Below are positions 1-64,000 of a stretch of DNA of 64,000 nt, piece by piece. Each line of letters begins with the position of its first letter. The stretch's first letter is position 1. This DNA is from Hexactinellida sp. DTS-2022 (taxonomy: Eukaryota > Porifera > Hexactinellida): NCBI GenBank assembly GCA_028753945.1, contig JAPNXP010000012.1, positions 5,354,501 to 5,418,500 of the forward strand, in the 5' to 3' direction. The notes beneath the pieces were generated by a model. That model had not been told where the DNA came from, made no database searches, and worked only from the letters and a program-made list of their open reading frames with translations. The position numbers were made by a program, and so were the translations under genes.

Positions 1-782
1 CCCCTGTCGCCCCCTGTCACCTCCTGTCCCTCGGGGGGCCGCCTCTCCCGGTAGAGTCCGCCGAGACGCCGGTACAGCTGTCTCTGCTGCTCGGGCCGGT
101 GCGCCAGCCCCAGACAGAGCGCGTGTGTGCGCGCTATCGCTTCGGAGGCGCGCGCGGGGCTCCCGGCCCGGCGGCTCACCTCGGCCAGGTCGCAGAGGGC
201 CTCGCCCTCCAGCAGCGACTGCCGACACCTCCGGAAGAGGAGCGCCGCCGTGCTCAGACTCAGTTCCGCCTGCGCGAGTCGCTCCAGCCCCGCCAGGAGC
301 TTCCCCAGGCGGTGCCAGCTGACGGCTTCGTGTCCGGTCAGCTGATTATCTCTGTACAGCTGTATCGCCTTCTCGAGGTAGGCCTGCGTGAGCTCGGCTC
401 TGCGGCACTTATCTGCCGCTACAGACGCATTCATGTACGCATGCAGGAGAGTGTTCCTACTCGCTTCAAACACCCTCTCCACGCCATAGGTGGACTCTGT
501 GGAGACTAGCGCTGACATGTAAGTGAAAATGCGACGGGTGTTAACCTTCCCGAAGTAGCCTAGGCTGTCACTGGGTTTATCGCAGTACAACAGGCCCATA
601 GCCAGGTGCACTATCAGACACTGCTGCAGTGTGCTCAAATCCGCTAGAGACTCGTTCGTGAGATTAGAATTTATAAGCGCTTTTAGACACTTCTTTATAA
701 CTTCGATGGATTCTGTGAAATTAGATTCCCTCATGAGATTCTGGACATGCATAATGTCTGCTTCAATCGCCCCCCAGTCCAT
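1..782 (-). CDS. TPR-type helical repeat protein, 3' part cut by window edge
   Basis: An open frame runs from an ATG at 782 to the left edge with no stop, giving at least 260 residues that start MDWGAIEAD. The protein is all-helical in character, with alternating A/L/Y/G positions such as AYLEKAIQLYRD, AVSWHRLGKLLAGL and ALLFRRCRQSLLEGEALCDLAEV. That is the pattern of tetratricopeptide repeats, with about four to five recognisable. TPR proteins are protein-binding scaffolds, and I cannot name the family member. No intron is needed inside the visible part. It points away from the small zinc-finger gene at 1173 across a 390 bp spacer. Confidence 0.7.
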   Translation of the reverse strand, partial: MDWGAIEADIMHVQNLMRESNFTESIEVIKKCLKALINSNLTNESLADLSTLQQCLIVHLAMGLLYCDKPSDSLGYFGKVNTRRIFTYMSALVSTESTYGVERVFEASRNTLLHAYMNASVAADKCRRAELTQAYLEKAIQLYRDNQLTGHEAVSWHRLGKLLAGLERLAQAELSLSTAALLFRRCRQSLLEGEALCDLAEVSRRAGSPARASEAIARTHALCLGLAHRPEQQRQLYRRLGGLYRERRPPEGQEVTGGDR

Positions 783-1034
783 AACTAGCTTTCTGCATAG
801 GTAGACAGTTATAATTAATTGCAACTGTAATTTATGCAGAATTATTTATTCTGGTATATTAAATTTAAACATTAAGCTAAATTCCATAGATTATGTAGAT
901 GATTCTTTCGAATTAAAATATACGAACTTAGTCCGTAAGGAATGTAGCAGAATAGTTATGAAATATGATAATTCGATTAACAGATTTTCTGGTGTCTCGA
1001 ATAGCCCCTGGCTTCGCCAAATGATTTTATTAAC

Positions 1035-1150
1035 TTAACACCTTTTCTAATGGAATTATCAGACACTTGCAGGGACATTTAAAAAATTAAAAATCACTTT
1101 TGCAAAGCCGGTTTATATTGAAAAGGTGTTGGCCGATATATAAGTAAGCA
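1035..1150 (+). repeat. ~110 bp interspersed repeat ('AAGCCGG...AAAAGGTGTTGGCCGATAT' family)
   Basis: The stretch has a cagacacttgcaggg-like left part, a GCAAAGCCGG core and a right end reading aaaaggtgttggccgatat. The same layout recurs at about 18262-18412 (other strand), 37105-37262, 39563-39655, 54330-54395, 57735-57850 and 59610-59705. The two ends are imperfectly complementary (aacacctttt / aaaaggtgtt), so it is probably a short non-autonomous DNA element. It fills much of the spacer between the TPR gene and the gene at 1173. Confidence 0.65.
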
Positions 1151-1172
1151 AGGTCTTAAATTAAATATTAGA

Positions 1173-1553
1173 ATGTCCCAGGATTACTGGACTGTGTCAG
1201 AAGGCCTGGCTGTCCGCAATGGGAACAAATGCAGAGAATGCAAGGAGTATATAAACATGAGAGAACCTATTTCTATTAGGGACGGACGGAAAATCCGTCT
1301 CTTCTATCACACAAAATGTTTCAGCGGATCAGCTGATCCCAGGACCCAGCCAAATGGCGCCTTTTCTCAACACAAGTTCGGAGGGGTCCTCTCCCCCTCC
1401 GCCCCCGCAGAGAAGGGACGCGGGAAGTGGTCCCTTCGGAGCTACGGGTACGCGCCCGACTACAAGGTGCTCTCAAAACTCACAGCTGGCAAACTTGAAA
1501 CTAAACAAAGCACGAAAGCAAACAAACCAATACAGAAAGCTTATGAAAAATAG
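1173..1553 (+). CDS. Small PARP-type zinc finger-like protein (126 aa)
   Basis: A 126-residue protein starts MSQDYWTVSEG. Cys20, Cys23, His46 and Cys49 form C-x2-C-x22-H-x2-C, the ligand order of PARP-1 type zinc fingers that bind nicked DNA. The central spacing here is shorter than the 28-30 residues usual for that family. The segment between is REPISIRDGRKIRLFYHTKCF, with the typical strand before the second ligand pair. The C-terminal half is basic and low in complexity (GKWSLRSYGY, then a Lys-rich tail). No catalytic domain is attached. DNA or RNA binding is inferred from the fold only. The ATG is preceded by AT-rich DNA. Confidence 0.6.
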   Translation: MSQDYWTVSEGLAVRNGNKCRECKEYINMREPISIRDGRKIRLFYHTKCFSGSADPRTQPNGAFSQHKFGGVLSPSAPAEKGRGKWSLRSYGYAPDYKVLSKLTAGKLETKQSTKANKPIQKAYEK

Positions 1554-1838
1554 TTTCAGTTATAATTTCTTGTAATTAAAGTTAATAATGACTTTATTTA
1601 TTATTATACGTATCTGATTTGTTTTTTTGACAATAGTTTTACTTTCACTGCCCCCAAGAATTAAACACTTTCATAACCCTTTAATTGGAACTATAATTGA
1701 AATTAGCTTACAATTTCTGAATAATTACTTTCACTAAATCTGCATGTCAACCAACTTAGTTTGCCACGTATTAAAAACATATGAACAAGCTGATAAGGGA
1801 ATCATAAGAACCATAAAACTGATAAAATACAGAATTAA

Positions 1839-3398
1839 TTAATTAATTTCCCATCCCATCTGTTGATAGGCAGCAGTGAGGTCCTCAAGCCTCACAGCTG
1901 GGAAGTATTCCTTCAGATAAGTGCGTTTCCACCAGTGCCCTGCCAATGCCGCTTCGCTGCCCAATCGCGTGAATGCGTATGAGTAGTGACTGGCCCGCAC
2001 GAACTGCGGTCGCCCCTGCCTGGGGGGGAGGGGGGCCAGGAGGGTGCGAATGGTCGGAGTGTCGGATAGGAGCTCCCCGATCAGGTGTATGAACCATGGA
2101 TTAGATTGGTAGTTCTGGAAAGCTGCGAACCACATGAGCCAGTCGAGTCTGTAGTGGTAGGGGGAGATGGCGCAGGGGGCCCGAGAGGTGTTTCCGGGCT
2201 TGCAGTGGAACTCGTACTCGTGCCAAACAGCTGATCGGTTCTCTCTCGAGTCCCAAGTGGCCTCAATTATAATCTCAGTTCTCTGCTTCGTAATGGAACC
2301 GAATGCGCCGTAGGTGTTCACAATGCGAAACGCATCGAACGAACTGTTCATCACCTGTCGGGAGGAAAACAGGTTCTGGATAATAGGAATGGAAAGATAG
2401 GCTATGGTAAGGCCCCCCATTAAATTGAATAGAAACCTGAGACTAGAAGTCACGCTGTATGCTCGCTTCTCGTTTGTACGTTCGATTATCCGTTCGACTC
2501 TGTCCAACGTGGACCGACCGAACATCCATCTGAACCAGCTGTCGTTCATACAGAATATGGACGGGAGCATAGTGAGCCAATTCAGAAAGCTTAGGTTTCC
2601 GCTGAGGATTATCATGAACATGAATGCAATCTGTGAAACGCCGGACAAAGCCGGGAAGGGACCGGGTAGCAACAGGAACCATGGACTCACCAGCTCCACC
2701 AGATGGTTAGCCAGTGTCTCCATCTTGTGTACTATTTCCGGAGACTGGTGCATGTAGTAGCTGAGTGGGTTGGGCACGGGCTGCGTCTCGTAATGGTAGT
2801 TCATGCAGGTCAGGTCTCGCCAACAGGGGTCCCCGCGTATCTTTATGAGTCCAGCCCCTAGCATTATTCGGAATATGAGCCAGCGGTACCCCAGCACAGC
2901 TGTGAGGGCGGGGGGCGAGTCGGGGAGCTGGCGCACACTGAGGAGGGGACAGAGGAATATGGCTAGGAAGCCGGTCTCCAGCAACTGGGACTCCCAACCG
3001 AACGAGTACCAAATCTGTCCAACGTTAACAAGCGAGTGGTACAGCAGCCACAGCACCGTCATTATTATAATATTAGACGCACCGAGGATGAGGACAATGC
3101 TGGAGAGTACGATTCCGCTCCAGGCGATCGCCTCCAGACACAGGTCCATGTGTTCCTCCGGTGCCCACCAGAGGAGGGTGGGGACTCGCGAAAAGAGACC
3201 CCCCTCCCCCAGCTGGCGTCCGAGCTGCCGCAGATACAGGGACACGGGCAGCAGGCCCCGGGACCCTAGCAACGCCGGGTTCTGTCTAAGGGCCACTAGG
3301 AATGCTACGCAGTACACGAGTGCGAGGGAGCGCAGGAATACGATGCGTGTCAGCCAGTGCTGATTCCGCGGATACAGACTGTTAGGGAGTGAGAGCAT
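1839..3398 (-). CDS. LMF1: Lipase maturation factor, LMF1-like
   Basis: LMF1 is a multi-pass ER membrane protein needed to fold and assemble lipoprotein lipases. This intronless gene encodes 519 residues from the first in-frame ATG (MLSLPNSLYPRN) at 3398; an upstream TTG is not a credible start. The family hallmark is complete: a GYRWLIFRIMLGAGLIKIRG block, then CWRDLTCMNYHYETQPVPNP and an NHLVELVSPWF helix, which agrees better with LMF1 than LMF2. About six to eight hydrophobic helices precede a soluble C-terminal half with WHEYEF and WLMWFAAF motifs. Length is a little short of vertebrate LMF1. A broken copy of its 5' end lies at 4970-5052. Confidence 0.9.
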   Translation of the reverse strand: MLSLPNSLYPRNQHWLTRIVFLRSLALVYCVAFLVALRQNPALLGSRGLLPVSLYLRQLGRQLGEGGLFSRVPTLLWWAPEEHMDLCLEAIAWSGIVLSSIVLILGASNIIIMTVLWLLYHSLVNVGQIWYSFGWESQLLETGFLAIFLCPLLSVRQLPDSPPALTAVLGYRWLIFRIMLGAGLIKIRGDPCWRDLTCMNYHYETQPVPNPLSYYMHQSPEIVHKMETLANHLVELVSPWFLLLPGPFPALSGVSQIAFMFMIILSGNLSFLNWLTMLPSIFCMNDSWFRWMFGRSTLDRVERIIERTNEKRAYSVTSSLRFLFNLMGGLTIAYLSIPIIQNLFSSRQVMNSSFDAFRIVNTYGAFGSITKQRTEIIIEATWDSRENRSAVWHEYEFHCKPGNTSRAPCAISPYHYRLDWLMWFAAFQNYQSNPWFIHLIGELLSDTPTIRTLLAPLPPRQGRPQFVRASHYSYAFTRLGSEAALAGHWWKRTYLKEYFPAVRLEDLTAAYQQMGWEIN

Positions 3399-3735
3399 AA
3401 ACGCTATATAGCACAACAGTATAAGTAAGCAACTAGTTTCTATCCATGATGGTTTACTTACCTTCTTTGCAATGGATTCACATTGATACGTTCCTAACTA
3501 TAGGATTCACATCTCAAATTATAATTTTAATTTCCTAATTGACATTGCAAACATAGCCCATATTAGCAATACGTATTATACTATTAGATAATTATACAAT
3601 ATGAATTATACGAGAATGCTAAATTATTGCAAGTACACGTATACATAAAAGCTGTTTTGGGAATAGCTAATATCCAAAAAAAGTGCTATGAAAAGTTAAA
3701 ATATATTAACTATAATTATTTAGTTTGCAATTAGT

Positions 3736-4672
3736 ATGAAGAAACGCCCCTCAAGTGAGCGCAAGGAAGTATTTTCCAAAAAACAGAAAAAGAAGTTCCA
3801 ATTGTCCTTAAGAGGAACAAAGAGATACCTTCAAAACATTCAAAAACATGTACAGGAGTTTCTCAACAGAACTCCGAACAAATGCACTTTGCCTTCATCC
3901 CACCAAACAACTGATGGCAGTATATGGCACTCCAGATCGATGGCGGCTAAACAATCGCCATATACTTATTTATACAATCGAGGGGTACCTCGTTACCAAG
4001 TTTAAGGTACATGAAAGTGGGTTTGATGTCATAAATACAAAAATCTACTTCTCAGATTGCATAATAATTACTTTATTTACTGATAGAGTTGAGAGTGAAC
4101 TGATTATATACAACGACTACAATGTAAAATACAATGTGATACTTGGCGAATGCATTTTCGATTGTGGTGAAAATGAGTATTTATATCTAGGGGAAAATCG
4201 TATCAACATATACTCGCACGATTTTGAGATTATAAGAAGATTTACAGCTTACAAACATGGTAGTCTTAAAGCACTCAAAATACGAGGAGATACAATGGTT
4301 GTGCTCAATGAAGAACTGCAGTCGGATAAAGAATCATCTATTGCTAGTCGGCCCTATGCCAATATAACTCTTTTAAGATTCTCGATTACAAACGATGAAC
4401 TGCTTGAAAGTATTAAATTCAATAATAAATCCTTACCATTCCCGAAGTACATCGGTTTAGACCCGTTAAGTAACGTACTGATTGCAAATTGTACACCAAA
4501 TAAATTAGCCGTGTGGTATCGAGACGGTCGACTGATATACTACACTCAAAAATATGTTCACACCACAGCTACGGGTTTGGAAGTGACAGATGATTTCCAG
4601 ATAATTAGGACGGAGTATTCCTATCCTGCTTTAAGGGTTTATATATTCGAATATTCCCATTGGATACATTGA
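3736..4672 (+). pseudogene. Beta-propeller/coiled-coil family gene split by a frameshift
   Basis: A basic N-terminus starts at 3736 (MKKRPSSERKE) and runs in one frame to 4005. A second frame carries the rest, ending at 4672. The two overlap near 3880, where moving by one base joins RTP-type text to ALCLHPTKQLMAVYG. The body has repeated beta strands (HILIYTIEGYLVTKF, NRINIYSHDFEIIRRF, NKLAVWYRDGRLIYY), the look of a WD/NHL-like propeller. It recalls the propeller halves of the genes at 37528, 42334 and 47708, but no coiled coil precedes it. It may be a pseudogene, carry a sequencing error, or use a small unseen intron. Confidence 0.5.
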
Positions 4673-4766
4673 GTTAGTTAATGTTTTTTAGAGTTTTTTA
4701 GAGTATAAGCTGTATTAAAGTGTATCAATTAATTTTTAATTTTGTGGTATTTCAAAAAATAACACA

Positions 4767-4912
4767 CAGTGATTTTTCTAGGATTGTTTAAAAGGGGGGT
4801 CAATTTGAAAGATTATGAGTATAAGGGGGGGCATGCTGAAATATCCTACAGGGGCAGAAAACCGGGAGGGGGGGCAATTGCCCCCCCGCGCGCCCCCCTA
4901 GAAAAAACCCTG
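4767..4912. mobile_element. MITE, ~146 bp, with terminal inverted repeats
   Basis: The left end cagtgatttttctagg and the right end cctagaaaaaaccctg are inverted copies. Both are flanked by ACACA. The interior is rich in G runs on the left and C runs on the right, with a central gggggcaattgccccc palindrome. No coding sequence is credible in it. The CAG(G/T)G terminus suits a hAT-like non-autonomous element, which is an inference. Confidence 0.7.
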
Positions 4913-4969
4913 ACACAGGATTTTGATTGGGTTTGTTTTACTCTTATTGGGTTGATGTGATTGGGGGAC

Positions 4970-5052
4970 CCCGGGACCCTAGCAATGCTGGGTTATGTTT
5001 AAGGGCAACAAGGGAAGAGCATTAAGCGCTATATAACACAACAGTATAGTAT
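4970..5052 (-). pseudogene. Relic of the 5' end of the LMF1-like gene
   Basis: The stretch gaccccgggaccctagcaatgctgggt followed by ttaagggcaacaagg matches 3258-3302 inside LMF1 with a few changes. The next part, gagcattaagcgctatataacacaacagta, matches 3395-3421 around the LMF1 start codon. About 85 bases between the two blocks are missing. This is therefore an internally deleted, same-orientation fragment of the neighbouring gene, left by a local duplication. Confidence 0.75.
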
Positions 5053-5074
5053 GTATCTGCTATGTAATATACAG

Positions 5075-5449
5075 CAGACATGGGGTCAAGCCCTTTCAAA
5101 AGGGCTTAAGTCCAAGCCCATCCCTAATCAGAAGGGCTTAAGCCCAAGCCCTTTTTCTAAGCCCTTTTTGAAAAAGGGCTTAAGTCCAAGCTCAAGCCCT
5201 TAATAAAGGGCTTAAGTCCGGACTTAGGTCTTTTACTCTAATTATTTAGAATTCCATACCGTATTTTATTGAATAAGTGCCTTGAAAAGAGCTTGAAAAA
5301 GGGCTTGAAGCTCATCTATAAAGGGCTTAAGTCCAAGTCCGGACTTAAACCATTTTATTAAAGGAGGACTTAAGTCCGGATTTAAGCCCTCTCAAAAATG
5401 GGCTTAAGTCCAAAGGGCTTAAGCCCTTTGGGGCTTGGCCCCATGCCTG
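5075..5449. mobile_element. 375 bp non-autonomous element packed with GGGCTTAAGCCC-like motifs, 10 bp target duplication
   Basis: The ends CAGACATGGGGTCAAGCCC and GGGCTTGGCCCCATGCCTG are inverted repeats. TAATATACAG flanks both sides exactly (5065-5074 and 5450-5459). Inside, gggcttaagtcc, agtccggact and gggcttaagccc recur more than a dozen times, so most of the element could fold back on itself. The terminal sequence and direct repeat suggest a hAT-like family. No coding capacity. Confidence 0.85.
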
Positions 5450-5459
5450 TAATATACAG

Positions 5460-5711
5460 TGGAGTAATAGCAAGTCGTGTTTTGCACGAACACTTTTTTT
5501 TGCACGAATTTGCTTATCATAAGCGAACTTGCTATTTAGAGTAACAGAATTAAGACTAAATGTTCGCTTTGCAACATACGTACTGTAGATGGCAACTTGC
5601 TGTTAGGCAAACACCAGTGTACCCAAAATGTTCCTGGTTGTGTAACTAACGAGGGTACTACATATTGATCTCAGTACACAAATTGTCAAAAAGTATTACT
5701 ATAAGTTAGAG
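5460..5711. repeat. Partial copy of the 'AATAGCAAGTCGTGTTTTGCACGAA' inverted-repeat family
   Basis: Positions 5465-5540 read aatagcaagtcgtgttttgc then gcacgaatttgct, the same as the left end of the fuller copy at 51313-51484. The right part (gcaacttgctgttaggcaaa) is degenerate. Related sequence also lies near 39400-39540. This spacer lies downstream of the BUB1 stop codon and shows no gene. Confidence 0.55.
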
Positions 5712-8520
5712 TCAGTTCCATTCACAGCTAACCTGTGAGTCAAACATTATTCGTATTTCCTGTCTGCTCTTGGCCACGGCTGCCATAGCCTCAGTGCTGT
5801 TGGCATTCATTAGCCGGAATATAATTGCGTCCCAGACGGGCGAGTAGTGCCGCCGGAAGCTCTTGACGGGCTGCACGAGCCGGACGCGCTCGGTCCCGTC
5901 CGGCTCTGGGATTATCCGCGGGTATTCGTAGGTGATAATGCAGTACAGCGTAGCCGCCAGGCCGAATGAATCCGAGTTGTAGAGGTAGGGTTTGTTCCGC
6001 TTCATGCAGGGGAGTTCAAACGTGTCCGTGTCTGAGGAACCTACAAAGTGAACGTTCTTCGGGAAGAGACTGAGGTCGACCGACCTCCCAAAGTCTATCA
6101 GGTGTAGCAGGCCCCCTTCCTGGGCCCCGCGGGTACAAGTGACCGGGGTGTTGACGTGTGCTCTCAGTAGGAAGTTGTCCGGCTTTATGTCGTTGTGCAC
6201 AATCCCGAGCCTGTGCAGTGTCTCCACTAAATACGTAACTTCAAGTGCCAAGCGCACCGCGGTCCTCTCTAGAGCTGGCTTCTGTTTGAGCTCGTTAATC
6301 AGGTCCAGCAGGGTCCCGTGTGGGTAGTAGTCCGACACTAGAATAGTAGCGTTCTTGTATACCACACAGGAGTAGGGCTTGTAGAAGGCAGAGCAGAGGT
6401 GTGACAGGCCCTCCTCTGTCAGTCGCTCCTGTATCCTGACGGCTATCAGGTACTCTATGCAGGTCGGATGCTTCATAACCACCTTGAGGACCGGCCGGTC
6501 GGTAGGGGACAGGTTGCTGGCCTCGGGGGACACGGGGGCGGCTAGATACACATTGGCAAACCCTCCCGTCCCGATGTGCTCCAGGATCTTGAAGTGCACA
6601 CTCCCGAAGTGAGAGGTTCTCTTAACGGAGATGCTCGGGACCGCGTGGCTGGAGCAGTCTATGAGTCTCGGATAACTGTTCTGAGACAGGTAGTCGCTCA
6701 CCATCTTCCTGACGGTCTGTGAGTCGAACGGATTCACCAGGAGAGTCTCCTCCATGCTGGAACGTCCGGAAGAGGTCTCCTGGCTGGTCTCGCTAATCGG
6801 GCTGAGGGGGCACCCAGCTGACTTGTTAGAGACAGACCCCGGAGCAGCTGACTGGTCAGCCGACTTGTTGGGAATAGCCTCTGGAACAGCTGATTTGTTG
6901 GATATGACCTCTGGAGCAGCTGACTTGTTGGGAATAGCCTCTGGAACAGCTGTTCTCTTAGGATTGACCTCTGGAGCAGCTGTTCTTATATAATTGACCT
7001 CTGGAACAGCTGTTCTCTTAGTATTCTCCTTGTCGCCGGAGCTCCTGTCGAACTGCAGCGAGAGGGCGGGCGGGAGGCTCGCGGTTATCTGGGTGACGTC
7101 CTCCAGAGAGAGAGGAACATTCCGCGCCCCCAGGGGGGTAGAAGTCGGCTGCACGAAAAGGGACGAGTCGATCGAGTTATCGGGAAAGCGAGAAGTATTA
7201 GATTTAGCTGGCGTCTGTTGATATATCTGAAAATCTACATTCTTCTTTACCTTAACGGTATCTACGGTGTATCCCTCGTCATACGGTAGAGTCGTAGCGA
7301 ATAACTGTAAAATCTCAGCGTCTGCTCTTCGGGACCTATAGGTCATGCTCGTGTTCTCGGTAACTTCTGGCTGTTGTTGTTGTTGTTGTTGTTGTTGTTG
7401 CTGTTGTTGTTGTTGTTGTTGCTGTTGTTGTTGTTGTTGTTGTTGTTTTTGTAAGAGGTTATGATTTGCAAAAAACACGGGAATGGAACTCTTCTCCTTC
7501 TTACTAGAGATTGCTGGAACACTTGGGGAGTAGGAACCCGTTTTGTTGTTGTTGTTGTTGTTGTTGTCTATCCCACTCAGGTCCTGGTGTGTGTTGACAG
7601 CCAGCAGCCGTCGGGTCTCGCCGGGTGTCGCGAGGAGCTCAGAGGAGGGAGACCGGCGACAGGGGGCTGCCAGCTGAGCAATCTTATCTTCGCAAGAGCG
7701 GGACCGTGACAGACCTAACAGGTCTCTGCGTACCTCCCTAGGGGGCGCGGGGGCCGGGACAGGGGTCCGGTATAACTGGTGCTGCCCGCTCTTGGGGGGA
7801 AGGGAACTGTTATAATTGTTCCTCTGAGAATCGGGCCTCTGAGAAGAGCTAGAATCGAACGGATCTGTCGGGGAATTGAAAGGAGGCAAAGAAGATTCTA
7901 ACTGTTTGTGTTTTTGTTGAGTGAGAGAGTTTGCAAACAAGTCTTGCTGTCTCTTCGCAGTTAGCGAGGAAACGGGGGCGGGACAGCTGTCCTTCTTTGT
8001 CGGATCAGCTGGAACTGGCCAATTAGAACCCAGACATACAGTAGTCTTATCCATGCACGTTAACTCCATATCATCGTCTGCCCTCTTTTCAGGCTCCGCT
8101 TGGTACTTCCTGGCCCGCAGCTCCTCCAGAGAGATCTCGCCTCCCGAGAGGGGGCACACCTCCCAGTAGGGATACCCGAGCTCCTCTCCAGGCGACAGAA
8201 TCCGTCGGGAGGGCCTCTGCTCCAACACCTGCAGGGGGTTGGGCTCCTCGCCCCCGCTCCGCTCTCTCAGCACGTTACCGGGGACTGTAGAGGGGGCAGG
8301 GGGGGCAGGGTCTGGGTAGACAGAGAACTCCTCAGGAGCCGGCCTAACAGCTGATGAGATGGTGGAGTGGATCCATCTCCGAGGCGCCTGTGTGTTCTCC
8401 TGCGTCGACTTTTCGCGAGTTGGGACAGAGGTGTTGGGGTACGCGAGGGGAACAGCTGACTGACTCCCATTTGTGTCTACGTACACTGAGAAGTCAGCTT
8501 TCCTGGCGCCTCTGTTCTCG

Positions 8521-8553
<33 letters not shown>

Positions 8554-9179
8554 GTGTCGGGGCGGAGAGACCCCAGGTGTCCCAGAACGTTCCTCTCGGC
8601 CTCGGCCGGGTCCGGACTCGCTGCCGAACAGCTGATCGCCGCTCGCTCCCTCAGCTCGGGCAGCAGTCTCTGCAGCCGTCCGGCGGGCTGCGCCAGGGCC
8701 GCTATTCCCTCCGAGAGGACCAGTTCCGCCCCCCCCGGGTCCCCGCTGGCCTCCAGACTCTTGCTCCAGTGCTCGTAGTAGCAGGCCAGGCCGGTCCCGA
8801 TCCCGTGCCCACGCATGTACTCGTATATGCACTGCGGATCTCGAAGCTGCTCGGCGTAGCTCAGCCAGATTCGCACGAACCGGATGTCCTGTTCGTAGCG
8901 ACGGAACAGATTGTTCTCCTTGCAGAAAGTGAGACAGTCCTTCAGGATGCGGTAGTACTCGATGCCCAGGTTGGGCGTGACGTCACGGTACCAGCGTATG
9001 TACCGCTCGTAGACGGACAGCGGGTCCTCCTCCTCGAGAGCGGAGGCTATGCTCTTGAGGTGGTACTGCCGCGCGGCGGACAGGTTCGCTGGAGTGAGAG
9101 AGTCAGACAGCTGGAGGGTGTCCGGGTTACGGCCCCGCCGCAGGGGCTGTACGTTCTCTTTCTTCTCGTCCCAAGACAT
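5712..9179 (-). CDS. BUB1: Mitotic checkpoint serine/threonine kinase BUB1 (BUB1/MAD3 family)
   Basis: Spindle-checkpoint kinase that docks on kinetochores through BUB3 and recruits shugoshin and MAD1. The intronless frame from the ATG at 9179 (MSWDEKKENVQPL) gives 1155 residues; 14 upstream codons begin only with TTG. A KEN box lies at residues 7-9, then a Mad3/BUB1 TPR domain (about 30-185; YERYIRWYRDV, RFVRIWLSYAEQ). A GLEBS-type BUB3 site follows (GGEISLEELRARKY), then a KNL1-like DDMELT. The C-terminal kinase keeps GTGGFANVYLA, the VLKVV lysine, HNDIKPDN and DFG, so it should be active. The middle is low-complexity: poly-Q runs, poly-N and about seven ten-residue repeats of the KRTAVPEV/NKSAAPEV type. 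Confidence 0.95.
7370..7448 (-). repeat. GTT/CAA trinucleotide run coding poly-Gln in BUB1
   Basis: About 26 consecutive glutamine codons, CAA with a few interrupting CAG. Shorter runs lie at 7541-7567 (poly-Asn) and 8520-8552 (poly-Gln). The same trinucleotide appears in other genes and introns of the window (14522-14549, 28426-28540, 35040-35065, 53470-53515). Confidence 0.9.
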
Positions 9180-9412
9180 GCGCTGCTCATAGATAGACAA
9201 GGTAAACAACAACAACAACAATCTTTGTAACTTGGCACTTAGGGCCCGACCAACACCATCAGATTTTCATTAATTAGGTTTTATTGATTATTTCGGATCG
9301 TCAAGAAGTTGTGTATATTCCCTGCAAATTTCATCCAGAAATATTAAAGAGTATCGTAGTTATTGCATAGAGATAAGTGTTGAATAGATACAGAAAGTAT
9401 AAATAGATAGAT

Positions 9413-10651
9413 TCATTTCCAGAATGTCTGTCTGTGTCTGGCCCTGTCGAGCGTGTTAGAAGCGAGTGAGACAGCTGAGACAGCTGAGACAGCGGACAGC
9501 TGGTCGGGGTCGGGGGGAGGGGCCCGCTCCTTGTAGCGGAACAGCTGTTCCTGCAGACTCGAGGGGCCAGGGGGCGATGAGTAGGCCCCGGAGGGGTAGG
9601 ACCTGACTCTGTTTATGTCGATAGGAGGGACAGCTGTTCGGGCGCGAGCTGCCTCGTGTTGACAAGAGGCAGGTAAGGTGTTGCTGACTGGCAGATTGGG
9701 AGCCTCTAGCAGCTGATCTGTTGGAATAGAAACTTTGAGTTTCGTGAGGGACCCGCCCAGCTGATCGACAGCTGACTTCTGCTCCCGCGGGCGCGCCGAC
9801 ACCTGGGTGCCCGAGTCCCGCGTGTGTCCCTGGGGAGGGGGGGACCGGGGCGGGGAGGGGAGGGGGCGAGAAGACACCTCTGACCGGCCGGACACCTGTG
9901 AGCAGCGGTCGGAGAGAGGGGGGGCCTCCAGAACGGAACTGCGGCCGCGGTCCCGATATGCCCGCGCTCTCTGCCGCAGCTCGACCACCATCTGGTACCA
10001 GGAACTGGGGGTCTCTGTGACGTCAGAGCTCCGGAGAGAGAAGTTGGATCTGTACTCGCTGCTCCAGCGGGTGGGGGACCGCTGGAGACAGGGGGGGAAG
10101 GAGGGGGGCAGGGGGACAGGGGTCTGTTTAGCTATTTCGCGGACAGGGGAGCAGCTGGAGGTCTGCTTCATGAGACGGTCCCAGGCCTGGAACTGAGCCT
10201 GGTACTCGGAGAGGGGGAAGGGAGAGGAGCGGTCTTTCTTCGGACGCTTGGCAGCTCTCTTCTCGCTCTTCTTAGCAGACCGCTTATATCCGCCTAACGT
10301 CTCCACTGGTCTCTCTGGTACCAGGACATTTGGTACTGGGACCTCTGGAACTTTAGGAACCTTTGGTACCTCCGTCACCCCCTCCACCTCTCTCAACACC
10401 TCCCTCATGTCCGCTACAGGGGCCCGGGCCCGTGTCTCCTTTCTAGAGTTATCTAATTCCTTCTGTCCCTCCGCGTTGATGGGCTGGAACTGCCGTTGGT
10501 ACTCGGAGGTGTACCTGCCCCCTGGGTCCGAGGCCCGCTTGTAGCCGGCCCGCCAGAGGAACCCTCTGTGCTCGGAGCTCAGCTCCGGGTAGAGCGCGTA
10601 GGGGGTCCGCGGCCCGGGCACCAACGGGGCGATACTCGTGTCAACTGCCAT
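9413..10651 (-). CDS. MDM1: MDM1 nuclear/centriolar microtubule-binding protein
   Basis: MDM1 binds microtubules at centrioles and limits centriole duplication. This intronless gene gives 412 residues starting MAVDTSIAPL. Three copies of the family repeat S-E-Y-x-x-x-F occur: TSEYQRQF, LSEYQAQF and SSEYRSNF. They are followed by SSWYQMVVELRQRARAYRDR, which matches the conserved WYAEVKELREKAEFYRKR segment of vertebrate MDM1. The C-terminus (LSAVSAVSAVSLASNTL, then RHRQTFWK) also matches the vertebrate end (SARSAASSLRAF...ENFWGK). It is shorter than the roughly 700-residue human protein. It lies 230 bp upstream of BUB1 on the same strand. A Val/Pro repeat (EVPKVPKVPEVP) sits near residue 95. 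Confidence 0.88.
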   Translation of the reverse strand: MAVDTSIAPLVPGPRTPYALYPELSSEHRGFLWRAGYKRASDPGGRYTSEYQRQFQPINAEGQKELDNSRKETRARAPVADMREVLREVEGVTEVPKVPKVPEVPVPNVLVPERPVETLGGYKRSAKKSEKRAAKRPKKDRSSPFPLSEYQAQFQAWDRLMKQTSSCSPVREIAKQTPVPLPPSFPPCLQRSPTRWSSEYRSNFSLRSSDVTETPSSWYQMVVELRQRARAYRDRGRSSVLEAPPLSDRCSQVSGRSEVSSRPLPSPPRSPPPQGHTRDSGTQVSARPREQKSAVDQLGGSLTKLKVSIPTDQLLEAPNLPVSNTLPASCQHEAARARTAVPPIDINRVRSYPSGAYSSPPGPSSLQEQLFRYKERAPPPDPDQLSAVSAVSAVSLASNTLDRARHRQTFWK

Positions 10652-10785
10652 AAATCCTAATTAACATAACTCATGCATTGATTGCTGTTTATTAATTAAC
10701 CGGCGCATATTTATGCCTCGGACCGTCTGGAATTGAAAAGTAAATTTCATCTGTTACAATGAATCCCCTCTATTCTATTAGCTAT

Positions 10786-11429
10786 GTTACGGAAGATGTT
10801 GGCGATTGGAAGATGTTGGCTAAACGCCAACATCTTCCGCGGAAGATGTTGGCTCGGTTAATTTGTATGGCTTTTCTTCAGCACTAATGAGGTTTCAGTT
10901 AACCGCAGCACTTATCAGGTTTCCAGTTATGTAGCATAGATAAGGTTTCTAGTAACATTTGCAGTAATAAGGCTTCCACAAATAAAATTTTGTAAACGCC
11001 AACATCTTCCATATTGGAAGATGTTGGCTCGGGAATTACAAATATAATTACTGTAAATCCCTTCGTTATATCCGGATATAACGAAGGAATTTCCAGTTCC
11101 TAAGCACTTCGTTATAACGAGAGTTCACTTTATATTCATGTTTACTTCTAGTATTTACATATTATCTATATTTCAGATCAATAATTATATTTGTAATTCC
11201 CGAGCCAACATCTTCCAATACGGAAGATGTTGGCGTTTACAAAATTTTATTTGTGGAAGCCTTATTACTGCAAATGTTACTAGAAACCTTATCTATGCTA
11301 CATAACTGGAAACCTGATAAGTGCTGCGGTTAACTGAAACCTCATTAGTGCTGAAGAAAGGCCATACAAATTAACCGAGCCAACATCTTCCGCGGAAGAT
11401 GTTGGCGTTTAGCCAACATCTTCCGTAAC
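10786..11429. mobile_element. Long fold-back (palindromic) element, 644 bp, 6 bp target duplication
   Basis: Two arms of roughly 260 bp are near-perfect inverted copies (10786-11050 and 11175-11429) around a spacer of about 120 bp. AGCTAT flanks both ends (10780-10785, 11430-11435). The arms contain the smaller hairpin motif gccaacatcttcc / ggaagatgttggc five or more times. The left arm has an extra 17 bp copy of it. The spacer holds a copy of the TTCGTTATAACG-type MITE, so the elements are nested. No coding sequence. Confidence 0.9.
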
Positions 11430-11574
11430 AGCTATTATTCAAAGCAGTTTGACTCTCTAGCTCATATACTTTCCAAATTACAGCCAAATATGTAGATCTG
11501 GAACTAAAATCCTGCTAGGAGTATTTAATTTAACCGGCGCGTAATTAATAAGTGTAATGGAACTAATTATGGAA

Positions 11575-12315
11575 CTATACGGAATTAGAGAGTTTGACTT
11601 TAACTTTCTTCCTAGGTTCCTGTTTCTGTTCCAGCTTGACAACCTCCAGGTACGGAGGAATGTATTCGTTGCTAACATACTGCTTCTTAGGAATGCGAGG
11701 CATCCTGTTGAACCTACCCGTAAGTCCCTCGCTCAGTTTCCTCTGCAGATATTCTCTGTACTTTGCGCGCAGTTCCTCCTCGATGGTGCTGAGGGTCAGT
11801 CGGTAGCTCCTCTCTAGCACGTGCTGCGGGGGCGTATCGTAGGGACCGTCTCGGTAGGATGGAATGTGCGAGTAGGGCCCCACCAACTCGGGGTCCCCCT
11901 CCCGAGGAATGAACATGGAGTTCCCCGATTCCGTGAGTCTGAATTTGTTCCCAGAGGGAGTAGCGACAATGGTAACTTTGGTCGGTTTGTTCTTGTTGTC
12001 CGGATCCAGCAGCTGTAATTCGTCAGGAAGGAAGGGCCGCTCGATGGAGAGATAAATCTGTTTGTTGTCCCTGTCCTTAAACTCCCGGGTTTTCATGTTC
12101 AGCGCTCTGACGTATATCCAGTTGAGACTCCGGTACACAGCGAGCACCCGCCCCGTCTTGCCCTCCTCGGGGCCCTTCGTGACCTGTACGAAGTCCCCCG
12201 GGTAGATGGGTATCTCCATTTCGTGCAGCTTTATTGCTGGAAACTTTATTCGGAACTTCTGGAATTCCAGCAGCTCGCGGTAGCTGCGGTTCATCCACAA
12301 TTTCACATTATTCAT
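11575..12315 (-). CDS. MRPL24: Mitochondrial ribosomal protein uL24m
   Basis: This large-subunit protein of the mitochondrial ribosome contacts 23S-type rRNA through a KOW domain. The 246-residue intronless protein starts MNNVKLWMNRSYREL. The KOW core spans about residues 35-70 (PGDFVQVTKGPEEGKTGRV). It is followed by the mitochondrial-type extension LLDPDNKNKPTKVTIVATP, FRLTESGN, DGPYDTP and LERSY, which agrees with metazoan MRPL24 over its length. The C-terminus adds about 30 basic residues to the human form. The MRPL13 gene lies 230 bp upstream on the same strand. Confidence 0.9.
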   Translation of the reverse strand: MNNVKLWMNRSYRELLEFQKFRIKFPAIKLHEMEIPIYPGDFVQVTKGPEEGKTGRVLAVYRSLNWIYVRALNMKTREFKDRDNKQIYLSIERPFLPDELQLLDPDNKNKPTKVTIVATPSGNKFRLTESGNSMFIPREGDPELVGPYSHIPSYRDGPYDTPPQHVLERSYRLTLSTIEEELRAKYREYLQRKLSEGLTGRFNRMPRIPKKQYVSNEYIPPYLEVVKLEQKQEPRKKVKVKLSNSV

Positions 12316-12357
12316 TCTAGCGCAAATACCAGTTCTCAGTTCCTTACAACTTCATAT

Positions 12358-12500
12358 ACAGTATAACCTCGTTAGTAGGGTGCCCTCAAAATGTATTCGT
12401 ATCAACCAATATCGTTTGTATTGAAAAGGCGACTGAAATAGTGTTCGTATTAACCGAATTTCGTATTAATTAAGCGTGCATTAACGAGGTTCTACTTTAC
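12358..12500. mobile_element. Pogo/Tigger-like MITE (CTCGTTAGTA... family)
   Basis: It begins cagtataacctcgttagta and ends ttaacgaggttctact, an inverted pair. The interior reads attcgtatcaaccaatat and ttgaaaaggcgactgaa. Relatives lie at about 25341-25513, 29322-29478, 40420-40560 and 45745-45852. The CAGT ends at TA dinucleotides are those of Tc1/mariner-pogo type elements. It occupies the spacer between MRPL24 and MRPL13. Confidence 0.75.
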
Positions 12501-12545
12501 ACGGAAATATTATGTATTGAAGTGATTTCTATTTATATAACACAG

Positions 12546-13088
12546 CTATCTTATTCTCCCCGCGTACTCCTCGTGCAGGAAGTCTGACTTCATGAATATC
12601 CGTGGTGCGGCGGCTATCTGCTCGGCTGAGAATTCGCTGAGACTTACGAACTCAGAGGGACCCTCCAGCTCCATGGCTATGTTGGAGTAGAACGGGTGCT
12701 CCGGCCCCGGGAACAGATGCAGGTTCTCCATGAAGCGCCGCTTGTTCACAGGCAGCAGCTTGAATACCGCGCGTCGGAACACGAGAGTGGGATCCAGCTT
12801 GTGAGCCTGCTCGTGCGTCATGGACCGGAGCTGCCCCGGGTACCCTGTGTGCCACTGAATGACTCGAGTCTTCCACGCGTCTCTGTGCATAACCAGATTC
12901 CTGCAACTGGTTACTACCACGCAGTCGCCGCTACGCGAGTTGGGCGCGTAAATAGGCTTCTGCAGACCCAGGAGGATCCTGGAGACCATGTCCGCTAGCT
13001 TACCCAGGATCTGTTTGTTGCCGTCTATTAGGAACCATAGCGTGGCGTGCGTACGGAGCATTTGACTCAGGTTCCTGTTCAATGCCAT
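12546..13088 (-). CDS. MRPL13: Mitochondrial ribosomal protein uL13m
   Basis: Structural protein of the mitochondrial large ribosomal subunit. The 180-residue intronless protein starts MALNRNLSQML. The uL13 signature is clear: WFLIDGNKQILGKLADMVS near the N-terminus, YAPNSRSGDCVVV, KTRVIQWHTGYPGQLR and the LHLFPGPEHPF motif. Length equals the usual 178 residues of animal MRPL13. Its start codon is 143 bp from the stop codon of PSMD4 on the same strand. Confidence 0.93.
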   Translation of the reverse strand: MALNRNLSQMLRTHATLWFLIDGNKQILGKLADMVSRILLGLQKPIYAPNSRSGDCVVVTSCRNLVMHRDAWKTRVIQWHTGYPGQLRSMTHEQAHKLDPTLVFRRAVFKLLPVNKRRFMENLHLFPGPEHPFYSNIAMELEGPSEFVSLSEFSAEQIAAAPRIFMKSDFLHEEYAGRIR

Positions 13089-13230
13089 TCTATCTAACCG
13101 GTTGCTATACAGAATCCAGGAACCTTTATTGGAAGTTCTCCAATCTTGTTATTATTCCAATTCTATTAACTCGCTCCATACTCATACTTATTAATCACAT
13201 AGCACAGTTCTAATCTCAACACACAAACTA

Positions 13231-14951
13231 CTAATCCATGGTGTCATCTCCGTCCTCTCCCCCCTTGTCCTCCTTCTTCGGATTGTTCTGCTCCTGAATC
13301 GCCTTAACCAGATCCTCCTTGTTCGCGTCCACGCCCGGGAGAGTCCCGATAACGTCGCTCAGAAAGTTGGGATCCGTCACAAGATCGTCTCCGTACAACT
13401 CATCATCGTCATCGATGTTGTCGTCGTCGTCGAGTTCGTAGTCCATGTCTATGATGTCCATGTCGTCATTCCCCTCCCCCGCCCCCTCGCCCAGCGGCTG
13501 CAGGGACATCTGCATCGCGAGGTGCAGCTGCTGCTCTTCTGTCAGCTCGTGCAGGCTAGGCGCCTGCGAGGCGGCCAGGCCCTGCATCATGCTGTTAAGA
13601 GCAGAGCCCCCCGAGCCTCCTGTCCCCACTGTCCCTCCTGTCCCTACTGGAGGGGCAGTGCCCGCTACGCCCTCACTCAGCCCTCCGGCACTCTATAGAG
13701 ACACAAATACAACTGTAGTAACAGCTATGCATAGGGGTACACTCAGATATGAGGTCAAATATATTTGTATTTGAATGTCTTATTTGAAAAATATACTCCT
13801 ATACTCCTATCAAAAATGGCCGTAATATACAGGTTGATTAAAATATGAGAAGTCATGTGGGAGCCAAAATGTAATACCGTCCTATAAATCCTGTGAAATT
13901 TTGACCAAATTAAGCGGAGAAATCTATTAACCGGTGGTTCTATTAAGCGGAGTCGACTGTAGTAGTATGTACTGTATACTATGTACGTGTACATAGTATG
14001 TAACGCCCGTACTCACAGCTGGCTGTTGGTGCTGGTGCTGTATGCGGGACTTCTCCTCCTCCATAGACACGCGGAGCACCATGGCCAGCTCGGGATCCTC
14101 GTTGGGGTCCACTCCGAACTCGAAGCTGCCCGGGGCCGCCGCCCCCCCGGGCCCCGCCATTATCGGGGAGGTCCCCAGCACCTCCGAGAGCCGGGTCTCG
14201 GGTGGGACCGTGATCAGGTGGCTGTTCTCCCCGTCCTTCCCATTCAGGGTGGAGACCAGCGACTCCAGCTTCTTCGCGTTGAGCGCCTCCTCCCCGAAGT
14301 TAATGACGTCAACACTTACCTAGTGATGCAGGAATTGAGATAATAAGCCATAATCACATACCATTCCAAATACATGCCAAAAGTAGGGGCCTTATTAAAA
14401 ATGAATAAATTATGTGTAATACCCATTGAACATGCGAAATATACTTTTTTTTAACCTATGATGAAAGGTTTAATATTATGAATTTCGGAATATTTCACCA
14501 GCCACGGTTAACCTGTCCATACAATAACAACAACAACAACAACAACAACTCCTACCTTTTCCTTTCTGAGTTTCTTCCCTAGCCTAACCAGCTCCTCCTC
14601 TGGGTCCAGCACTGGACTCCCCACAAACACTATTATCCGTGTGGCGTGGTCTCTGCCTTGTCGGTGCTTCAAACAGAGGTGCGCTATCCTGAGTCCCTTC
14701 CCGAACTCGATCTGACCCTTGGGCTGCACTTTCCTTATGGTAGACATTATCTGCGTCACGTCTCGCGTTAGAGTGACTAGCACCTGCGCCTGGGTCATGC
14801 TCAGGAGGGCCATACAGTTCTCGGCGTTCTTGTTCCGCTTGGACTGACAGATCATGCTGATGGCCTCCTCCTGAGCGCTGAGGCGGGACGGGATGAAGTC
14901 CCCGTTCCGCATAAACTCGCTGCTGTCCAGACAGATTACACACGACTCCAT
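13231..14951 (-). CDS. PSMD4: 26S proteasome ubiquitin receptor Rpn10 / PSMD4 (three exons)
   Basis: Rpn10 sits at the base-lid interface of the 26S proteasome and captures ubiquitin chains. Exons are 14951-14556, 14319-14017 and 13692-13231. All junctions are phase 0 with GT-AG ends, giving 386 residues (human 377). Exon 1 holds most of the vWA domain ([29 protein letters not shown]). Exon 2 completes it ([15 protein letters not shown]) and carries UIM1 ([15 protein letters not shown]). Exon 3 carries UIM2 ([13 protein letters not shown]) and an acidic tail. Intron 1 has a CAA run by its donor. Intron 2 (13693-14016) contains a fragment of a CTTAATAGAGCC-type MITE, so transposon DNA makes up much of it. 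Confidence 0.93.
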
Positions 14952-15080
14952 TTCCTAATGCTATTTAGATACCAATTTCCGTATTACTGTATTAGTCAGT
15001 ATAGTTAGTAGTTAGTGCGAAGTTAAACTAGTCCTACCAATGGGTGCGTTATCAGTACTCTATTATAGACTAATAGTCCT

Positions 15081-15272
15081 GTTGTAAAACATTGAAAGTG
15101 AACACTCTGGGGACCAGCCAAAATGTTCACTTTTGAGAGGTGTTCACTTTTCATGATTTATCATAACTTGTGTCTAAAGTAATAGGAAAAATTTGGGACC
15201 GAGAAAAAGTGTTCATATTTTGGACTTGTTCATTTCTTGAAGGTGTTCACTTTTGGAGGTTTTACTGTAGTT
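15081..15272. mobile_element. Pogo-like MITE with 'AAAGTGAACACC' ends
   Basis: The left end gtaaaacattgaaagtgaacac and the right end gtgttcacttttggaggttttac are inverted copies. The interior repeats gtgttcactttt twice more. It fills the middle of the 480 bp spacer between the PSMD4 promoter and the annexin stop codon, in which I see no gene. Confidence 0.65.
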
Positions 15273-15429
15273 TAAACATACTAATGCTAGTTTGTAATCA
15301 AAAGAGCCTTGTGTAGGAAATATTTTACTGTTAACAAAAGTCTATAAAATCGTATAACAAACAACTACACTTAGGGAGGAGAGAGAGCATGCAATACAAT
15401 ACAAGAATAAATAGATATCTACACAGCAG

Positions 15430-17724
15430 CTAGTCAGTGGCCGGTACCTTCCTGAACGCCAGCATGTTACTCAGCACCAGCACCATGTCCGGATCCCTAA
15501 TCACCTCCTGAATGCTCTGCTCCAGAGTAGCGCTATCCTTAGACAGCCCCGCGAACCTGACCGCTATCCCATCCAGGTCTACCTCCGCTCGCGTGAGGAG
15601 GATACGCAGCACGCTCTGCTTGCGACTAGCGGACTCAGGCGTGTTGCCGTTCCGCTCCCGGACAAACTCCAAACAGCTGTTCAGCCTCACGGCGCACAGC
15701 TGCTCTCTGCTTTCAACAGCTGTTACGCAGGCGAGGAGAGAGGAGAGAAAGTCAGCCTGTCGGGCCGCGCCGAAGCAGGAGCTCAAATGCTCCGCAACCG
15801 GGCTCTCGTATATCTCCTCAAAGTCCCCGATTAACACCTTTATATGCTCGAGGCTCCTTAGAGACAGGATGTCCGTTATGGTATGCTCTGCCTTCTCGTC
15901 AGTGGACAGCTGATGGAGACTGGAGAGATCGCGTTTAACCAGTTCTGTGTCGGAGTGTGACTGTTCCCATCGCTTGGCCTCCAGGAGCTTAAGAGAGAGG
16001 GCCAGGGAGCGTCCGTTGCTGCCACTCTCCCGCTTCATGCACTCAGCTAGGTTGTGTCCAGCTGTGAACCGAGGGTAGTGCTCGTGGAAATAACTAATCT
16101 CCTTATTGGTCGCTAGGAAAAGCAGATCTGTCACTGCCGTCTCATCCATTCCAGCTGTTTCCTTCGAGAATAATTTCGCGTTTCCCTTTCCCCCCATTGC
16201 CAGCGACAGAGACCGCAGGTTGGTGACGCTGTAGCTCTCAATCAGACCCCGCATAGCGGACAGCTGATCGCCCGGCTTAACGAACTCCTCGATCTTAGAG
16301 AGGAGACTCACTTTATAGTACAGGTTGTACTGCCGCACGATCTTAAGTCTCGTCTCGTAGCTGCAGCTGGAGAGGATGGATAACAAGATCTTGTTAGCTT
16401 TCCCCTTGCGAGCCACGGCTGCGTGTATCTGCTGCACCTCGGGGCACAGCGGCTCGTCCTGCTCCTGTAGGAGAGCCAGCAGCAGTTGGCGCAGGGGGGC
16501 AAACTTAGTTTCCTTAAAGCACTCCGATATACTCACCTCAAGTTGTACCCCGGATAACTCAGTGTACTTCTCCTTGATGTCGGCAAGGTCCGTCTCATGC
16601 TTGGTTACGATGATACGGACAATGGTCTGTCTGCTGCTGACTATGTCGATGGGCAGGTCCTTGATGGATCCGTGTGTTAGGAACTCTGTGCTCTGGAGGA
16701 GACGGTGCGCGTATAACTTAACGTCGCTTCTCGCCGCCTGAACGAAGAGCTTAAGTGAATTAACGAACGAACTTCCCGCCAACTGCCCACTAAGGGACTT
16801 GAAGGAGTTTGTTATGAATGTGGTTATGTCTATCCCGTACTCCTTCTGAAACTCGTCGAACATAATGCTCAGATGCTGATGGCTCCGCTTAGTGAATGTG
16901 TGTATGAAGTTATCTGTTCTGTGCTCGTCTGTATCGTACAGCTCGCTGGCGTCTATCCTTATCTGCTCCATGTCTATGGAACCGGTTTCGTCGCGGTCCC
17001 CCTCCGAGAGGGCCAACAGGAGCCGCGAGAAGTTGCCGCTAGTCTCGCTAGTCAGCTGACGCTCAAACTCGAACGACGGATAAGAAGTGTTCCAGTTATT
17101 CCGGCAGAATTGTATCTGTCCGTTCGTAGCCATGAACAGAATCTCTGCGAGGGCTGTCTCGTCGGTCCCGAGCCCCTCGAGCGACAGGAAGCGGCCGGTC
17201 GCCTTGCCCTCCATAGCAATGAACGCCGACCGCAAGCGAGTCAGTCTGTACATCTCCAACATAGCTCGCACTGCGAAGAAGTAGTTATGCGGCTTAACTT
17301 GCCTGTATAAGTCCTCGAGGAGATTCCCCTTGTATAGCTCGTGGTAGCGGTCTATGAACCCAGATCTGTGGTCGTAGCTACGGTTCGGGAGAATGTTAAG
17401 CAGAACGTCATACAGGTTCTTCTTCTTGACAATGCAGGCTCGGATTCTGGCTACGTCATCGTCCAGCTGTCCGGCGGATATCGGGAGGACAGCTGAGGTG
17501 GGCGTGGAGGGTGTCAGTGGCTCGGGGGTGGAGGCGAGCGAGTCCTCCAGGGAAACAGGAACAGAGGGAACACGGACAGGGGGAGGGGCAGGGGGACGCA
17601 TGAATGGGTTCCCCCATGCCACGGGAGGAGGGGCACCGAATAGATAGTCGGGCAAACCTCTAATGCGAGAGTCGAATAAAGGGTTACTCGGATATAAAGC
17701 TGGGTGGTACAATACCTGTGTCAT
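15430..17724 (-). CDS. Eight-repeat annexin (annexin A6-like architecture), intronless
   Basis: Annexins bind acidic membranes in a Ca2+-dependent way. This 764-residue protein starts MTQVLYHPALYP. A Pro-rich head of about 90 residues precedes two annexin cores of four repeats each, an arrangement otherwise known from annexin A6. Repeat text includes GLGTDETALAEILFMATN, IMFDEFQKEYGIDITTF, IVRIIVTKHETDLADI and VLRILLTRAEVDLDGIAVRF. A canonical type II calcium loop (G-x-G-T-D-E) is plain in repeat 2 only. Repeat 6 has AGMDETAVTDLLF with the loop altered, and several others look degenerate, so calcium binding may be weak. A 265 bp spacer separates its start from the last exon of the PARP gene. 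Confidence 0.85.
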   Translation of the reverse strand: MTQVLYHPALYPSNPLFDSRIRGLPDYLFGAPPPVAWGNPFMRPPAPPPVRVPSVPVSLEDSLASTPEPLTPSTPTSAVLPISAGQLDDDVARIRACIVKKKNLYDVLLNILPNRSYDHRSGFIDRYHELYKGNLLEDLYRQVKPHNYFFAVRAMLEMYRLTRLRSAFIAMEGKATGRFLSLEGLGTDETALAEILFMATNGQIQFCRNNWNTSYPSFEFERQLTSETSGNFSRLLLALSEGDRDETGSIDMEQIRIDASELYDTDEHRTDNFIHTFTKRSHQHLSIMFDEFQKEYGIDITTFITNSFKSLSGQLAGSSFVNSLKLFVQAARSDVKLYAHRLLQSTEFLTHGSIKDLPIDIVSSRQTIVRIIVTKHETDLADIKEKYTELSGVQLEVSISECFKETKFAPLRQLLLALLQEQDEPLCPEVQQIHAAVARKGKANKILLSILSSCSYETRLKIVRQYNLYYKVSLLSKIEEFVKPGDQLSAMRGLIESYSVTNLRSLSLAMGGKGNAKLFSKETAGMDETAVTDLLFLATNKEISYFHEHYPRFTAGHNLAECMKRESGSNGRSLALSLKLLEAKRWEQSHSDTELVKRDLSSLHQLSTDEKAEHTITDILSLRSLEHIKVLIGDFEEIYESPVAEHLSSCFGAARQADFLSSLLACVTAVESREQLCAVRLNSCLEFVRERNGNTPESASRKQSVLRILLTRAEVDLDGIAVRFAGLSKDSATLEQSIQEVIRDPDMVLVLSNMLAFRKVPATD

Positions 17725-17989
17725 TTGAATGTATGTAGACCGTTTGTAACATTATAATGGACGCGGTCTTATATAAGTAGCAATATAGATATCTGTGGAT
17801 TTATAGATCAGCTGTTCTTACCGATTATATTGTATTATTCAATTATACAGGGCATGATAAATGTCCAGTAAGTAGATAAATATACCAGAGCCTCGCTAAT
17901 ATAGAAAGTTCATGTCTAGTATATACCGCATATATGCACCTGTGAGCAACACACTGTATTCAATTATATTATAAAAAATACGAAATATT

Positions 17990-20900
17990 CTATTGGAAAG
18001 TAATAACAAATCTTGGGAGATCATGCGCTGGGTCTTTCATAACAATTATGCTCGCGCTCTGCGTGTGGTGCTGGTTGGGTGTGCCCAGGAGCAACTCGTT
18101 AACGAGCATCCTCTTACCGCCTATAGGGTGTAATATCATTATGGCACTATCTAATGATATAGCTAGTGATTCGTGGACTTACTTACAGTCACACCGTTAA
18201 TTCGAACTCTCAAGGGAAGTTAAATTATCGAATTAACGGATGTTCAAATTAACGAGTTTTATATCGGCCAACACCTTGTCAAAAATATAAAAACCCGGCT
18301 TCGCAAAGGTGAAACTTTTATGATATAAAAATTGGCTTTTCCTGGCTGTACCTAAAATTAATTTTAGATTTTTTCATCATCACTACGAAGGTGTTAAACC
18401 ATTTCACAAAATATTGAAATGCCCTTATCCGATATAATCCCCTGATATAATGCCCTTATCCGCTATAATGCCCTTATCCGATATAAGGCGCTTATCCGCT
18501 ACATAATGCCTTATCCGCTATAATGCCCTTATCCGCTATAATGCCCTTATCCGATATAATGCCCTTATCCGATATAAGGCGCTTATCCGCTACATAATGC
18601 CTTATCCGATATAATCCCCCGATATAAGGCGCTTATCCGATATAATCCCCCGATATAAGGCGCTTATCCGCTACATAATGCCCTTATCCGCTATAATGCC
18701 CTTATCCGCTATAAGGCGCTTATCCGCTACATAATGCCTTATCCGCTATAATGCCCTTATCCGATATAATGCCCTTATCCGCTATAATGCCCTTATCCGA
18801 TATAATGCCCTTATCCGATATAAGGCGCTTATCCGCTACATAATGCCTTATCCGATATAATCCCCCGATATAAGGCGCTTATCCGATATAATCCCCCGAT
18901 ATAAGGCGCTTATCCGCTACATAATGCCCTTATCCGCTATAATGCCCTTATCCGCTATAATGCCCTTATCCGCTATAATGCCCTTATCCGATATAATGCC
19001 CTTATCCGATATAAGGCGCTTATCCGCTACATAATGCCTTATCCGATATAATCCCCCGATATAAGGCGCTTATCCGATATAATCCCCCGATATAAGGCGC
19101 TTATCCGCTACATAATGCCCTTATCCGATATAATCCCCCGATATAATGCGCTTATCCGATATAATCCCCCGATATAAGGCGCTTATCCGCTACATAATGC
19201 CCTTATCCGATATAATCCCCCGATATAAGGCGCTTATCCGCTACATAATGCCCTTATCCGATATAATCCCCCGATATAATGCGCTTATCCGCTATAATGC
19301 CCTTATCCGATATAAGGCGCTTATCCGATATAAGGCGCTTATCCGCTATAATGCCCTTATCCGCTATAATCCCCTTATCCGATATAATCCCCCGATATAA
19401 GGCGCTTATCCGCTATAATGCCCTTATCCGCTATAATCCCCTTATCCGCTATAATGCCCTTATCCGCTATAATCCCCTTATCCGATATAATCCCCCGATA
19501 TAAGGCGCTTATCCGATATAATCCCCCGATATAAGGCGCTTATCCGCTACATAATGCCCTTATCCGATATAATCCCCCGATATAATGCGCTTATCCGATA
19601 TAATCCCCCGATATAAGGCGCTTATCCGCTACATAATGCCCTTATCCGATATAATCCCCCGATATAAGGCGCTTATCCGCTACATAATGCCCTTATCCGA
19701 TATAATCCCCCGATATAATGCGCTTATCCGCTATAATGCCCTTATCCGATATAAGGCGCTTATCCGATATAAGGCGCTTATCCGCTATAATGCCCTTATC
19801 CGCTATAATCCCCTTATCCGATATAATCCCCCGATATAAGGCGCTTATCCGCTATAATGCCCTTATCCGCTATAATGCCCTTATCCGCTATAATCCCCTT
19901 ATCCGATATAATCCCCCGATATAAGGCGCTTATCCGCTATAATGCCCTTATCCGCTATAATCCCCTTATCCGCTATAATGCCCTTATCCGCTATAATCCC
20001 CTTATCCGATATAATCCCCCGATATAAGGCGCTTATCCGCTATAATGCCCTTATCCGCTATAATGCCCTTATCCGCTATAATGCCCTTATCCGATATAAT
20101 CCCCCGATATAAGGCGCTTATCCGCTATAATGCCCTTATCCGCTACATAATCCCCCGATATAAGGCGCTTATCCGCCATAATGCCTTATCCTACCTCTGC
20201 AGTATGAGAACGAGATGTCGGGAGAGGTGGCGAAGTACTCCCCGGGCCCGTGCGCCTGTCCACTCCTCAGAGACGGGTTATATCCGTTCTTACAGATCCC
20301 GTCGATATTAGCATCCGTCGTTCCGTGAAATGCCATTGCGGTCTTGCGGTTGCCTTTAGCGAGGCTTTTATACTTTTCCTTGTAAGCGTTGAAGAGAGCG
20401 CCGCCCGGGTGCGCGTGTGGGTTTTCCTTAATGTCTGTTATTCTCAGACTGGGGAAGGTGCCAAGCCATTTCTCCACCTCCTTCCTGGGCGTCAGAATAG
20501 CGGCTAAATACAACAGAATAGTAGTAATACAATAATATGGCATTTTGCATTATATAGGTTCTTTAATTAAATACCGTAAATATTAACTATTTTTACAATC
20601 AGCTACTTTTGTTGGCTGCCACGTAAGGAGAAGGTATAAATAGAAACATTTGAGCTGTTTAATTAACAGATAGACAGATATATTCTTGTAACTGAACTGA
20701 AACAATCGAACTTTCAATCGCAAGACCCGTCTCCCCATCCGTCCCTCCATCTCTCAGAAACGTCCGAACACGGAAACTCTGGTTTCCCGAGTCTCGCATT
20801 AACTTCGTTGTGCGCCCTACACACCCAGAGCCCCAGGGCCCGGGCGGAGGTCGCCACCGGCGGATTATCGGCCATCCATTCCCGCAGATACCCCGCGCAC

Positions 20901-23900
20901 TCCTCACAGGGGAACACGCGGGAGAATGTGTGGAGGAAGGACTCCATCTCTCTCTGTTGATGGGGGGTCGGGTCGCTGGGGTAGTAGGCCGCCATTGTGT
21001 GGAGGAAGTTCCAGGTAGATTGCCCCAGTTCTATGCGGTCAACTGGACATTCCTTTGGCCAATTTGGTTGCGGTCCTACGTCCTTACTAATAACAGCACT
21101 CAGACCACCAAAGCCTGCAGTAGAATTCTTTTTAGCCCAACTCTTGAAGTCAGTGCATGTCCTGCATGGCTTCTTATAGACGGGGTCTCCATTTCTGTCG
21201 GCACTGCTGTCGTATGCCAGGACCCCGCCGGACAAGTTAAGCAGGACTCCCCCTGCCGTGCCCAGCACTCTCAAGACCCGAGAGAGATGACTCATGCGAT
21301 CGGTCTCAAAGCTAGCTTGCTACCACATAATAGTGTAATTAATTAGCTATTATATTGTCATTACAGGAGCTATTAATGTGGCTATTGAACTAATTGAAGT
21401 CTAGTAAATGAAATTAATGCGATAGCTTATTATCACTTTGTAATTTGGAACAAAGTTCGTTAATTTAGCAACAATTTGATTAGCTGTTTACACAACATTT
21501 ATCTATGTTTATAGAATTCAAGGTAACACCAAATGGATCAGTATTCCACTCAGACAAATGCCTCGATTGTACTCATCAGCGATTTATTTGAACTCGCTTC
21601 TGTACTCGTCATCAGTCATCATTGTAGAATTAATTAAAACTAATCTCTAATAATACTAGATTCATATAGTCTAGAATAAGGTGAATGTGGGTGAGTAATA
21701 TGTATTCATTAAATCCTGCCCAGGGTGTACCGTTTCTTAGAAAGTTATACTTGCAAATCACAATTTTACTTTCTTGCTAAAACAGCTGATTGAACATTTG
21801 TCCAAATTTGCCAAACAAACACTGAAAAATTCGGTTCGGACATAGGTGGCACAACTAAAGCATAACAGTGAATTAGCCGCAAACCATCTGGATTTCACTA
21901 TAAGGTACAGAAAGTAAAATTCAGCCATCATTACATAGATGAGCATAATTGTCTGGTAGCTAATAGCTATGGTTACCGTTACACAAATGTTAATTAGTAA
22001 TGTGATTAGTGGCTATCTATATTTGTGCAATGTGCAATGTAGCATTAAAATCGAGAATAATTAGAACTGAAAGTGCCCATATCTACAGACTACAGTAGAA
22101 CTCGGTTAGTACCCCCTTCGGGAGAGAAGAATTAATACATGATATTATTATCCAATACTAACCGAGTTGACATATAAATTGACAAACTTTGTTTATGCAA
22201 GTTAGTACGTACTAAACCAGGTACAGTGGATGCCGGTTATAAGCACATCGTCGGGAACTGCACTTAATGTTCTTATAACCGACATAAATTATATAGGGTA
22301 TATGGCAACCGTTTTCCAACATAGTGTTCTTATATCCGATATGTTCTTATAACCGGTGTGCTTATATGCGGTATCTACCGTACATACTAACGGAGTTCTA
22401 CTGTTATGCATTACATATTCTATAAGTTATCGCATGCAGATTATAAGCTAATGAATATATCAAGACTCACCGTCTCTTCTAGGAGTGTCTTTCTCCGCGT
22501 GTCCCTTGCTGCAGTAGTCCTGTTGAGTTCCGTCTTTCTCGATCAGCTTAGGCATATTACAGCTGGGAAAGTCGCACTGCGCATTAGGGTCAATGGCAAC
22601 TGTGGTAAACATACATTAAATCAGAATAAAGTCATTAGAAATACAGTGAACTCTAGTTATAACGAAGTGCTTGGGACCTGTAAATTCCTTCGTTATATCC
22701 GGATATTCGTTATAAGCGGATAGTAATTAATGCATTTAGTGCTCTGGGGGAAAATATCTGACTTGGTTATAAGCGGATAATAACTAATGCATTTAGTGCT
22801 CTAGGGGAATCTCCGTTTGATTATATCCGACTTGGTTATAACGGGAGTTCGCTGTATGTACACTCACGTTTTGATCCCATGGCCTCGGCCTTCTTCCTGT
22901 GGGATTTGGAGCAGAAGGGATGCGTCACGCCAGCCTCAACGAACTTAGCTTTCCAGCAACCAGGGATTGCGCAGCGGTCCTCAGGCTTGTTGACATTCTC
23001 TGCAAACAAACAGCAACAGTTATACACACACAGTGGAAACCGCTTAATCGGGAGCGCGAGATGCTCCTTTTAAAGTATGATTTTCGGAAAATTTAATTTG
23101 GAGCGCGAAAATTTAGAATCTTCTCCTATACCGTAACATTAATTTGTGATTTAGGCGTATGAAAATTGCATCAGAGCAGGATTAGGAGCGTATTCACAAA
23201 TGGCTGTATAAACAATGAAATTAAATAACATGTAACAGTATATTTACATCGGTTAATCGGGATAACCGGATAACGGGACATATTACCTAGGCTCCACTGA
23301 TAGCTATTAGCTACAAGTACATACCTGTACTGACGCCTTGCGAGGCCCCCTGGGCTGAGTGGGACCTGGAGCAGAAGGGGTGCTCCTTCCCTTCATCTAG
23401 GAATCTGTTGACACAAGAATAATATTGCTATCTTATACTAGCAGAGGGAATAAAGATACTACACAAGATTAGTTGTATGGGACAGTTAATTAGTGCAGGC
23501 TTCATTCAGATATTCAATATGCACAAATTCAAATAAGGACAAGCATTTTAGAAAATAGTTTTTTTATTATCTTCAACAAAATATAAGGACAAGCATTTTA
23601 GAAAATATTAGTTTATTATCTTCAACAAAATATAACAAAATCTAAAACAGAATAAAATATTTTAAAAGCGATTAAGAATCACTTTGAATGTTTATGTTTA
23701 ATAGCTAGCTTTCCCTTTCCCTTCAGAATCTTTATCAGATCTTCAAGCATTCTTTTGAAATCTGTTCCAACAAAAGCCTTCTTGTATTCTCGTGTTTTAT
23801 TCACGACACTGTTCAGACACAATTGGAACTGCCCTGTTCTAATAACCTGTTTGTAGAACACCCAGCCTATAATGAATATGTCGTTTGTATTTTGTAGCAT

Positions 23901-26900
23901 GTCGCCTTTGCTGAATCGGGAATAAAGTTGGATTATCTGTGCCGAGAGAGATATGCCTATTTTACACAGTGAAACGAAGTCTTCACTGACTCTTATCTCA
24001 AAGTATTTGTCCGCAATCGACAGTACTCCTTGAGCGTAGCACAAACAAGTGTTTATCACTTCCTGTATGGGCCGGGATATCCCAGCTGGGTACTGTACGC
24101 GATTAATCCTCTGTCCCTGCGAAAAGCTGCTCAGAGGGAGAATCGAAATCGGATTAGAACTCTTGTCTCCCGAGAAGTATGCGACCGCACTGAGAATCAT
24201 GCTGCCCCAGGCCGCCACGTCTCCTAGGAACAACCCGTGTGTCTCATTGGAATGTGCCGCCCCCCGCCTGAATATGTGGTCTCCTGGCTGCAACTCGTGG
24301 GAACAACTGAACCTATATTCAAGCTACGGATCACACTACTGCATTCAAGCTAGGACAGCTAGTAGAAATCTCAAATTAGAACAGTTAATAAGAAAATATA
24401 TTCATAAGTTATTGTAAGATACAAATACAGTAAACTATTCATTATAATAGCTTATACAGTGTACTATCCCATATACTCTTGCAATAGACTATAGTATAGA
24501 GTAGTGTAATGGCCTTAGTTCGAGGAGAGGACGACGAGAGTGACACAGAGGAGAGCAAGAAGCCGCTGCGGCCGCACGAGAGAGAGGGCGCGAAGGGAAA
24601 GCTGGTGGCCGGAGAGGAGTCCGAGACGGACGACGAGGACGCGTACCACGACCCACAGGTCCCGCACACAGAGGCCAACATCAGAGTCAAGGGTTAGTCG
24701 GGGGAATACCGTATTTACTTATAAGGGGTGTTCAAAAGCGAAAAGTTTCCACAAATTATACGCACTTTTTGGCCATTTACAATACAAAAATGATGGTTTA
24801 TCACACATTGACGTGACGTATGAAAGAGGTCCATTTTGGAATAGAAAAAGGATGGTTTGTCACACATTGACGTAATAACGTTAGAACGAGGTATAATTTG
24901 TTACAACTATCTCCTCTAAATAGGCACAAATGCGCTGACGAGCTCGCTAGAGCGGTTGCGAGAGAGAGCCAAGCCCTCGGCGGGAGAGGGGAAGCTGCCC
25001 GAGACCCCGCAGCAGAAGCGGCTGGGAGAGGCGAACAGGAAACTGAGGAGGGACCTTACTAGCTCTGTCCTCTCGACCTACCAGAGAGCGATACACAAGG
25101 CAGACCAGGTCGGGGATCAGCTGGGAAAGTCGCAGCTGATAACAGCTATTTGCCTGGAGGATCTGAAGCACACAACTCTGTACATCGACAGACTGGCCGA
25201 CCTCCTCGCGGGCGAGCTGAACGAGCTCCCTCAGATGAGAACTATAGGCGCTAGCACGCTATGAGACTATGTATATGTATTTGTATTTGCAGGAACTGTT
25301 TGTTTGCATATTACAAGTTATGCTACTTCTATTCTATTACAGTAGAACCTCGTTAGTACGAACACGGTTAATACGAATTTCCGGTTTATACGAACACTAT
25401 TTCAGTCCCTTTCAAATTCTTTTCAATACAAATGATATTGGGTAATACGAATTCCGGATAAGACGAACGCATTTAACGGTCCCCTGGTGTTCCTACTAAC
25501 GAGGTTCTACTCTTTGCTAGCACTAGAATGGCTGAGGGAGGTGGCTACTGCGATACGCACTGCAGCAACTGCTTCAGCTCCCTCTGCAGAGACACGGTTT
25601 GTCCGTTGGTGGCTTGCTCCTGCGCGGCAAGGCTGCACGAGTGCAAACTGTCGGAGCACAAGCAACAGATCTGCCCCGACACAGAGGTCAGCTGTTCCCT
25701 ACAGAACATAGGGTGTCCGCTCCGAATGAAGCGGAGGGACCTGCTCACACACGTCTCCGTCTGTCCGGCTAATACGCTGGTGTGCCACAGACAGCGGGTC
25801 CGGTCCCACGAGCGGAGGAGTCCCCTTCTGAGGCGCCTGGACCCGAGGGGGTCCGACCCGGTACAGCTGTGCTGCTACCTACATGACCTGGCTCTTATGC
25901 GGAGGGTGGGCAGGAGCACAGCTGGCTGCGATTCTGAGCTGAGTAAGCACCCGCGGAGAGAGGAGCTGGAGTCCCTGCTTAGGGGGGCGGGCGGGTGCCG
26001 GTGCGGGGGGCACCAGACGGGGGCCAGACTGTACGACCTGGCCGTAGGGGACTCGGAAGTGGTGGTTACGTGCGAACAGATTATCCGTAGGGACGAATCG
26101 GAGCAGCACAGTGTGTCCCACCTGTGCCTGTCGCAGCACCTGAGGACAGTGGCCTGTCCCATGCGGGACTACGGGTGTCAGTACAAACCCGAGGGGGTGG
26201 AGTTTCCGGGGGCCACAGGGAAGTGTAGGTTCGATTCAGACGCGTGTGGGCTGGTGGTGGACTGGGTGGAATGCTCCTTTGAAGTGGACTACGATAGAAT
26301 CAGCTGTTTGCCGTATGCAGCGCTTAGCCTTGTAGTGGACAGTCTGGACAGTTTGTCTCTGCGGTGTCTGAGTCTGGTGAGTAGGTACATGCGGGAGATA
26401 TGCTACGAGCGGCTGTACACCAGGGGACTGGTGATGATGGAGTGGGAACGGGATTATAAGGGGGGGTGGCGCCTGGGGAGGAAAAGCTGGTGTTTTTCTA
26501 GAGTCACAAAGTTGCCTGCTTACCGTTTGAACGCTAAATGCTTCAGTGACGTATCTCAGCATCTGGAGAAGTGTGCGTATTATAAGAAGGAGCGAGTCGA
26601 CTACAGATCTCTGCCAGATAAAGTTAAGATAGCTGGGTTCGTGTGTGAGGACGAGACTTTAGATGTTGTATAGCGAGGCCGGATCTTGTACAGTTTAATA
26701 TGTACAGTATTTGTATTTGAGATTATTTGTTATTTTATTATTACAAAAAAAACTAATATTATATATTTTAGATTATTTATTTTTAATTTATTTTTTAAAT
26801 ATAATATATTTAACTCCTATTTTAACTGAATATAATTAAGGTAAGTCAGGTAGCACATTTAAACAAGCCCTCTGCTACACACGATTCCTTTAGATTCGTT

Positions 26901-28425
26901 TAAAGACTTTTAGAGGCTTTCAAAATGTACGTACACAGTTTTGTTCCCTCGGTTTTACAGAAGAATAATCTGACCAAGTATGGTTAATCTCTAGGATTAT
27001 ATCCCCTATTACATGGATACACTAGAGCAGTGGTTCTTAACCTTTTTTATGTCATTTCCCCTTTTGGCCTGTTCACTTTACCCGATTTCCCCCTTCATTT
27101 GTAGTATAATGAATAATGTAGCCTGGAAATTACAAATTATTAGCTTTTTGGCGATAACTGCTTCTCGGCCAATAGTGGATCATGTTAGGAGGTATTATTT
27201 TATTTTGGTTTTATTATTATTAATAATTTTTTCTAATTTGATTTCCCCCTTATATTCCCAAATTTCCCCCCAGGGGGAAATTTCCCCCAGGTTAAGAACT
27301 ACTGCACTAGAGTGTGTTTGGAATGACAGCAGGGTAACTAACCTCGGTTTCTTGCACCCCGGGAGAGCACACACCCCCTCAGACACCTCCCTCTGGGCCG
27401 GAGTCCCCGCGTTCGGGTCGGGAGCTACAATACAGAGTAGAGGAGTGCACTAGTGACGTTATTAACTCACGGATTAGTCCCATCTGCTTTCCTGCCTCCG
27501 CGTGCGTTCTGCCGCAGTAGTTCATGAAGGGCCACACGTGTCTGTTACAGCTCGGGAGCAGACAGTGCGTTAGCCCCTTCGTAACACTGTCTGTGGGAGC
27601 AGAGTTAATACAGACTCTCGTTAGTATACGGACAACAGGGACATTTGTTCGTACGGTATAACTCGGGTATAACGTACCTGGGTTAGTTAGTACTAAAGTT
27701 GTATAACGAAGTTTATGTAGCAGTATGTATTTCTATGTAGAGTAAACTCGGTTAGTACGTACCCCTTCGGGAATAGAATATAAGTTCTACTGTGTTATCT
27801 GGAGTCACTTGCATGCATTGTATAGACTAGGGGAATTAACCCTTGTATTTCGCCTTATCCGTGTTCCTACTAACGAACATAGACTAATACACACAACAGC
27901 TGTTATAACTCACTCCCTAGGGACTTCCTCCTCTCATGCTCCATGGCGTGGGTAATGGAGCAACAGGCTTGCAGCTGTCCGGTTAGCGGGTCTAAGAAGG
28001 GCGACTGCTCGCACTCCTGAATAGCGCACTTCGTTGGGTTGGGCATCATCTGGGGATATCCATATTATAACACCTACTTAGTATCGTGATATGTAGTTAC
28101 CTGTTGTTGTTGTTGTTGTTGTGGCATAAACTGATTAGCCATATTCATGCTAAACCCTGGGTCTAAGGATCCCAACGGAAATGCCGTATTTCCCATTTGT
28201 CCCATTGCATTATATGCCATATTTCCACCCATTTGTCCCATTGCATTATATGCCATATTTCCACCCATTTGTTCAACGGGCATATTTTGTCCCATCATAT
28301 TAATGGGTATGTTTTGTCCCATTTGATAGTTGAGAGGGGCAGCAGTAGCACCCATTGGTTCCGCTTGTCCGGTTGGTCCCATTTGTTGCAGCTGAATCTG
28401 TTGATACATTGTCTCTCCACTTGCA

Positions 28426-28494
<69 letters not shown>

Positions 28495-28976
28495 GGTTGT
28501 TGTTGTGGTTGTTGTGGTTGTGGTTGTTGTTGTTGTTGTGGTTGGTAAAGCTCGGGTACTCCTGGAGATTGCTGTGTGTAACTTTCTGCATGTGTTTGCG
28601 TGTTTACTTGTGTCTCTACAGATATAATAAATAAGTACCTATAACCGTGATATACCGTAGGTCACGCTTTAACAATGTGTTTATCCTCACCTATGGTCTC
28701 CGCGATAGCAGGTGTCGCTGGCTTAGGGGGCGCGTGTCGCTGTATGGAGCACTCGCAGTACTCACAAAACGCGAACTCCCCGTAGCTGCACTCGAACTTA
28801 TCGCACTCGCCGCACCCCCTGCACCCCCCCAGGACCCCGAAGGATTCGTGCTTGGTTGGCGCATGGCTGCACTCAGCGCAGCGAACCGAGCCGCCGTCCG
28901 AACTCGCTTTGAATTCAAAACAGTCGCAACCGTCCCCCCCACACTTGCCACGGAATGTCCCAAACTTGTCACGCAT
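17990..28976 (-). CDS. Multi-zinc-finger PARP-domain protein, ten exons, with nested genes
   Basis: Exons read from splice signals: 28976-28691, 28615-28101, 28049-27914, 27590-27471, 27424-27343, 23404-23325, 22999-22868, 22599-22471, 20503-20195 and 18120-17990. All are GT-AG, all phases agree, and the total is 1920 nt (639 aa). Residues 12-81 hold two Cys/His-rich modules. A poly-Gln and Met/Gly/Gln-rich linker follows. Five C-x4-C...C-x3-H fingers start at Cys275, 322, 371, 416 and 459; finger 3 is split by the intron that holds three other genes. The PARP catalytic domain covers about 495-639 ([24 protein letters not shown]). The triad reads His553, Tyr583, Ile621, the pattern of mono-ADP-ribosyltransferases. 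An alternative start at 20543 with a signal-like peptide is less likely because an acceptor lies inside it. Confidence 0.8.
18262..18412 (-). repeat. Copy of the ~110 bp 'GGTGTTGGCC' interspersed repeat
   Basis: It reads ggccaacaccttgtcaaaa, then aacccggcttcgcaaaggtg, the reverse orientation of the copy at 1035. It sits in the last intron of the PARP gene directly beside the minisatellite array, and might mark where the array began. Confidence 0.6.
18413..20190. repeat. 18-20 bp minisatellite array, ~1.8 kb, with a 439 bp higher-order repeat
   Basis: The array is made of variants of cttatccgctataatgcc (18 bp), cttatccgatataaggcg (18 bp) and cttatccgctacataatgcc (20 bp), with a shortened ccccgatataaggcg unit. 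There are roughly 95 units. Segments beginning at 19146 and 19585 are identical over at least 255 bp, giving a 439 bp higher-order period. The array lies wholly in the last intron (18121-20194) of the PARP gene. The long open frames through it (ALIRYN-type repeats) are by-products of an 18 bp unit. Confidence 0.95.
20714..21295 (-). CDS. GFER: FAD-linked sulfhydryl oxidase ALR/Erv1, nested in an intron
   Basis: Erv1/ALR reoxidises Mia40 in the mitochondrial intermembrane space using FAD. The 193-residue intronless protein starts [13 protein letters not shown] shuttle C-x-x-C lies at [13 protein letters not shown], the FAD-fold start at [17 protein letters not shown], the active-site pair at [13 protein letters not shown] and the structural helix at [19 protein letters not shown]. 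All family cysteines are present. The gene lies on the same strand as, and entirely inside, the intron at 20504-22470 of the PARP gene, so the two must be transcribed independently. Its promoter would be the AT-rich DNA above 21296. Confidence 0.93.
22093..22403. mobile_element. Pogo-like MITE with a second MITE inserted in it
   Basis: The outer element starts cagtagaactcggttagtac and ends ctaacggagttctactg, both next to TA. At 22224-22380 it is interrupted by a second element, cagtggatgccggttataag ... gcggtatctaccg, itself flanked by TA. A relative of the inner element lies at 59034-59176. The nested order dates the inner family as younger. The remaining DNA from 21296 to 22092 shows no gene I can support. 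Confidence 0.8.
22644..22854. mobile_element. Pogo-like MITE (TTCGTTATAACG family) making up most of a PARP intron
   Basis: The ends cagtgaactctagttataac and gttataacgggagttcgctg are inverted and adjoin TA. The intron at 22600-22867 is 268 nt and this element is 211 nt of it. The middle contains a duplicated ataatgcatttagtgctc unit. Related copies lie in the fold-back spacer near 11065 and at 31745-31891, 41348-41515 and 45903-46077. Confidence 0.8.
23040..23320. repeat. Mixed MITE DNA in the PARP intron 6: 'CCGCTTAATCGGG' and 'GGAGCGCGAAAATT' families
   Basis: It begins acagtggaaaccgcttaatc and ends atcgggataaccggataacg near a second cactgat end. Inside is a block with ggagcgcgagatgctccttt and aggagcgtattcacaaatgg, found again in reverse at about 58480-58650 and, more diverged, at 54500-54680. 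It has the look of one element inserted in another. Confidence 0.55.
23679..24323 (-). CDS. LRAT-domain-like protein lacking the usual catalytic cysteine; start unresolved
   Basis: The frame is open from 24323 to the stop at 23679, about 214 residues. It contains [13 protein letters not shown] and THGLFLGDV, the histidine segments of LRAT/HRASLS-type (NlpC/P60-like) domains. Later text, [17 protein letters not shown], aligns with the family NCEDFA..CKTG segment but has Val-Ser where Asn-Cys should be, so acyltransferase activity is doubtful. There is no in-frame ATG before the domain. An acceptor-like tag lies at 24326-24324, so a short upstream exon may be missing from my model. It lies in the 23405-27342 intron of the PARP gene and is head to head with BLOC1S3, with about 185 bp between them. 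Confidence 0.5.
   Translation of the reverse strand, partial: LEYRFSCSHELQPGDHIFRRGAAHSNETHGLFLGDVAAWGSMILSAVAYFSGDKSSNPISILPLSSFSQGQRINRVQYPAGISRPIQEVINTCLCYAQGVLSIADKYFEIRVSEDFVSLCKIGISLSAQIIQLYSRFSKGDMLQNTNDIFIIGWVFYKQVIRTGQFQLCLNSVVNKTREYKKAFVGTDFKRMLEDLIKILKGKGKLAIKHKHSK
24509..25264 (+). CDS. BLOC1S3: BLOC-1 subunit 3 homologue, two exons
   Basis: BLOC-1 subunit 3 helps make lysosome-related organelles. Exons are 24509-24692 and 24924-25264; the donor is GTTAGT, the junction phase 1, and the product 174 aa. The acidic N-terminal half contains [15 protein letters not shown], close to the VAGEAAETDSE text of the human protein. The coiled-coil half ([20 protein letters not shown], then [18 protein letters not shown]) matches the human helix and its DRLD-type end. 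The intron holds two copies of a gatggtttatcacacattgacgt-like repeat. It lies on the strand opposite to the PARP gene, inside its large intron. Confidence 0.78.
25341..25513. mobile_element. Pogo-like MITE (CTCGTTAGTACGAACAC family)
   Basis: The left end cagtagaacctcgttagtac and the right end gtactaacgaggttctactc-like sequence are inverted. The interior reads cctttcaaattcttttcaat. It lies just upstream of the FBXO30/40-like start codon and may overlap its 5' leader. Confidence 0.8.
25528..26673 (+). CDS. F-box protein with TRAF-type zinc finger (FBXO30/FBXO40-like)
   Basis: FBXO30 and FBXO40 are substrate receptors of SCF ubiquitin ligases. The 381-residue intronless protein starts [12 protein letters not shown]. 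Residues 8-85 are a Cys/His-rich TRAF-type finger ([20 protein letters not shown], then [19 protein letters not shown] and [11 protein letters not shown]). A second short Cys cluster, [18 protein letters not shown], precedes an F-box-like segment ([36 protein letters not shown]). After it comes [11 protein letters not shown], the conserved Trp-rich end. It is about half the length of vertebrate FBXO30, with the linker shortened. It is nested in the PARP gene on the opposite strand. Confidence 0.8.
   Translation: MAEGGGYCDTHCSNCFSSLCRDTVCPLVACSCAARLHECKLSEHKQQICPDTEVSCSLQNIGCPLRMKRRDLLTHVSVCPANTLVCHRQRVRSHERRSPLLRRLDPRGSDPVQLCCYLHDLALMRRVGRSTAGCDSELSKHPRREELESLLRGAGGCRCGGHQTGARLYDLAVGDSEVVVTCEQIIRRDESEQHSVSHLCLSQHLRTVACPMRDYGCQYKPEGVEFPGATGKCRFDSDACGLVVDWVECSFEVDYDRISCLPYAALSLVVDSLDSLSLRCLSLVSRYMREICYERLYTRGLVMMEWERDYKGGWRLGRKSWCFSRVTKLPAYRLNAKCFSDVSQHLEKCAYYKKERVDYRSLPDKVKIAGFVCEDETLDVV
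27028..27304. mobile_element. hAT-type MITE, 277 bp, 8 bp target duplication
   Basis: The left end cagtggttcttaacc and the right end ggttaagaactactg are inverted. CACTAGAG flanks both sides exactly (27020-27027 and 27305-27312). Eight-base target duplications and a CAGTGGTTCT end are standard for hAT elements. The interior has atttcccc / gggggaaat inverted blocks. It abuts the donor side of exon 5 of the PARP gene, 38 bp away. The DNA at 26674-27019 is AT-rich with no gene seen. Confidence 0.92.
28426..28545 (-). repeat. CAA/GTT trinucleotide run coding poly-Gln in PARP exon 2
   Basis: About 20 uninterrupted CAA codons are followed by CCA-interrupted Q-P blocks. A short second run lies at 28102-28124, just before the donor. 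Frames through it that read poly-Val or poly-Leu on the plus strand are artefacts. Confidence 0.9.
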
Positions 28977-29321
28977 ACAAACAGCTATTCAATGCAAATA
29001 ATAGTAAATCGTCACATCTATATAAGCAATTATAAAGTGCATTAATGGAAGCAACACAATATCTAATATCCTTTTAACTTTTATGAATTTTCATACATAA
29101 ACCCATATATTATATCACAAGGCAGTATTCACATATTATATGCTACGTTTAATTATATATCCACTATTGTGTCGATAATTAGCTGTGGTACAAATAGGCT
29201 GAATTATGATGTTAGGATTCAGTAGTGACAATCCTTTTGAATAAAATATAAATATTTTGTTACGTAGATACCACATTGAACTATTTAAATCCTTTTATTT
29301 GTTCTCTTATACTAGTATACA

Positions 29322-29478
29322 TTAGAACTTCGTTAGTAGGAACACCAGGGGACCGTCAAAATGTGTTCGCCTTTTCAGGAATTCGTATTAACCAATAAAT
29401 TTTGTGTTGAAAAGGCTTTGAAGTGGACTGAAATAGTGTTCGTATTATCCGTGTACGTACTAACGAGGTTCCACTGTA
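29322..29478. mobile_element. Pogo-like MITE in the tetraspanin upstream region
   Basis: It reads cattagaacttcgttagtag at the left and gtactaacgaggttccactg at the right, with gtgttcgccttttcaggaat inside. It belongs to the same family as 12358 and 25341. It lies in the 750 bp between the PARP start codon and the tetraspanin gene, an otherwise AT-rich stretch with no other gene seen. Confidence 0.75.
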
Positions 29479-29730
29479 AATAAATTACTATTCATTGATT
29501 TATTCACCTTCATTCGTGTGTAAAACAATTCCATTTGTTTAATTATTCGTTGAATCAGACTGTGACATGACATGCATAGGTGCGAAAATAATCTTACAAA
29601 TACTGAATTAATCAACTCACGCTTCAGGTAACTAAAGCTATGAAAAATCCCATAAATTTACTTTACCTATATAAACGCCAAATTCTGAATTATTAATTCA
29701 GAAAGGCTTATTATTTGTGTGAGTTTAACA

Positions 29731-30519
29731 ATGAATTGGTCTAACGTTACAAACAAACTAGCTGTAAACCAAGTCAGGATGAACCTATGCAAAGCACTAG
29801 TACTATTCCTATTCTTGATATTCAATCTGATCATCGTGTGTATCGCGGCACTGCTTGTTTACATTTCAGTGCACTATTACGTCACTCTACACGGTTATAC
29901 AAACCTATTGGAGGACAGTGTGAAGAACGTAACATTCCTAGTGCTCCCTTTGGTAATCATGGTGGTAGTGTCCCTTCTACTACTGCTGCTAGCTTTGGTT
30001 GGGTTTATATCGGGAGTTTGCCAAGTTAAGTTCATGTACGCAATGTACGCTGTCATGCTTATAGTGCTGCTAACTCTACAGATAAGTGGGGCGGTACTAA
30101 TCGGCGTGTTCGAGGGACCAATAGAAAACAGCATCGCCCGGGGAATGACAAACAATATCCATCTCTACAATGAAACTAGCGACATAAAGAAAGTGTTTGA
30201 CAACGTACAGGAGAGATTGGAATGCTGTGGAATCAATAATTACACTGATTGGGGCGATAATGGGTTCAAAATCCCGGAATCTTGTTGCCAGGAGGGAGTG
30301 GAATGTGACACCTGTGTGATAAGCAACATAAACACGGAGGGGTGTCTCCCTCTGCTGTTTCGCGAGGCCCACCAAGACGGAATAGTTACGCTGACAATAA
30401 TAATTCTGTTCGCGGTGTTTCAGATATCTGGGGTATTCCTAGCCCTACTGCTAATCTGCTGCAGAGATGAGAAGAGTAAGACGTACGAAAATCTGAAGGA
30501 AGGACTTCCCAATTACTAA
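29731..30519 (+). CDS. Tetraspanin
   Basis: Four-pass membrane organiser protein, 262 residues from the ATG at 29731 (MNWSNVTNKLAVN). Four hydrophobic segments are clear, at about 21-45, 63-87, 93-120 and 223-248. The large extracellular loop between TM3 and TM4 has the defining CCG (LECCGINNYTDWG), then ESCCQ and EGC (NTEGCLPL), with six cysteines in total. N-glycosylation sites (NVT, NYT, NET) occur. The tail ends DEKSKTYENLKEGLPNY, with a possible YENL sorting motif. There is no intron. A TG dinucleotide run (30523-30543) follows the stop codon. Confidence 0.95.
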   Translation: MNWSNVTNKLAVNQVRMNLCKALVLFLFLIFNLIIVCIAALLVYISVHYYVTLHGYTNLLEDSVKNVTFLVLPLVIMVVVSLLLLLLALVGFISGVCQVKFMYAMYAVMLIVLLTLQISGAVLIGVFEGPIENSIARGMTNNIHLYNETSDIKKVFDNVQERLECCGINNYTDWGDNGFKIPESCCQEGVECDTCVISNINTEGCLPLLFREAHQDGIVTLTIIILFAVFQISGVFLALLLICCRDEKSKTYENLKEGLPNY

Positions 30520-30927
30520 CATTGTGTGTGTGTGTGTGTGTGTTTAGTGTAAAACTGCTCTCAGTTAAATATTGTGCTTTTTATCAAACTACATTTATGT
30601 TAGCTAATAATTAAATGTGATTTGTGTGTAGTCCAATAGTCACGGTGTTATAATATCCCATCCCAATCGAATTGTTGTTTTATATTACATACCATTATCA
30701 ATGTATGGTAACCATGGGGTAGAGAGTTCAATTAATGTGGATAACTAATTGATGGAAAGTGCTTTTGTAGATTAGAGAATATTTCATTTCATTTCTGAGA
30801 ATAGTAACAATATTGTGTCTAAATTATTTGATGCGAAAAGTGAGGCAAGTAGATATTGGGACCATGATACTCAATGCAAATTAGAATACAAATAAGGTTC
30901 AACAAGCAAGAATACTAAGTTAGGTCC
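30520..30927. other. Spacer between convergent tetraspanin and CCCH genes
   Basis: It opens with a short (GT)n microsatellite at 30523-30543. The remainder is AT-rich with no open frame or inverted repeat I can support. It should hold both 3' untranslated ends and polyadenylation signals. Confidence 0.6.
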
Positions 30928-33900
30928 CTAAGTCAAATCCTGGGCTTTCTCATTGATTTGTGCATTTATTGACTCCAAATCTTTAATTAATTTATCTTTC
31001 CACTCTGCGAGGTCTTTCTTCTTGCTGTGGTGCTCGTGTTTCCGAACCCCCGCGACGGTCGTCTTCTGCTTGCCGGAGGTGCTGTCAGTCCTGCCGCCAG
31101 CGATCTATAGAGTACAGACATGTTGTTGTTGTTGTTTGTTAGTTAGTTAGTTAGTTAGTTTGTTTGTTAGTTAGTTTGTTGTTTGTTTGTTTATTCGTTT
31201 GTTAGTTTGTAAATTAGTTAGTTTGTTGTTTGTTTGTTTGTTTGTTGTTTGTTTGTTTATTCGTTTGTTAGTTTGTTACATACGTAGTTAGTTAGTTAGT
31301 TAGTTTGTTGTTGTTGTTACCTTTGGCCCTCCTGCGGCTACGGTCCCTCCCATCTGCTGCCCCTCTCTCTGAAAAGGTATAATTGTTGTGGACCCATCTT
31401 TGTTGACGATCATCTTGCCCCCTCTCCCCCTGTTGGTGCCTCTGTGTCCCTTCATCCCCATTCTGTTGTTGCGTAGCGCGTCCAGCTTCAGATGGCTGTC
31501 GTCGCGTCGCGTGTCAGCAAGGTTACTGCGCAACAACTTCTGCTTGTAGCCTGTTAGAGAAATAATAATACAGTAGCTATGTTAATAGGGGCACCAGGGG
31601 CCCGTCTTAATGTGTTCGTATTAACCGGAGTCACTTGCATACATTTGTATAGGCTAGGGGAATTAAACTTTGTATGTTGTACTTAACCGATATTCGCCTT
31701 ATCCGTTGTTCGCATTAACGAGAGTCTACTGTATTAGAGTTACAGTAAACTCCCGTTATAACGAAGTCGGTATAACGAAATGGGTATTTCCCCCAGAGCA
31801 CTAAATGCATTAATTATTATCCGCTTATAACGAATATCAGATATAACGAAGGAATTTACAGGTCCCAATCACTTGTTATACGAGAGTCACTGTATATCTA
31901 CGTGACTAGCCACAGCACAACTAACTGAGAGCTTTCCCGTCCGAGCTGCCTCTGTTGGTTGTAACAGATGTGAACAGCTGCACCTGTTGAGGCTGTGTCT
32001 GTGGCTGTGGCTGAGGCTGTGGCTGGGGCTGAGGGGGAGGGGGGATATCCAGGTGTACCGGCCTCTCTAACTGCTCCTGTCTGACTATGCTCTCCCCAAT
32101 CTCCGCTAGTCTCTCCCGCGTAGGGAACTCTGTAGGGGGCAGGAGGGCTGGAGGGGCTACTGGAGGGGGGGCTAGGGCTAGGGGGAGGGGGATGGGGTCA
32201 GGGGCCCGCTCTACTTTAATCTTGTGTTGGAAAGATGCGCTACTGTCTGTAACCGTTTGTTTAACATTGTCATTCGTATCGTTATCATCCCGCTGTATCT
32301 TGTTAGGCTTAATAAACTTCATTTTAGCGATCTTAAGTTTCCGTTTTATAAGTTTTTGTTCTTTCTTCTCTCTCGCTTCTTTCTTAGCAGCTCTAAATGC
32401 ACACAGCGGGCAATGTTAATTAATCCCTTAATAGCTAACCATTAACTCACTCGATTATTTCGTATTTCTTAGGGAGATCTTGCTTCCTGACCATAGAGTC
32501 ATCTTCTTGCTAAGAAGTCACATAACTATGTACCTATACCGTAACTACAATGGGGGACTCACCTCAGGACTTGAGGTGGGCATCTTCCTATTCTTGTTAG
32601 TCGTGAATTCGCTGTGTCGCTTCAGCTTAGCTCGCCCGAGGGAGAACGAGATGCTGGGTCTGTCTCGGGAGAGCTCTTTGTACTTTTTGGAGTCTTTCTT
32701 ACCGGTCTCTTCATCCGACATCCTACCAATAGAGACACGTATAACTGATTAATTTATATACAAGAGACCCTCGTTAATACGAACACAGGATAGGAGTAAA
32801 AGGTTTAATTCCCCTAGTCTACGGCTAATACGAATTTCGGATAATACGGAAAGGTTTCAACTGTCCCCTGGTGTTCCTATTAACAAGAATAAACTGTACA
32901 ATTATTTGTCCATCAATTGTGCCCCTGAAACAAGTTACTATGCATAGAGTTAGCAGTACTCATACAAACAAGTTTTTCCAAAGTTATATTATAATGTAAT
33001 TTTACGCTCTAATTTCTTATCAATCAAATCTCTAAAGCACTACAGAACCTACCCGAACTCGTCGTCAGATATATCGGACCCGTATGACACCTTAACCATC
33101 TTGTCCAGCTTGGGCTTCTTGGGGCGGGGGGAGCCCCCCTCCCGCTGGGAGAGACAGGGGGACCCTGGCCGCGAGGAGGCCGGCGAGCTGTCCCCTGAGG
33201 GCGAGGAGGAGGCGGAGGTGACGTCGCTTGAGGACCCGGAGGAGCTGCTGGAGCTGCTACTGCTGCTGCTGGAGTGGGACGGGGGTCTGTTCACACACGT
33301 AACAGCTCGTACCGTGGAACCCGCTTAATCGGGGGAGGGCTATACTAATGCCTACTCCCGATTAAGCGGTTGCCACTGTACTACTACTACACCCGCGGTA
33401 GCACTCACTTGTCCTCCTGTAGGAGCGAGGCGGGGAGGTCTGGTCGCGAGGCGGGGGGCACAAAGGTGGAGGAACAGGAACTGGAGCGACTGGTTATGGT
33501 GAGGTGGGACAGGGGGCTCCGGCTGCCCCCCTCCCCCTCGCTGCGACTGCGACTGCGACTGCGGCTCCGACTGCGGCTGCGACTGACGGGACGGTCGCTG
33601 GAGCGGCGGCGTCTGTGTCGCCATACGTGGTCTGAGTCAGGGGACCCTATGTACCGCCGCCTGCCCGGGCTATAAATAAACTCGTAAACATAACCAATTC
33701 TTTGCATGAAAAATCCAATATAGTTAGAATAAACCGATTGAAAATAAAACAAATTGGAATTTTTTACAGATTTATAATAAATAGTTTTAAAAACCGGTTT
33801 CAATATAATATACCTTCTGGAGCGAGGGTGCATGTACCTTGGAGACCGGGAGTGTATCTAGGAATGCAGCATAATAATATCACAAGTGCAACTGAATAGC

Positions 33901-36442
33901 AGCATACCTCGCCGGGAATGTCTGTGAAGTTAGCGAAAGCGCAGAACTCCGGATCGTCGTCTGCGTACACAGGCGAGTACCCGGGGGCGTGGTTCTTAGA
34001 GTAGTGAGACACTCTCCGATAGCGAGCCATTCTCCTCTTGGGTTTCTGTTCCGGACTCGAGTCTGGGATTATCTCCAGCGGCTCGGTTATTGCCAGCTCT
34101 CTCCGGCGGTTAGCAACCGTGTAGGCCTATTGGCATGCCATTAACACAGAGGATACTCAATGGGCTGCATTACCGTCCGTCCAGTCTTTAAGCCCTGCAG
34201 CCAATGGTGCTCTTGCAGCTTATCCTATCACAGCCAATCAAATTAGTTATAAATAGGCTATAATAGGCACAGACTCACTTCGTCTTCGTTCTCTCTCTCA
34301 TCAGCTGACTTCTGGTTAAGGTTTATGTCCCCCTCCGTCTTGTCGGGGCCCGAGGCGGGGGAGGGCTGCGGGAGGGTGGGAGGGGGCACGGGGATACCTG
34401 GGAACATCGGGGGTACGATTGAGGGCGGGAAGGGGGCGAATGGGGGCATGGGGGGCAGAAAGGGAGGGGGGAACATCGGGGGGAAGGGGAGAGGCGGGGG
34501 GAAGGGAGGGGCCACTGAGACCGTGTCTGTGTCTATAGAGGCACTGCCTAACAACGGGAGAGGTAGTTAGGTATTATAGAGTACCTGTAGGCTCTAGAGA
34601 ATGCTTCGGTTTGTATTTCTGTGATTCTAACGCCTTCCCTTCCTCCTCTCCCACGCACTCTCTCGCTAAATCTGATATAGGCAGTCAACACACAATATAC
34701 AGTCTGTTAATAGGTACACCAGGGGACCGTATTAATTCGTAGTAACCGGAGTCACATGCATTTGTATAGGCTAGGGGAATTAAACCTTGTACTACTTAAC
34801 CGATATTTCCCCCTATCCGTGTTCCTATTAACGAGTACACTGTATTGTACATAACAGAACTGGCTTACCTCTAATGTCGTGTCGGAAGCGACAGAGGAAC
34901 CCGTAGAGACAGTTCCCTATTGAGTATAATAATAATAACAACAGTACTACTTAGGTGCTAATCTCAGTACTCACCTTGAAGGAAGAATTTACAGGCCGGC
35001 ATGTTATCTGTCAGAACAACACAAACATATAATAAGGTAACAACAACAACAACAACAACAACAACATCATACCTTCGTGATCAAAAGAACCCTCAGGGCT
35101 CTTCTGTACCTATAACACGGATAATAAGAGAGAGTGTAGCTAGCATATTAACTATCTCCTGTACCTGGTCTCTCCAGATATCCGGTTTATCCGGAGTATC
35201 GCGGGCCCCGCTCTCCTCGCTGAGTTCCCCATCGGAGGCCACCTCCCCCTCCTCGCGGCTGTCCGCACTCAGCAGCGCCTCCTCCCGCCGGTCCACCGAC
35301 AGGGTTATCCCGGACAGCCCCTCCTCGAATACGATCTCCCCCTGGGAGGGAGGGGGGTCCGCCGGAGCCAGGAGAGAGGAGTCGTCCGATAATTCTCCCT
35401 CCGAGAGCTCAGAGTCCCGTCTTCTCTCCCGCTGCTGCTCCTAACACACAGCTCACAGCTGACAATGGAACCCGGGGGCCATAAGCATACTCACCATGAG
35501 AACAGCTGACTCAGCACACTCAGCACTCACATTCAGAGTGCTGTCTCCGTAGTCAACCTCTCCGTCCGTGTCCTGACTGCTTAGCCCGGGAGTATCAGCT
35601 GGCGTCTCTATTAGCTCAGCTGTTGTGTCTATTCTATCAGCTGCTGTATCTATTAGCTCAGCTGTTGTGTCTATTCTATCAGCTGCTGTGTCTATTCTAT
35701 CAGCTGTTAGCTCTAGTTTATCAGCTGTTATATCAGCTATTATTTCTGTTATATCAGCTGGTGTATCTGTTAGCTCTTCTGATAGCTCTAGTTTATGAGC
35801 TGTGGTGTCTGTCTCATCAATTAATGTATTTATCCTAACAGCTGTTGTTTCTATTATACCAGCAGTTGTCTCCGTTATATCAACTGTTATACCAGTTATA
35901 TCAACTGGTGTATCTGTTATATCAGCTGTTATGTCTGTCCTGTCAGCTGTTATGTCCCCACAGTCTATCTCCTGACTCGCGACCTCTGACAAAAGCGCGG
36001 AGTCCTGACTAACAGTCTCAGCTGTTTCTCTCTCCCGAGTGAGATCAGCTGTTTGCTGGGTGAGGGGAAACAGAGAATCCTGAGTTTGTACCTCAATCGA
36101 CATACCATAAGGCCCCGTATCCAGCGTAGTACCGACAGTGTCCGTACACTCAGATACTTCCATCTGAATATCAGACTCAGAGACTTCCATCTGAATATCA
36201 GACTCAGTTCCCTGTATAGGCTGTCTGTCCTGGAATATTATAACCTTGCTGTAGTCTATGTTGATACCGGCGTTATACGTAACTGAAGTGTACGAGTCGG
36301 TATCCTCTGTAACATTTGGAGAGTTCTTAACAGAAGTATTAATTCTCTCCTGTGAGGATGAAGGGGACTCCTTATTCAAGGCTTGTGAATTCTCAGCCGA
36401 TTCGTAGCTGTCCTGACTTGAGTTATTCTGTTCGGAAGTCAT
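30928..36442 (-). CDS. CCCH zinc-finger, RS-rich nuclear protein, ZC3H18-like, 16 exons
   Basis: Exons: 36442-35495, 35440-35165, 35109-35073, 35007-34975, 34916-34869, 34665-34585, 34547-34279, 34126-33908, 33857-33814, 33669-33409, 33286-33053, 32722-32563, 32509-32451, 32392-31926, 31550-31321 and 31104-30928. Every boundary is GT-AG and the phases add to 3543 nt (1180 aa). Residues 160-295 are degenerate Asp-Ile-Thr repeats. An acidic segment precedes one CCCH finger (Cys426, Cys434, Cys440, His444; KFFLQGNC, GFLCRFRH), close to the ZC3H18 finger text. Then come a Pro/Phe-rich block, an SR-dipeptide region, a Ser run and a short C-terminal coiled coil (LAEWKDKLIKDLESINAQI) like the ZC3H18 end. 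ZC3H18 links the cap-binding complex to the nuclear exosome. Orthology is likely but not certain. Confidence 0.7.
31122..31320. repeat. TTAG/TTTG tetranucleotide tract in the last intron of the CCCH gene
   Basis: About 200 bp of gttagttag and gtttgtttg repeats, with GTT runs at both ends, occupies nearly the whole intron 31105-31320. It ends only a few bases from the donor of the preceding exon. Confidence 0.9.
31570..31895. mobile_element. Two adjacent pogo-like MITEs in intron 14 of the CCCH gene
   Basis: The first (31571-31730) has caccaggggcccgtc, tgtataggctaggggaatta and ends cattaacgagagtctactgt. The second (31745-31891) starts cagtaaactcccgttataac and ends ttatacgagagtcactgta. The first family recurs at 32762-32893, 34708-34848 and 60031-60186. 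Together they account for nearly all of the 375 nt intron. Confidence 0.75.
32762..32893. mobile_element. Pogo-like MITE fragment in intron 11 of the CCCH gene
   Basis: It reads agaccctcgttaatacgaac at the left, agtctacggctaatacgaat in the middle and ctggtgttcctattaacaag at the right, the reverse orientation of the 31571 element. The rest of the 330 nt intron is AT-rich. Confidence 0.6.
34708..34848. mobile_element. Pogo-like MITE in intron 5 of the CCCH gene
   Basis: It reads gttaataggtacaccagggg at the left, gtataggctaggggaattaa in the middle and gttcctattaacgagtacac at the right. The family and internal text equal those of the copies at 31571 and 60031. Confidence 0.7.
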
Positions 36443-37100
36443 CTGTTGCTCTCAGCTGATCGCGACACCAGGATTAGCCTTAACTGAATAAACATAGTCA
36501 CGTTATAAGCATCGAACAAATTTATATTTATAAAGGCAGTCAACTCCGCTTAATCGAGACCCAATTTAGCGGAGTGGACTGTAATAGCAGTCTTGTTGGT
36601 ATCCTAAAATCTGAAATAAATAAACACAACAACAAATAATTGTAGAATTTGAACTAGTACCTACTTGTATATACTTCTATGTAGAAACTTACCGTACAGT
36701 ACCAACAACGAACATTATTAGCAAAAATCAGAATTTCAGAGCAAAAAGGCCATAAAAATACATAAATATTGTAATTTAGTGTAAAATGAATTTATTATTA
36801 AAGTTGTACAAATCTTGCCAGTTGAGTTAACAATAAATAAATCTAATTGCTAAAGAAAGGAAACACGAATAAGTTATGTAACATTCCAAATGTTAAAGAG
36901 GTATCCAGGGTACACAGTCAAGTAACTAATCCGGACCTTTGGGTTCTATTAGAGATCCAAATTAGGAGAATTAACTGTACTGACTAAAATGTAATTGCAA
37001 ATTAAATAACTCTGCTTATTAATTAATCTGAGTAGGAAGACCGAGATAAATATCCAGGAATCGGCATTATTTAAAGGAATTAATTATATAACATTTTATA
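36443..37100. other. Upstream region of the CCCH gene, AT-rich
   Basis: It holds a compact copy of the CCGCTTAAT-type MITE at 36538-36592 (gtcaactccgcttaatcgag ... gcggagtggactgta). Beyond that I see only AT-rich DNA with no supported gene. It must contain the CCCH promoter and the 3' end of the NHL pseudogene is further right. Confidence 0.55.
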
Positions 37101-37104
37101 TGTA

Positions 37105-37262
37105 ATTTTCAGACACCTTGTTTTGACGGAAATGGACCCCCCTACAGATTTGGATCGGGGGATCCATTTCCGTCAAAACAACCTGATAAGGCATTTTTAC
37201 TACAAAAATTTACCTTTGTTGCGAACCCGGGTTTTTGTAATGAAAAGGAGTTGGACAATACA
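37105..37262. repeat. ~110 bp interspersed repeat interrupted by a 60 bp perfect-arm hairpin
   Basis: The host repeat reads ttttcagacacctt and then gttgcgaacccgggtttttg and aaaaggagttggac. Between them, at 37121-37182, lies a hairpin whose arms ttgttttgacggaaatgga and tccatttccgtcaaaacaa are exactly complementary, with C and G runs next to the loop. The hairpin is absent from the other copies of the host repeat, so it is a later insertion. Confidence 0.75.
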
Positions 37263-37290
37263 ATGCATAAATAAGTAAGCACTTCTAAAA

Positions 37291-37470
37291 GAAATTACTT
37301 ATATAGAGCTGAGCTTTGTAGAGTTCAGTTTTTCACTATGTGTATTCATGCACTGAGAAAGGTCAGTTTTTTTCCAGAGTTTGAAATTGACCTTTAGAAA
37401 GTAAGCCTGGGCTTTTTAGTATGGGAAAAAATCTGAACTCTACAAAGCTCAGCTCTATATAAGGATTCCC
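37291..37470. mobile_element. MITE, 180 bp, 9 bp target duplication, long perfect inverted ends
   Basis: The ends share cttatatagagctgagcttt and the following gtagagttcag as an inverted repeat of about 31 bp. CTTCTAAAA flanks both sides exactly (37282-37290, 37471-37479). The terminal text G(A/G)(A/G)A.T.CTTATAT resembles that of the 47372 element, which also makes a 9-10 bp duplication. Nine-base duplications suit Mutator-like elements; this assignment is an inference. Confidence 0.9.
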
Positions 37471-37527
37471 CTTCTAAAAATGATATAAAGCGATATTTCG
37501 AACCCTATATTAAAATAATGCTATAAG

Positions 37528-38733
37528 TTAAAATACAATAACTGGAGACTGGCCTGACCCAAACACGACATATACCCTACCCCCTGCGTCAGTCGCTACT
37601 CCTCTAGGCTTGTACTGCTTTATAGATCCTGTGTCTATGAATCCCAGCTGGATGCCAGTTCTGTCAATAATTTTGATTGAATTCATACTGGCATCTGTTA
37701 TAACGAAGTTTTATTAAGATCCAAGCAAAAGTATTTGGCATATTCCAACGAAATACTATTTTCGTCGATTGAAATATTTCCTATAAATTCTCCATTTTTA
37801 GAAACAAACTGAACAATTACACTTTCCATTGCTAGCAGAGCATACACGATTCCATTGTACACACGCACAGTAAAACAGTCATCTATGAATCCCTTATACC
37901 CCCTTCCAATCTTTCTTATCGTAATTAAATTAGTGTCCATAACAGATATAATATCATGTCTATGTCCCTTCTCCGTGACAGGCACGAACAGTTCGTGGCC
38001 TTCTGAGTCTATTCCTTTGGGGATAATACAAGTGTTAAGTATTCTATCAACATAAGAATAGTCTGGGAGAGTGAATTTTAGAATCTGTTGCGAGTCAGTA
38101 ACAAACAGAAAACTGTGCAAACAATTAAGGAGCGTGGTTGTCTTAAATATTCATTCCGAATTGAGTGCACATATTCTCCCTTAGTGTTCAAAATATGCAC
38201 ACAAGATAACAGAAAATCTGTTATATAAAGTAGATCTGTAGAACGGTCTATGTATATGTTAGTAGGGTCCATTATTTGCTTTGTGTTTTGGTCATACTGT
38301 CCAATACGATCGATACGAGATTCCAATTGGGAATAATCTCCGTCTATTTCGATCGAGCCAAACTTTCTGATTGAAGATTCCATCCGGATTAGTCCGTAGC
38401 TGAACTTAAAAGTAGGGAGAGGCTGTATCTCTAATTTAAGTTTAGTTATTTTCTCCTCTAATTCCCTGATCGAATTCTCCATTGTCGTAACAGTTTGGTT
38501 GTTCTTAGCTAGCTTACTCAAACCCTGTAGTTCCTCTTTCGAGTAACCATCTGCATGTACCCCTCCTGTTGCCCCCTGTTCCTCTCTAAATACTCACACC
38601 TGAGGCGGGACAGTTTGGCGAGCAGCCGGCGCTCCCTCAGAGCCAGCTGGGATCTCAGCTGTTCGAAAACGGAGCGTACGGAGCTCTCGGTCTGCGAGAA
38701 TAGCTCTTCGGGAGTACGAGTCTCTGAAGCCAT
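37528..38733 (-). pseudogene. Decayed coiled-coil/NHL-type gene
   Basis: It starts with an ATG at 38733 (MASETRTPEELFSQTESSV) and a Leu/Glu/Arg-rich coiled coil. Propeller strands with NHL character follow (NIYIDRSTDLLYITDFLLSC, HSFLFVTDSQQILKF, SIKIIDRTGIQLGFIDTG) and it ends at a stop near 37528. The frame changes at least three times, near 38520, 38110 and 37705. Rejoining across each change continues the propeller sense, so I read this as a host pseudogene and not a spliced gene; no GT-AG pairs fit. It is related in layout, but not closely in sequence, to the intact pair at 42334 and 47708. Confidence 0.7.
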
Positions 38734-39049
38734 CAAGCCGACCAGTTATGACAATACTAACTAATGGCCCGATCAAACATTAGGAAGCGGAAAAATAATT
38801 AATTTAAGCACGATTTTTGATCATTTAATAATACAAAAGGATGGTGTCATACATTGGCTATTACGTAACGTTTAAGGGTCCCCAAGTATATATTTCTATG
38901 AATAATACCGGCATATTAGATCCCATTTTCAATTTAGGGAAATCTGTTAATTGGGCAAGACATTATTTGATAGCTTAGAATATTCTAGAATACAAAAGTC
39001 AACGGAGCTTCATATTGAGAGTTTTACGTGATGTGTTATCTTCAAGTGA
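38734..39049. other. Spacer with a 'GGATGGTGTCATACATTG...ACGTAACGTTTAAGGG' repeat
   Basis: Positions 38790-38885 resemble the repeat in the BLOC1S3 intron (24760-24890) and the gttacgtaac element at 41520-41690 and 46081-46240. No gene is seen. Confidence 0.5.
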
Positions 39050-41321
39050 TTAGTGCTGAGACCATTTTATAGATTTGAGGTCCACGCCCTCCTGTACCAT
39101 TTCCCAGAGGGGGGACATGTCCCTCAGTCGCGCCGCCTCCTCCACACACCTCTCCACGGTGTAGTCCACCTCTGCCTCCGTCGTGAACCGACTTATTCCG
39201 AACCGGATCGAGGAGTGAGCCAGCTCCTCGTCCGTACCGATGGCCCGCAGCACGTAGCTCGGCTCCAGCGAGGCGGAGGTGCAGGCGCTGCCAGAGGAGA
39301 GCGCCACGCTCTTCAGCGCCATCAGCAGGCTCTCTCCTACACACATACATGGTATAACACTACTCATTGGGGGGACACATCCATGGTACAGTATAACACT
39401 AATAGTGTTCATTATAGCAAGTTGCATTTTGTTAATTGACGAACTTGCTATTAGAAAGTTAATATTAAATGCTCGCTCGGGGACTTAAAATAACTTGCTA
39501 ATAGAGCAATATTGCTATTCGGCGAACACCACTGAACGTACTTATATATCTGCCAATACCTCTTCAAATGTTATTTCAGGCACTGGCAAGGTCATTATAT
39601 TTCACCTCTGCGAAGCCGGGTTATTATATTGAAAAGGTGTTGGCCGATACAAGTAATTCCTCAATGTATACCTATACCTTCGATGCAGGAGAAAGATAGG
39701 TTGACACAGCCAGGGTAGTTGAGGACCGGATCTCCGTTCCATACGACGGCCGGCAGCTGAGAGCAGATCCCCTCTATCAGCCGCTCCGACAGCCGCGTCA
39801 CGTGAGCCAAGTCGTACGTCATCTCCGTGCGGCAGATGTCTGCTGCTGCCCCGAGACCTAGTGCACCATGGATACTGTCTTAGCCATACTAACAGCGATT
39901 CACAAACTTATTCAACAGTGGACCCCCTATAGCAAATACCAAACGTTCTGTCGACCCATCCTACTGACCGTAATACAAATTTAAATAGTTTTACAACTAT
40001 AATCTTAAATTTTTTATTTACACTATAATCTTTTCCGATTACACTCTAATCAAATCAACCATGGACCCCTTAAAATAAATATTACACATTCTGTGGACCC
40101 CTCCCATTGACCGCAATACACTTTGTGGACCCCAGGTTGTAACCACTGCCCTAAACAGACAGACCATGGACACGCTATACCAGAACTGAGATAGCGTACC
40201 TACTACGAGGTGTGTGGGGAGAGTCCCACTGCGCATGCCCCTCTCCTGCCCGCCGCCACTCATCAGAGGCTGCACGCGCACGCGGGGCCTGCGACGCACG
40301 TACAGCGCACCCACCCCCTTAGGCCCGTATATCTTGTGGCCGCTGATAGACATGAGGTCTATCTTACTCTCCTCTACGTCCATGGGGATCTACAGCACAA
40401 TAGGTATTGTTGGTAAGTACAGTGGAACCTCGTTAGTAGGAACAACAGGGGACCGTCAAATGTGTTCGCCTTATCAGGAATTCGTATCATTTGTATTGAA
40501 AGGCTTAGAGGGGGACTGAATAGTGTCGTATTAACCGTGTGGATACAAACTAGGTTCTAGAATGACGTCATACCTTGCCGACAGCCTGTGCCGCGTCCGT
40601 GTGGAAGAATACGCCCCTCTCCCTGCAGATATTCCCGATCTCCCGGATGTGCTGTCCCACCCCTATCTCGTTATTAACGGCGATAACAGACAGGAGGGAG
40701 GTGTCCGGACAAATGGCCTCGGAGAGGGTGTCCATAGAAAGGACCCCGGTGGAGGAGACGGGGAGGTAGGTCACGCGGACCCCCTCGGACTCCACGCGGC
40801 GACACGAGTCCAACACGCACTTGTGCTCTATCTGGGTAGTGATGACGTGGTTCTTTCGCAGCTTGTAGAACCTATAACCAGGGTTGATAAAAATCATTAT
40901 TTAAAAAAACAAAAAACAACCCTGCTATAATATTATCCCGCCCATAATAATACTAATCTGGCGCCTGAAAGGAGGAACTGATTGGCTACCTGGCCACTCC
41001 CTTTATAGCTATGTTGTTAGACTCAGTGGCGCCGCTGGTGAATATAATCTCCTTCGGGTCGGCTCCGATCAGGTCCGCCACTTGTCTCCTGGCGCGCTCC
41101 ACCGCCGCCTCGGTCTCCCAGCCGTACGCGTGCGTCCGCGAGTGCGGGTTCCCCCAGTAGCCCAGCTGGTAGGGGAGCATCGCGTCCAGCACACGCGGGT
41201 CCAGCGGCGTGGTGGCCTGGGCGTCCAGGTAGAGGGGCCTCAGGGCGCGGGCAGGCTGAGCAGCTGTGGAGAGACGGACATGTCTGCAGAGGAGGCCGAG
41301 AGACAGTCTCAGTCGCAGCAT
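39050..41321 (-). CDS. NFS1: Mitochondrial cysteine desulfurase NFS1, five exons
   Basis: NFS1 takes sulfur from cysteine for Fe-S cluster assembly and tRNA thiolation. Exons are 41321-40990, 40871-40574, 40389-40200, 39857-39678 and 39336-39050, with phases consistent, giving 428 aa. The N-terminus [19 protein letters not shown] is a mitochondrial targeting peptide; upstream codons in the same frame belong to a MITE and are not used. PLP-binding Lys229 lies in [12 protein letters not shown] and the mobile catalytic Cys352 in [17 protein letters not shown]. The C-terminus [10 protein letters not shown] is the conserved ISD11/ISCU-contact end. Introns 2 and 3 carry MITEs. No key residue is missing. 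Confidence 0.96.
39900..40165. mobile_element. hAT-like MITE in intron 3 of NFS1
   Basis: Inverted blocks read acagtggaccccctatagca near 39921 and gtggaccccaggttgtaacc near 40120, with tgtggacccctcccattgac and tctgtcgacccatcctactg pairing in direct sense. The right end ggttgtaaccactgcc resembles the end of the 27028 element. Exact edges are uncertain. Confidence 0.5.
40420..40560. mobile_element. Pogo-like MITE in intron 2 of NFS1
   Basis: It reads cagtggaacctcgttagtag at the left and tacaaactaggttcta at the right, with gtgttcgccttatcaggaat inside. It is the same family as 29322 and covers about three quarters of the 184 nt intron. Confidence 0.75.
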
Positions 41322-41347
41322 CCTAGCTCTATGTACGTACGTACAGT

Positions 41348-42068
41348 GAATGGTTTCATAGTCAGTTATAACGAAGTGCTTGGGACCTGTAAATTCCTTC
41401 GTTATATCCGGATATTCATTATAAGCGGATAAGTGGATAATAATTAATGCATTTAGTGCTCTGGGGGAAATGTCCATTTCGTTATCCAACTTCGTTATAA
41501 CGGGAGTTCACTGTATATGGAATTAAGGGCTGCTCAAACGTTACGTAACTCAAATTCCAGGAAAATAGAGACCCCTCCCTATGTCACGTTTTGACATATC
41601 TGTAATACAGAAAGGATGTCTCACTTTGGGTGACCCCCCCCCCCCACCTCCCCCCCCCCCCTTGGAAAGCGTTTTTAATGGCCCCTTATTCATTTCTATA
41701 ACTATTCTTTCTCCTGGTGTACTTCAGAGTACATGAAATTCAGTCATAATATTACATGGTTGGGAGGATAAAATATGTTCTATACTTTTCAATATTTAAT
41801 AATAGAACCGCTTCCAGAAATGGTTTTATAACGGTGTTCTTATTACACGTACCCACTATAAAGCAAACTAATGTCAATTGACTCACTTTGTTAGTATACT
41901 GTGAAATAATAGTGCGTTATTGGAATTTGGCTATACGTATTCGATTCCCTTGTACAGTCGAAACCGGTTTTTCTAACTTATCGTTTTTTCCTAACGACCT
42001 ATTTATTCTAAATGTGTAAGAAATTCCAATTTTGTTTTAATTTAAATCGGTTTAATTAGTTAATATTT
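41348..42068 (+). repeat. Segment duplicated in direct orientation at 45903-46617
   Basis: About 720 bp is shared with the later segment at roughly 90% by eye. It includes a TTCGTTATAACG-type MITE (41348-41515), a ggaattaagggctgctcaaa element with a C-run, and the first part of a cagtcgaaaccggtttttct MITE (from 41956). It lies outside the left arm of the SVIP/NHL inverted repeat, while its copy lies inside the spacer. Confidence 0.8.
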
Positions 42069-42333
42069 ATAGGATTTTTCTCTATTTCCATGCAAATAAT
42101 TCTTGGAAAAACTGGTCTCAACTGTATTTTGCTAGGTTTAAAGCTAAACGTATTCGCTGTTAGAAATTTATGTGTGTTAGCTGCTATAGCTTTTATTGCT
42201 GCTAATAATTTAAATATGAACTAATTGAGTGAGTTGTTTATTATAAACTAAATACAAACAAATGAACAATGTAGATCATACAAAGAGGAATAATACAGTA
42301 ATAAGAACAATAGACTCATAACAGTAGCATGCA

Positions 42334-44439
42334 TCAGAGTCTCTGTATGCAGTTGTTCTCCTTCATGTCACAGTACGTTATGTAGCCTGTCTGCTCTATG
42401 AATATTCCTGTCGGTCTGGAGATCTGACACAGTTCTGTTCCCTCCCCGAGGATACTCTCTATGTACACACCTTTTGTATCAAACACCTTTATGGCGTTGT
42501 CCCAAAAGTCTGAGATGTAATATCTCACCTTCCCTGTGACTGCATTAGTGTAGATAGCAAAGTGGTACGCCTCTGTAATCTGGCTTTCTGTTATTATCGA
42601 ACAAATGAGTTCTCCTTCGAAGGAGAACATCTGGAGAGGAGATGGTGACCCCGTGAAGAGACAGATTATGACATCACTGGCAGCTTTCATGTCCTGCAAC
42701 CACGGATATCTGCTCGCTTTCTTGTGGCTGGTCCCGTAGCGCATAACCTGCAGAGGGTACTCTCTCTCTACGCTGTTGGTGTCCGTGTTAATCAGCAGCA
42801 GACTCGGTGCTACAGTCCCCACATAGAGATTATCGTCATTGCTTGCTGTGCAGCTTATCTGAGGGATAGCGATTGGAGTCTTGCGTTCCATGTCAACTAT
42901 TTCAGAACCTTTCCATGTCACTGTAAATGGTATTAAGAAATCTTTGAAGCTTGCATATAGGGATCCCTTGAAGTAGGTTAGTGACACAGGAGTATCGTAT
43001 TTGTCGTCATACCAAGAAGCACTGCATGCTAGATCACTTTTTCTGTAGAATGATACTCTGTGTCCGTATCCGTCTGCTACTATCACTGAATTATGAACTA
43101 CAACGACAGAAGCTGGTGTGACTAAATTGATTACCCAATCCCCTCCTCTATCAATTCCAGACGCCGTGGGTATGTTCCTCTCTTCCATTGGCGGAGCTGT
43201 TAGAATTGGAATATTACGAATGTCAATGGCTACCGAAGGAATATCGATTCTGTTGTCGAAATAGTGTCGTATAGCTCTAAGAACAATGTCGTATATTTTC
43301 TTCAGCAGTACATCATCTTGGTTCTTGTCAACAAGGTACTCTAGGCTCCGTGCGTCTCTGTACAGATCACTCAGTTCTGTGAAAGCGAAGTTTACTCTCT
43401 TCTCAATTTCCTCATAAGAACTCTTGAACCATTCTAGATGTCTTTCCATATCACTCGCGTTAGTATCTTCTAGCTTTTGAATCGCTAATGCAGTCTCTGT
43501 ATTTACCCTGTTTAGTCGTGTCTCGTATTCCTGACGGGATATCCCCCCGGGCAGTAGGTCCCTATCGGACAGGTTCAGAGGTCTCATGTCCTCATCTATT
43601 CCTGGATGCACGAAGAATATGAATTCCCCTTTTATCAGGTGTGTCAGTCCTTGTCTCATAGCATAAGAACACCAGGGCTCCGGTATGGGGTAGGTTCTTA
43701 ACTTTAGGATCTCAGCTTGTAGTTGCTTGGTCAGTGACTGGTACTTGTTGATAATATTATCGATTATTATTTGCGGAATAAAGTTATTATCTGGGTCTTC
43801 TTTAGAGATCTGAATCTTTCTTATTTTCTCCTTAGCAGTTTCCCTCCACATAATCATGGTAGGTAGCGTGTATAGCTCGGGCTCAGCTAGTGTGCTCTCG
43901 ATCAGGAATATGCTGTCTCTGTAGTGAGCTGGGAAATTGTTGTTGATGAAGAAATTCGTTATTTCTTGCTTTTGAGAATTGAACTTTTCTAGCAGACTTT
44001 GTTTTGTGGATTCACTGATATTTTTGTTAAGCTGCAACTTTTCAAACACCTGATTTGCTTTTGTTAGTTTTATTCCAATTTCTTGTGTGACTATAAATCC
44101 TATCCGTGAGCATATAATATCATTCATAGAGCGAGTAGCACTCACTATATCCCTGTACTGCTGTGTTATCATTAGATAGAGATCCTTTATAGTGGCACGT
44201 GTCTGCTCTGACAGTATAGCGGCCTTTTTGCTGTTCAATGTATTCATTTCCAATTCAAACCCATCGCACAACTCCTCGATACCTTCCAAACCAATCTCAT
44301 TAATGTCGATGGCTTTAATCTCTCTCAGCCTCTGTTCGTACTGCTCAGTCAGCTTCTCTGCTTTAGTTTTTAGTTTGGAACTTTGTTGTGTTGCCATTTG
44401 TTTGCTTTTCAATTTATTTTCTAATTTTATTTGTATCAT
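42334..44439 (-). CDS. Coiled-coil plus NHL-like beta-propeller protein, copy A
   Basis: A 701-residue intronless protein starts MIQIKLENKLKSKQMATQQ; Met15 is an alternative start. The N-terminal 400 residues are helical and Lys/Glu/Gln-rich, with coiled-coil stretches (KLKTKAEKLTEQYEQRLREI). Residues 445-701 form propeller strands, ending with VFDTKGVYIESILGEG, ISRPTGIFI and ENNCIQRL, the feel of NHL repeats. No RING or B-box finger is present, so this is the TRIM-NHL body without its ligase head. Function is unknown. Copy B at 47708 is about 95% identical, and both frames are intact, which suggests that both are under selection or the duplication is recent. Confidence 0.7.
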   Translation of the reverse strand: MIQIKLENKLKSKQMATQQSSKLKTKAEKLTEQYEQRLREIKAIDINEIGLEGIEELCDGFELEMNTLNSKKAAILSEQTRATIKDLYLMITQQYRDIVSATRSMNDIICSRIGFIVTQEIGIKLTKANQVFEKLQLNKNISESTKQSLLEKFNSQKQEITNFFINNNFPAHYRDSIFLIESTLAEPELYTLPTMIMWRETAKEKIRKIQISKEDPDNNFIPQIIIDNIINKYQSLTKQLQAEILKLRTYPIPEPWCSYAMRQGLTHLIKGEFIFFVHPGIDEDMRPLNLSDRDLLPGGISRQEYETRLNRVNTETALAIQKLEDTNASDMERHLEWFKSSYEEIEKRVNFAFTELSDLYRDARSLEYLVDKNQDDVLLKKIYDIVLRAIRHYFDNRIDIPSVAIDIRNIPILTAPPMEERNIPTASGIDRGGDWVINLVTPASVVVVHNSVIVADGYGHRVSFYRKSDLACSASWYDDKYDTPVSLTYFKGSLYASFKDFLIPFTVTWKGSEIVDMERKTPIAIPQISCTASNDDNLYVGTVAPSLLLINTDTNSVEREYPLQVMRYGTSHKKASRYPWLQDMKAASDVIICLFTGSPSPLQMFSFEGELICSIITESQITEAYHFAIYTNAVTGKVRYYISDFWDNAIKVFDTKGVYIESILGEGTELCQISRPTGIFIEQTGYITYCDMKENNCIQRL

Positions 44440-44569
44440 TTTATCTCAAGTATTTATAGGTTTACAACTAGATTAGTAAAAGTTAATTGGAATTACATAA
44501 TTCCAAAAATATTGTATAAATCGAAAATGAAAGATTCAACAGAATTATCTTTTCATTATCATTGTTCAT

Positions 44570-44735
44570 ATTGAAAGTGTATGTGCTATAAATTAATGTA
44601 TTAAGTAATTCGTTACTCAGATATAGAAAGTGTATTTGCAACATAACTTTCATAGAAAGTGTATTTAGGTTGTATACTTCATATAGAAAGTGTATTAGCC
44701 ACTAAATACTTCATATAGAAAGTGTTTATTTCTGA
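44570..44735. repeat. Tandem 'ATAGAAAGTGTATTT' motifs in the NHL/SVIP divergent promoter
   Basis: Five copies of (a)tagaaagtgtat, spaced 25-40 bp apart, lie in the 610 bp between the NHL and SVIP start codons. They are kept in the second arm at 47185-47340 and 47573-47580. Kept position in both copies suggests regulatory or simply repeat origin; I cannot tell which. Confidence 0.55.
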
Positions 44736-45049
44736 AACTAAAAAACAGTTATTATGAAACAGAATTATTATGTGATAATGGCACATAGATAATTAATTAA
44801 TTAATTAATTACCAACCAACCACTTAGCTAATTTTATGACTGTTTTCATTCTGAGATAATTAGGATTAACTATAGACAGTCGATGGAACCTTTGGTATAC
44901 TTTGATACAAGAGTTGTAAAATAAATTACTTTATCTGTCTGGAGAATATAAGTTCGTTTTAATTAAGCAGGTTTTTCGTTATATCCGAGTTCGTTATAAC
45001 TGGGGTGTACTACAATTGATTAGCTTTAGCCTAGGGTGCACCTAATCTA

Positions 45050-45274
45050 ATGGGGTGCATTAAATCCAAGTCTAGGCAGGGCGGGTCCCCAGACCCGGAC
45101 ACCCGAAGACAGCTGATGGCCGAGGCAGCTGACAGGCGGCTGCTAGCGATGGAGAGCAGAGGAATTAAAGACGTGGACAAACTGAAGAGGAAGGAAGAAA
45201 CGAGAAGGAAACTGGAAGAGAAACAGCTGACTTCTCCGGCACAACACACGCCACTGCAATGGACAGCTAACTGA
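45050..45274 (+). CDS. SVIP: Small VCP/p97-interacting protein, copy A
   Basis: SVIP inhibits ER-associated degradation by binding p97/VCP at membranes. The 74-residue protein starts MGCIKSKSRQGG. Gly2 fits N-myristoylation and Cys3 palmitoylation, the same start as Src-family kinase YES. Residues 18-36 (DTRRQLMAEAADRRLLAME) are the VCP-interacting motif with the A-x-x-R-R core. The middle SRGIKDVDKL and the end LQWTAN match human SVIP (SRGILDVQSV, LRWTVS). Length equals the human protein (77). It is head to head with NHL copy A. Copy B differs at two residues. Confidence 0.9.
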   Translation: MGCIKSKSRQGGSPDPDTRRQLMAEAADRRLLAMESRGIKDVDKLKRKEETRRKLEEKQLTSPAQHTPLQWTAN

Positions 45275-45379
45275 TTGTTTCATTAATTTAATAATAACTA
45301 ATTGGGTATCCTTGTTAATTCTGTTTATTATGCTTCAATGAGATCTTGACACTGTATATTTTATTATTTATCTATTCAA

Positions 45380-45535
45380 CCAAGTACGGTCAGGTTCTCT
45401 CATTATGAACATTCAGGGACAAAAATTGTGTTCATAATAGAGAGACTTCATAATAAGCGAACTCAACTTAATACAAACCCCATGTAATTTGTTAAATTGG
45501 GACGGATATTGTTCACGATAAGCAGACCTGACTGT
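45380..45535. mobile_element. Pogo-like MITE ('GGTCAGGTTCTCTCATTATGAAC' family)
   Basis: The left end tacggtcaggttctctcatt and the right end cgataagcagacctgactgta are inverted. A relative lies at 58676-58832 just upstream of the SOCS-box gene. It sits between the two arms, in single-copy spacer DNA. Confidence 0.65.
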
Positions 45536-45902
45536 AGTAATAATCTCATAACATCACTTGTAAGAACTAACTGCCACATAGTTATAACTTAGGACTTAGA
45601 AAATTCGGGATGTATTGAGCATGCTCATTGAATGCCAACAATGTAAGAAATGGTACATAAACCATGCGTGGAATCCCTGACACTAAGAAGCTAGCCTCTG
45701 TGTATAAATGTCATTCTTGACAAGCAATCAGTATACTATTTCAGTTCCCTTCAAAGCCTTTTCAAAACAAAGGATATTTTGATTAATACGAATTCCGGAT
45801 AAGGCATTTTGGCGGTCCCTTATCGGTGTTCGTACTAACAAGGTTCTACTGTGATACTCACTACATTACAGTATAGTTTAGTATACGTAACCTGAAGATT
45901 GA

Positions 45903-46617
45903 ATCGTTTCAACAGTCAGTTATAACAAAGTGCTTGAGACCTGTAAATTCTTTCGTTCTATCCGGATATTCGTTATAAGCAGATAATAATGAATGCATTT
46001 ATGCTCTGGGGGAAATGCCATTTCGTTATAAGGGAGTATTTCGTTATCCGACTTCGTTATAACGGGGGTTCACTGTATATGGAATTAAGGGCTGCTCAAA
46101 CGTTACGTAACGCAAATTCCAAGAAAAGAAAAATAGACACCCCTCCCTATGTCACGTTTTGACATGTCTGTAATACAGAAAGGATGTCTCACTTTGGGTG
46201 ACCCCTCCCCCCCCCTTGGAAGCGTTTTTAATGGCCCCTTATTCATTACTATAATTATTCTTTCTCCTGGTGAATTTCAGAGTTCATGAAATTCAGTTAT
46301 AAAATTACTACATGGTTGGGAGAGAATATGTTCCCCTATCTTTTCATTACAAATAATAGAACAGTTCCAGAAATGGTTTTATAACGGAGTTCTTATTACA
46401 CGTACTATAAAGCAAACTAATGTACAATTGACTCACTTTATTAGTATACTGTGAAATAATAGTGCGTTATTGGAATTTGGCTATACGTATTCGATTCCCT
46501 TGTACAGTCGAAACCGGTTTTTCTAACTTATCGTTTTTTTCCTAACGACCTATTTATTCTAAATGTGTAAGAAATTTCCAATTTTGTTTTATTTTCAATC
46601 GGTTTAATTAGTTAATA
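45903..46617 (+). repeat. Direct copy of 41348-42068, abutting the right inverted arm
   Basis: It runs parallel to the left segment and stops at 46617 inside the cagtcgaaaccggtttttct MITE, exactly where the inverted arm begins (ttagttaatattaaattaatg). The junction therefore marks a rearrangement breakpoint inside a MITE. A further MITE fragment of the CGTACTAACAAGG type lies before it at 45745-45852. Confidence 0.8.
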
Positions 46618-46634
46618 TTAAATTAATGAAACAA

Positions 46635-46859
46635 TCAGTTTGCTGTCCATTGCAGTGGCGTGTGTTGTGTTGGAGAAGTCAGCTGTTTCTCTTCCAGTTT
46701 CCTTCTCGTTTCTTCCTTCCTCTTCAGTTTGTCCACGTCTTTAATTCCTCTGCTCTCCATCGCTAGCAGCCGCCTGTCAGCTGCCTCGGCCATCAGCTGT
46801 GTCCGGGTGTCCGGGTCTGGGGACCCGCCCTGCCTAGACTTGGATTTGATGCACCCCAT
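46635..46859 (-). CDS. SVIP: Small VCP/p97-interacting protein, copy B
   Basis: A 74-residue protein identical to copy A except Arg-to-Thr at residue 20 (DTRTQL) and Ala-to-Thr at residue 65 (TSPTQH). The N-terminal acylation signal, the A-x-x-R-R motif (MAEAADRRLL) and the C-terminus are kept, so it should be functional. Arg20 lies at the edge of the p97-binding helix, so binding strength could differ slightly. It faces copy A tail to tail across 1.36 kb and is head to head with NHL copy B. Confidence 0.9.
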   Translation of the reverse strand: MGCIKSKSRQGGSPDPDTRTQLMAEAADRRLLAMESRGIKDVDKLKRKEETRRKLEEKQLTSPTQHTPLQWTAN

Positions 46860-47371
46860 TAGATTAGGTGCACCCTAGGCTAAAGCTAATCAATTATATT
46901 ACACCCCAGTTATAACGAACTCGGATATAACGAAAAACCTGCTTAATTAAAACGAACTTATATTCTCCAGACAGATAAAGTAATTTATTTTACTACTCTT
47001 GTATCAAAGTATACCAAAGGTTCCATCGACTGTCTATAGTTAATCCTAATTATCTCAGAATGAAAACAGTAATAAAATTAGCTAAGTGGTTGGTTGGTAA
47101 TTAATTAATTAATTAATTAATTATCTATGTGCCATTATCACATAATAATTATGTTTCATAATAACTGTTTTTTAGTTTCAGAAATAAACACTTTCTATAT
47201 GAAGTATTTAGTGGCTAATACACTTTCTATATGAAGTACACAACTAAATACACTTTCTATGAAAGTTATGTTGCAAATGCACTTTCTATATCTATGACTA
47301 ACGAATTACATAATACATTATAGCACATACACTTTCTATACTGAGTAACGAATTACATATACATTAATTTA

Positions 47372-47553
47372 GAGATATCTTATATGTAGACCGTCTAGAA
47401 ATAGACCAGGTTTTATTCCCTATGCATTAGTATTACCCATAAAAAGCAGGGCAAGTGGTCTACAGAATTTATAGACGGTCTACAAATTTTTGGCTTATTT
47501 GTATGGGCTTTTATAGACCGTCTATTTCTAGACGGTCTACATATAAGGATGCT
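47372..47553. mobile_element. MITE, 182 bp, 10 bp target duplication, present in one arm only
   Basis: The ends share cttatatgtagaccgtctag and aaatagac as inverted repeats. CATTAATTTA flanks both sides (47362-47371, 47554-47563), and the left arm of the duplication has a single uninterrupted site. The insertion is therefore younger than the duplication. A relative lies in UBA2 intron 1 (55132-55290). Confidence 0.93.
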
Positions 47554-47707
47554 CATTAATTTATAGCATATACACTTTCAATATGAAGCAATGGTAATGA
47601 AAAGATAATTTTGTTGAATCTTTCATTTTCTAAATATACTATATTTTAGGAATTATGTAATTCCAATTAACTAATCTAGTTGTAAACCTATAAATACTTG
47701 AGATAAA

Positions 47708-49813
47708 ATGATACAAATAAAATTTGATAAAAAACTCAAAAGCAAACAAATGGCAACACAACAAAGTTCCAAACTAAAAACTAAAGCAGATAAGCTGACT
47801 GAGCAGTACGAACAGAGGCTGAGAGAGATTAAAGCCATCGACATTAATGAGATTGGTTTGGAAGGTATCGAGGAGTTATGCGATGGGTTTGAATTGGAAA
47901 TGAATACATTGAACAGCAAAAAGGCCGCTATACTGTCAGAGCAGACACGTGCCACTATAAAGGATCTCTATCTAATGATAACACAGCAGTACAGGGATAT
48001 AGTGAGTGCTACTCGCTCTATGAATGATATTATATGCTCACGGATAGGATTTGGTGATACAGGAGAAATTGGAATAAAACTAACAAAAGTAATGCAGGTG
48101 TTTGAAAAGTTGCAGCTTAACAAAAATATCAGTGAATCCACAAAACAAAGTCTGCTAGAAAAGTTCAATTCTCAAAAGCAAGAAATAACGAATTTCTTCA
48201 TCAACAACAATTTCCCAGCTCACTACAAAGACAGCATATTCCTGATCGAGAGCACACTAGCTGAGCCCGAGCTATACACGCTACCTACCCTGATCATGTG
48301 GAGGGAAACTGCTAAGGAGAAAATAAGTAAGATTCAGATCTCTAAAGAAGACCCAGATAATAACTTTATTCCGCAAATAATATTCGATAATATTATCAAC
48401 AAGTACCAGTCACTGACCAAGCAACTGCAAGCTGAGATCCTAAAGTTAAGAACCTATCCCATACCGGAGCCCTGGTGTTCTTATGCTATGAGACAAGGAC
48501 TGACACACATGATAAAAGGGGAATTCATATTCTTCGTGCATCCCGGAATAGATGAGGACATGAAACCTCTGAACCTGTCCGATAGGGACCTACTGCCCGG
48601 GGGGATATCCCGTCAGGAATACGAGACACGACTAAACAGGGTAAATACAGAGACTGCATTAGCGATTCAAAAGCTAGAAGATACTAATGCGAGCGATATG
48701 GAAAGACATCTCAGATGGTTTAAGAGTTCTTATTTGAGAATTGAGTGGAGAGTAAACTTCGCTTTCACAGAACTGAGTGATCTGTATAGAGACGCACGGA
48801 GCCTCGAGTACCTTGTTGACAAGAACCAAGATGATGAGCTGCTGAAGGAAATATATGACATTGTTCTTAGAAGAATACGATACTATTTCGACAACAGAAT
48901 CGATATTCCTTCGGTAGCCATTGACACTCGTAATATTCCAATTCTAACAGCTCCGCCAATGGAAGAGAGGAACATACCCACGGCATCTGGCATTGATAGA
49001 GGAGGGGATTGGGTGATCAATTTAGTCACGCCAGCTTCTGTTGTTGTTGTTCATAATTCAGTGATAGTAGCAGACGGATACGGACACAGAGTATCATACT
49101 ACAGAAAAAGTGATCTAGCATGCAGTGCTTCTTGGTATGACGACAAATACGATACTCCTGTGTCACTAACCTATTTCAAGGGATCCCTATATGTAAGCTA
49201 CAAAGATTTCTTAATACCATTTACAGTGACATGGAAAGGTTATGAAATAGTTGACATGGAACGCAAGACTCCAATTGCTATCCCTCAGATAAGCTGCACA
49301 GCAAGCAATGACGATAATCTGTATGTGGGGACTGTAGCACCGAGTCTGCTGCTGATTAACACGGACACCAACAGCGTAGAGAGAGAGTACCCTCTGCAGG
49401 TTATGCGCTACGGGACCAGCCACAAGAAAGCGAGCAGATTTCCGTGGTTGCAGGACATGAAAGCTGCCAGGGATGCCATAATCTGTCTCTTCACGGGGTC
49501 TCCATCTCCTCTCCAGATGTTCTCCTTCGAAGGAGAACTCATTCAGTCCATAATAACAGAAATCCAGATTACAGAGGCGTACCACTTTGCTATCTACACT
49601 AATGCAGTCACAGGGAAGGTGAGATTCTACATCTCAGACTTTTGGGACAATGCCATAAAGGTGTTTGATACAAAAGGTGTGTACATAGAGAATATCCTCG
49701 GGGAGGGAACAGAACTGTGTCAGATCTCCAGACCGACAGGACTATTCATAGAGGACACAGGCTACATAACGTACTGTGACATGAAGGAGAACAACTGCAT
49801 ACAGAGACTCTGA
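47708..49813 (+). CDS. Coiled-coil plus NHL-like beta-propeller protein, copy B
   Basis: A 701-residue intronless protein starts MIQIKFDKKLKSKQMATQQ, equal in length to copy A and with no indels against it. Substitutions cluster lightly in the helical half (for example GFGDTGEIGIKLTKVMQ here, GFIVTQEIGIKLTKANQ in A) and near the end of the coiled coil (RWFKSSYLRIEWRV here, EWFKSSYEEIEKRV in A). The propeller half is nearly the same. The divergent region to SVIP copy B is 848 bp, enlarged by the MITE at 47372. Confidence 0.7.
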   Translation: MIQIKFDKKLKSKQMATQQSSKLKTKADKLTEQYEQRLREIKAIDINEIGLEGIEELCDGFELEMNTLNSKKAAILSEQTRATIKDLYLMITQQYRDIVSATRSMNDIICSRIGFGDTGEIGIKLTKVMQVFEKLQLNKNISESTKQSLLEKFNSQKQEITNFFINNNFPAHYKDSIFLIESTLAEPELYTLPTLIMWRETAKEKISKIQISKEDPDNNFIPQIIFDNIINKYQSLTKQLQAEILKLRTYPIPEPWCSYAMRQGLTHMIKGEFIFFVHPGIDEDMKPLNLSDRDLLPGGISRQEYETRLNRVNTETALAIQKLEDTNASDMERHLRWFKSSYLRIEWRVNFAFTELSDLYRDARSLEYLVDKNQDDELLKEIYDIVLRRIRYYFDNRIDIPSVAIDTRNIPILTAPPMEERNIPTASGIDRGGDWVINLVTPASVVVVHNSVIVADGYGHRVSYYRKSDLACSASWYDDKYDTPVSLTYFKGSLYVSYKDFLIPFTVTWKGYEIVDMERKTPIAIPQISCTASNDDNLYVGTVAPSLLLINTDTNSVEREYPLQVMRYGTSHKKASRFPWLQDMKAARDAIICLFTGSPSPLQMFSFEGELIQSIITEIQITEAYHFAIYTNAVTGKVRFYISDFWDNAIKVFDTKGVYIENILGEGTELCQISRPTGLFIEDTGYITYCDMKENNCIQRL

Positions 49814-50167
49814 TGCATGCTACTGTTATGAGTCTATTATTCTTATTACTGTATTATTCCCCTTGTATGCTCTACATTGTTCAGTTGTTTGTTTAGTTTG
49901 TAATAAACAACTCACTCAATTAGTTCATATTTACATTATTAGCAGCAATAAAAGCTATAGCAGCTAGCACACATAAATTTCTAACAGCGAATACGTTTAG
50001 CTTTAAACCTAGCAAATACAGTTGAGACCGCTTTTTCTAACGAATTACTTGCATGGAAATAAAGAAAAATCTCATAGTTAGATTAAACCGATTGAAAATA
50101 AACAAAATTGGAATTTCTTACATATTTAGAATAAATAGGTCGTTAGAAAAAAACGATTAGTTAGAAT

Positions 50168-50450
50168 ATTATATTATAACCTGAATATTGTTTTCACTGT
50201 GGGCATCTTTAGATATTGTAGATTCAAACAAGCGAGGAAATATCTAATATTGTAAAATATATTTTCTATCCCTATGAATGATCTGTGATGATGTTTTTCT
50301 AAGGAAAAACGTAAACTTTAGTTGCGTTCGTTGATTTAAACTTCAACAACAAACACTCAAGCAATTTCGTTACAGCTTGTTTGCGTTTAGAATGTTAAAA
50401 TTTGAGTTTTATAAACTTTTATTATACAAGTTAGTTATAGTTGTGGATTC
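50168..50450. other. Spacer upstream of KNSTRN
   Basis: AT-rich DNA outside the right arm of the duplication, with no repeat or gene I can support. It must hold the KNSTRN promoter. Confidence 0.5.
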
Positions 50451-51212
50451 ATGTCGACTCCCAAATTAATCTCGGCCAAGTCAAATGACACAAAGTCAGT
50501 TCCGCCGCGGAGGAGCATGCTCCCCGTCCCCAAACCAGCCCTCCCATGTCCCCCTCACCCACATGGGGAACACAGAACTAAACGCAAACAAATGCCCACA
50601 ATAACCGAGTCTAAGCCCGATCTCAAGAAGTCCTCTCAGAAACCTGTCTCCGCCCCCTGGTCTCTGTCCCTCCCTCGCGCTGCCAGCGCCGGTCAGGTGG
50701 ATACCGGGTCCCGGGCCCGGGCGAGACAGAAGCCCCCCGTCCTGTCCTACTCCCAGCTGTCGCAGGACAACCAGAGGCTGCGGACTGAGCTGCTCGCGCT
50801 GCGGTCCGCCCTGGAGCGGGAGGGCACCCAGCGGAGAGAGGAACACGGGGCCCTGAGCTCAGAGGCTAGCCTCCTGACCGTCCGACTCGCCGAGGCTACT
50901 TCCGCCGTGTCTCAGCTCTCTTCCGAGGCTAGCGCGCGCCGACAGCAGACCCGAGAGCTCCTCTCCCGCCTGGAAGGGAGGGGCATAGATCCGCTCAGCG
51001 GGGACGAAGTTCTGACGCGGGAGCGGCGCTTGTCTGCCTCCCGAGCCGCCGCGGAGAGGGCCAGAGGTATAACAGAATATCTGAACAGAGAGAGTGCTAG
51101 ACACACGGAAATACAGACCGGTCTGCGGGAGAAAAGAGAGGGATTACTCGCTCTCCTCTCAGGGGAGATTGTGGACACGAGGTTCCTAGCCGCTAGTCCT
51201 GTTCCAACCTAA
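50451..51212 (+). CDS. KNSTRN: Kinastrin/SKAP, spindle and kinetochore-associated coiled-coil protein
   Basis: Kinastrin binds EB proteins and astrin at microtubule plus ends and kinetochores. The 253-residue intronless protein starts MSTPKLISAKSN. An S-x-L-P type EB-binding motif in basic context lies at residues 22-25 (PPRRSMLPVPKP), matching the SLLP motif of the human protein. From about residue 105 there is a long coiled coil (LSYSQLSQDNQRLRTELLAL). It contains LLSRLEGRGIDPLSGDEVL, which matches the human LAILESKGLDPALGSETL. The remaining helix ends near residue 240. It is shorter than the human 316 aa. Together with BUB1 and MDM1 it is the third spindle gene of the window, but not adjacent to them. 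Confidence 0.78.
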   Translation: MSTPKLISAKSNDTKSVPPRRSMLPVPKPALPCPPHPHGEHRTKRKQMPTITESKPDLKKSSQKPVSAPWSLSLPRAASAGQVDTGSRARARQKPPVLSYSQLSQDNQRLRTELLALRSALEREGTQRREEHGALSSEASLLTVRLAEATSAVSQLSSEASARRQQTRELLSRLEGRGIDPLSGDEVLTRERRLSASRAAAERARGITEYLNRESARHTEIQTGLREKREGLLALLSGEIVDTRFLAASPVPT

Positions 51213-51312
51213 TTAGGGCACCTGTCTCACTCGTAACTTATTCTATATTCTGAGTACTCATTCAGCTCTGGGGCTCGGTTCACTTCCATTAATAACTTAC
51301 AGTATTGTCGCG

Positions 51313-51484
51313 TAATAGCAAGTCGTGTTTTGCACGAAATTTGCTTGCTATTAGAGGAACATAATTAACATTAATAGCAATTTATTTTCAGTCCCCAAGC
51401 GAGCTTTAAATGTTAATTCTGTTCCTCTAATAGCAAGTTCGCCTATTAGCAAGCAAATTTCGTGCAAAATGCGACTTGTTATTA
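51313..51484. mobile_element. Fold-back MITE ('AATAGCAAGTCG' family), best copy
   Basis: The left end taatagcaagtcgtgttttg and the right end aaaatgcgacttgttatta are inverted, and the complementarity continues inward through gcacgaaatttgcttgc and cctctaatagcaag. Degraded relatives are at 5465-5615 and 39400-39540. It lies between KNSTRN and the actin 3' end; the rest of the 690 bp spacer is AT-rich. Confidence 0.8.
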
Positions 51485-51901
51485 CGTTTCAACCAATGCG
51501 TTGACACACCGTCCCTTTTGTTACAAATGGTCCAAAAATTGTGACTAATAAGGGGGGTCTAATTTTCCGAATATTTACGTGCGCACATTTCAATTGCCTT
51601 ATACAAGCTAATTATAGTAGCATAACAACGTCTACTGGTATATGGTATGCTAGTGGCCCTTTGGAGTTGAATTAAGCAGAATTTCCAAGTTCTATACGCC
51701 GAATTAACTCCCTTCTAATTAATATAATTTCTCAGTATACTAATTTATGTTTTATTTATGTAACTCGTTGCTAGTTTGATTTCATTAATTAAATTTAATC
51801 TTTGCAAACTAACATATTATTTATTGTAACATAGTAATATCGCAAAATAAATACTGCTATCCTATACTAATATACTATCGAATAGAAGAGAAATGGTTGG
51901 T

Positions 51902-53916
<2,015 letters not shown>

Positions 53917-54298
53917 TAGGGCTGAAACGAATATACCGAATAGTCGATATTCGTTCGAAATGATTGTTCAAATATTTTGTTTGGACGAATATAAGATTGA
54001 AACGGATATTTGTTTACTACTTTTGGACAACAACATGACTTTTGTTTATATTGGAGAGATCGTAAATATAAATTCCTACCTAAACTAGCTGATTATTCAC
54101 TAACTTGTGTCTAATACACTTTGTCACTATTATTTAACCATTGTAACATAACAAAAACCAATTTTCCAATGTATTTTGTGTCTTTAAAATGATTTATAAT
54201 TATTGCTTGTCATCCAAACGAACGAATATTCGAATATTCGTTCGTTTACAAAAAGGTTCGTTCGACTCGTTACATTTCGAATATTCATTTCTGCCCTT
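53917..54298. mobile_element. hAT-like MITE, ~382 bp, near-perfect 8 bp target duplication
   Basis: The left end tagggctgaaacgaatat and the right end gaatattcatttctgccctt are inverted. The flanks ATTTATAG and TTTTATAG differ at one base. The interior is a series of cgaatattcg palindromes. The TAGGGCTG-type end suits hAT elements. Immediately after it, at 54330-54395 and 54500-54680, lie copies of the AAGCCGGG repeat and of a taggagcgcgaaaac repeat. Confidence 0.75.
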
Positions 54299-54733
54299 TT
54301 TTATAGTAATGTAAAATGTTTTTATTTTACATAAAATTAAATTTCGCGAAGCCGGGTTTTTATATTATAAAGGGGCGTCCGATATATAAGTTAGCTGAGA
54401 AAAGGGGATTATAAATGGACGGAAGTTGTGCGTTGTCGGTATACGCTTGACTACTCTATACCCCAGTAACAGCTATATTTGTATGGAGTAATTAGGGGTT
54501 TATCCAGGAGCGCGCCATACGCCTAGAGGCGTATAAATAGGGATATGTTTGCGTTTAGGAGCGCGAAAACTGCCGAAAGTCCCCATAGAGTAATACAAAA
54601 CTAACCTTTTAGGCGTATGAAATTCATACTCTAGTGACCTTAGGAGTGTTCAATTCTACTTCCTGGGAGTAACTAGCTATATTTGTATGGAATACCTAAA
54701 TACTCTTTATAACCCAGTAACTAGCTATTAGCT

Positions 54734-57105
54734 ATGGAGTACCTGAATAGTCTGTGCGGCGGGTCGCTGAGCGCCCGCGTGCTGGTGGTGGGCGCGGGGG
54801 GCATAGGCTGCGAGCTGGTTAAGAACCTGGCCCTGACGGGGATCTGCAACATAGACCTCATAGACCTGGACACGATCGACGTGAGCAACCTCAACCGACA
54901 GTTCCTATTCCAGAGGAAACACGTAGGAAAGAGCAAAGCAGAGGTGGCCAAGCAGAGCGCTCTGAAGTTCCCACACAAGGCGAATATAACCGCGAGACAC
55001 GCCTCGATATTCGATCCCGAGTACAACGTGGATTTCTTCAGCCAGTTTGCTCTCGTCATGAACGCACTCGACAACCGCACAGCCAGGAACCACGTAAACA
55101 GGTAGCCAATCGATAACGGGAGTAAATAGGTGCTTATTAGACCGTCTATTTCTAGACCAGGTTTTCTTCACGTAAATAGTATTACCCATAGACGGCAGGG
55201 GCTTTTGGTTTACAAAATCTATAAACGGGCCACAGATTTTAGCTTAGTTTGTATGGGCTTTTATAGACCGTCTACATATAAGGACGCTCCTTATTAATTA
55301 AGCTCCCAGGGGGGATTATATACTTGTTCCCATAGGATGTGCCTGGCTGCTAATGTTCCTCTAATCGAGAGTGGGACCGAGGGGTACCTGGGTCAGATAA
55401 CCACCATCATTCGAGGCAAGTCTGAGTGCTACGAGTGTCTCCCGAAAGCAACCCAGAAGACATACCCTGGCTGCACCATAAGGAACACCCCTTCTGAGCC
55501 CATACACTGCATTGTGTGGGCTAAGCACCTCTTCGCTCAGCTGTTCGGCGAGTATGACGCGGACCAGGTATGTGCATATTTAGAAATTTAATTTAATTTC
55601 AATTTAAAGTGAAAATGAAAGTGTTTTTTTATTTTTATTTTTTTATTTTTTCTTACCTTGGACCCTAGGGCATTCGCGTGTTTTAATTAACTAACCTGTA
55701 TTGCTATAATCTCATTCGTTAACTGTAGGAGGTAGCACCGGATGCTCACGACCCAGAGCTACAGGGGGCAGATATGGACCCTCTCGACAAACAGGGGGCA
55801 GAAGTGGACCCTCTCGATGTACCCCGGGACAGCCCCCCTCCTCTGAATGGGACTGACTCCCCCCCTGTTCCCCCTGTCCCCACTCGGGTGTCCACCAGAG
55901 ACTGGGTCCGTAGCATAGAGTACGAAGGGACGCAGCTGTTCAACAAGCTGTTCTCAGAGGACATTAGGTACCTCTTGAGCATGGACAGACTGTGGCAACA
56001 GAGACGGGCCCCTGTCCCCCTCTCGTGGGAGCAGCTCTGTGAGAGCTCCTGTACAGGCGCCGCCAGGGGGGAGGGGCTGGAGGAACAGAGGGTGTGGTCC
56101 CTTAGGGAGTGTGGAGAGGTGTTCGTGAGATGTGTGGGACAACTGAAACTGCTTATGGAGAGGGATGGAGATCTGGTGAGTGTTGTTGTTGTTTGTATTG
56201 TTATTGTTTGTTTGTTTGTTTGTTTGGTTGTTTGTTGTTTGGTTGGTTGGTTGGTTGTTTATTTATTGGTTTGTTTGTTTGTTTGTTTGTTTGTTTGTTT
56301 GTTGATGTTGTTGTTATTGTTGTTGTTATTGTGTTGTTTGTAGGTATGGGATAAGGACGATATAGCGGCCCTTAACTTTGTAACAGCCACGGCTAACATT
56401 CGGTCCCACGTTTTCGCAATTCCTCAGAAGTCTCTATTCGACATAAAGTCCATGGCTGGCAACATAATACCGGCCATAGCTAGCACTAACGCAATAGTGG
56501 CTGGGCTTATAGTGATGGAGGCTCTCAAACTGCTCCAGGGGGAGGTAGACAGGTGTCGCTCCGTTTTCCTTCTCAGGAAGCCCTCCTGCAAGCGGCTGTT
56601 CCCCTCGCTCTCTCTGCCGGCCCCCAACCCGCTCTGCTACGTGTGCTCCTCTCAGCCCGAGGCGACCATCCGCGTGGACACAGGCTGTTTCCTGCTGCGG
56701 ACCCTAGAGGAGCGCGTGCTTAAGGAGAGGTTTAGTATGATAGCGCCAGACGTGGAGATTGACGACGGAAAGGGGACAATCCTGATCTCATCGGAGGAGG
56801 GCGAGACAGAGGGAAACATGGTACGCCCCCTGGCCTACTTCGGTATCGGAAACAACTGCAGACTCAAGTGCGATGACTTCATGCAGAACTTCCAGCTGGT
56901 GCTTATTATCCTGCATTCGGAGGAAGGCGGGGGCGACTCGACAGCTTTTGAGGTCGTAGGTGACATTCCTAAGCCGGAGCATAACAGCAGCGTTGTCATG
57001 GAGACGGAGCCCTTCTCTAAGTCGAAGCGGCGAAGAGATTCCTCCGGGGAAGAAGAGACCTGTAAGAGGTCGAGAGTAACCGTAGTCAGCGATAGCAGCG
57101 AGTAG
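54734..57105 (+). CDS. UBA2: SUMO-activating enzyme subunit 2, four exons
   Basis: UBA2 pairs with SAE1 to adenylate SUMO and pass it to UBC9. Exons are 54734-55101, 55336-55567, 55729-56175 and 56344-57105, with phases 2, 0 and 0, giving 602 aa (human 640). The nucleotide loop [19 protein letters not shown] lies at the N-terminus. Zinc cysteines come as CYEC (154-157) and CYVC in exon 4. The catalytic Cys169 is in [15 protein letters not shown]. The ubiquitin-fold domain is followed by a basic tail (SKSKRRRDS), a likely nuclear signal. Exon 3 has a repeated DPLDKQG/DPLDVP insertion. Intron 1 carries a MITE and intron 3 GTT/TTTG repeats. Confidence 0.96.
55132..55290. mobile_element. MITE in UBA2 intron 1, related to the 47372 element
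   Basis: It reads attagaccgtctatttctag at the left and tagaccgtctacatataagg at the right, with ttgtatgggcttttatagac shared with the 47372 copy. It covers most of the 234 nt intron. A clear target duplication was not found. Confidence 0.75.
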
Positions 57106-57165
57106 CGAGACAGAGAATTAGCCTACATTGCATCATCATGCATTTATACACAAGTATTGTTGTTG

Positions 57166-57703
57166 TGTTGTATGACAGTTCAACTACCATGACAGTTTAA
57201 CTACCTTGTATTTATAGAACCATGGATATTCCAGCCATGACAGTTTAACTACCATGACAATTCTACAACTTCTTTGTATGACTTCCTCAACTTGTAGTTC
57301 CTATTGCATGATGACGCATTATTTCTAATAGTATTAATTCAATCAACGCTATACCATAATACATACTATAAATCGCTGAGAAACAAATGATAATGTAACT
57401 AACACAATCATAAGAGCCTATCAAACTTTATACGCCATGTGAAATTGAATGCGTCATCATGCAATAGGAACTACAAGTTGAGGAAGTCATAAAAATAAGT
57501 TGTAGAATTGTCATGGTAATTAAACTGTCATGGCTAGAATATCCATGGTTACAATAATACAAGGTAGTTAAACTGTCATACAACAGAACTACAAGTTGAG
57601 GAAGTCATAAAAATAAGTTATAGAATTGTCATGGCTAGAATATCCATGGTTACAATAATACAAGGTAGTTAAACTGTCATGGTAGTTAAACTGTCATACA
57701 ACA
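57166..57703. mobile_element. Fold-back element with ~170 bp arms and an internal partial duplication
   Basis: The left arm tgttgtatgacagttcaact ... gttcctattgcatgatgac and the right arm gtcatcatgcaataggaac ... aaactgtcatacaaca are inverted copies around an AT-rich centre of about 140 bp. The right arm contains a second, shorter copy of its own end (aactacaagttgaggaagtc appears twice). No coding sequence. Confidence 0.85.
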
Positions 57704-57865
57704 GTTGTAGCACATGTAATTCTTTAATTGACCAATACTGTAAAGGGATTACTTATATATCCGACAATTTTTCAATATAAAAACTAGCTTTGCAAAAGCA
57801 ATTTTTGATATTAAAAGTGACCTTGCCAGTACCTGAAATTACATTAGAAATGGGAAATGTACATA

Positions 57866-58055
57866 CAGTCGACCGCTTAATATAGCCACATCGGGACCAG
57901 GTTGCTTTGACCCGATTAAGCGGAGGAATCTATTAACCGAAAATATTTTATTTCAAAATATAATTCTGTCCTATATAAATCCTCTGAATTTTTGACCCGA
58001 TTAAGCGGAGAAATCTATTAACCGGTGGCTCTATTAAGCGGAGTCGACTGTATAT
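57866..58055. mobile_element. Pogo-like MITE ('CGCTTAATAGAGCC' family) just upstream of the RIIa-like gene
   Basis: The left end cagtcgaccgcttaatatag and the right end ctattaagcggagtcgactg are inverted and next to TA. The interior repeats attaagcggagaaatctatt. A fragment with the same right half is in PSMD4 intron 2 (13900-13965). It ends only 50 bp before the next start codon, so it may supply part of that gene's promoter or leader. Confidence 0.85.
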
Positions 58056-58105
58056 CAGTGTGTGTTGGCCGTCCCGATAATACAAATTATAATAGCAATA
58101 CTAGC

Positions 58106-58375
58106 ATGGATCAGTTAGGAGTAGATCCGAACTCTAATATATTCAACCGTCGCCAGCTGGAGGCCTGCTTGAAGCTAGCAATGAACACGCGGGAAGGAAA
58201 ACAGGGAAACGGCGTCTCGGAAGATGTCGATCCGTTCACGAAAGCTGTGAATTATTTGGAGGAACACCAGATACTAACCCATATGGAGAATATAGCAGCA
58301 AAGGTCTGTTTCGAAAAACCCGAAGACCCGATTGAATTCATGCTAAAGGAAATACAGTCTCTGAAAACTAAATAA
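58106..58375 (+). CDS. Small DPY-30/RIIa-like docking-domain protein (89 aa)
   Basis: The frame starts at the ATG at 58106 (MDQLGVDPNSNIFNRRQ); earlier in-frame codons belong to the MITE. A Lys/Asp-rich lead is followed by AVNYLEEHQILTHMENIAAK and FEKPEDPIEFMLKEIQSLK. That pattern (Y-L-x-x-H-x-I ... P-x-D-P-x-x-F) is typical of DPY-30/RIIa dimerisation-docking motifs as in EFCAB10, TEX55 and adenylate kinase 7. Such domains anchor proteins in cilia or PKA complexes. Which family member this is cannot be settled. Confidence 0.6.
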   Translation: MDQLGVDPNSNIFNRRQLEACLKLAMNTREGKQGNGVSEDVDPFTKAVNYLEEHQILTHMENIAAKVCFEKPEDPIEFMLKEIQSLKTK

Positions 58376-58479
58376 TCACTTACGAACAATATATACTCTT
58401 GCATTATTATTCACACAAATATTATGTATTAAGAAAATATTATGCGTTTATGGCATTATAATTGCATCTATTGGGAGCA

Positions 58480-58835
58480 GTGTATTATACAGCCATTTGT
58501 AAATACGCTCCTAATTATGGTGTGATCCAATTTACATATGCCTAAATCACAAATTAATGTTACGGTATAAGAGAGGATTCAAAATTTTCGCGCTCCTAAA
58601 TTCAAGTTTTCCAAAAATCATACTCCAAATGTCTCGCGCTCCTGGATAATTCCTTGGCTATGACTATGAGTTACAGTCAGGTCTGCTTATTGCGAAAACT
58701 TTATATTATGAACAAGCCATATGATCCCAATTTATCAACTGTATTAATAAGTTGAGTTCGCTTACTATGAAGTCTCTCTATTATAAACACATTATTTGGT
58801 CCCCTGAATGTTCATAATAAGAACTTGACTGTACG
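58480..58835. mobile_element. Two MITE families upstream of the SOCS-box gene
   Basis: Positions 58480-58650 hold the reverse of the ggagcgcgaaaatt element seen at 23058. Positions 58676-58832 hold an element with ends cagtcaggtctgcttattgc and gttcataataagaacttgac, related to 45380. The second ends 12 bp before the start codon of the next gene. Confidence 0.7.
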
Positions 58836-58844
58836 CAGTTAGTT

Positions 58845-60001
58845 ATGAGTGAGTCTGCGAGTGTTCTGAACAGATACGGAACAACGGATTTGCACGTAGC
58901 AGCAGGTGTCGGCAACACAAGACAGCTAGAACAGCTGTTGAATGAGGGGAGGGACCCTAATGTACAGAATAACATTGGATTCACACCTCTGCATACTGCT
59001 GTCATTAATGGAGAGGTCAGTCAATTTGTTGATGCAGTAGATGCCGGATATAAGAACACCGGATATAAGAACATTCTAATGGAAAACGGTTGTCATATAC
59101 CCTATATAATTTATGCCAGTTATAAGAACATTTTAGGCAGTTTCCGACGATGTTCTTATAACCACTAAACCAGCATCCACTGTATTAAATTCAGATTTTA
59201 TTTTTTTGGAATTCAAAATTACTACTCTACTAATTAATTAATCCACTGCTAAGTTTTCAAAGTACATCTGTAACTATTGTGTAATCTAGCTAGGGTGCGT
59301 CGAGATTCTAATTTCCCACAATTCGTCGCCCTTCGTTACGGACAGTCTGGGCCACAGTCCCCTCGACAAGATATCGATTGCGCTACAGAAGTACGAAGAC
59401 AACTTTAACGAGATTCTCCTCACCCGCTATCACAGGATACACGCATATCTGAAGACACACACGTTCAAGTAAGAATACTTGTGCAGTAGAACCTGACTAT
59501 AACGGCACTTATAATAGGTCCCCACATAACTCCCATGTTATAATCAGCCTTTGTATAGCGGTCATTTGACGGTCCCTTGGTGTACGTATTAATTAACAGG
59601 TTCTACTGTATTTTTAATGTAATTTTAAGACACTTGCAAGGTTATTTTTAAATACATCAAAAGTTCAGTTTATGAACGTGTTAGCCAATATATAAGTACA
59701 TAAGCCTTTTAGTTAAGTTATTTGCTGTATATTATGAATAGGAATCCTATTGTATATTATCTGCAGACCGCTTACCCACCTCTGTCGAGACAAGATCCTC
59801 GGTTGCCTGGTGTCGCTGGACAGTTCTGTTATCCGGTCTCTGTCTGTCCCTCACCAGCTACGCAGCTTCCTGCAGTACTCTCTGCCGGAGGACATACAGA
59901 CAGACCTGTATGTCAGCACGTTCATAAAGCCGTTCTCTCCCACGCCCAGGAAACAGCCCGTGGCTAGCCAGCAGCAGAATAGCAAGTGTGCTATTATGTG
60001 A
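58845..60001 (+). CDS. Ankyrin-repeat SOCS-box protein with a C-terminal CaaX box, three exons
   Basis: SOCS boxes recruit Elongin B/C and Cullin-5 to make ubiquitin ligases. Exons are 58845-59015, 59290-59468 and 59767-60001, with phases 0 and 2, giving 194 aa. Two ankyrin repeats: TTDLHVAAGVGNTRQLEQLL and GFTPLHTAVINGELGCVEIL, the second joined exactly across intron 1; a third is partial (GHSPLDKI). The SOCS box is PLTHLCRDKILGCL ... SLSVPHQLRSFLQYSL. The last four residues are CAIM, a farnesylation-type CaaX motif, preceded by a Gln/Ser linker. ASB proteins normally lack CaaX; Rab40 GTPases have both a SOCS box and CaaX but no ankyrin repeats. Intron 1 holds a ggatgccggatataag MITE and intron 2 a copy of the AAGCCGG-type repeat. 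Confidence 0.8.
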
Positions 60002-60030
60002 CAGCACACACATGTGAGCAAATGTATATA

Positions 60031-60186
60031 CAGTAGACTCTGTTAGTAGGAACACCAAGGGGACTGTCAAAATGTGTTCGTATTAACCGGAGTCATTTGC
60101 ATGCATTTGTATAAGCTAGGGGAATTAAACCTTGTACTCATTAACCGATATTTCCCTTATCCGTGTTCCTATTAACAGAGTCTACT
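60031..60186. mobile_element. Pogo-like MITE (AGTAGACTCTGTTAGTAGG family)
   Basis: The left end cagtagactctgttagtagg and the right end cctattaacagagtctact are inverted. The inside reads gtataagctaggggaattaa, as in 31571 and 34708. It is the best-preserved copy of this family and could serve as its reference. The rest of the spacer to 60945 is AT-rich with an (aatt)n run near 60415 and no gene seen. Confidence 0.85.
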
Positions 60187-60945
60187 CTAACAACTAACAA
60201 CAATAAATTATCCCAACAAGTTAAGTATCTATTAACACCTAATTTCTGGACAGTATTTATAATGTTTTTTAAATTTGTCGATCAATCGAATCGCATATTC
60301 AGTTCCTTTTCATTATTAATACAAACACCAAGGGACGGTGTAACGGAGTGAGACATTTGTGTATTGTTCTGTGAGACCTGCACACAATATAGTAATCCTT
60401 GAAAATGTTAATTAATTTTTTAATTAATTAATTAATTACGTGTAATTTTAATTTAATTACACATAAGATAAGACTTTGTTTCAACTATGTTTTATTAATT
60501 AATAAACTAATACATAAACTCTAGGTAGCCTATAATACCGAAACAATGACATAAAATCAGACTGTATTAACCTGTTCTAATAATGACATCTGTTTCAGTT
60601 TGAATTAGAAAATATTTAATATTCTTATTTGTTGTTGTTTATTAGTAACTTGAAGATGAGGTGTCACACTAGCAACAACTCTTTGGCTCAGGAATGTGGT
60701 TAGTCATGGCTGGATGTTCTCCGCAATAATATTGCTCTACAGTTGTTTATTTATTTATTTATTTGCTATTATGGCTCGAATATATAGTTTCTATGACTAA
60801 TGATTTCTAACTTATTACGGATCAGAATTGAATAGAAATTCGAAAAAAGCGCGCTTTTAAAATATAACATTTTTGACACACTTTCCCCAGCAATTTCTGC
60901 GGCAAGGAAATTACGTAGATTTATAAGAATCGAGGCTCCAGTTTG

Positions 60946-62250
60946 ATGTATGCGCATATTTCTATGAATTTATACACAGATTCTACAGTATTTCTATTAG
61001 ATTTATTTGAAGAGTTATTTTCAGCTCCCATGGAGACTACTACTCAGATTCCTAAACTTGACCGTTCTATTTCCCTCCCCACCGACCTCAGGGACGACCG
61101 TAGAAAGCCGCCCTGTCTGCAAATGGACATGGGACCCTACGACAACAACAACATGCATTCCCCGATCCCAACCATCCCGATCCTCTCCCCCCTCACGCCG
61201 GTCGAAACCAACCCCCTCAACCGATTCAAGCGCCAGGTGACCCCCCGACTGACCCCCTGGAAGCTCCAGGACTACCATCACTCCGTCATCGGCCTGCACC
61301 ACGAGATTATGGATTTCTACAGCTACATGCTCCCCACGCCCGCGGAGAAGAAGCTCCGATCGGGGCTGGTCTCGCGTGTCCGTTCCCTCCTTCTGTCCCG
61401 TCTGCCCGAGGCCCGACTCGAGGTGTTTGGCAGCTGTAGCACGCAGACCTACCTCCCCTCCTCGGACGTGGACCTGGTCATATTCGGAGCCAGCTCAGAA
61501 AACCCGCTACGCGTGATGGAGGAGGAGCTACGGGCCGCAGGACTGGCCAGCAGGGAAATAACATTCATTGAGAAGGTGACCGTCCCGATTCTCCGCTTCA
61601 CGGAGGTGACCACCGGCGTCCGAATCGACCTGAGTTCGGACACGCACTCGGGGCCCGAGGCGGCCTCTCTCGTCAAGAAGTTCATCAAGAGCTACTCGGC
61701 GCTTCCCAAGCTCCTGGTGGTTATAAAGCAGTTCCTCCTCCAGAGGGATTTCAACGAGGTGTACTCGGGGGGCCTGAGTTCGTACGCACTGACGCTCCTG
61801 ATTGTTAACTTCCTACAGCTGCACCCGAGACGCATGGCTACTGATGAGGACGCCAACCTGGGGGTGCTGCTAATAGAGTTCTTTGAGTTGTACGGTCGGC
61901 TGTTCAACTATAAGAACACGGGCATACGCGTGACGGACGGAGGTTCGTATTTCCTAAAGAAGTACCACCCGTCGTATTATGAGGAGAGCTCGCTGCTCCT
62001 ATTTATAGAAGACCCTCTCGACAGTAAGAAGGTTGTCACTCGCGGCGCGTTCCACTTCCCAATAATCCGACACGCGTTCGAACACGCATTCCTATTGCTC
62101 TGTTCTGCTGTCCTGGGAAACGGGATTCCGAACGGGTATCAGTCCACCCTGGGATTAATTATTTTCTTAGAAAGGGACTGGGTGGACCGACGGGAGGATT
62201 GGGAGAAAAGCTGGGGTGACCTTCTTCCTGGGACAGATAGCGAACTATAA
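60946..62250 (+). CDS. Non-canonical poly(A) polymerase, TENT4 (PAPD5/PAPD7, Trf4) type
   Basis: TENT4 enzymes add mixed or poly(A) tails to RNAs for decay or stabilisation in the nucleus. The frame from the ATG at 60946 gives 434 residues; Met29 (METTTQIPKLDRS) at 61030 is an equally good start. The nucleotidyltransferase motif FGSCSTQTYLPSSDVDLVIF has the first two catalytic aspartates at 174 and 176. The third is in VRIDLSSD. The central domain keeps VIKQFLLQRDFNEVYSGGLS, LQLHPR, LLIEFFELYGRLFNY, IRVTDGGSYF and LFIEDPLD, close to human PAPD5. The long C-terminal basic tail of vertebrate forms is absent. No intron. Confidence 0.9.
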   Translation: MYAHISMNLYTDSTVFLLDLFEELFSAPMETTTQIPKLDRSISLPTDLRDDRRKPPCLQMDMGPYDNNNMHSPIPTIPILSPLTPVETNPLNRFKRQVTPRLTPWKLQDYHHSVIGLHHEIMDFYSYMLPTPAEKKLRSGLVSRVRSLLLSRLPEARLEVFGSCSTQTYLPSSDVDLVIFGASSENPLRVMEEELRAAGLASREITFIEKVTVPILRFTEVTTGVRIDLSSDTHSGPEAASLVKKFIKSYSALPKLLVVIKQFLLQRDFNEVYSGGLSSYALTLLIVNFLQLHPRRMATDEDANLGVLLIEFFELYGRLFNYKNTGIRVTDGGSYFLKKYHPSYYEESSLLLFIEDPLDSKKVVTRGAFHFPIIRHAFEHAFLLLCSAVLGNGIPNGYQSTLGLIIFLERDWVDRREDWEKSWGDLLPGTDSEL

Positions 62251-62876
62251 TTTGTAACTTCAGATGAGTGAGTGTCTTGTCTGAGTAGGTTTGAATATAT
62301 TCTTTATTGTTTTATTACTCTACGCACACATATAGACTGTTATCATTATTATTAAATCACTTTACTAACACAATACTATTTGTTAGTTGCGTGTTATTAA
62401 TTGTTTATAACAAATTATATGAAACTTCTTATTTTTACGGAAAATATCAAAATGCTAGCCCTAGGTGTTACTTTATTGATATAAATTATTTGTTTTTATT
62501 TTACTGTATGCATGTCATATGTAGATTTGTTAGTTAGTTTCCCCGTGTCTTATGTAGAAGCTAGATTTACACTATTAGTTACTGAATTCTTATATTGTGT
62601 CTCATGGGTTACAGATGCTCCTAGGGTCACGATTTTTGATGATTTTTGTACACATTAAAAAGAAAAGTTATACTAAACCCTCATTTTACCATTAGATTTA
62701 TAACAAAATTCTTCTTCTGATACAAATTACGATTTTACTAATTGTGCTTAGTTTCTGCCATAATAAAGTGCTAATTTTCTTTGTTTATTTGCATGTACAG
62801 TTTATCTACTGCTTTATATTTTAATAATTGAGTTTGACTATACTATTGACATGATTCCTATGGGTCACATTAGTTG
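62251..62876. other. AT-rich spacer after the TENT4 gene
   Basis: I see no inverted repeat or coding frame that I would support. It must contain the T-rich 3' region of the TENT4 gene and the promoter of the next gene. Confidence 0.5.
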
Positions 62877-64000
62877 ATGGGTGGGTTACTGGACAGAATA
62901 GAGTCCCTGTCCCCTCAGGGCAAGACCTACTCGGTGGCCGGTCGGTCCCCTGACCCTCTCTCCTCCCCTGACCTCATACAGCCCACCCGACAGAGGGGGC
63001 TCTGGGGGGGCAGGGGTACACCGGATAGCGGGAGGCAGGTCCTGTGTCTCTCTGCTAGCGCCTACTGGCTGAGCGAGAATAATATCTGGGAGCCTGTGGT
63101 GGAGGGGAGGAGCAGCTTGTCGCTCTTCAAACTAACCAGCGGTAAATACTCCGTATTGTATAGTATAACTCCGTTATAACGTACCCCCCAGGGAATGGAA
63201 TAAGTACGTATTATCCGAGTGTACGTACTAACCGAGTTTACCCTACATAGAAATACATACTGCGTTTTAATATTGGTTAAATTAAATTGGTACGTACTAA
63301 GGTAAATTATAACCGAGTTATACTGTAATTTTCTCTCAAGAATACTTCATTATTAACCAATAATTAATTCTTTTATTTAATGATTAATATTATCAAAACA
63401 CTCATTCCTTGTGACCTTAAATTGGCCTCGATATTATTTGTATATTTATCTAGGCCCCGAGGAGGAATATAGAGTGACGGTGCATAGTGATGACGTCACG
63501 CTAGAGCTGGGGAATATCTGGGTGCCCCGCGTGGAGGTGGTCCGGACGGACAGTTCCTCTGTCTACTGGGAGGACACCAGGGGGCGCGTGTGGGGGGTCA
63601 GGTTCCCGCTGGAGGGGGACACACTCCGGTTTATAGCTGGGTGCTCCCCCCTCAGCCTCAGACCCGGGGTCACCCGTCTCCGAGAGGGGGCCAGGTGGGT
63701 GCCCCCTATCCCCCCTGCCGAGGGGTCCAGAGGATCTCCGGATATCGAGACGGGACCATCCGACACACAGGTAACTATTGTGGTTATTTTAGAATAAAGT
63801 ATTTTCCCGAATTGTTTCGAGGGCCAAATTTACCCTCAAATTTTTGAAAATCAAGAAAATTATATTTAGGTGGATTCTAAATTATAATGGTTCTCAGCTA
63901 CAGTAAACATACGAAAATGTCTAAATTAGTTTACACTTCAGTTATCAATAGTGAGTATTATTTTGTAATACAAATGTTATGTTGTTTATTGACCCGGCGC
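62877..64000 (+). CDS. WH1/PH-like domain protein, first two exons, cut by window end
   Basis: Exon 1 is 62877-63141 and exon 2 is 63454-63770, joined in phase 1; a donor (CAG/gtaact) at 63771 shows that the gene continues beyond the window. The visible 194 residues start MGGLLDRIESLSPQGKTY. Across the junction the text SASAYWLSENNIWEPVVEGR, SLSLFKLTSGPEEEYRVTV, LELGNIWVPRVEVV and VYWEDTRGRVWGVRF has the strand pattern of a WH1/PH-fold domain, as at the N-terminus of FKBP15. The match is by pattern only. Intron 1 contains a pogo-like MITE (63166-63335). The last 230 bp of the window is intronic. Confidence 0.5.

Follow-up and report, generated by a model that had tools for sequence, protein, structure and literature searches.

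Several described PARPs (PARP12, PARP13 and PARP7) have fingers on the N-terminal side of a PARP domain that lacks the catalytic glutamate. In one of these, PARP13 (ZC3HAV1), the catalytic domain is inactive. Here we describe a gene from the glass sponge Hexactinellida sp. DTS-2022 with a similar layout. It differs from those proteins in that its fingers are of another type (the predicted protein has no Pfam match to CCCH), it lacks WWE (again by Pfam), and its catalytic domain is shorter. The Ectocarpus sp. PARP-finger protein (P0010) and P0009 do have fingers of the same C-x4-C...C-x3-H type before a PARP domain, but that domain is longer, retains the glutamate, and belongs to another PARP subfamily.

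The available parts of two PARP surveys do not describe the sponge gene's architecture, and it does not appear in the titles and abstract openings listed by literature searches, among which subscription papers are few. The preliminary description of this DNA stated that no named animal PARP is known to have this architecture. The deposited names indeed do not fit: relatives are called "hypothetical protein" (in Oopsacas and Geodia) or "NEDD4-like" (in Halichondria). But the gene is no one-off, as a search with the profile of its catalytic domain finds 245 database proteins at E ≤ 0.001, several of them with fingers. It is a little-described form of a known PARP family, not a new kind of system.

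A ten-exon gene on the minus strand

The window is the whole stretch of DNA that was analyzed (64,000 nucleotides). Within it, we rebuilt from the DNA a minus-strand PARP gene that starts at 28976 and ends at 17990:

Exon 1: 28691..28976, minus strand, start methionine and two Cys/His modules (FAM221-like, below the cut-off)
Exon 2: 28101..28615, minus strand, linker, poly-Gln and rich in Met/Gly/Asn
Exon 3: 27914..28049, minus strand, finger 1
Exon 4: 27471..27590, minus strand, finger 2
Exon 5: 27343..27424, minus strand, first half of finger 3 (C-x4-C)
Exon 6: 23325..23404, minus strand, second half of finger 3 (C-x3-H)
Exon 7: 22868..22999, minus strand, finger 4
Exon 8: 22471..22599, minus strand, finger 5
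Exon 9: 20195..20503, minus strand, N-terminal two thirds of the PARP catalytic domain (FHGTT, GPGEYFA)
Exon 10: 17990..18120, minus strand, C-terminal third of the PARP catalytic domain and the stop codon

All nine introns are GT-AG, with phases 1,0,1,1,2,1,1,1,1. The spliced coding sequence (1,920 nt) has 639 codons and a stop; its other five frames contain 10 to 33 stops each. The ends, the number and type of introns, the phase chain and the length agree to the codon with the gene first proposed. Another acceptor for exon 10, at 18177, would give 658 amino acids. We rejected it and preferred 18120 (639 amino acids) because the relatives lack the 19 extra residues. A TGT tandem repeat (28426-28544) lies within exon 2.

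Relatives with the same exon order

We scored each exon against seven relatives and compared the score with those of 30 shuffles of the same exon. One relative, P0002, is a protein of 535 amino acids from a public assembly (its source tag, lgn, presumably stands for Logan). It has the exon-1 module at residues 1-40, followed by the equivalents of exons 3, 4, 7, 8, 9 and 10; all seven exons scored well above their shuffles, in the same order and in one frame. (Identities are 23/40 for exon 1, 25/35 for exon 4, 15/39 for exon 7, 20/36 for exon 8, 57/102 for exon 9, and 30/43 for exon 10.) Exon 6 also exceeded its shuffles (61 versus 33), yet on the finger that exon 7 matches, and the slight excess for exon 5 (48 versus 39) was at a different finger. 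Exon 2, which is of low complexity, showed no excess (29 versus 43), nor did it in any of the seven relatives (115 versus 125 in Oopsacas). P0002 resembles the window gene in its finger order, N-terminal module and PARP domain, but it has one such module instead of two, no poly-Gln, and five regular fingers plus an irregular one. Two more proteins share the exon order in one frame: P0001 matches from finger 1 onward, and P0132 starts to match at finger 2.

In Oopsacas minuta, the two ends of the gene are separate predictions. LOD99_12841 (P0004) has the N-terminal module, fingers 1 and 2, and the first half of finger 3 as here (83% identity over the matched part; 64/84 for exon 1, 33/41 for exon 3, 33/40 for exon 4, and 25/27 for exon 5), and it diverges into unrelated residues exactly after exon 5. 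LOD99_10635 (P0003) shares the catalytic domain, with 69% identity where it matches (78/103 for exon 9 and 37/43 for exon 10). P0004 and P0003 lie on contigs of 1,096,098 and 50,933 bases and are deposited as "hypothetical protein", one of them also as "Sulfhydryl oxidase"; no joined model was among the hits. This split may reflect an assembly error, a prediction error, or biology. The relatives P0002, P0001 and P0132 support a single gene with the fingers joined to the PARP domain; the two Oopsacas predictions speak against it.

The exons could instead belong to two genes: one made of exons 1-8, for a protein with fingers but no PARP domain, and a short PARP gene that starts from a methionine near 20543. 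The frame of exon 9 does stay open upstream to a methionine, and finger-only predictions exist, not only P0004 but also GBAR_LOCUS11343 from Geodia barretti (P0131), which has its fingers in the same order and stops before the PARP domain. Also, among the 120 catalytic relatives listed (of the 245), 110 have no match to the finger pattern upstream of the catalytic domain. However, the end of P0131 reads like a splice donor at the position of the exon 8/9 junction, and 10 of the 120 have at least part of a finger immediately upstream (a whole finger in 7). In six of these ten, the frame continues through an apparent short intron, left unspliced, where intron 8 would be, and the other four run straight on. 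Given these, and the three proteins that carry fingers and PARP domain in one frame, we consider two genes highly improbable.

Within the single gene, the join of exons 5 and 6 is the least independently supported, because finger 3 is not seen whole in any relative that we compared. This junction is the only one in phase 2, and it completes finger 3. On the minus strand of intron 5, the sole other C-x4-C is not finger-like, and none of the four C-x3-H strings has a finger-like context by eye. The predicted join rests on phase, on completion of the motif, and on intron 5 having no other finger-like first half.

Genes within the introns

Introns 5 and 8 contain three recognizable genes and an orphan open reading frame (between 20504 and 27342), which the preliminary description does not mention, and a tandem array fills most of intron 9:

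Intron 5: 23405..27342, minus strand, 3,938 nt, hosts other genes
BLOC1S3-like gene: 24500..25261, plus strand, inside intron 5, two open reading frames (PF15753, 32.3 and 36.2 bits; cut-off 27)
F-box_4 and TRAF-type finger gene: 25507..26670, plus strand, inside intron 5 (PF15966, 76 bits; PF15965, 57.3 bits)
Orphan open reading frame: 23682..24323, minus strand, inside intron 5, 214 amino acids
Erv1/ALR-like gene: 20717..21319, minus strand (as is the PARP gene), inside intron 8 (PF04777, 120.7 bits)
18-bp tandem array: 18418..20191, no strand assigned, about 104 copies

We take the F-box gene to be FBXO30/40-like. The orphan frame has no match to a Pfam or NCBIfam family. Hosting these genes would explain the length of introns 5 and 8.

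Nested genes have been recorded in sponges. The available parts of one genome paper give 2,432 for the glass sponge Aphrocallistes vastus (12.4% of all genes); its table counts 83 in Oopsacas and 3,358 in Amphimedon. They attribute low counts to the annotation method and describe about 10% exonic bases as normal for animals (PMC10282587). The identities to Oopsacas in single exons (25/27, 33/40 and 37/43) fit a glass sponge as the source. The GC content of the window is 44.6%, and that of Oopsacas is lower (36%, from the available part of PMC10280926).

Elsewhere in the window, shorter stretches resemble the 18-bp array (for instance at 22689 and 59044). There is also a head-to-head inverted duplication at 41971-50166, whose arms (42283-44480 and 47667-49864; 2,198 nt, 96% complementary) each contain an open reading frame of 703 amino acids with no Pfam match. 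Additional matching arms are present.

The nested Erv1/ALR-like gene raises the question of whether the catalytic exons are spliced to it, at least sometimes, to give an ALR-PARP fusion. In Oopsacas P0003, an Erv1/ALR domain is indeed spliced to the PARP exon, and the acceptor is the one used here. But P0003, unlike the window gene, begins with an NHL repeat ahead of the Erv1/ALR and PARP exons, a sign that several genes may have been merged in the prediction. Furthermore, the ALR frame in the window continues to its own stop, by reading there is no GT at the equivalent point, and we saw no second example among the protein sequences that we read. Such a fusion is very unlikely, and we retain the gene with its own ten exons.

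The finger and the N-terminal modules

The five fingers with the pattern C-x4-C...C-x3-H are all present, as first described. In an alignment of 21 fingers from the gene and its relatives, the invariant columns are the three cysteines and the histidine. In profile searches, the catalytic domain matched PF00644, and the fingers fell below every curated cut-off. For the finger region, zf-FCS (MYM-type) scored 15 bits against a cut-off of 22.4 (E = 0.023), and the N-terminal 86 amino acids scored 13.3 bits against FAM221 (cut-off 25; E = 0.065). EsV-1-7 matched 1 of the 21 fingers (E = 0.057); it was not listed for the finger region and had no match in the genome at E ≤ 1. Distant kinship to each of these three is possible. 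When all 21 fingers were compared singly to Pfam, zf-CGNR matched 2 of them (best E = 0.027), six families (EsV-1-7, zf-FCS and NF-X1 among them) matched one each (E from 0.057 to 0.13), and RNA_ligase appeared at E = 0.16; no match was convincing. NCBIfam had no match for P0002, P0131 or P0010. The finger profile had seven matches in the PDB up to E = 10. The best covered ten residues of LPGC type in engineered HIV-1 protease dimers, and we take it as chance.

The finger occurs in multiples with two PARP subfamilies: the compact H-Y-I form in sponges and the longer H-Y-E form in the Ectocarpus protein and P0009. This hints that the finger may be linked to ADP-ribosylation as such, although two cases are too few. 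A more ambitious proposal, which we regard as possible but doubtful, is that it represents a zinc module, so far undescribed, with a dedicated role in ADP-ribosylation (maybe as a reader of ADP-ribose or a recruiter of substrates), and that sponges have an animal mono-ADP-ribosyltransferase family whose finger is absent from vertebrates.

A PARP domain without the catalytic glutamate

Exon 9 alone scores 33.3 bits against PF00644 (cut-off 26.7). The 658-residue version, with its 19 spurious residues, scores 36.4 bits, with positions 37-123 of the 199 in the model aligned. The relatives score similarly (P0001, 33.9; P0002, 34.5; P0003, 28.2; P0005, 34.1 bits). The domain had been described as complete; it is above the cut-off, but it is compact (about 147 amino acids) and only part of the Pfam model aligns. 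P0005, annotated as "E3 ubiquitin-protein ligase NEDD4-like isoform X2" in Halichondria panicea, has half a finger and the same catalytic subfamily, but with WW domains where the window gene has its finger array.

FHG and GEYF align with the PARP1-like and tankyrase-like proteins of the same genome, so the histidine and tyrosine of the catalytic triad are present. The glutamate is absent and, by alignment, is replaced by isoleucine (H-Y-I). None of the 119 relatives that could be parsed (of 120 listed) has glutamate at this position, which is the residue expected for poly-ADP-ribosylation.

We predicted a structure from P0132 and 86 other rows (87 of 132 proteins). P0131 was left out because it was out of register, and P0003, P0005, P0006 and P0008 were left out for their unrelated N-terminal parts. 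(A prediction from P0002 and 7 others had a mean pLDDT of 41.4 and was discarded.) The model has the PARP fold; the comparison covers mainly its residues 153-294. Together with the score and the two triad residues, this places the protein in the PARP superfamily (ARTD). By profile and fold, the nearest members are PARP10, 12, 13, 14 and 15, all among the clade 3 mono-ADP-ribosyltransferases (PARP7 and 9-15), with the tankyrases close behind.

The preliminary description had proposed a distinct ADP-ribosylation factor. A better description is a probable mono-ADP-ribosyltransferase of the PARP superfamily with an H-Y-I triad. From comparison of sequences and the predicted fold, we put the probability that the locus is a single gene encoding such an enzyme at roughly 60%.

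Alternatively, the PARP domain might be catalytically dead and act as a binder or scaffold, as in PARP13. The missing glutamate and the shortened domain would fit this, and among solved chains the catalytic profile matches PARP13 best and then PARP12. However, of the 120 relatives listed, 119 keep FHG and 118 keep GEYF, and the motifs around these are strongly conserved. We consider a dead domain unlikely, but much less so than two genes or the ALR fusion. One further residue, a serine that presumably belongs to the nicotinamide site, is serine in the window gene and, by reading, proline in many relatives, so catalytic activity may vary between relatives.

Other PARP-like sequences in the genome

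The genome comprises 18 contigs and 112 Mb. When it was searched with the protein, the 11 matches at E ≤ 0.01 were all on the PARP locus, though the prefilter may miss weaker relatives. A query with a relative's last finger and catalytic domain found a second PARP-like place on contig C6 (at 5257656, 38% identical). This was the only other place for the finger-plus-catalytic query, and it has a 501-amino-acid open frame with a PARP domain (L021, 5257575-5257901) whose start we take to be RWD-like. The N-terminal module as query gave three weak places on contig C17 (E from 0.01 to 0.03), where the Cys/His module occurs three times (3800956-3802357; L023 and L024), in frames of one gene or of neighbors. 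A 207-amino-acid frame with a PARP domain has nine equal-score matches in a row on contig C6 (2100295-2147601) and three more on C3, C4 and C12. The four translated copies (two from C6, one from C3, one from C12) have the same reading, and the frame looks recently amplified.

Proposed mechanism and implications

We propose that the five C-x4-C/C-x3-H repeats each hold one zinc ion and adopt a shape like a treble clef. With the two N-terminal Cys/His modules, the fingers would hold a target, either a protein or a nucleic acid. The compact catalytic domain would bind NAD+ and transfer a single ADP-ribose rather than chains, as isoleucine replaces the catalytic glutamate. Fingers 2-5 are units between phase-1 introns and could be duplicated without breaking the frame, which may be why the number of fingers varies. 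The genes in introns 5 and 8 would be removed together with the intron.

If our reading is correct, a finger-guided family of mono-ADP-ribosyltransferases would be added to the PARP repertoire of animals. Automatic annotation would then be splitting or misnaming this family, because the exons are small, the fingers score below curated cut-offs, and other genes lie in the introns. The finger, which accompanies two PARP subfamilies, would be a candidate for a new module for targeting or reading ADP-ribosylation.
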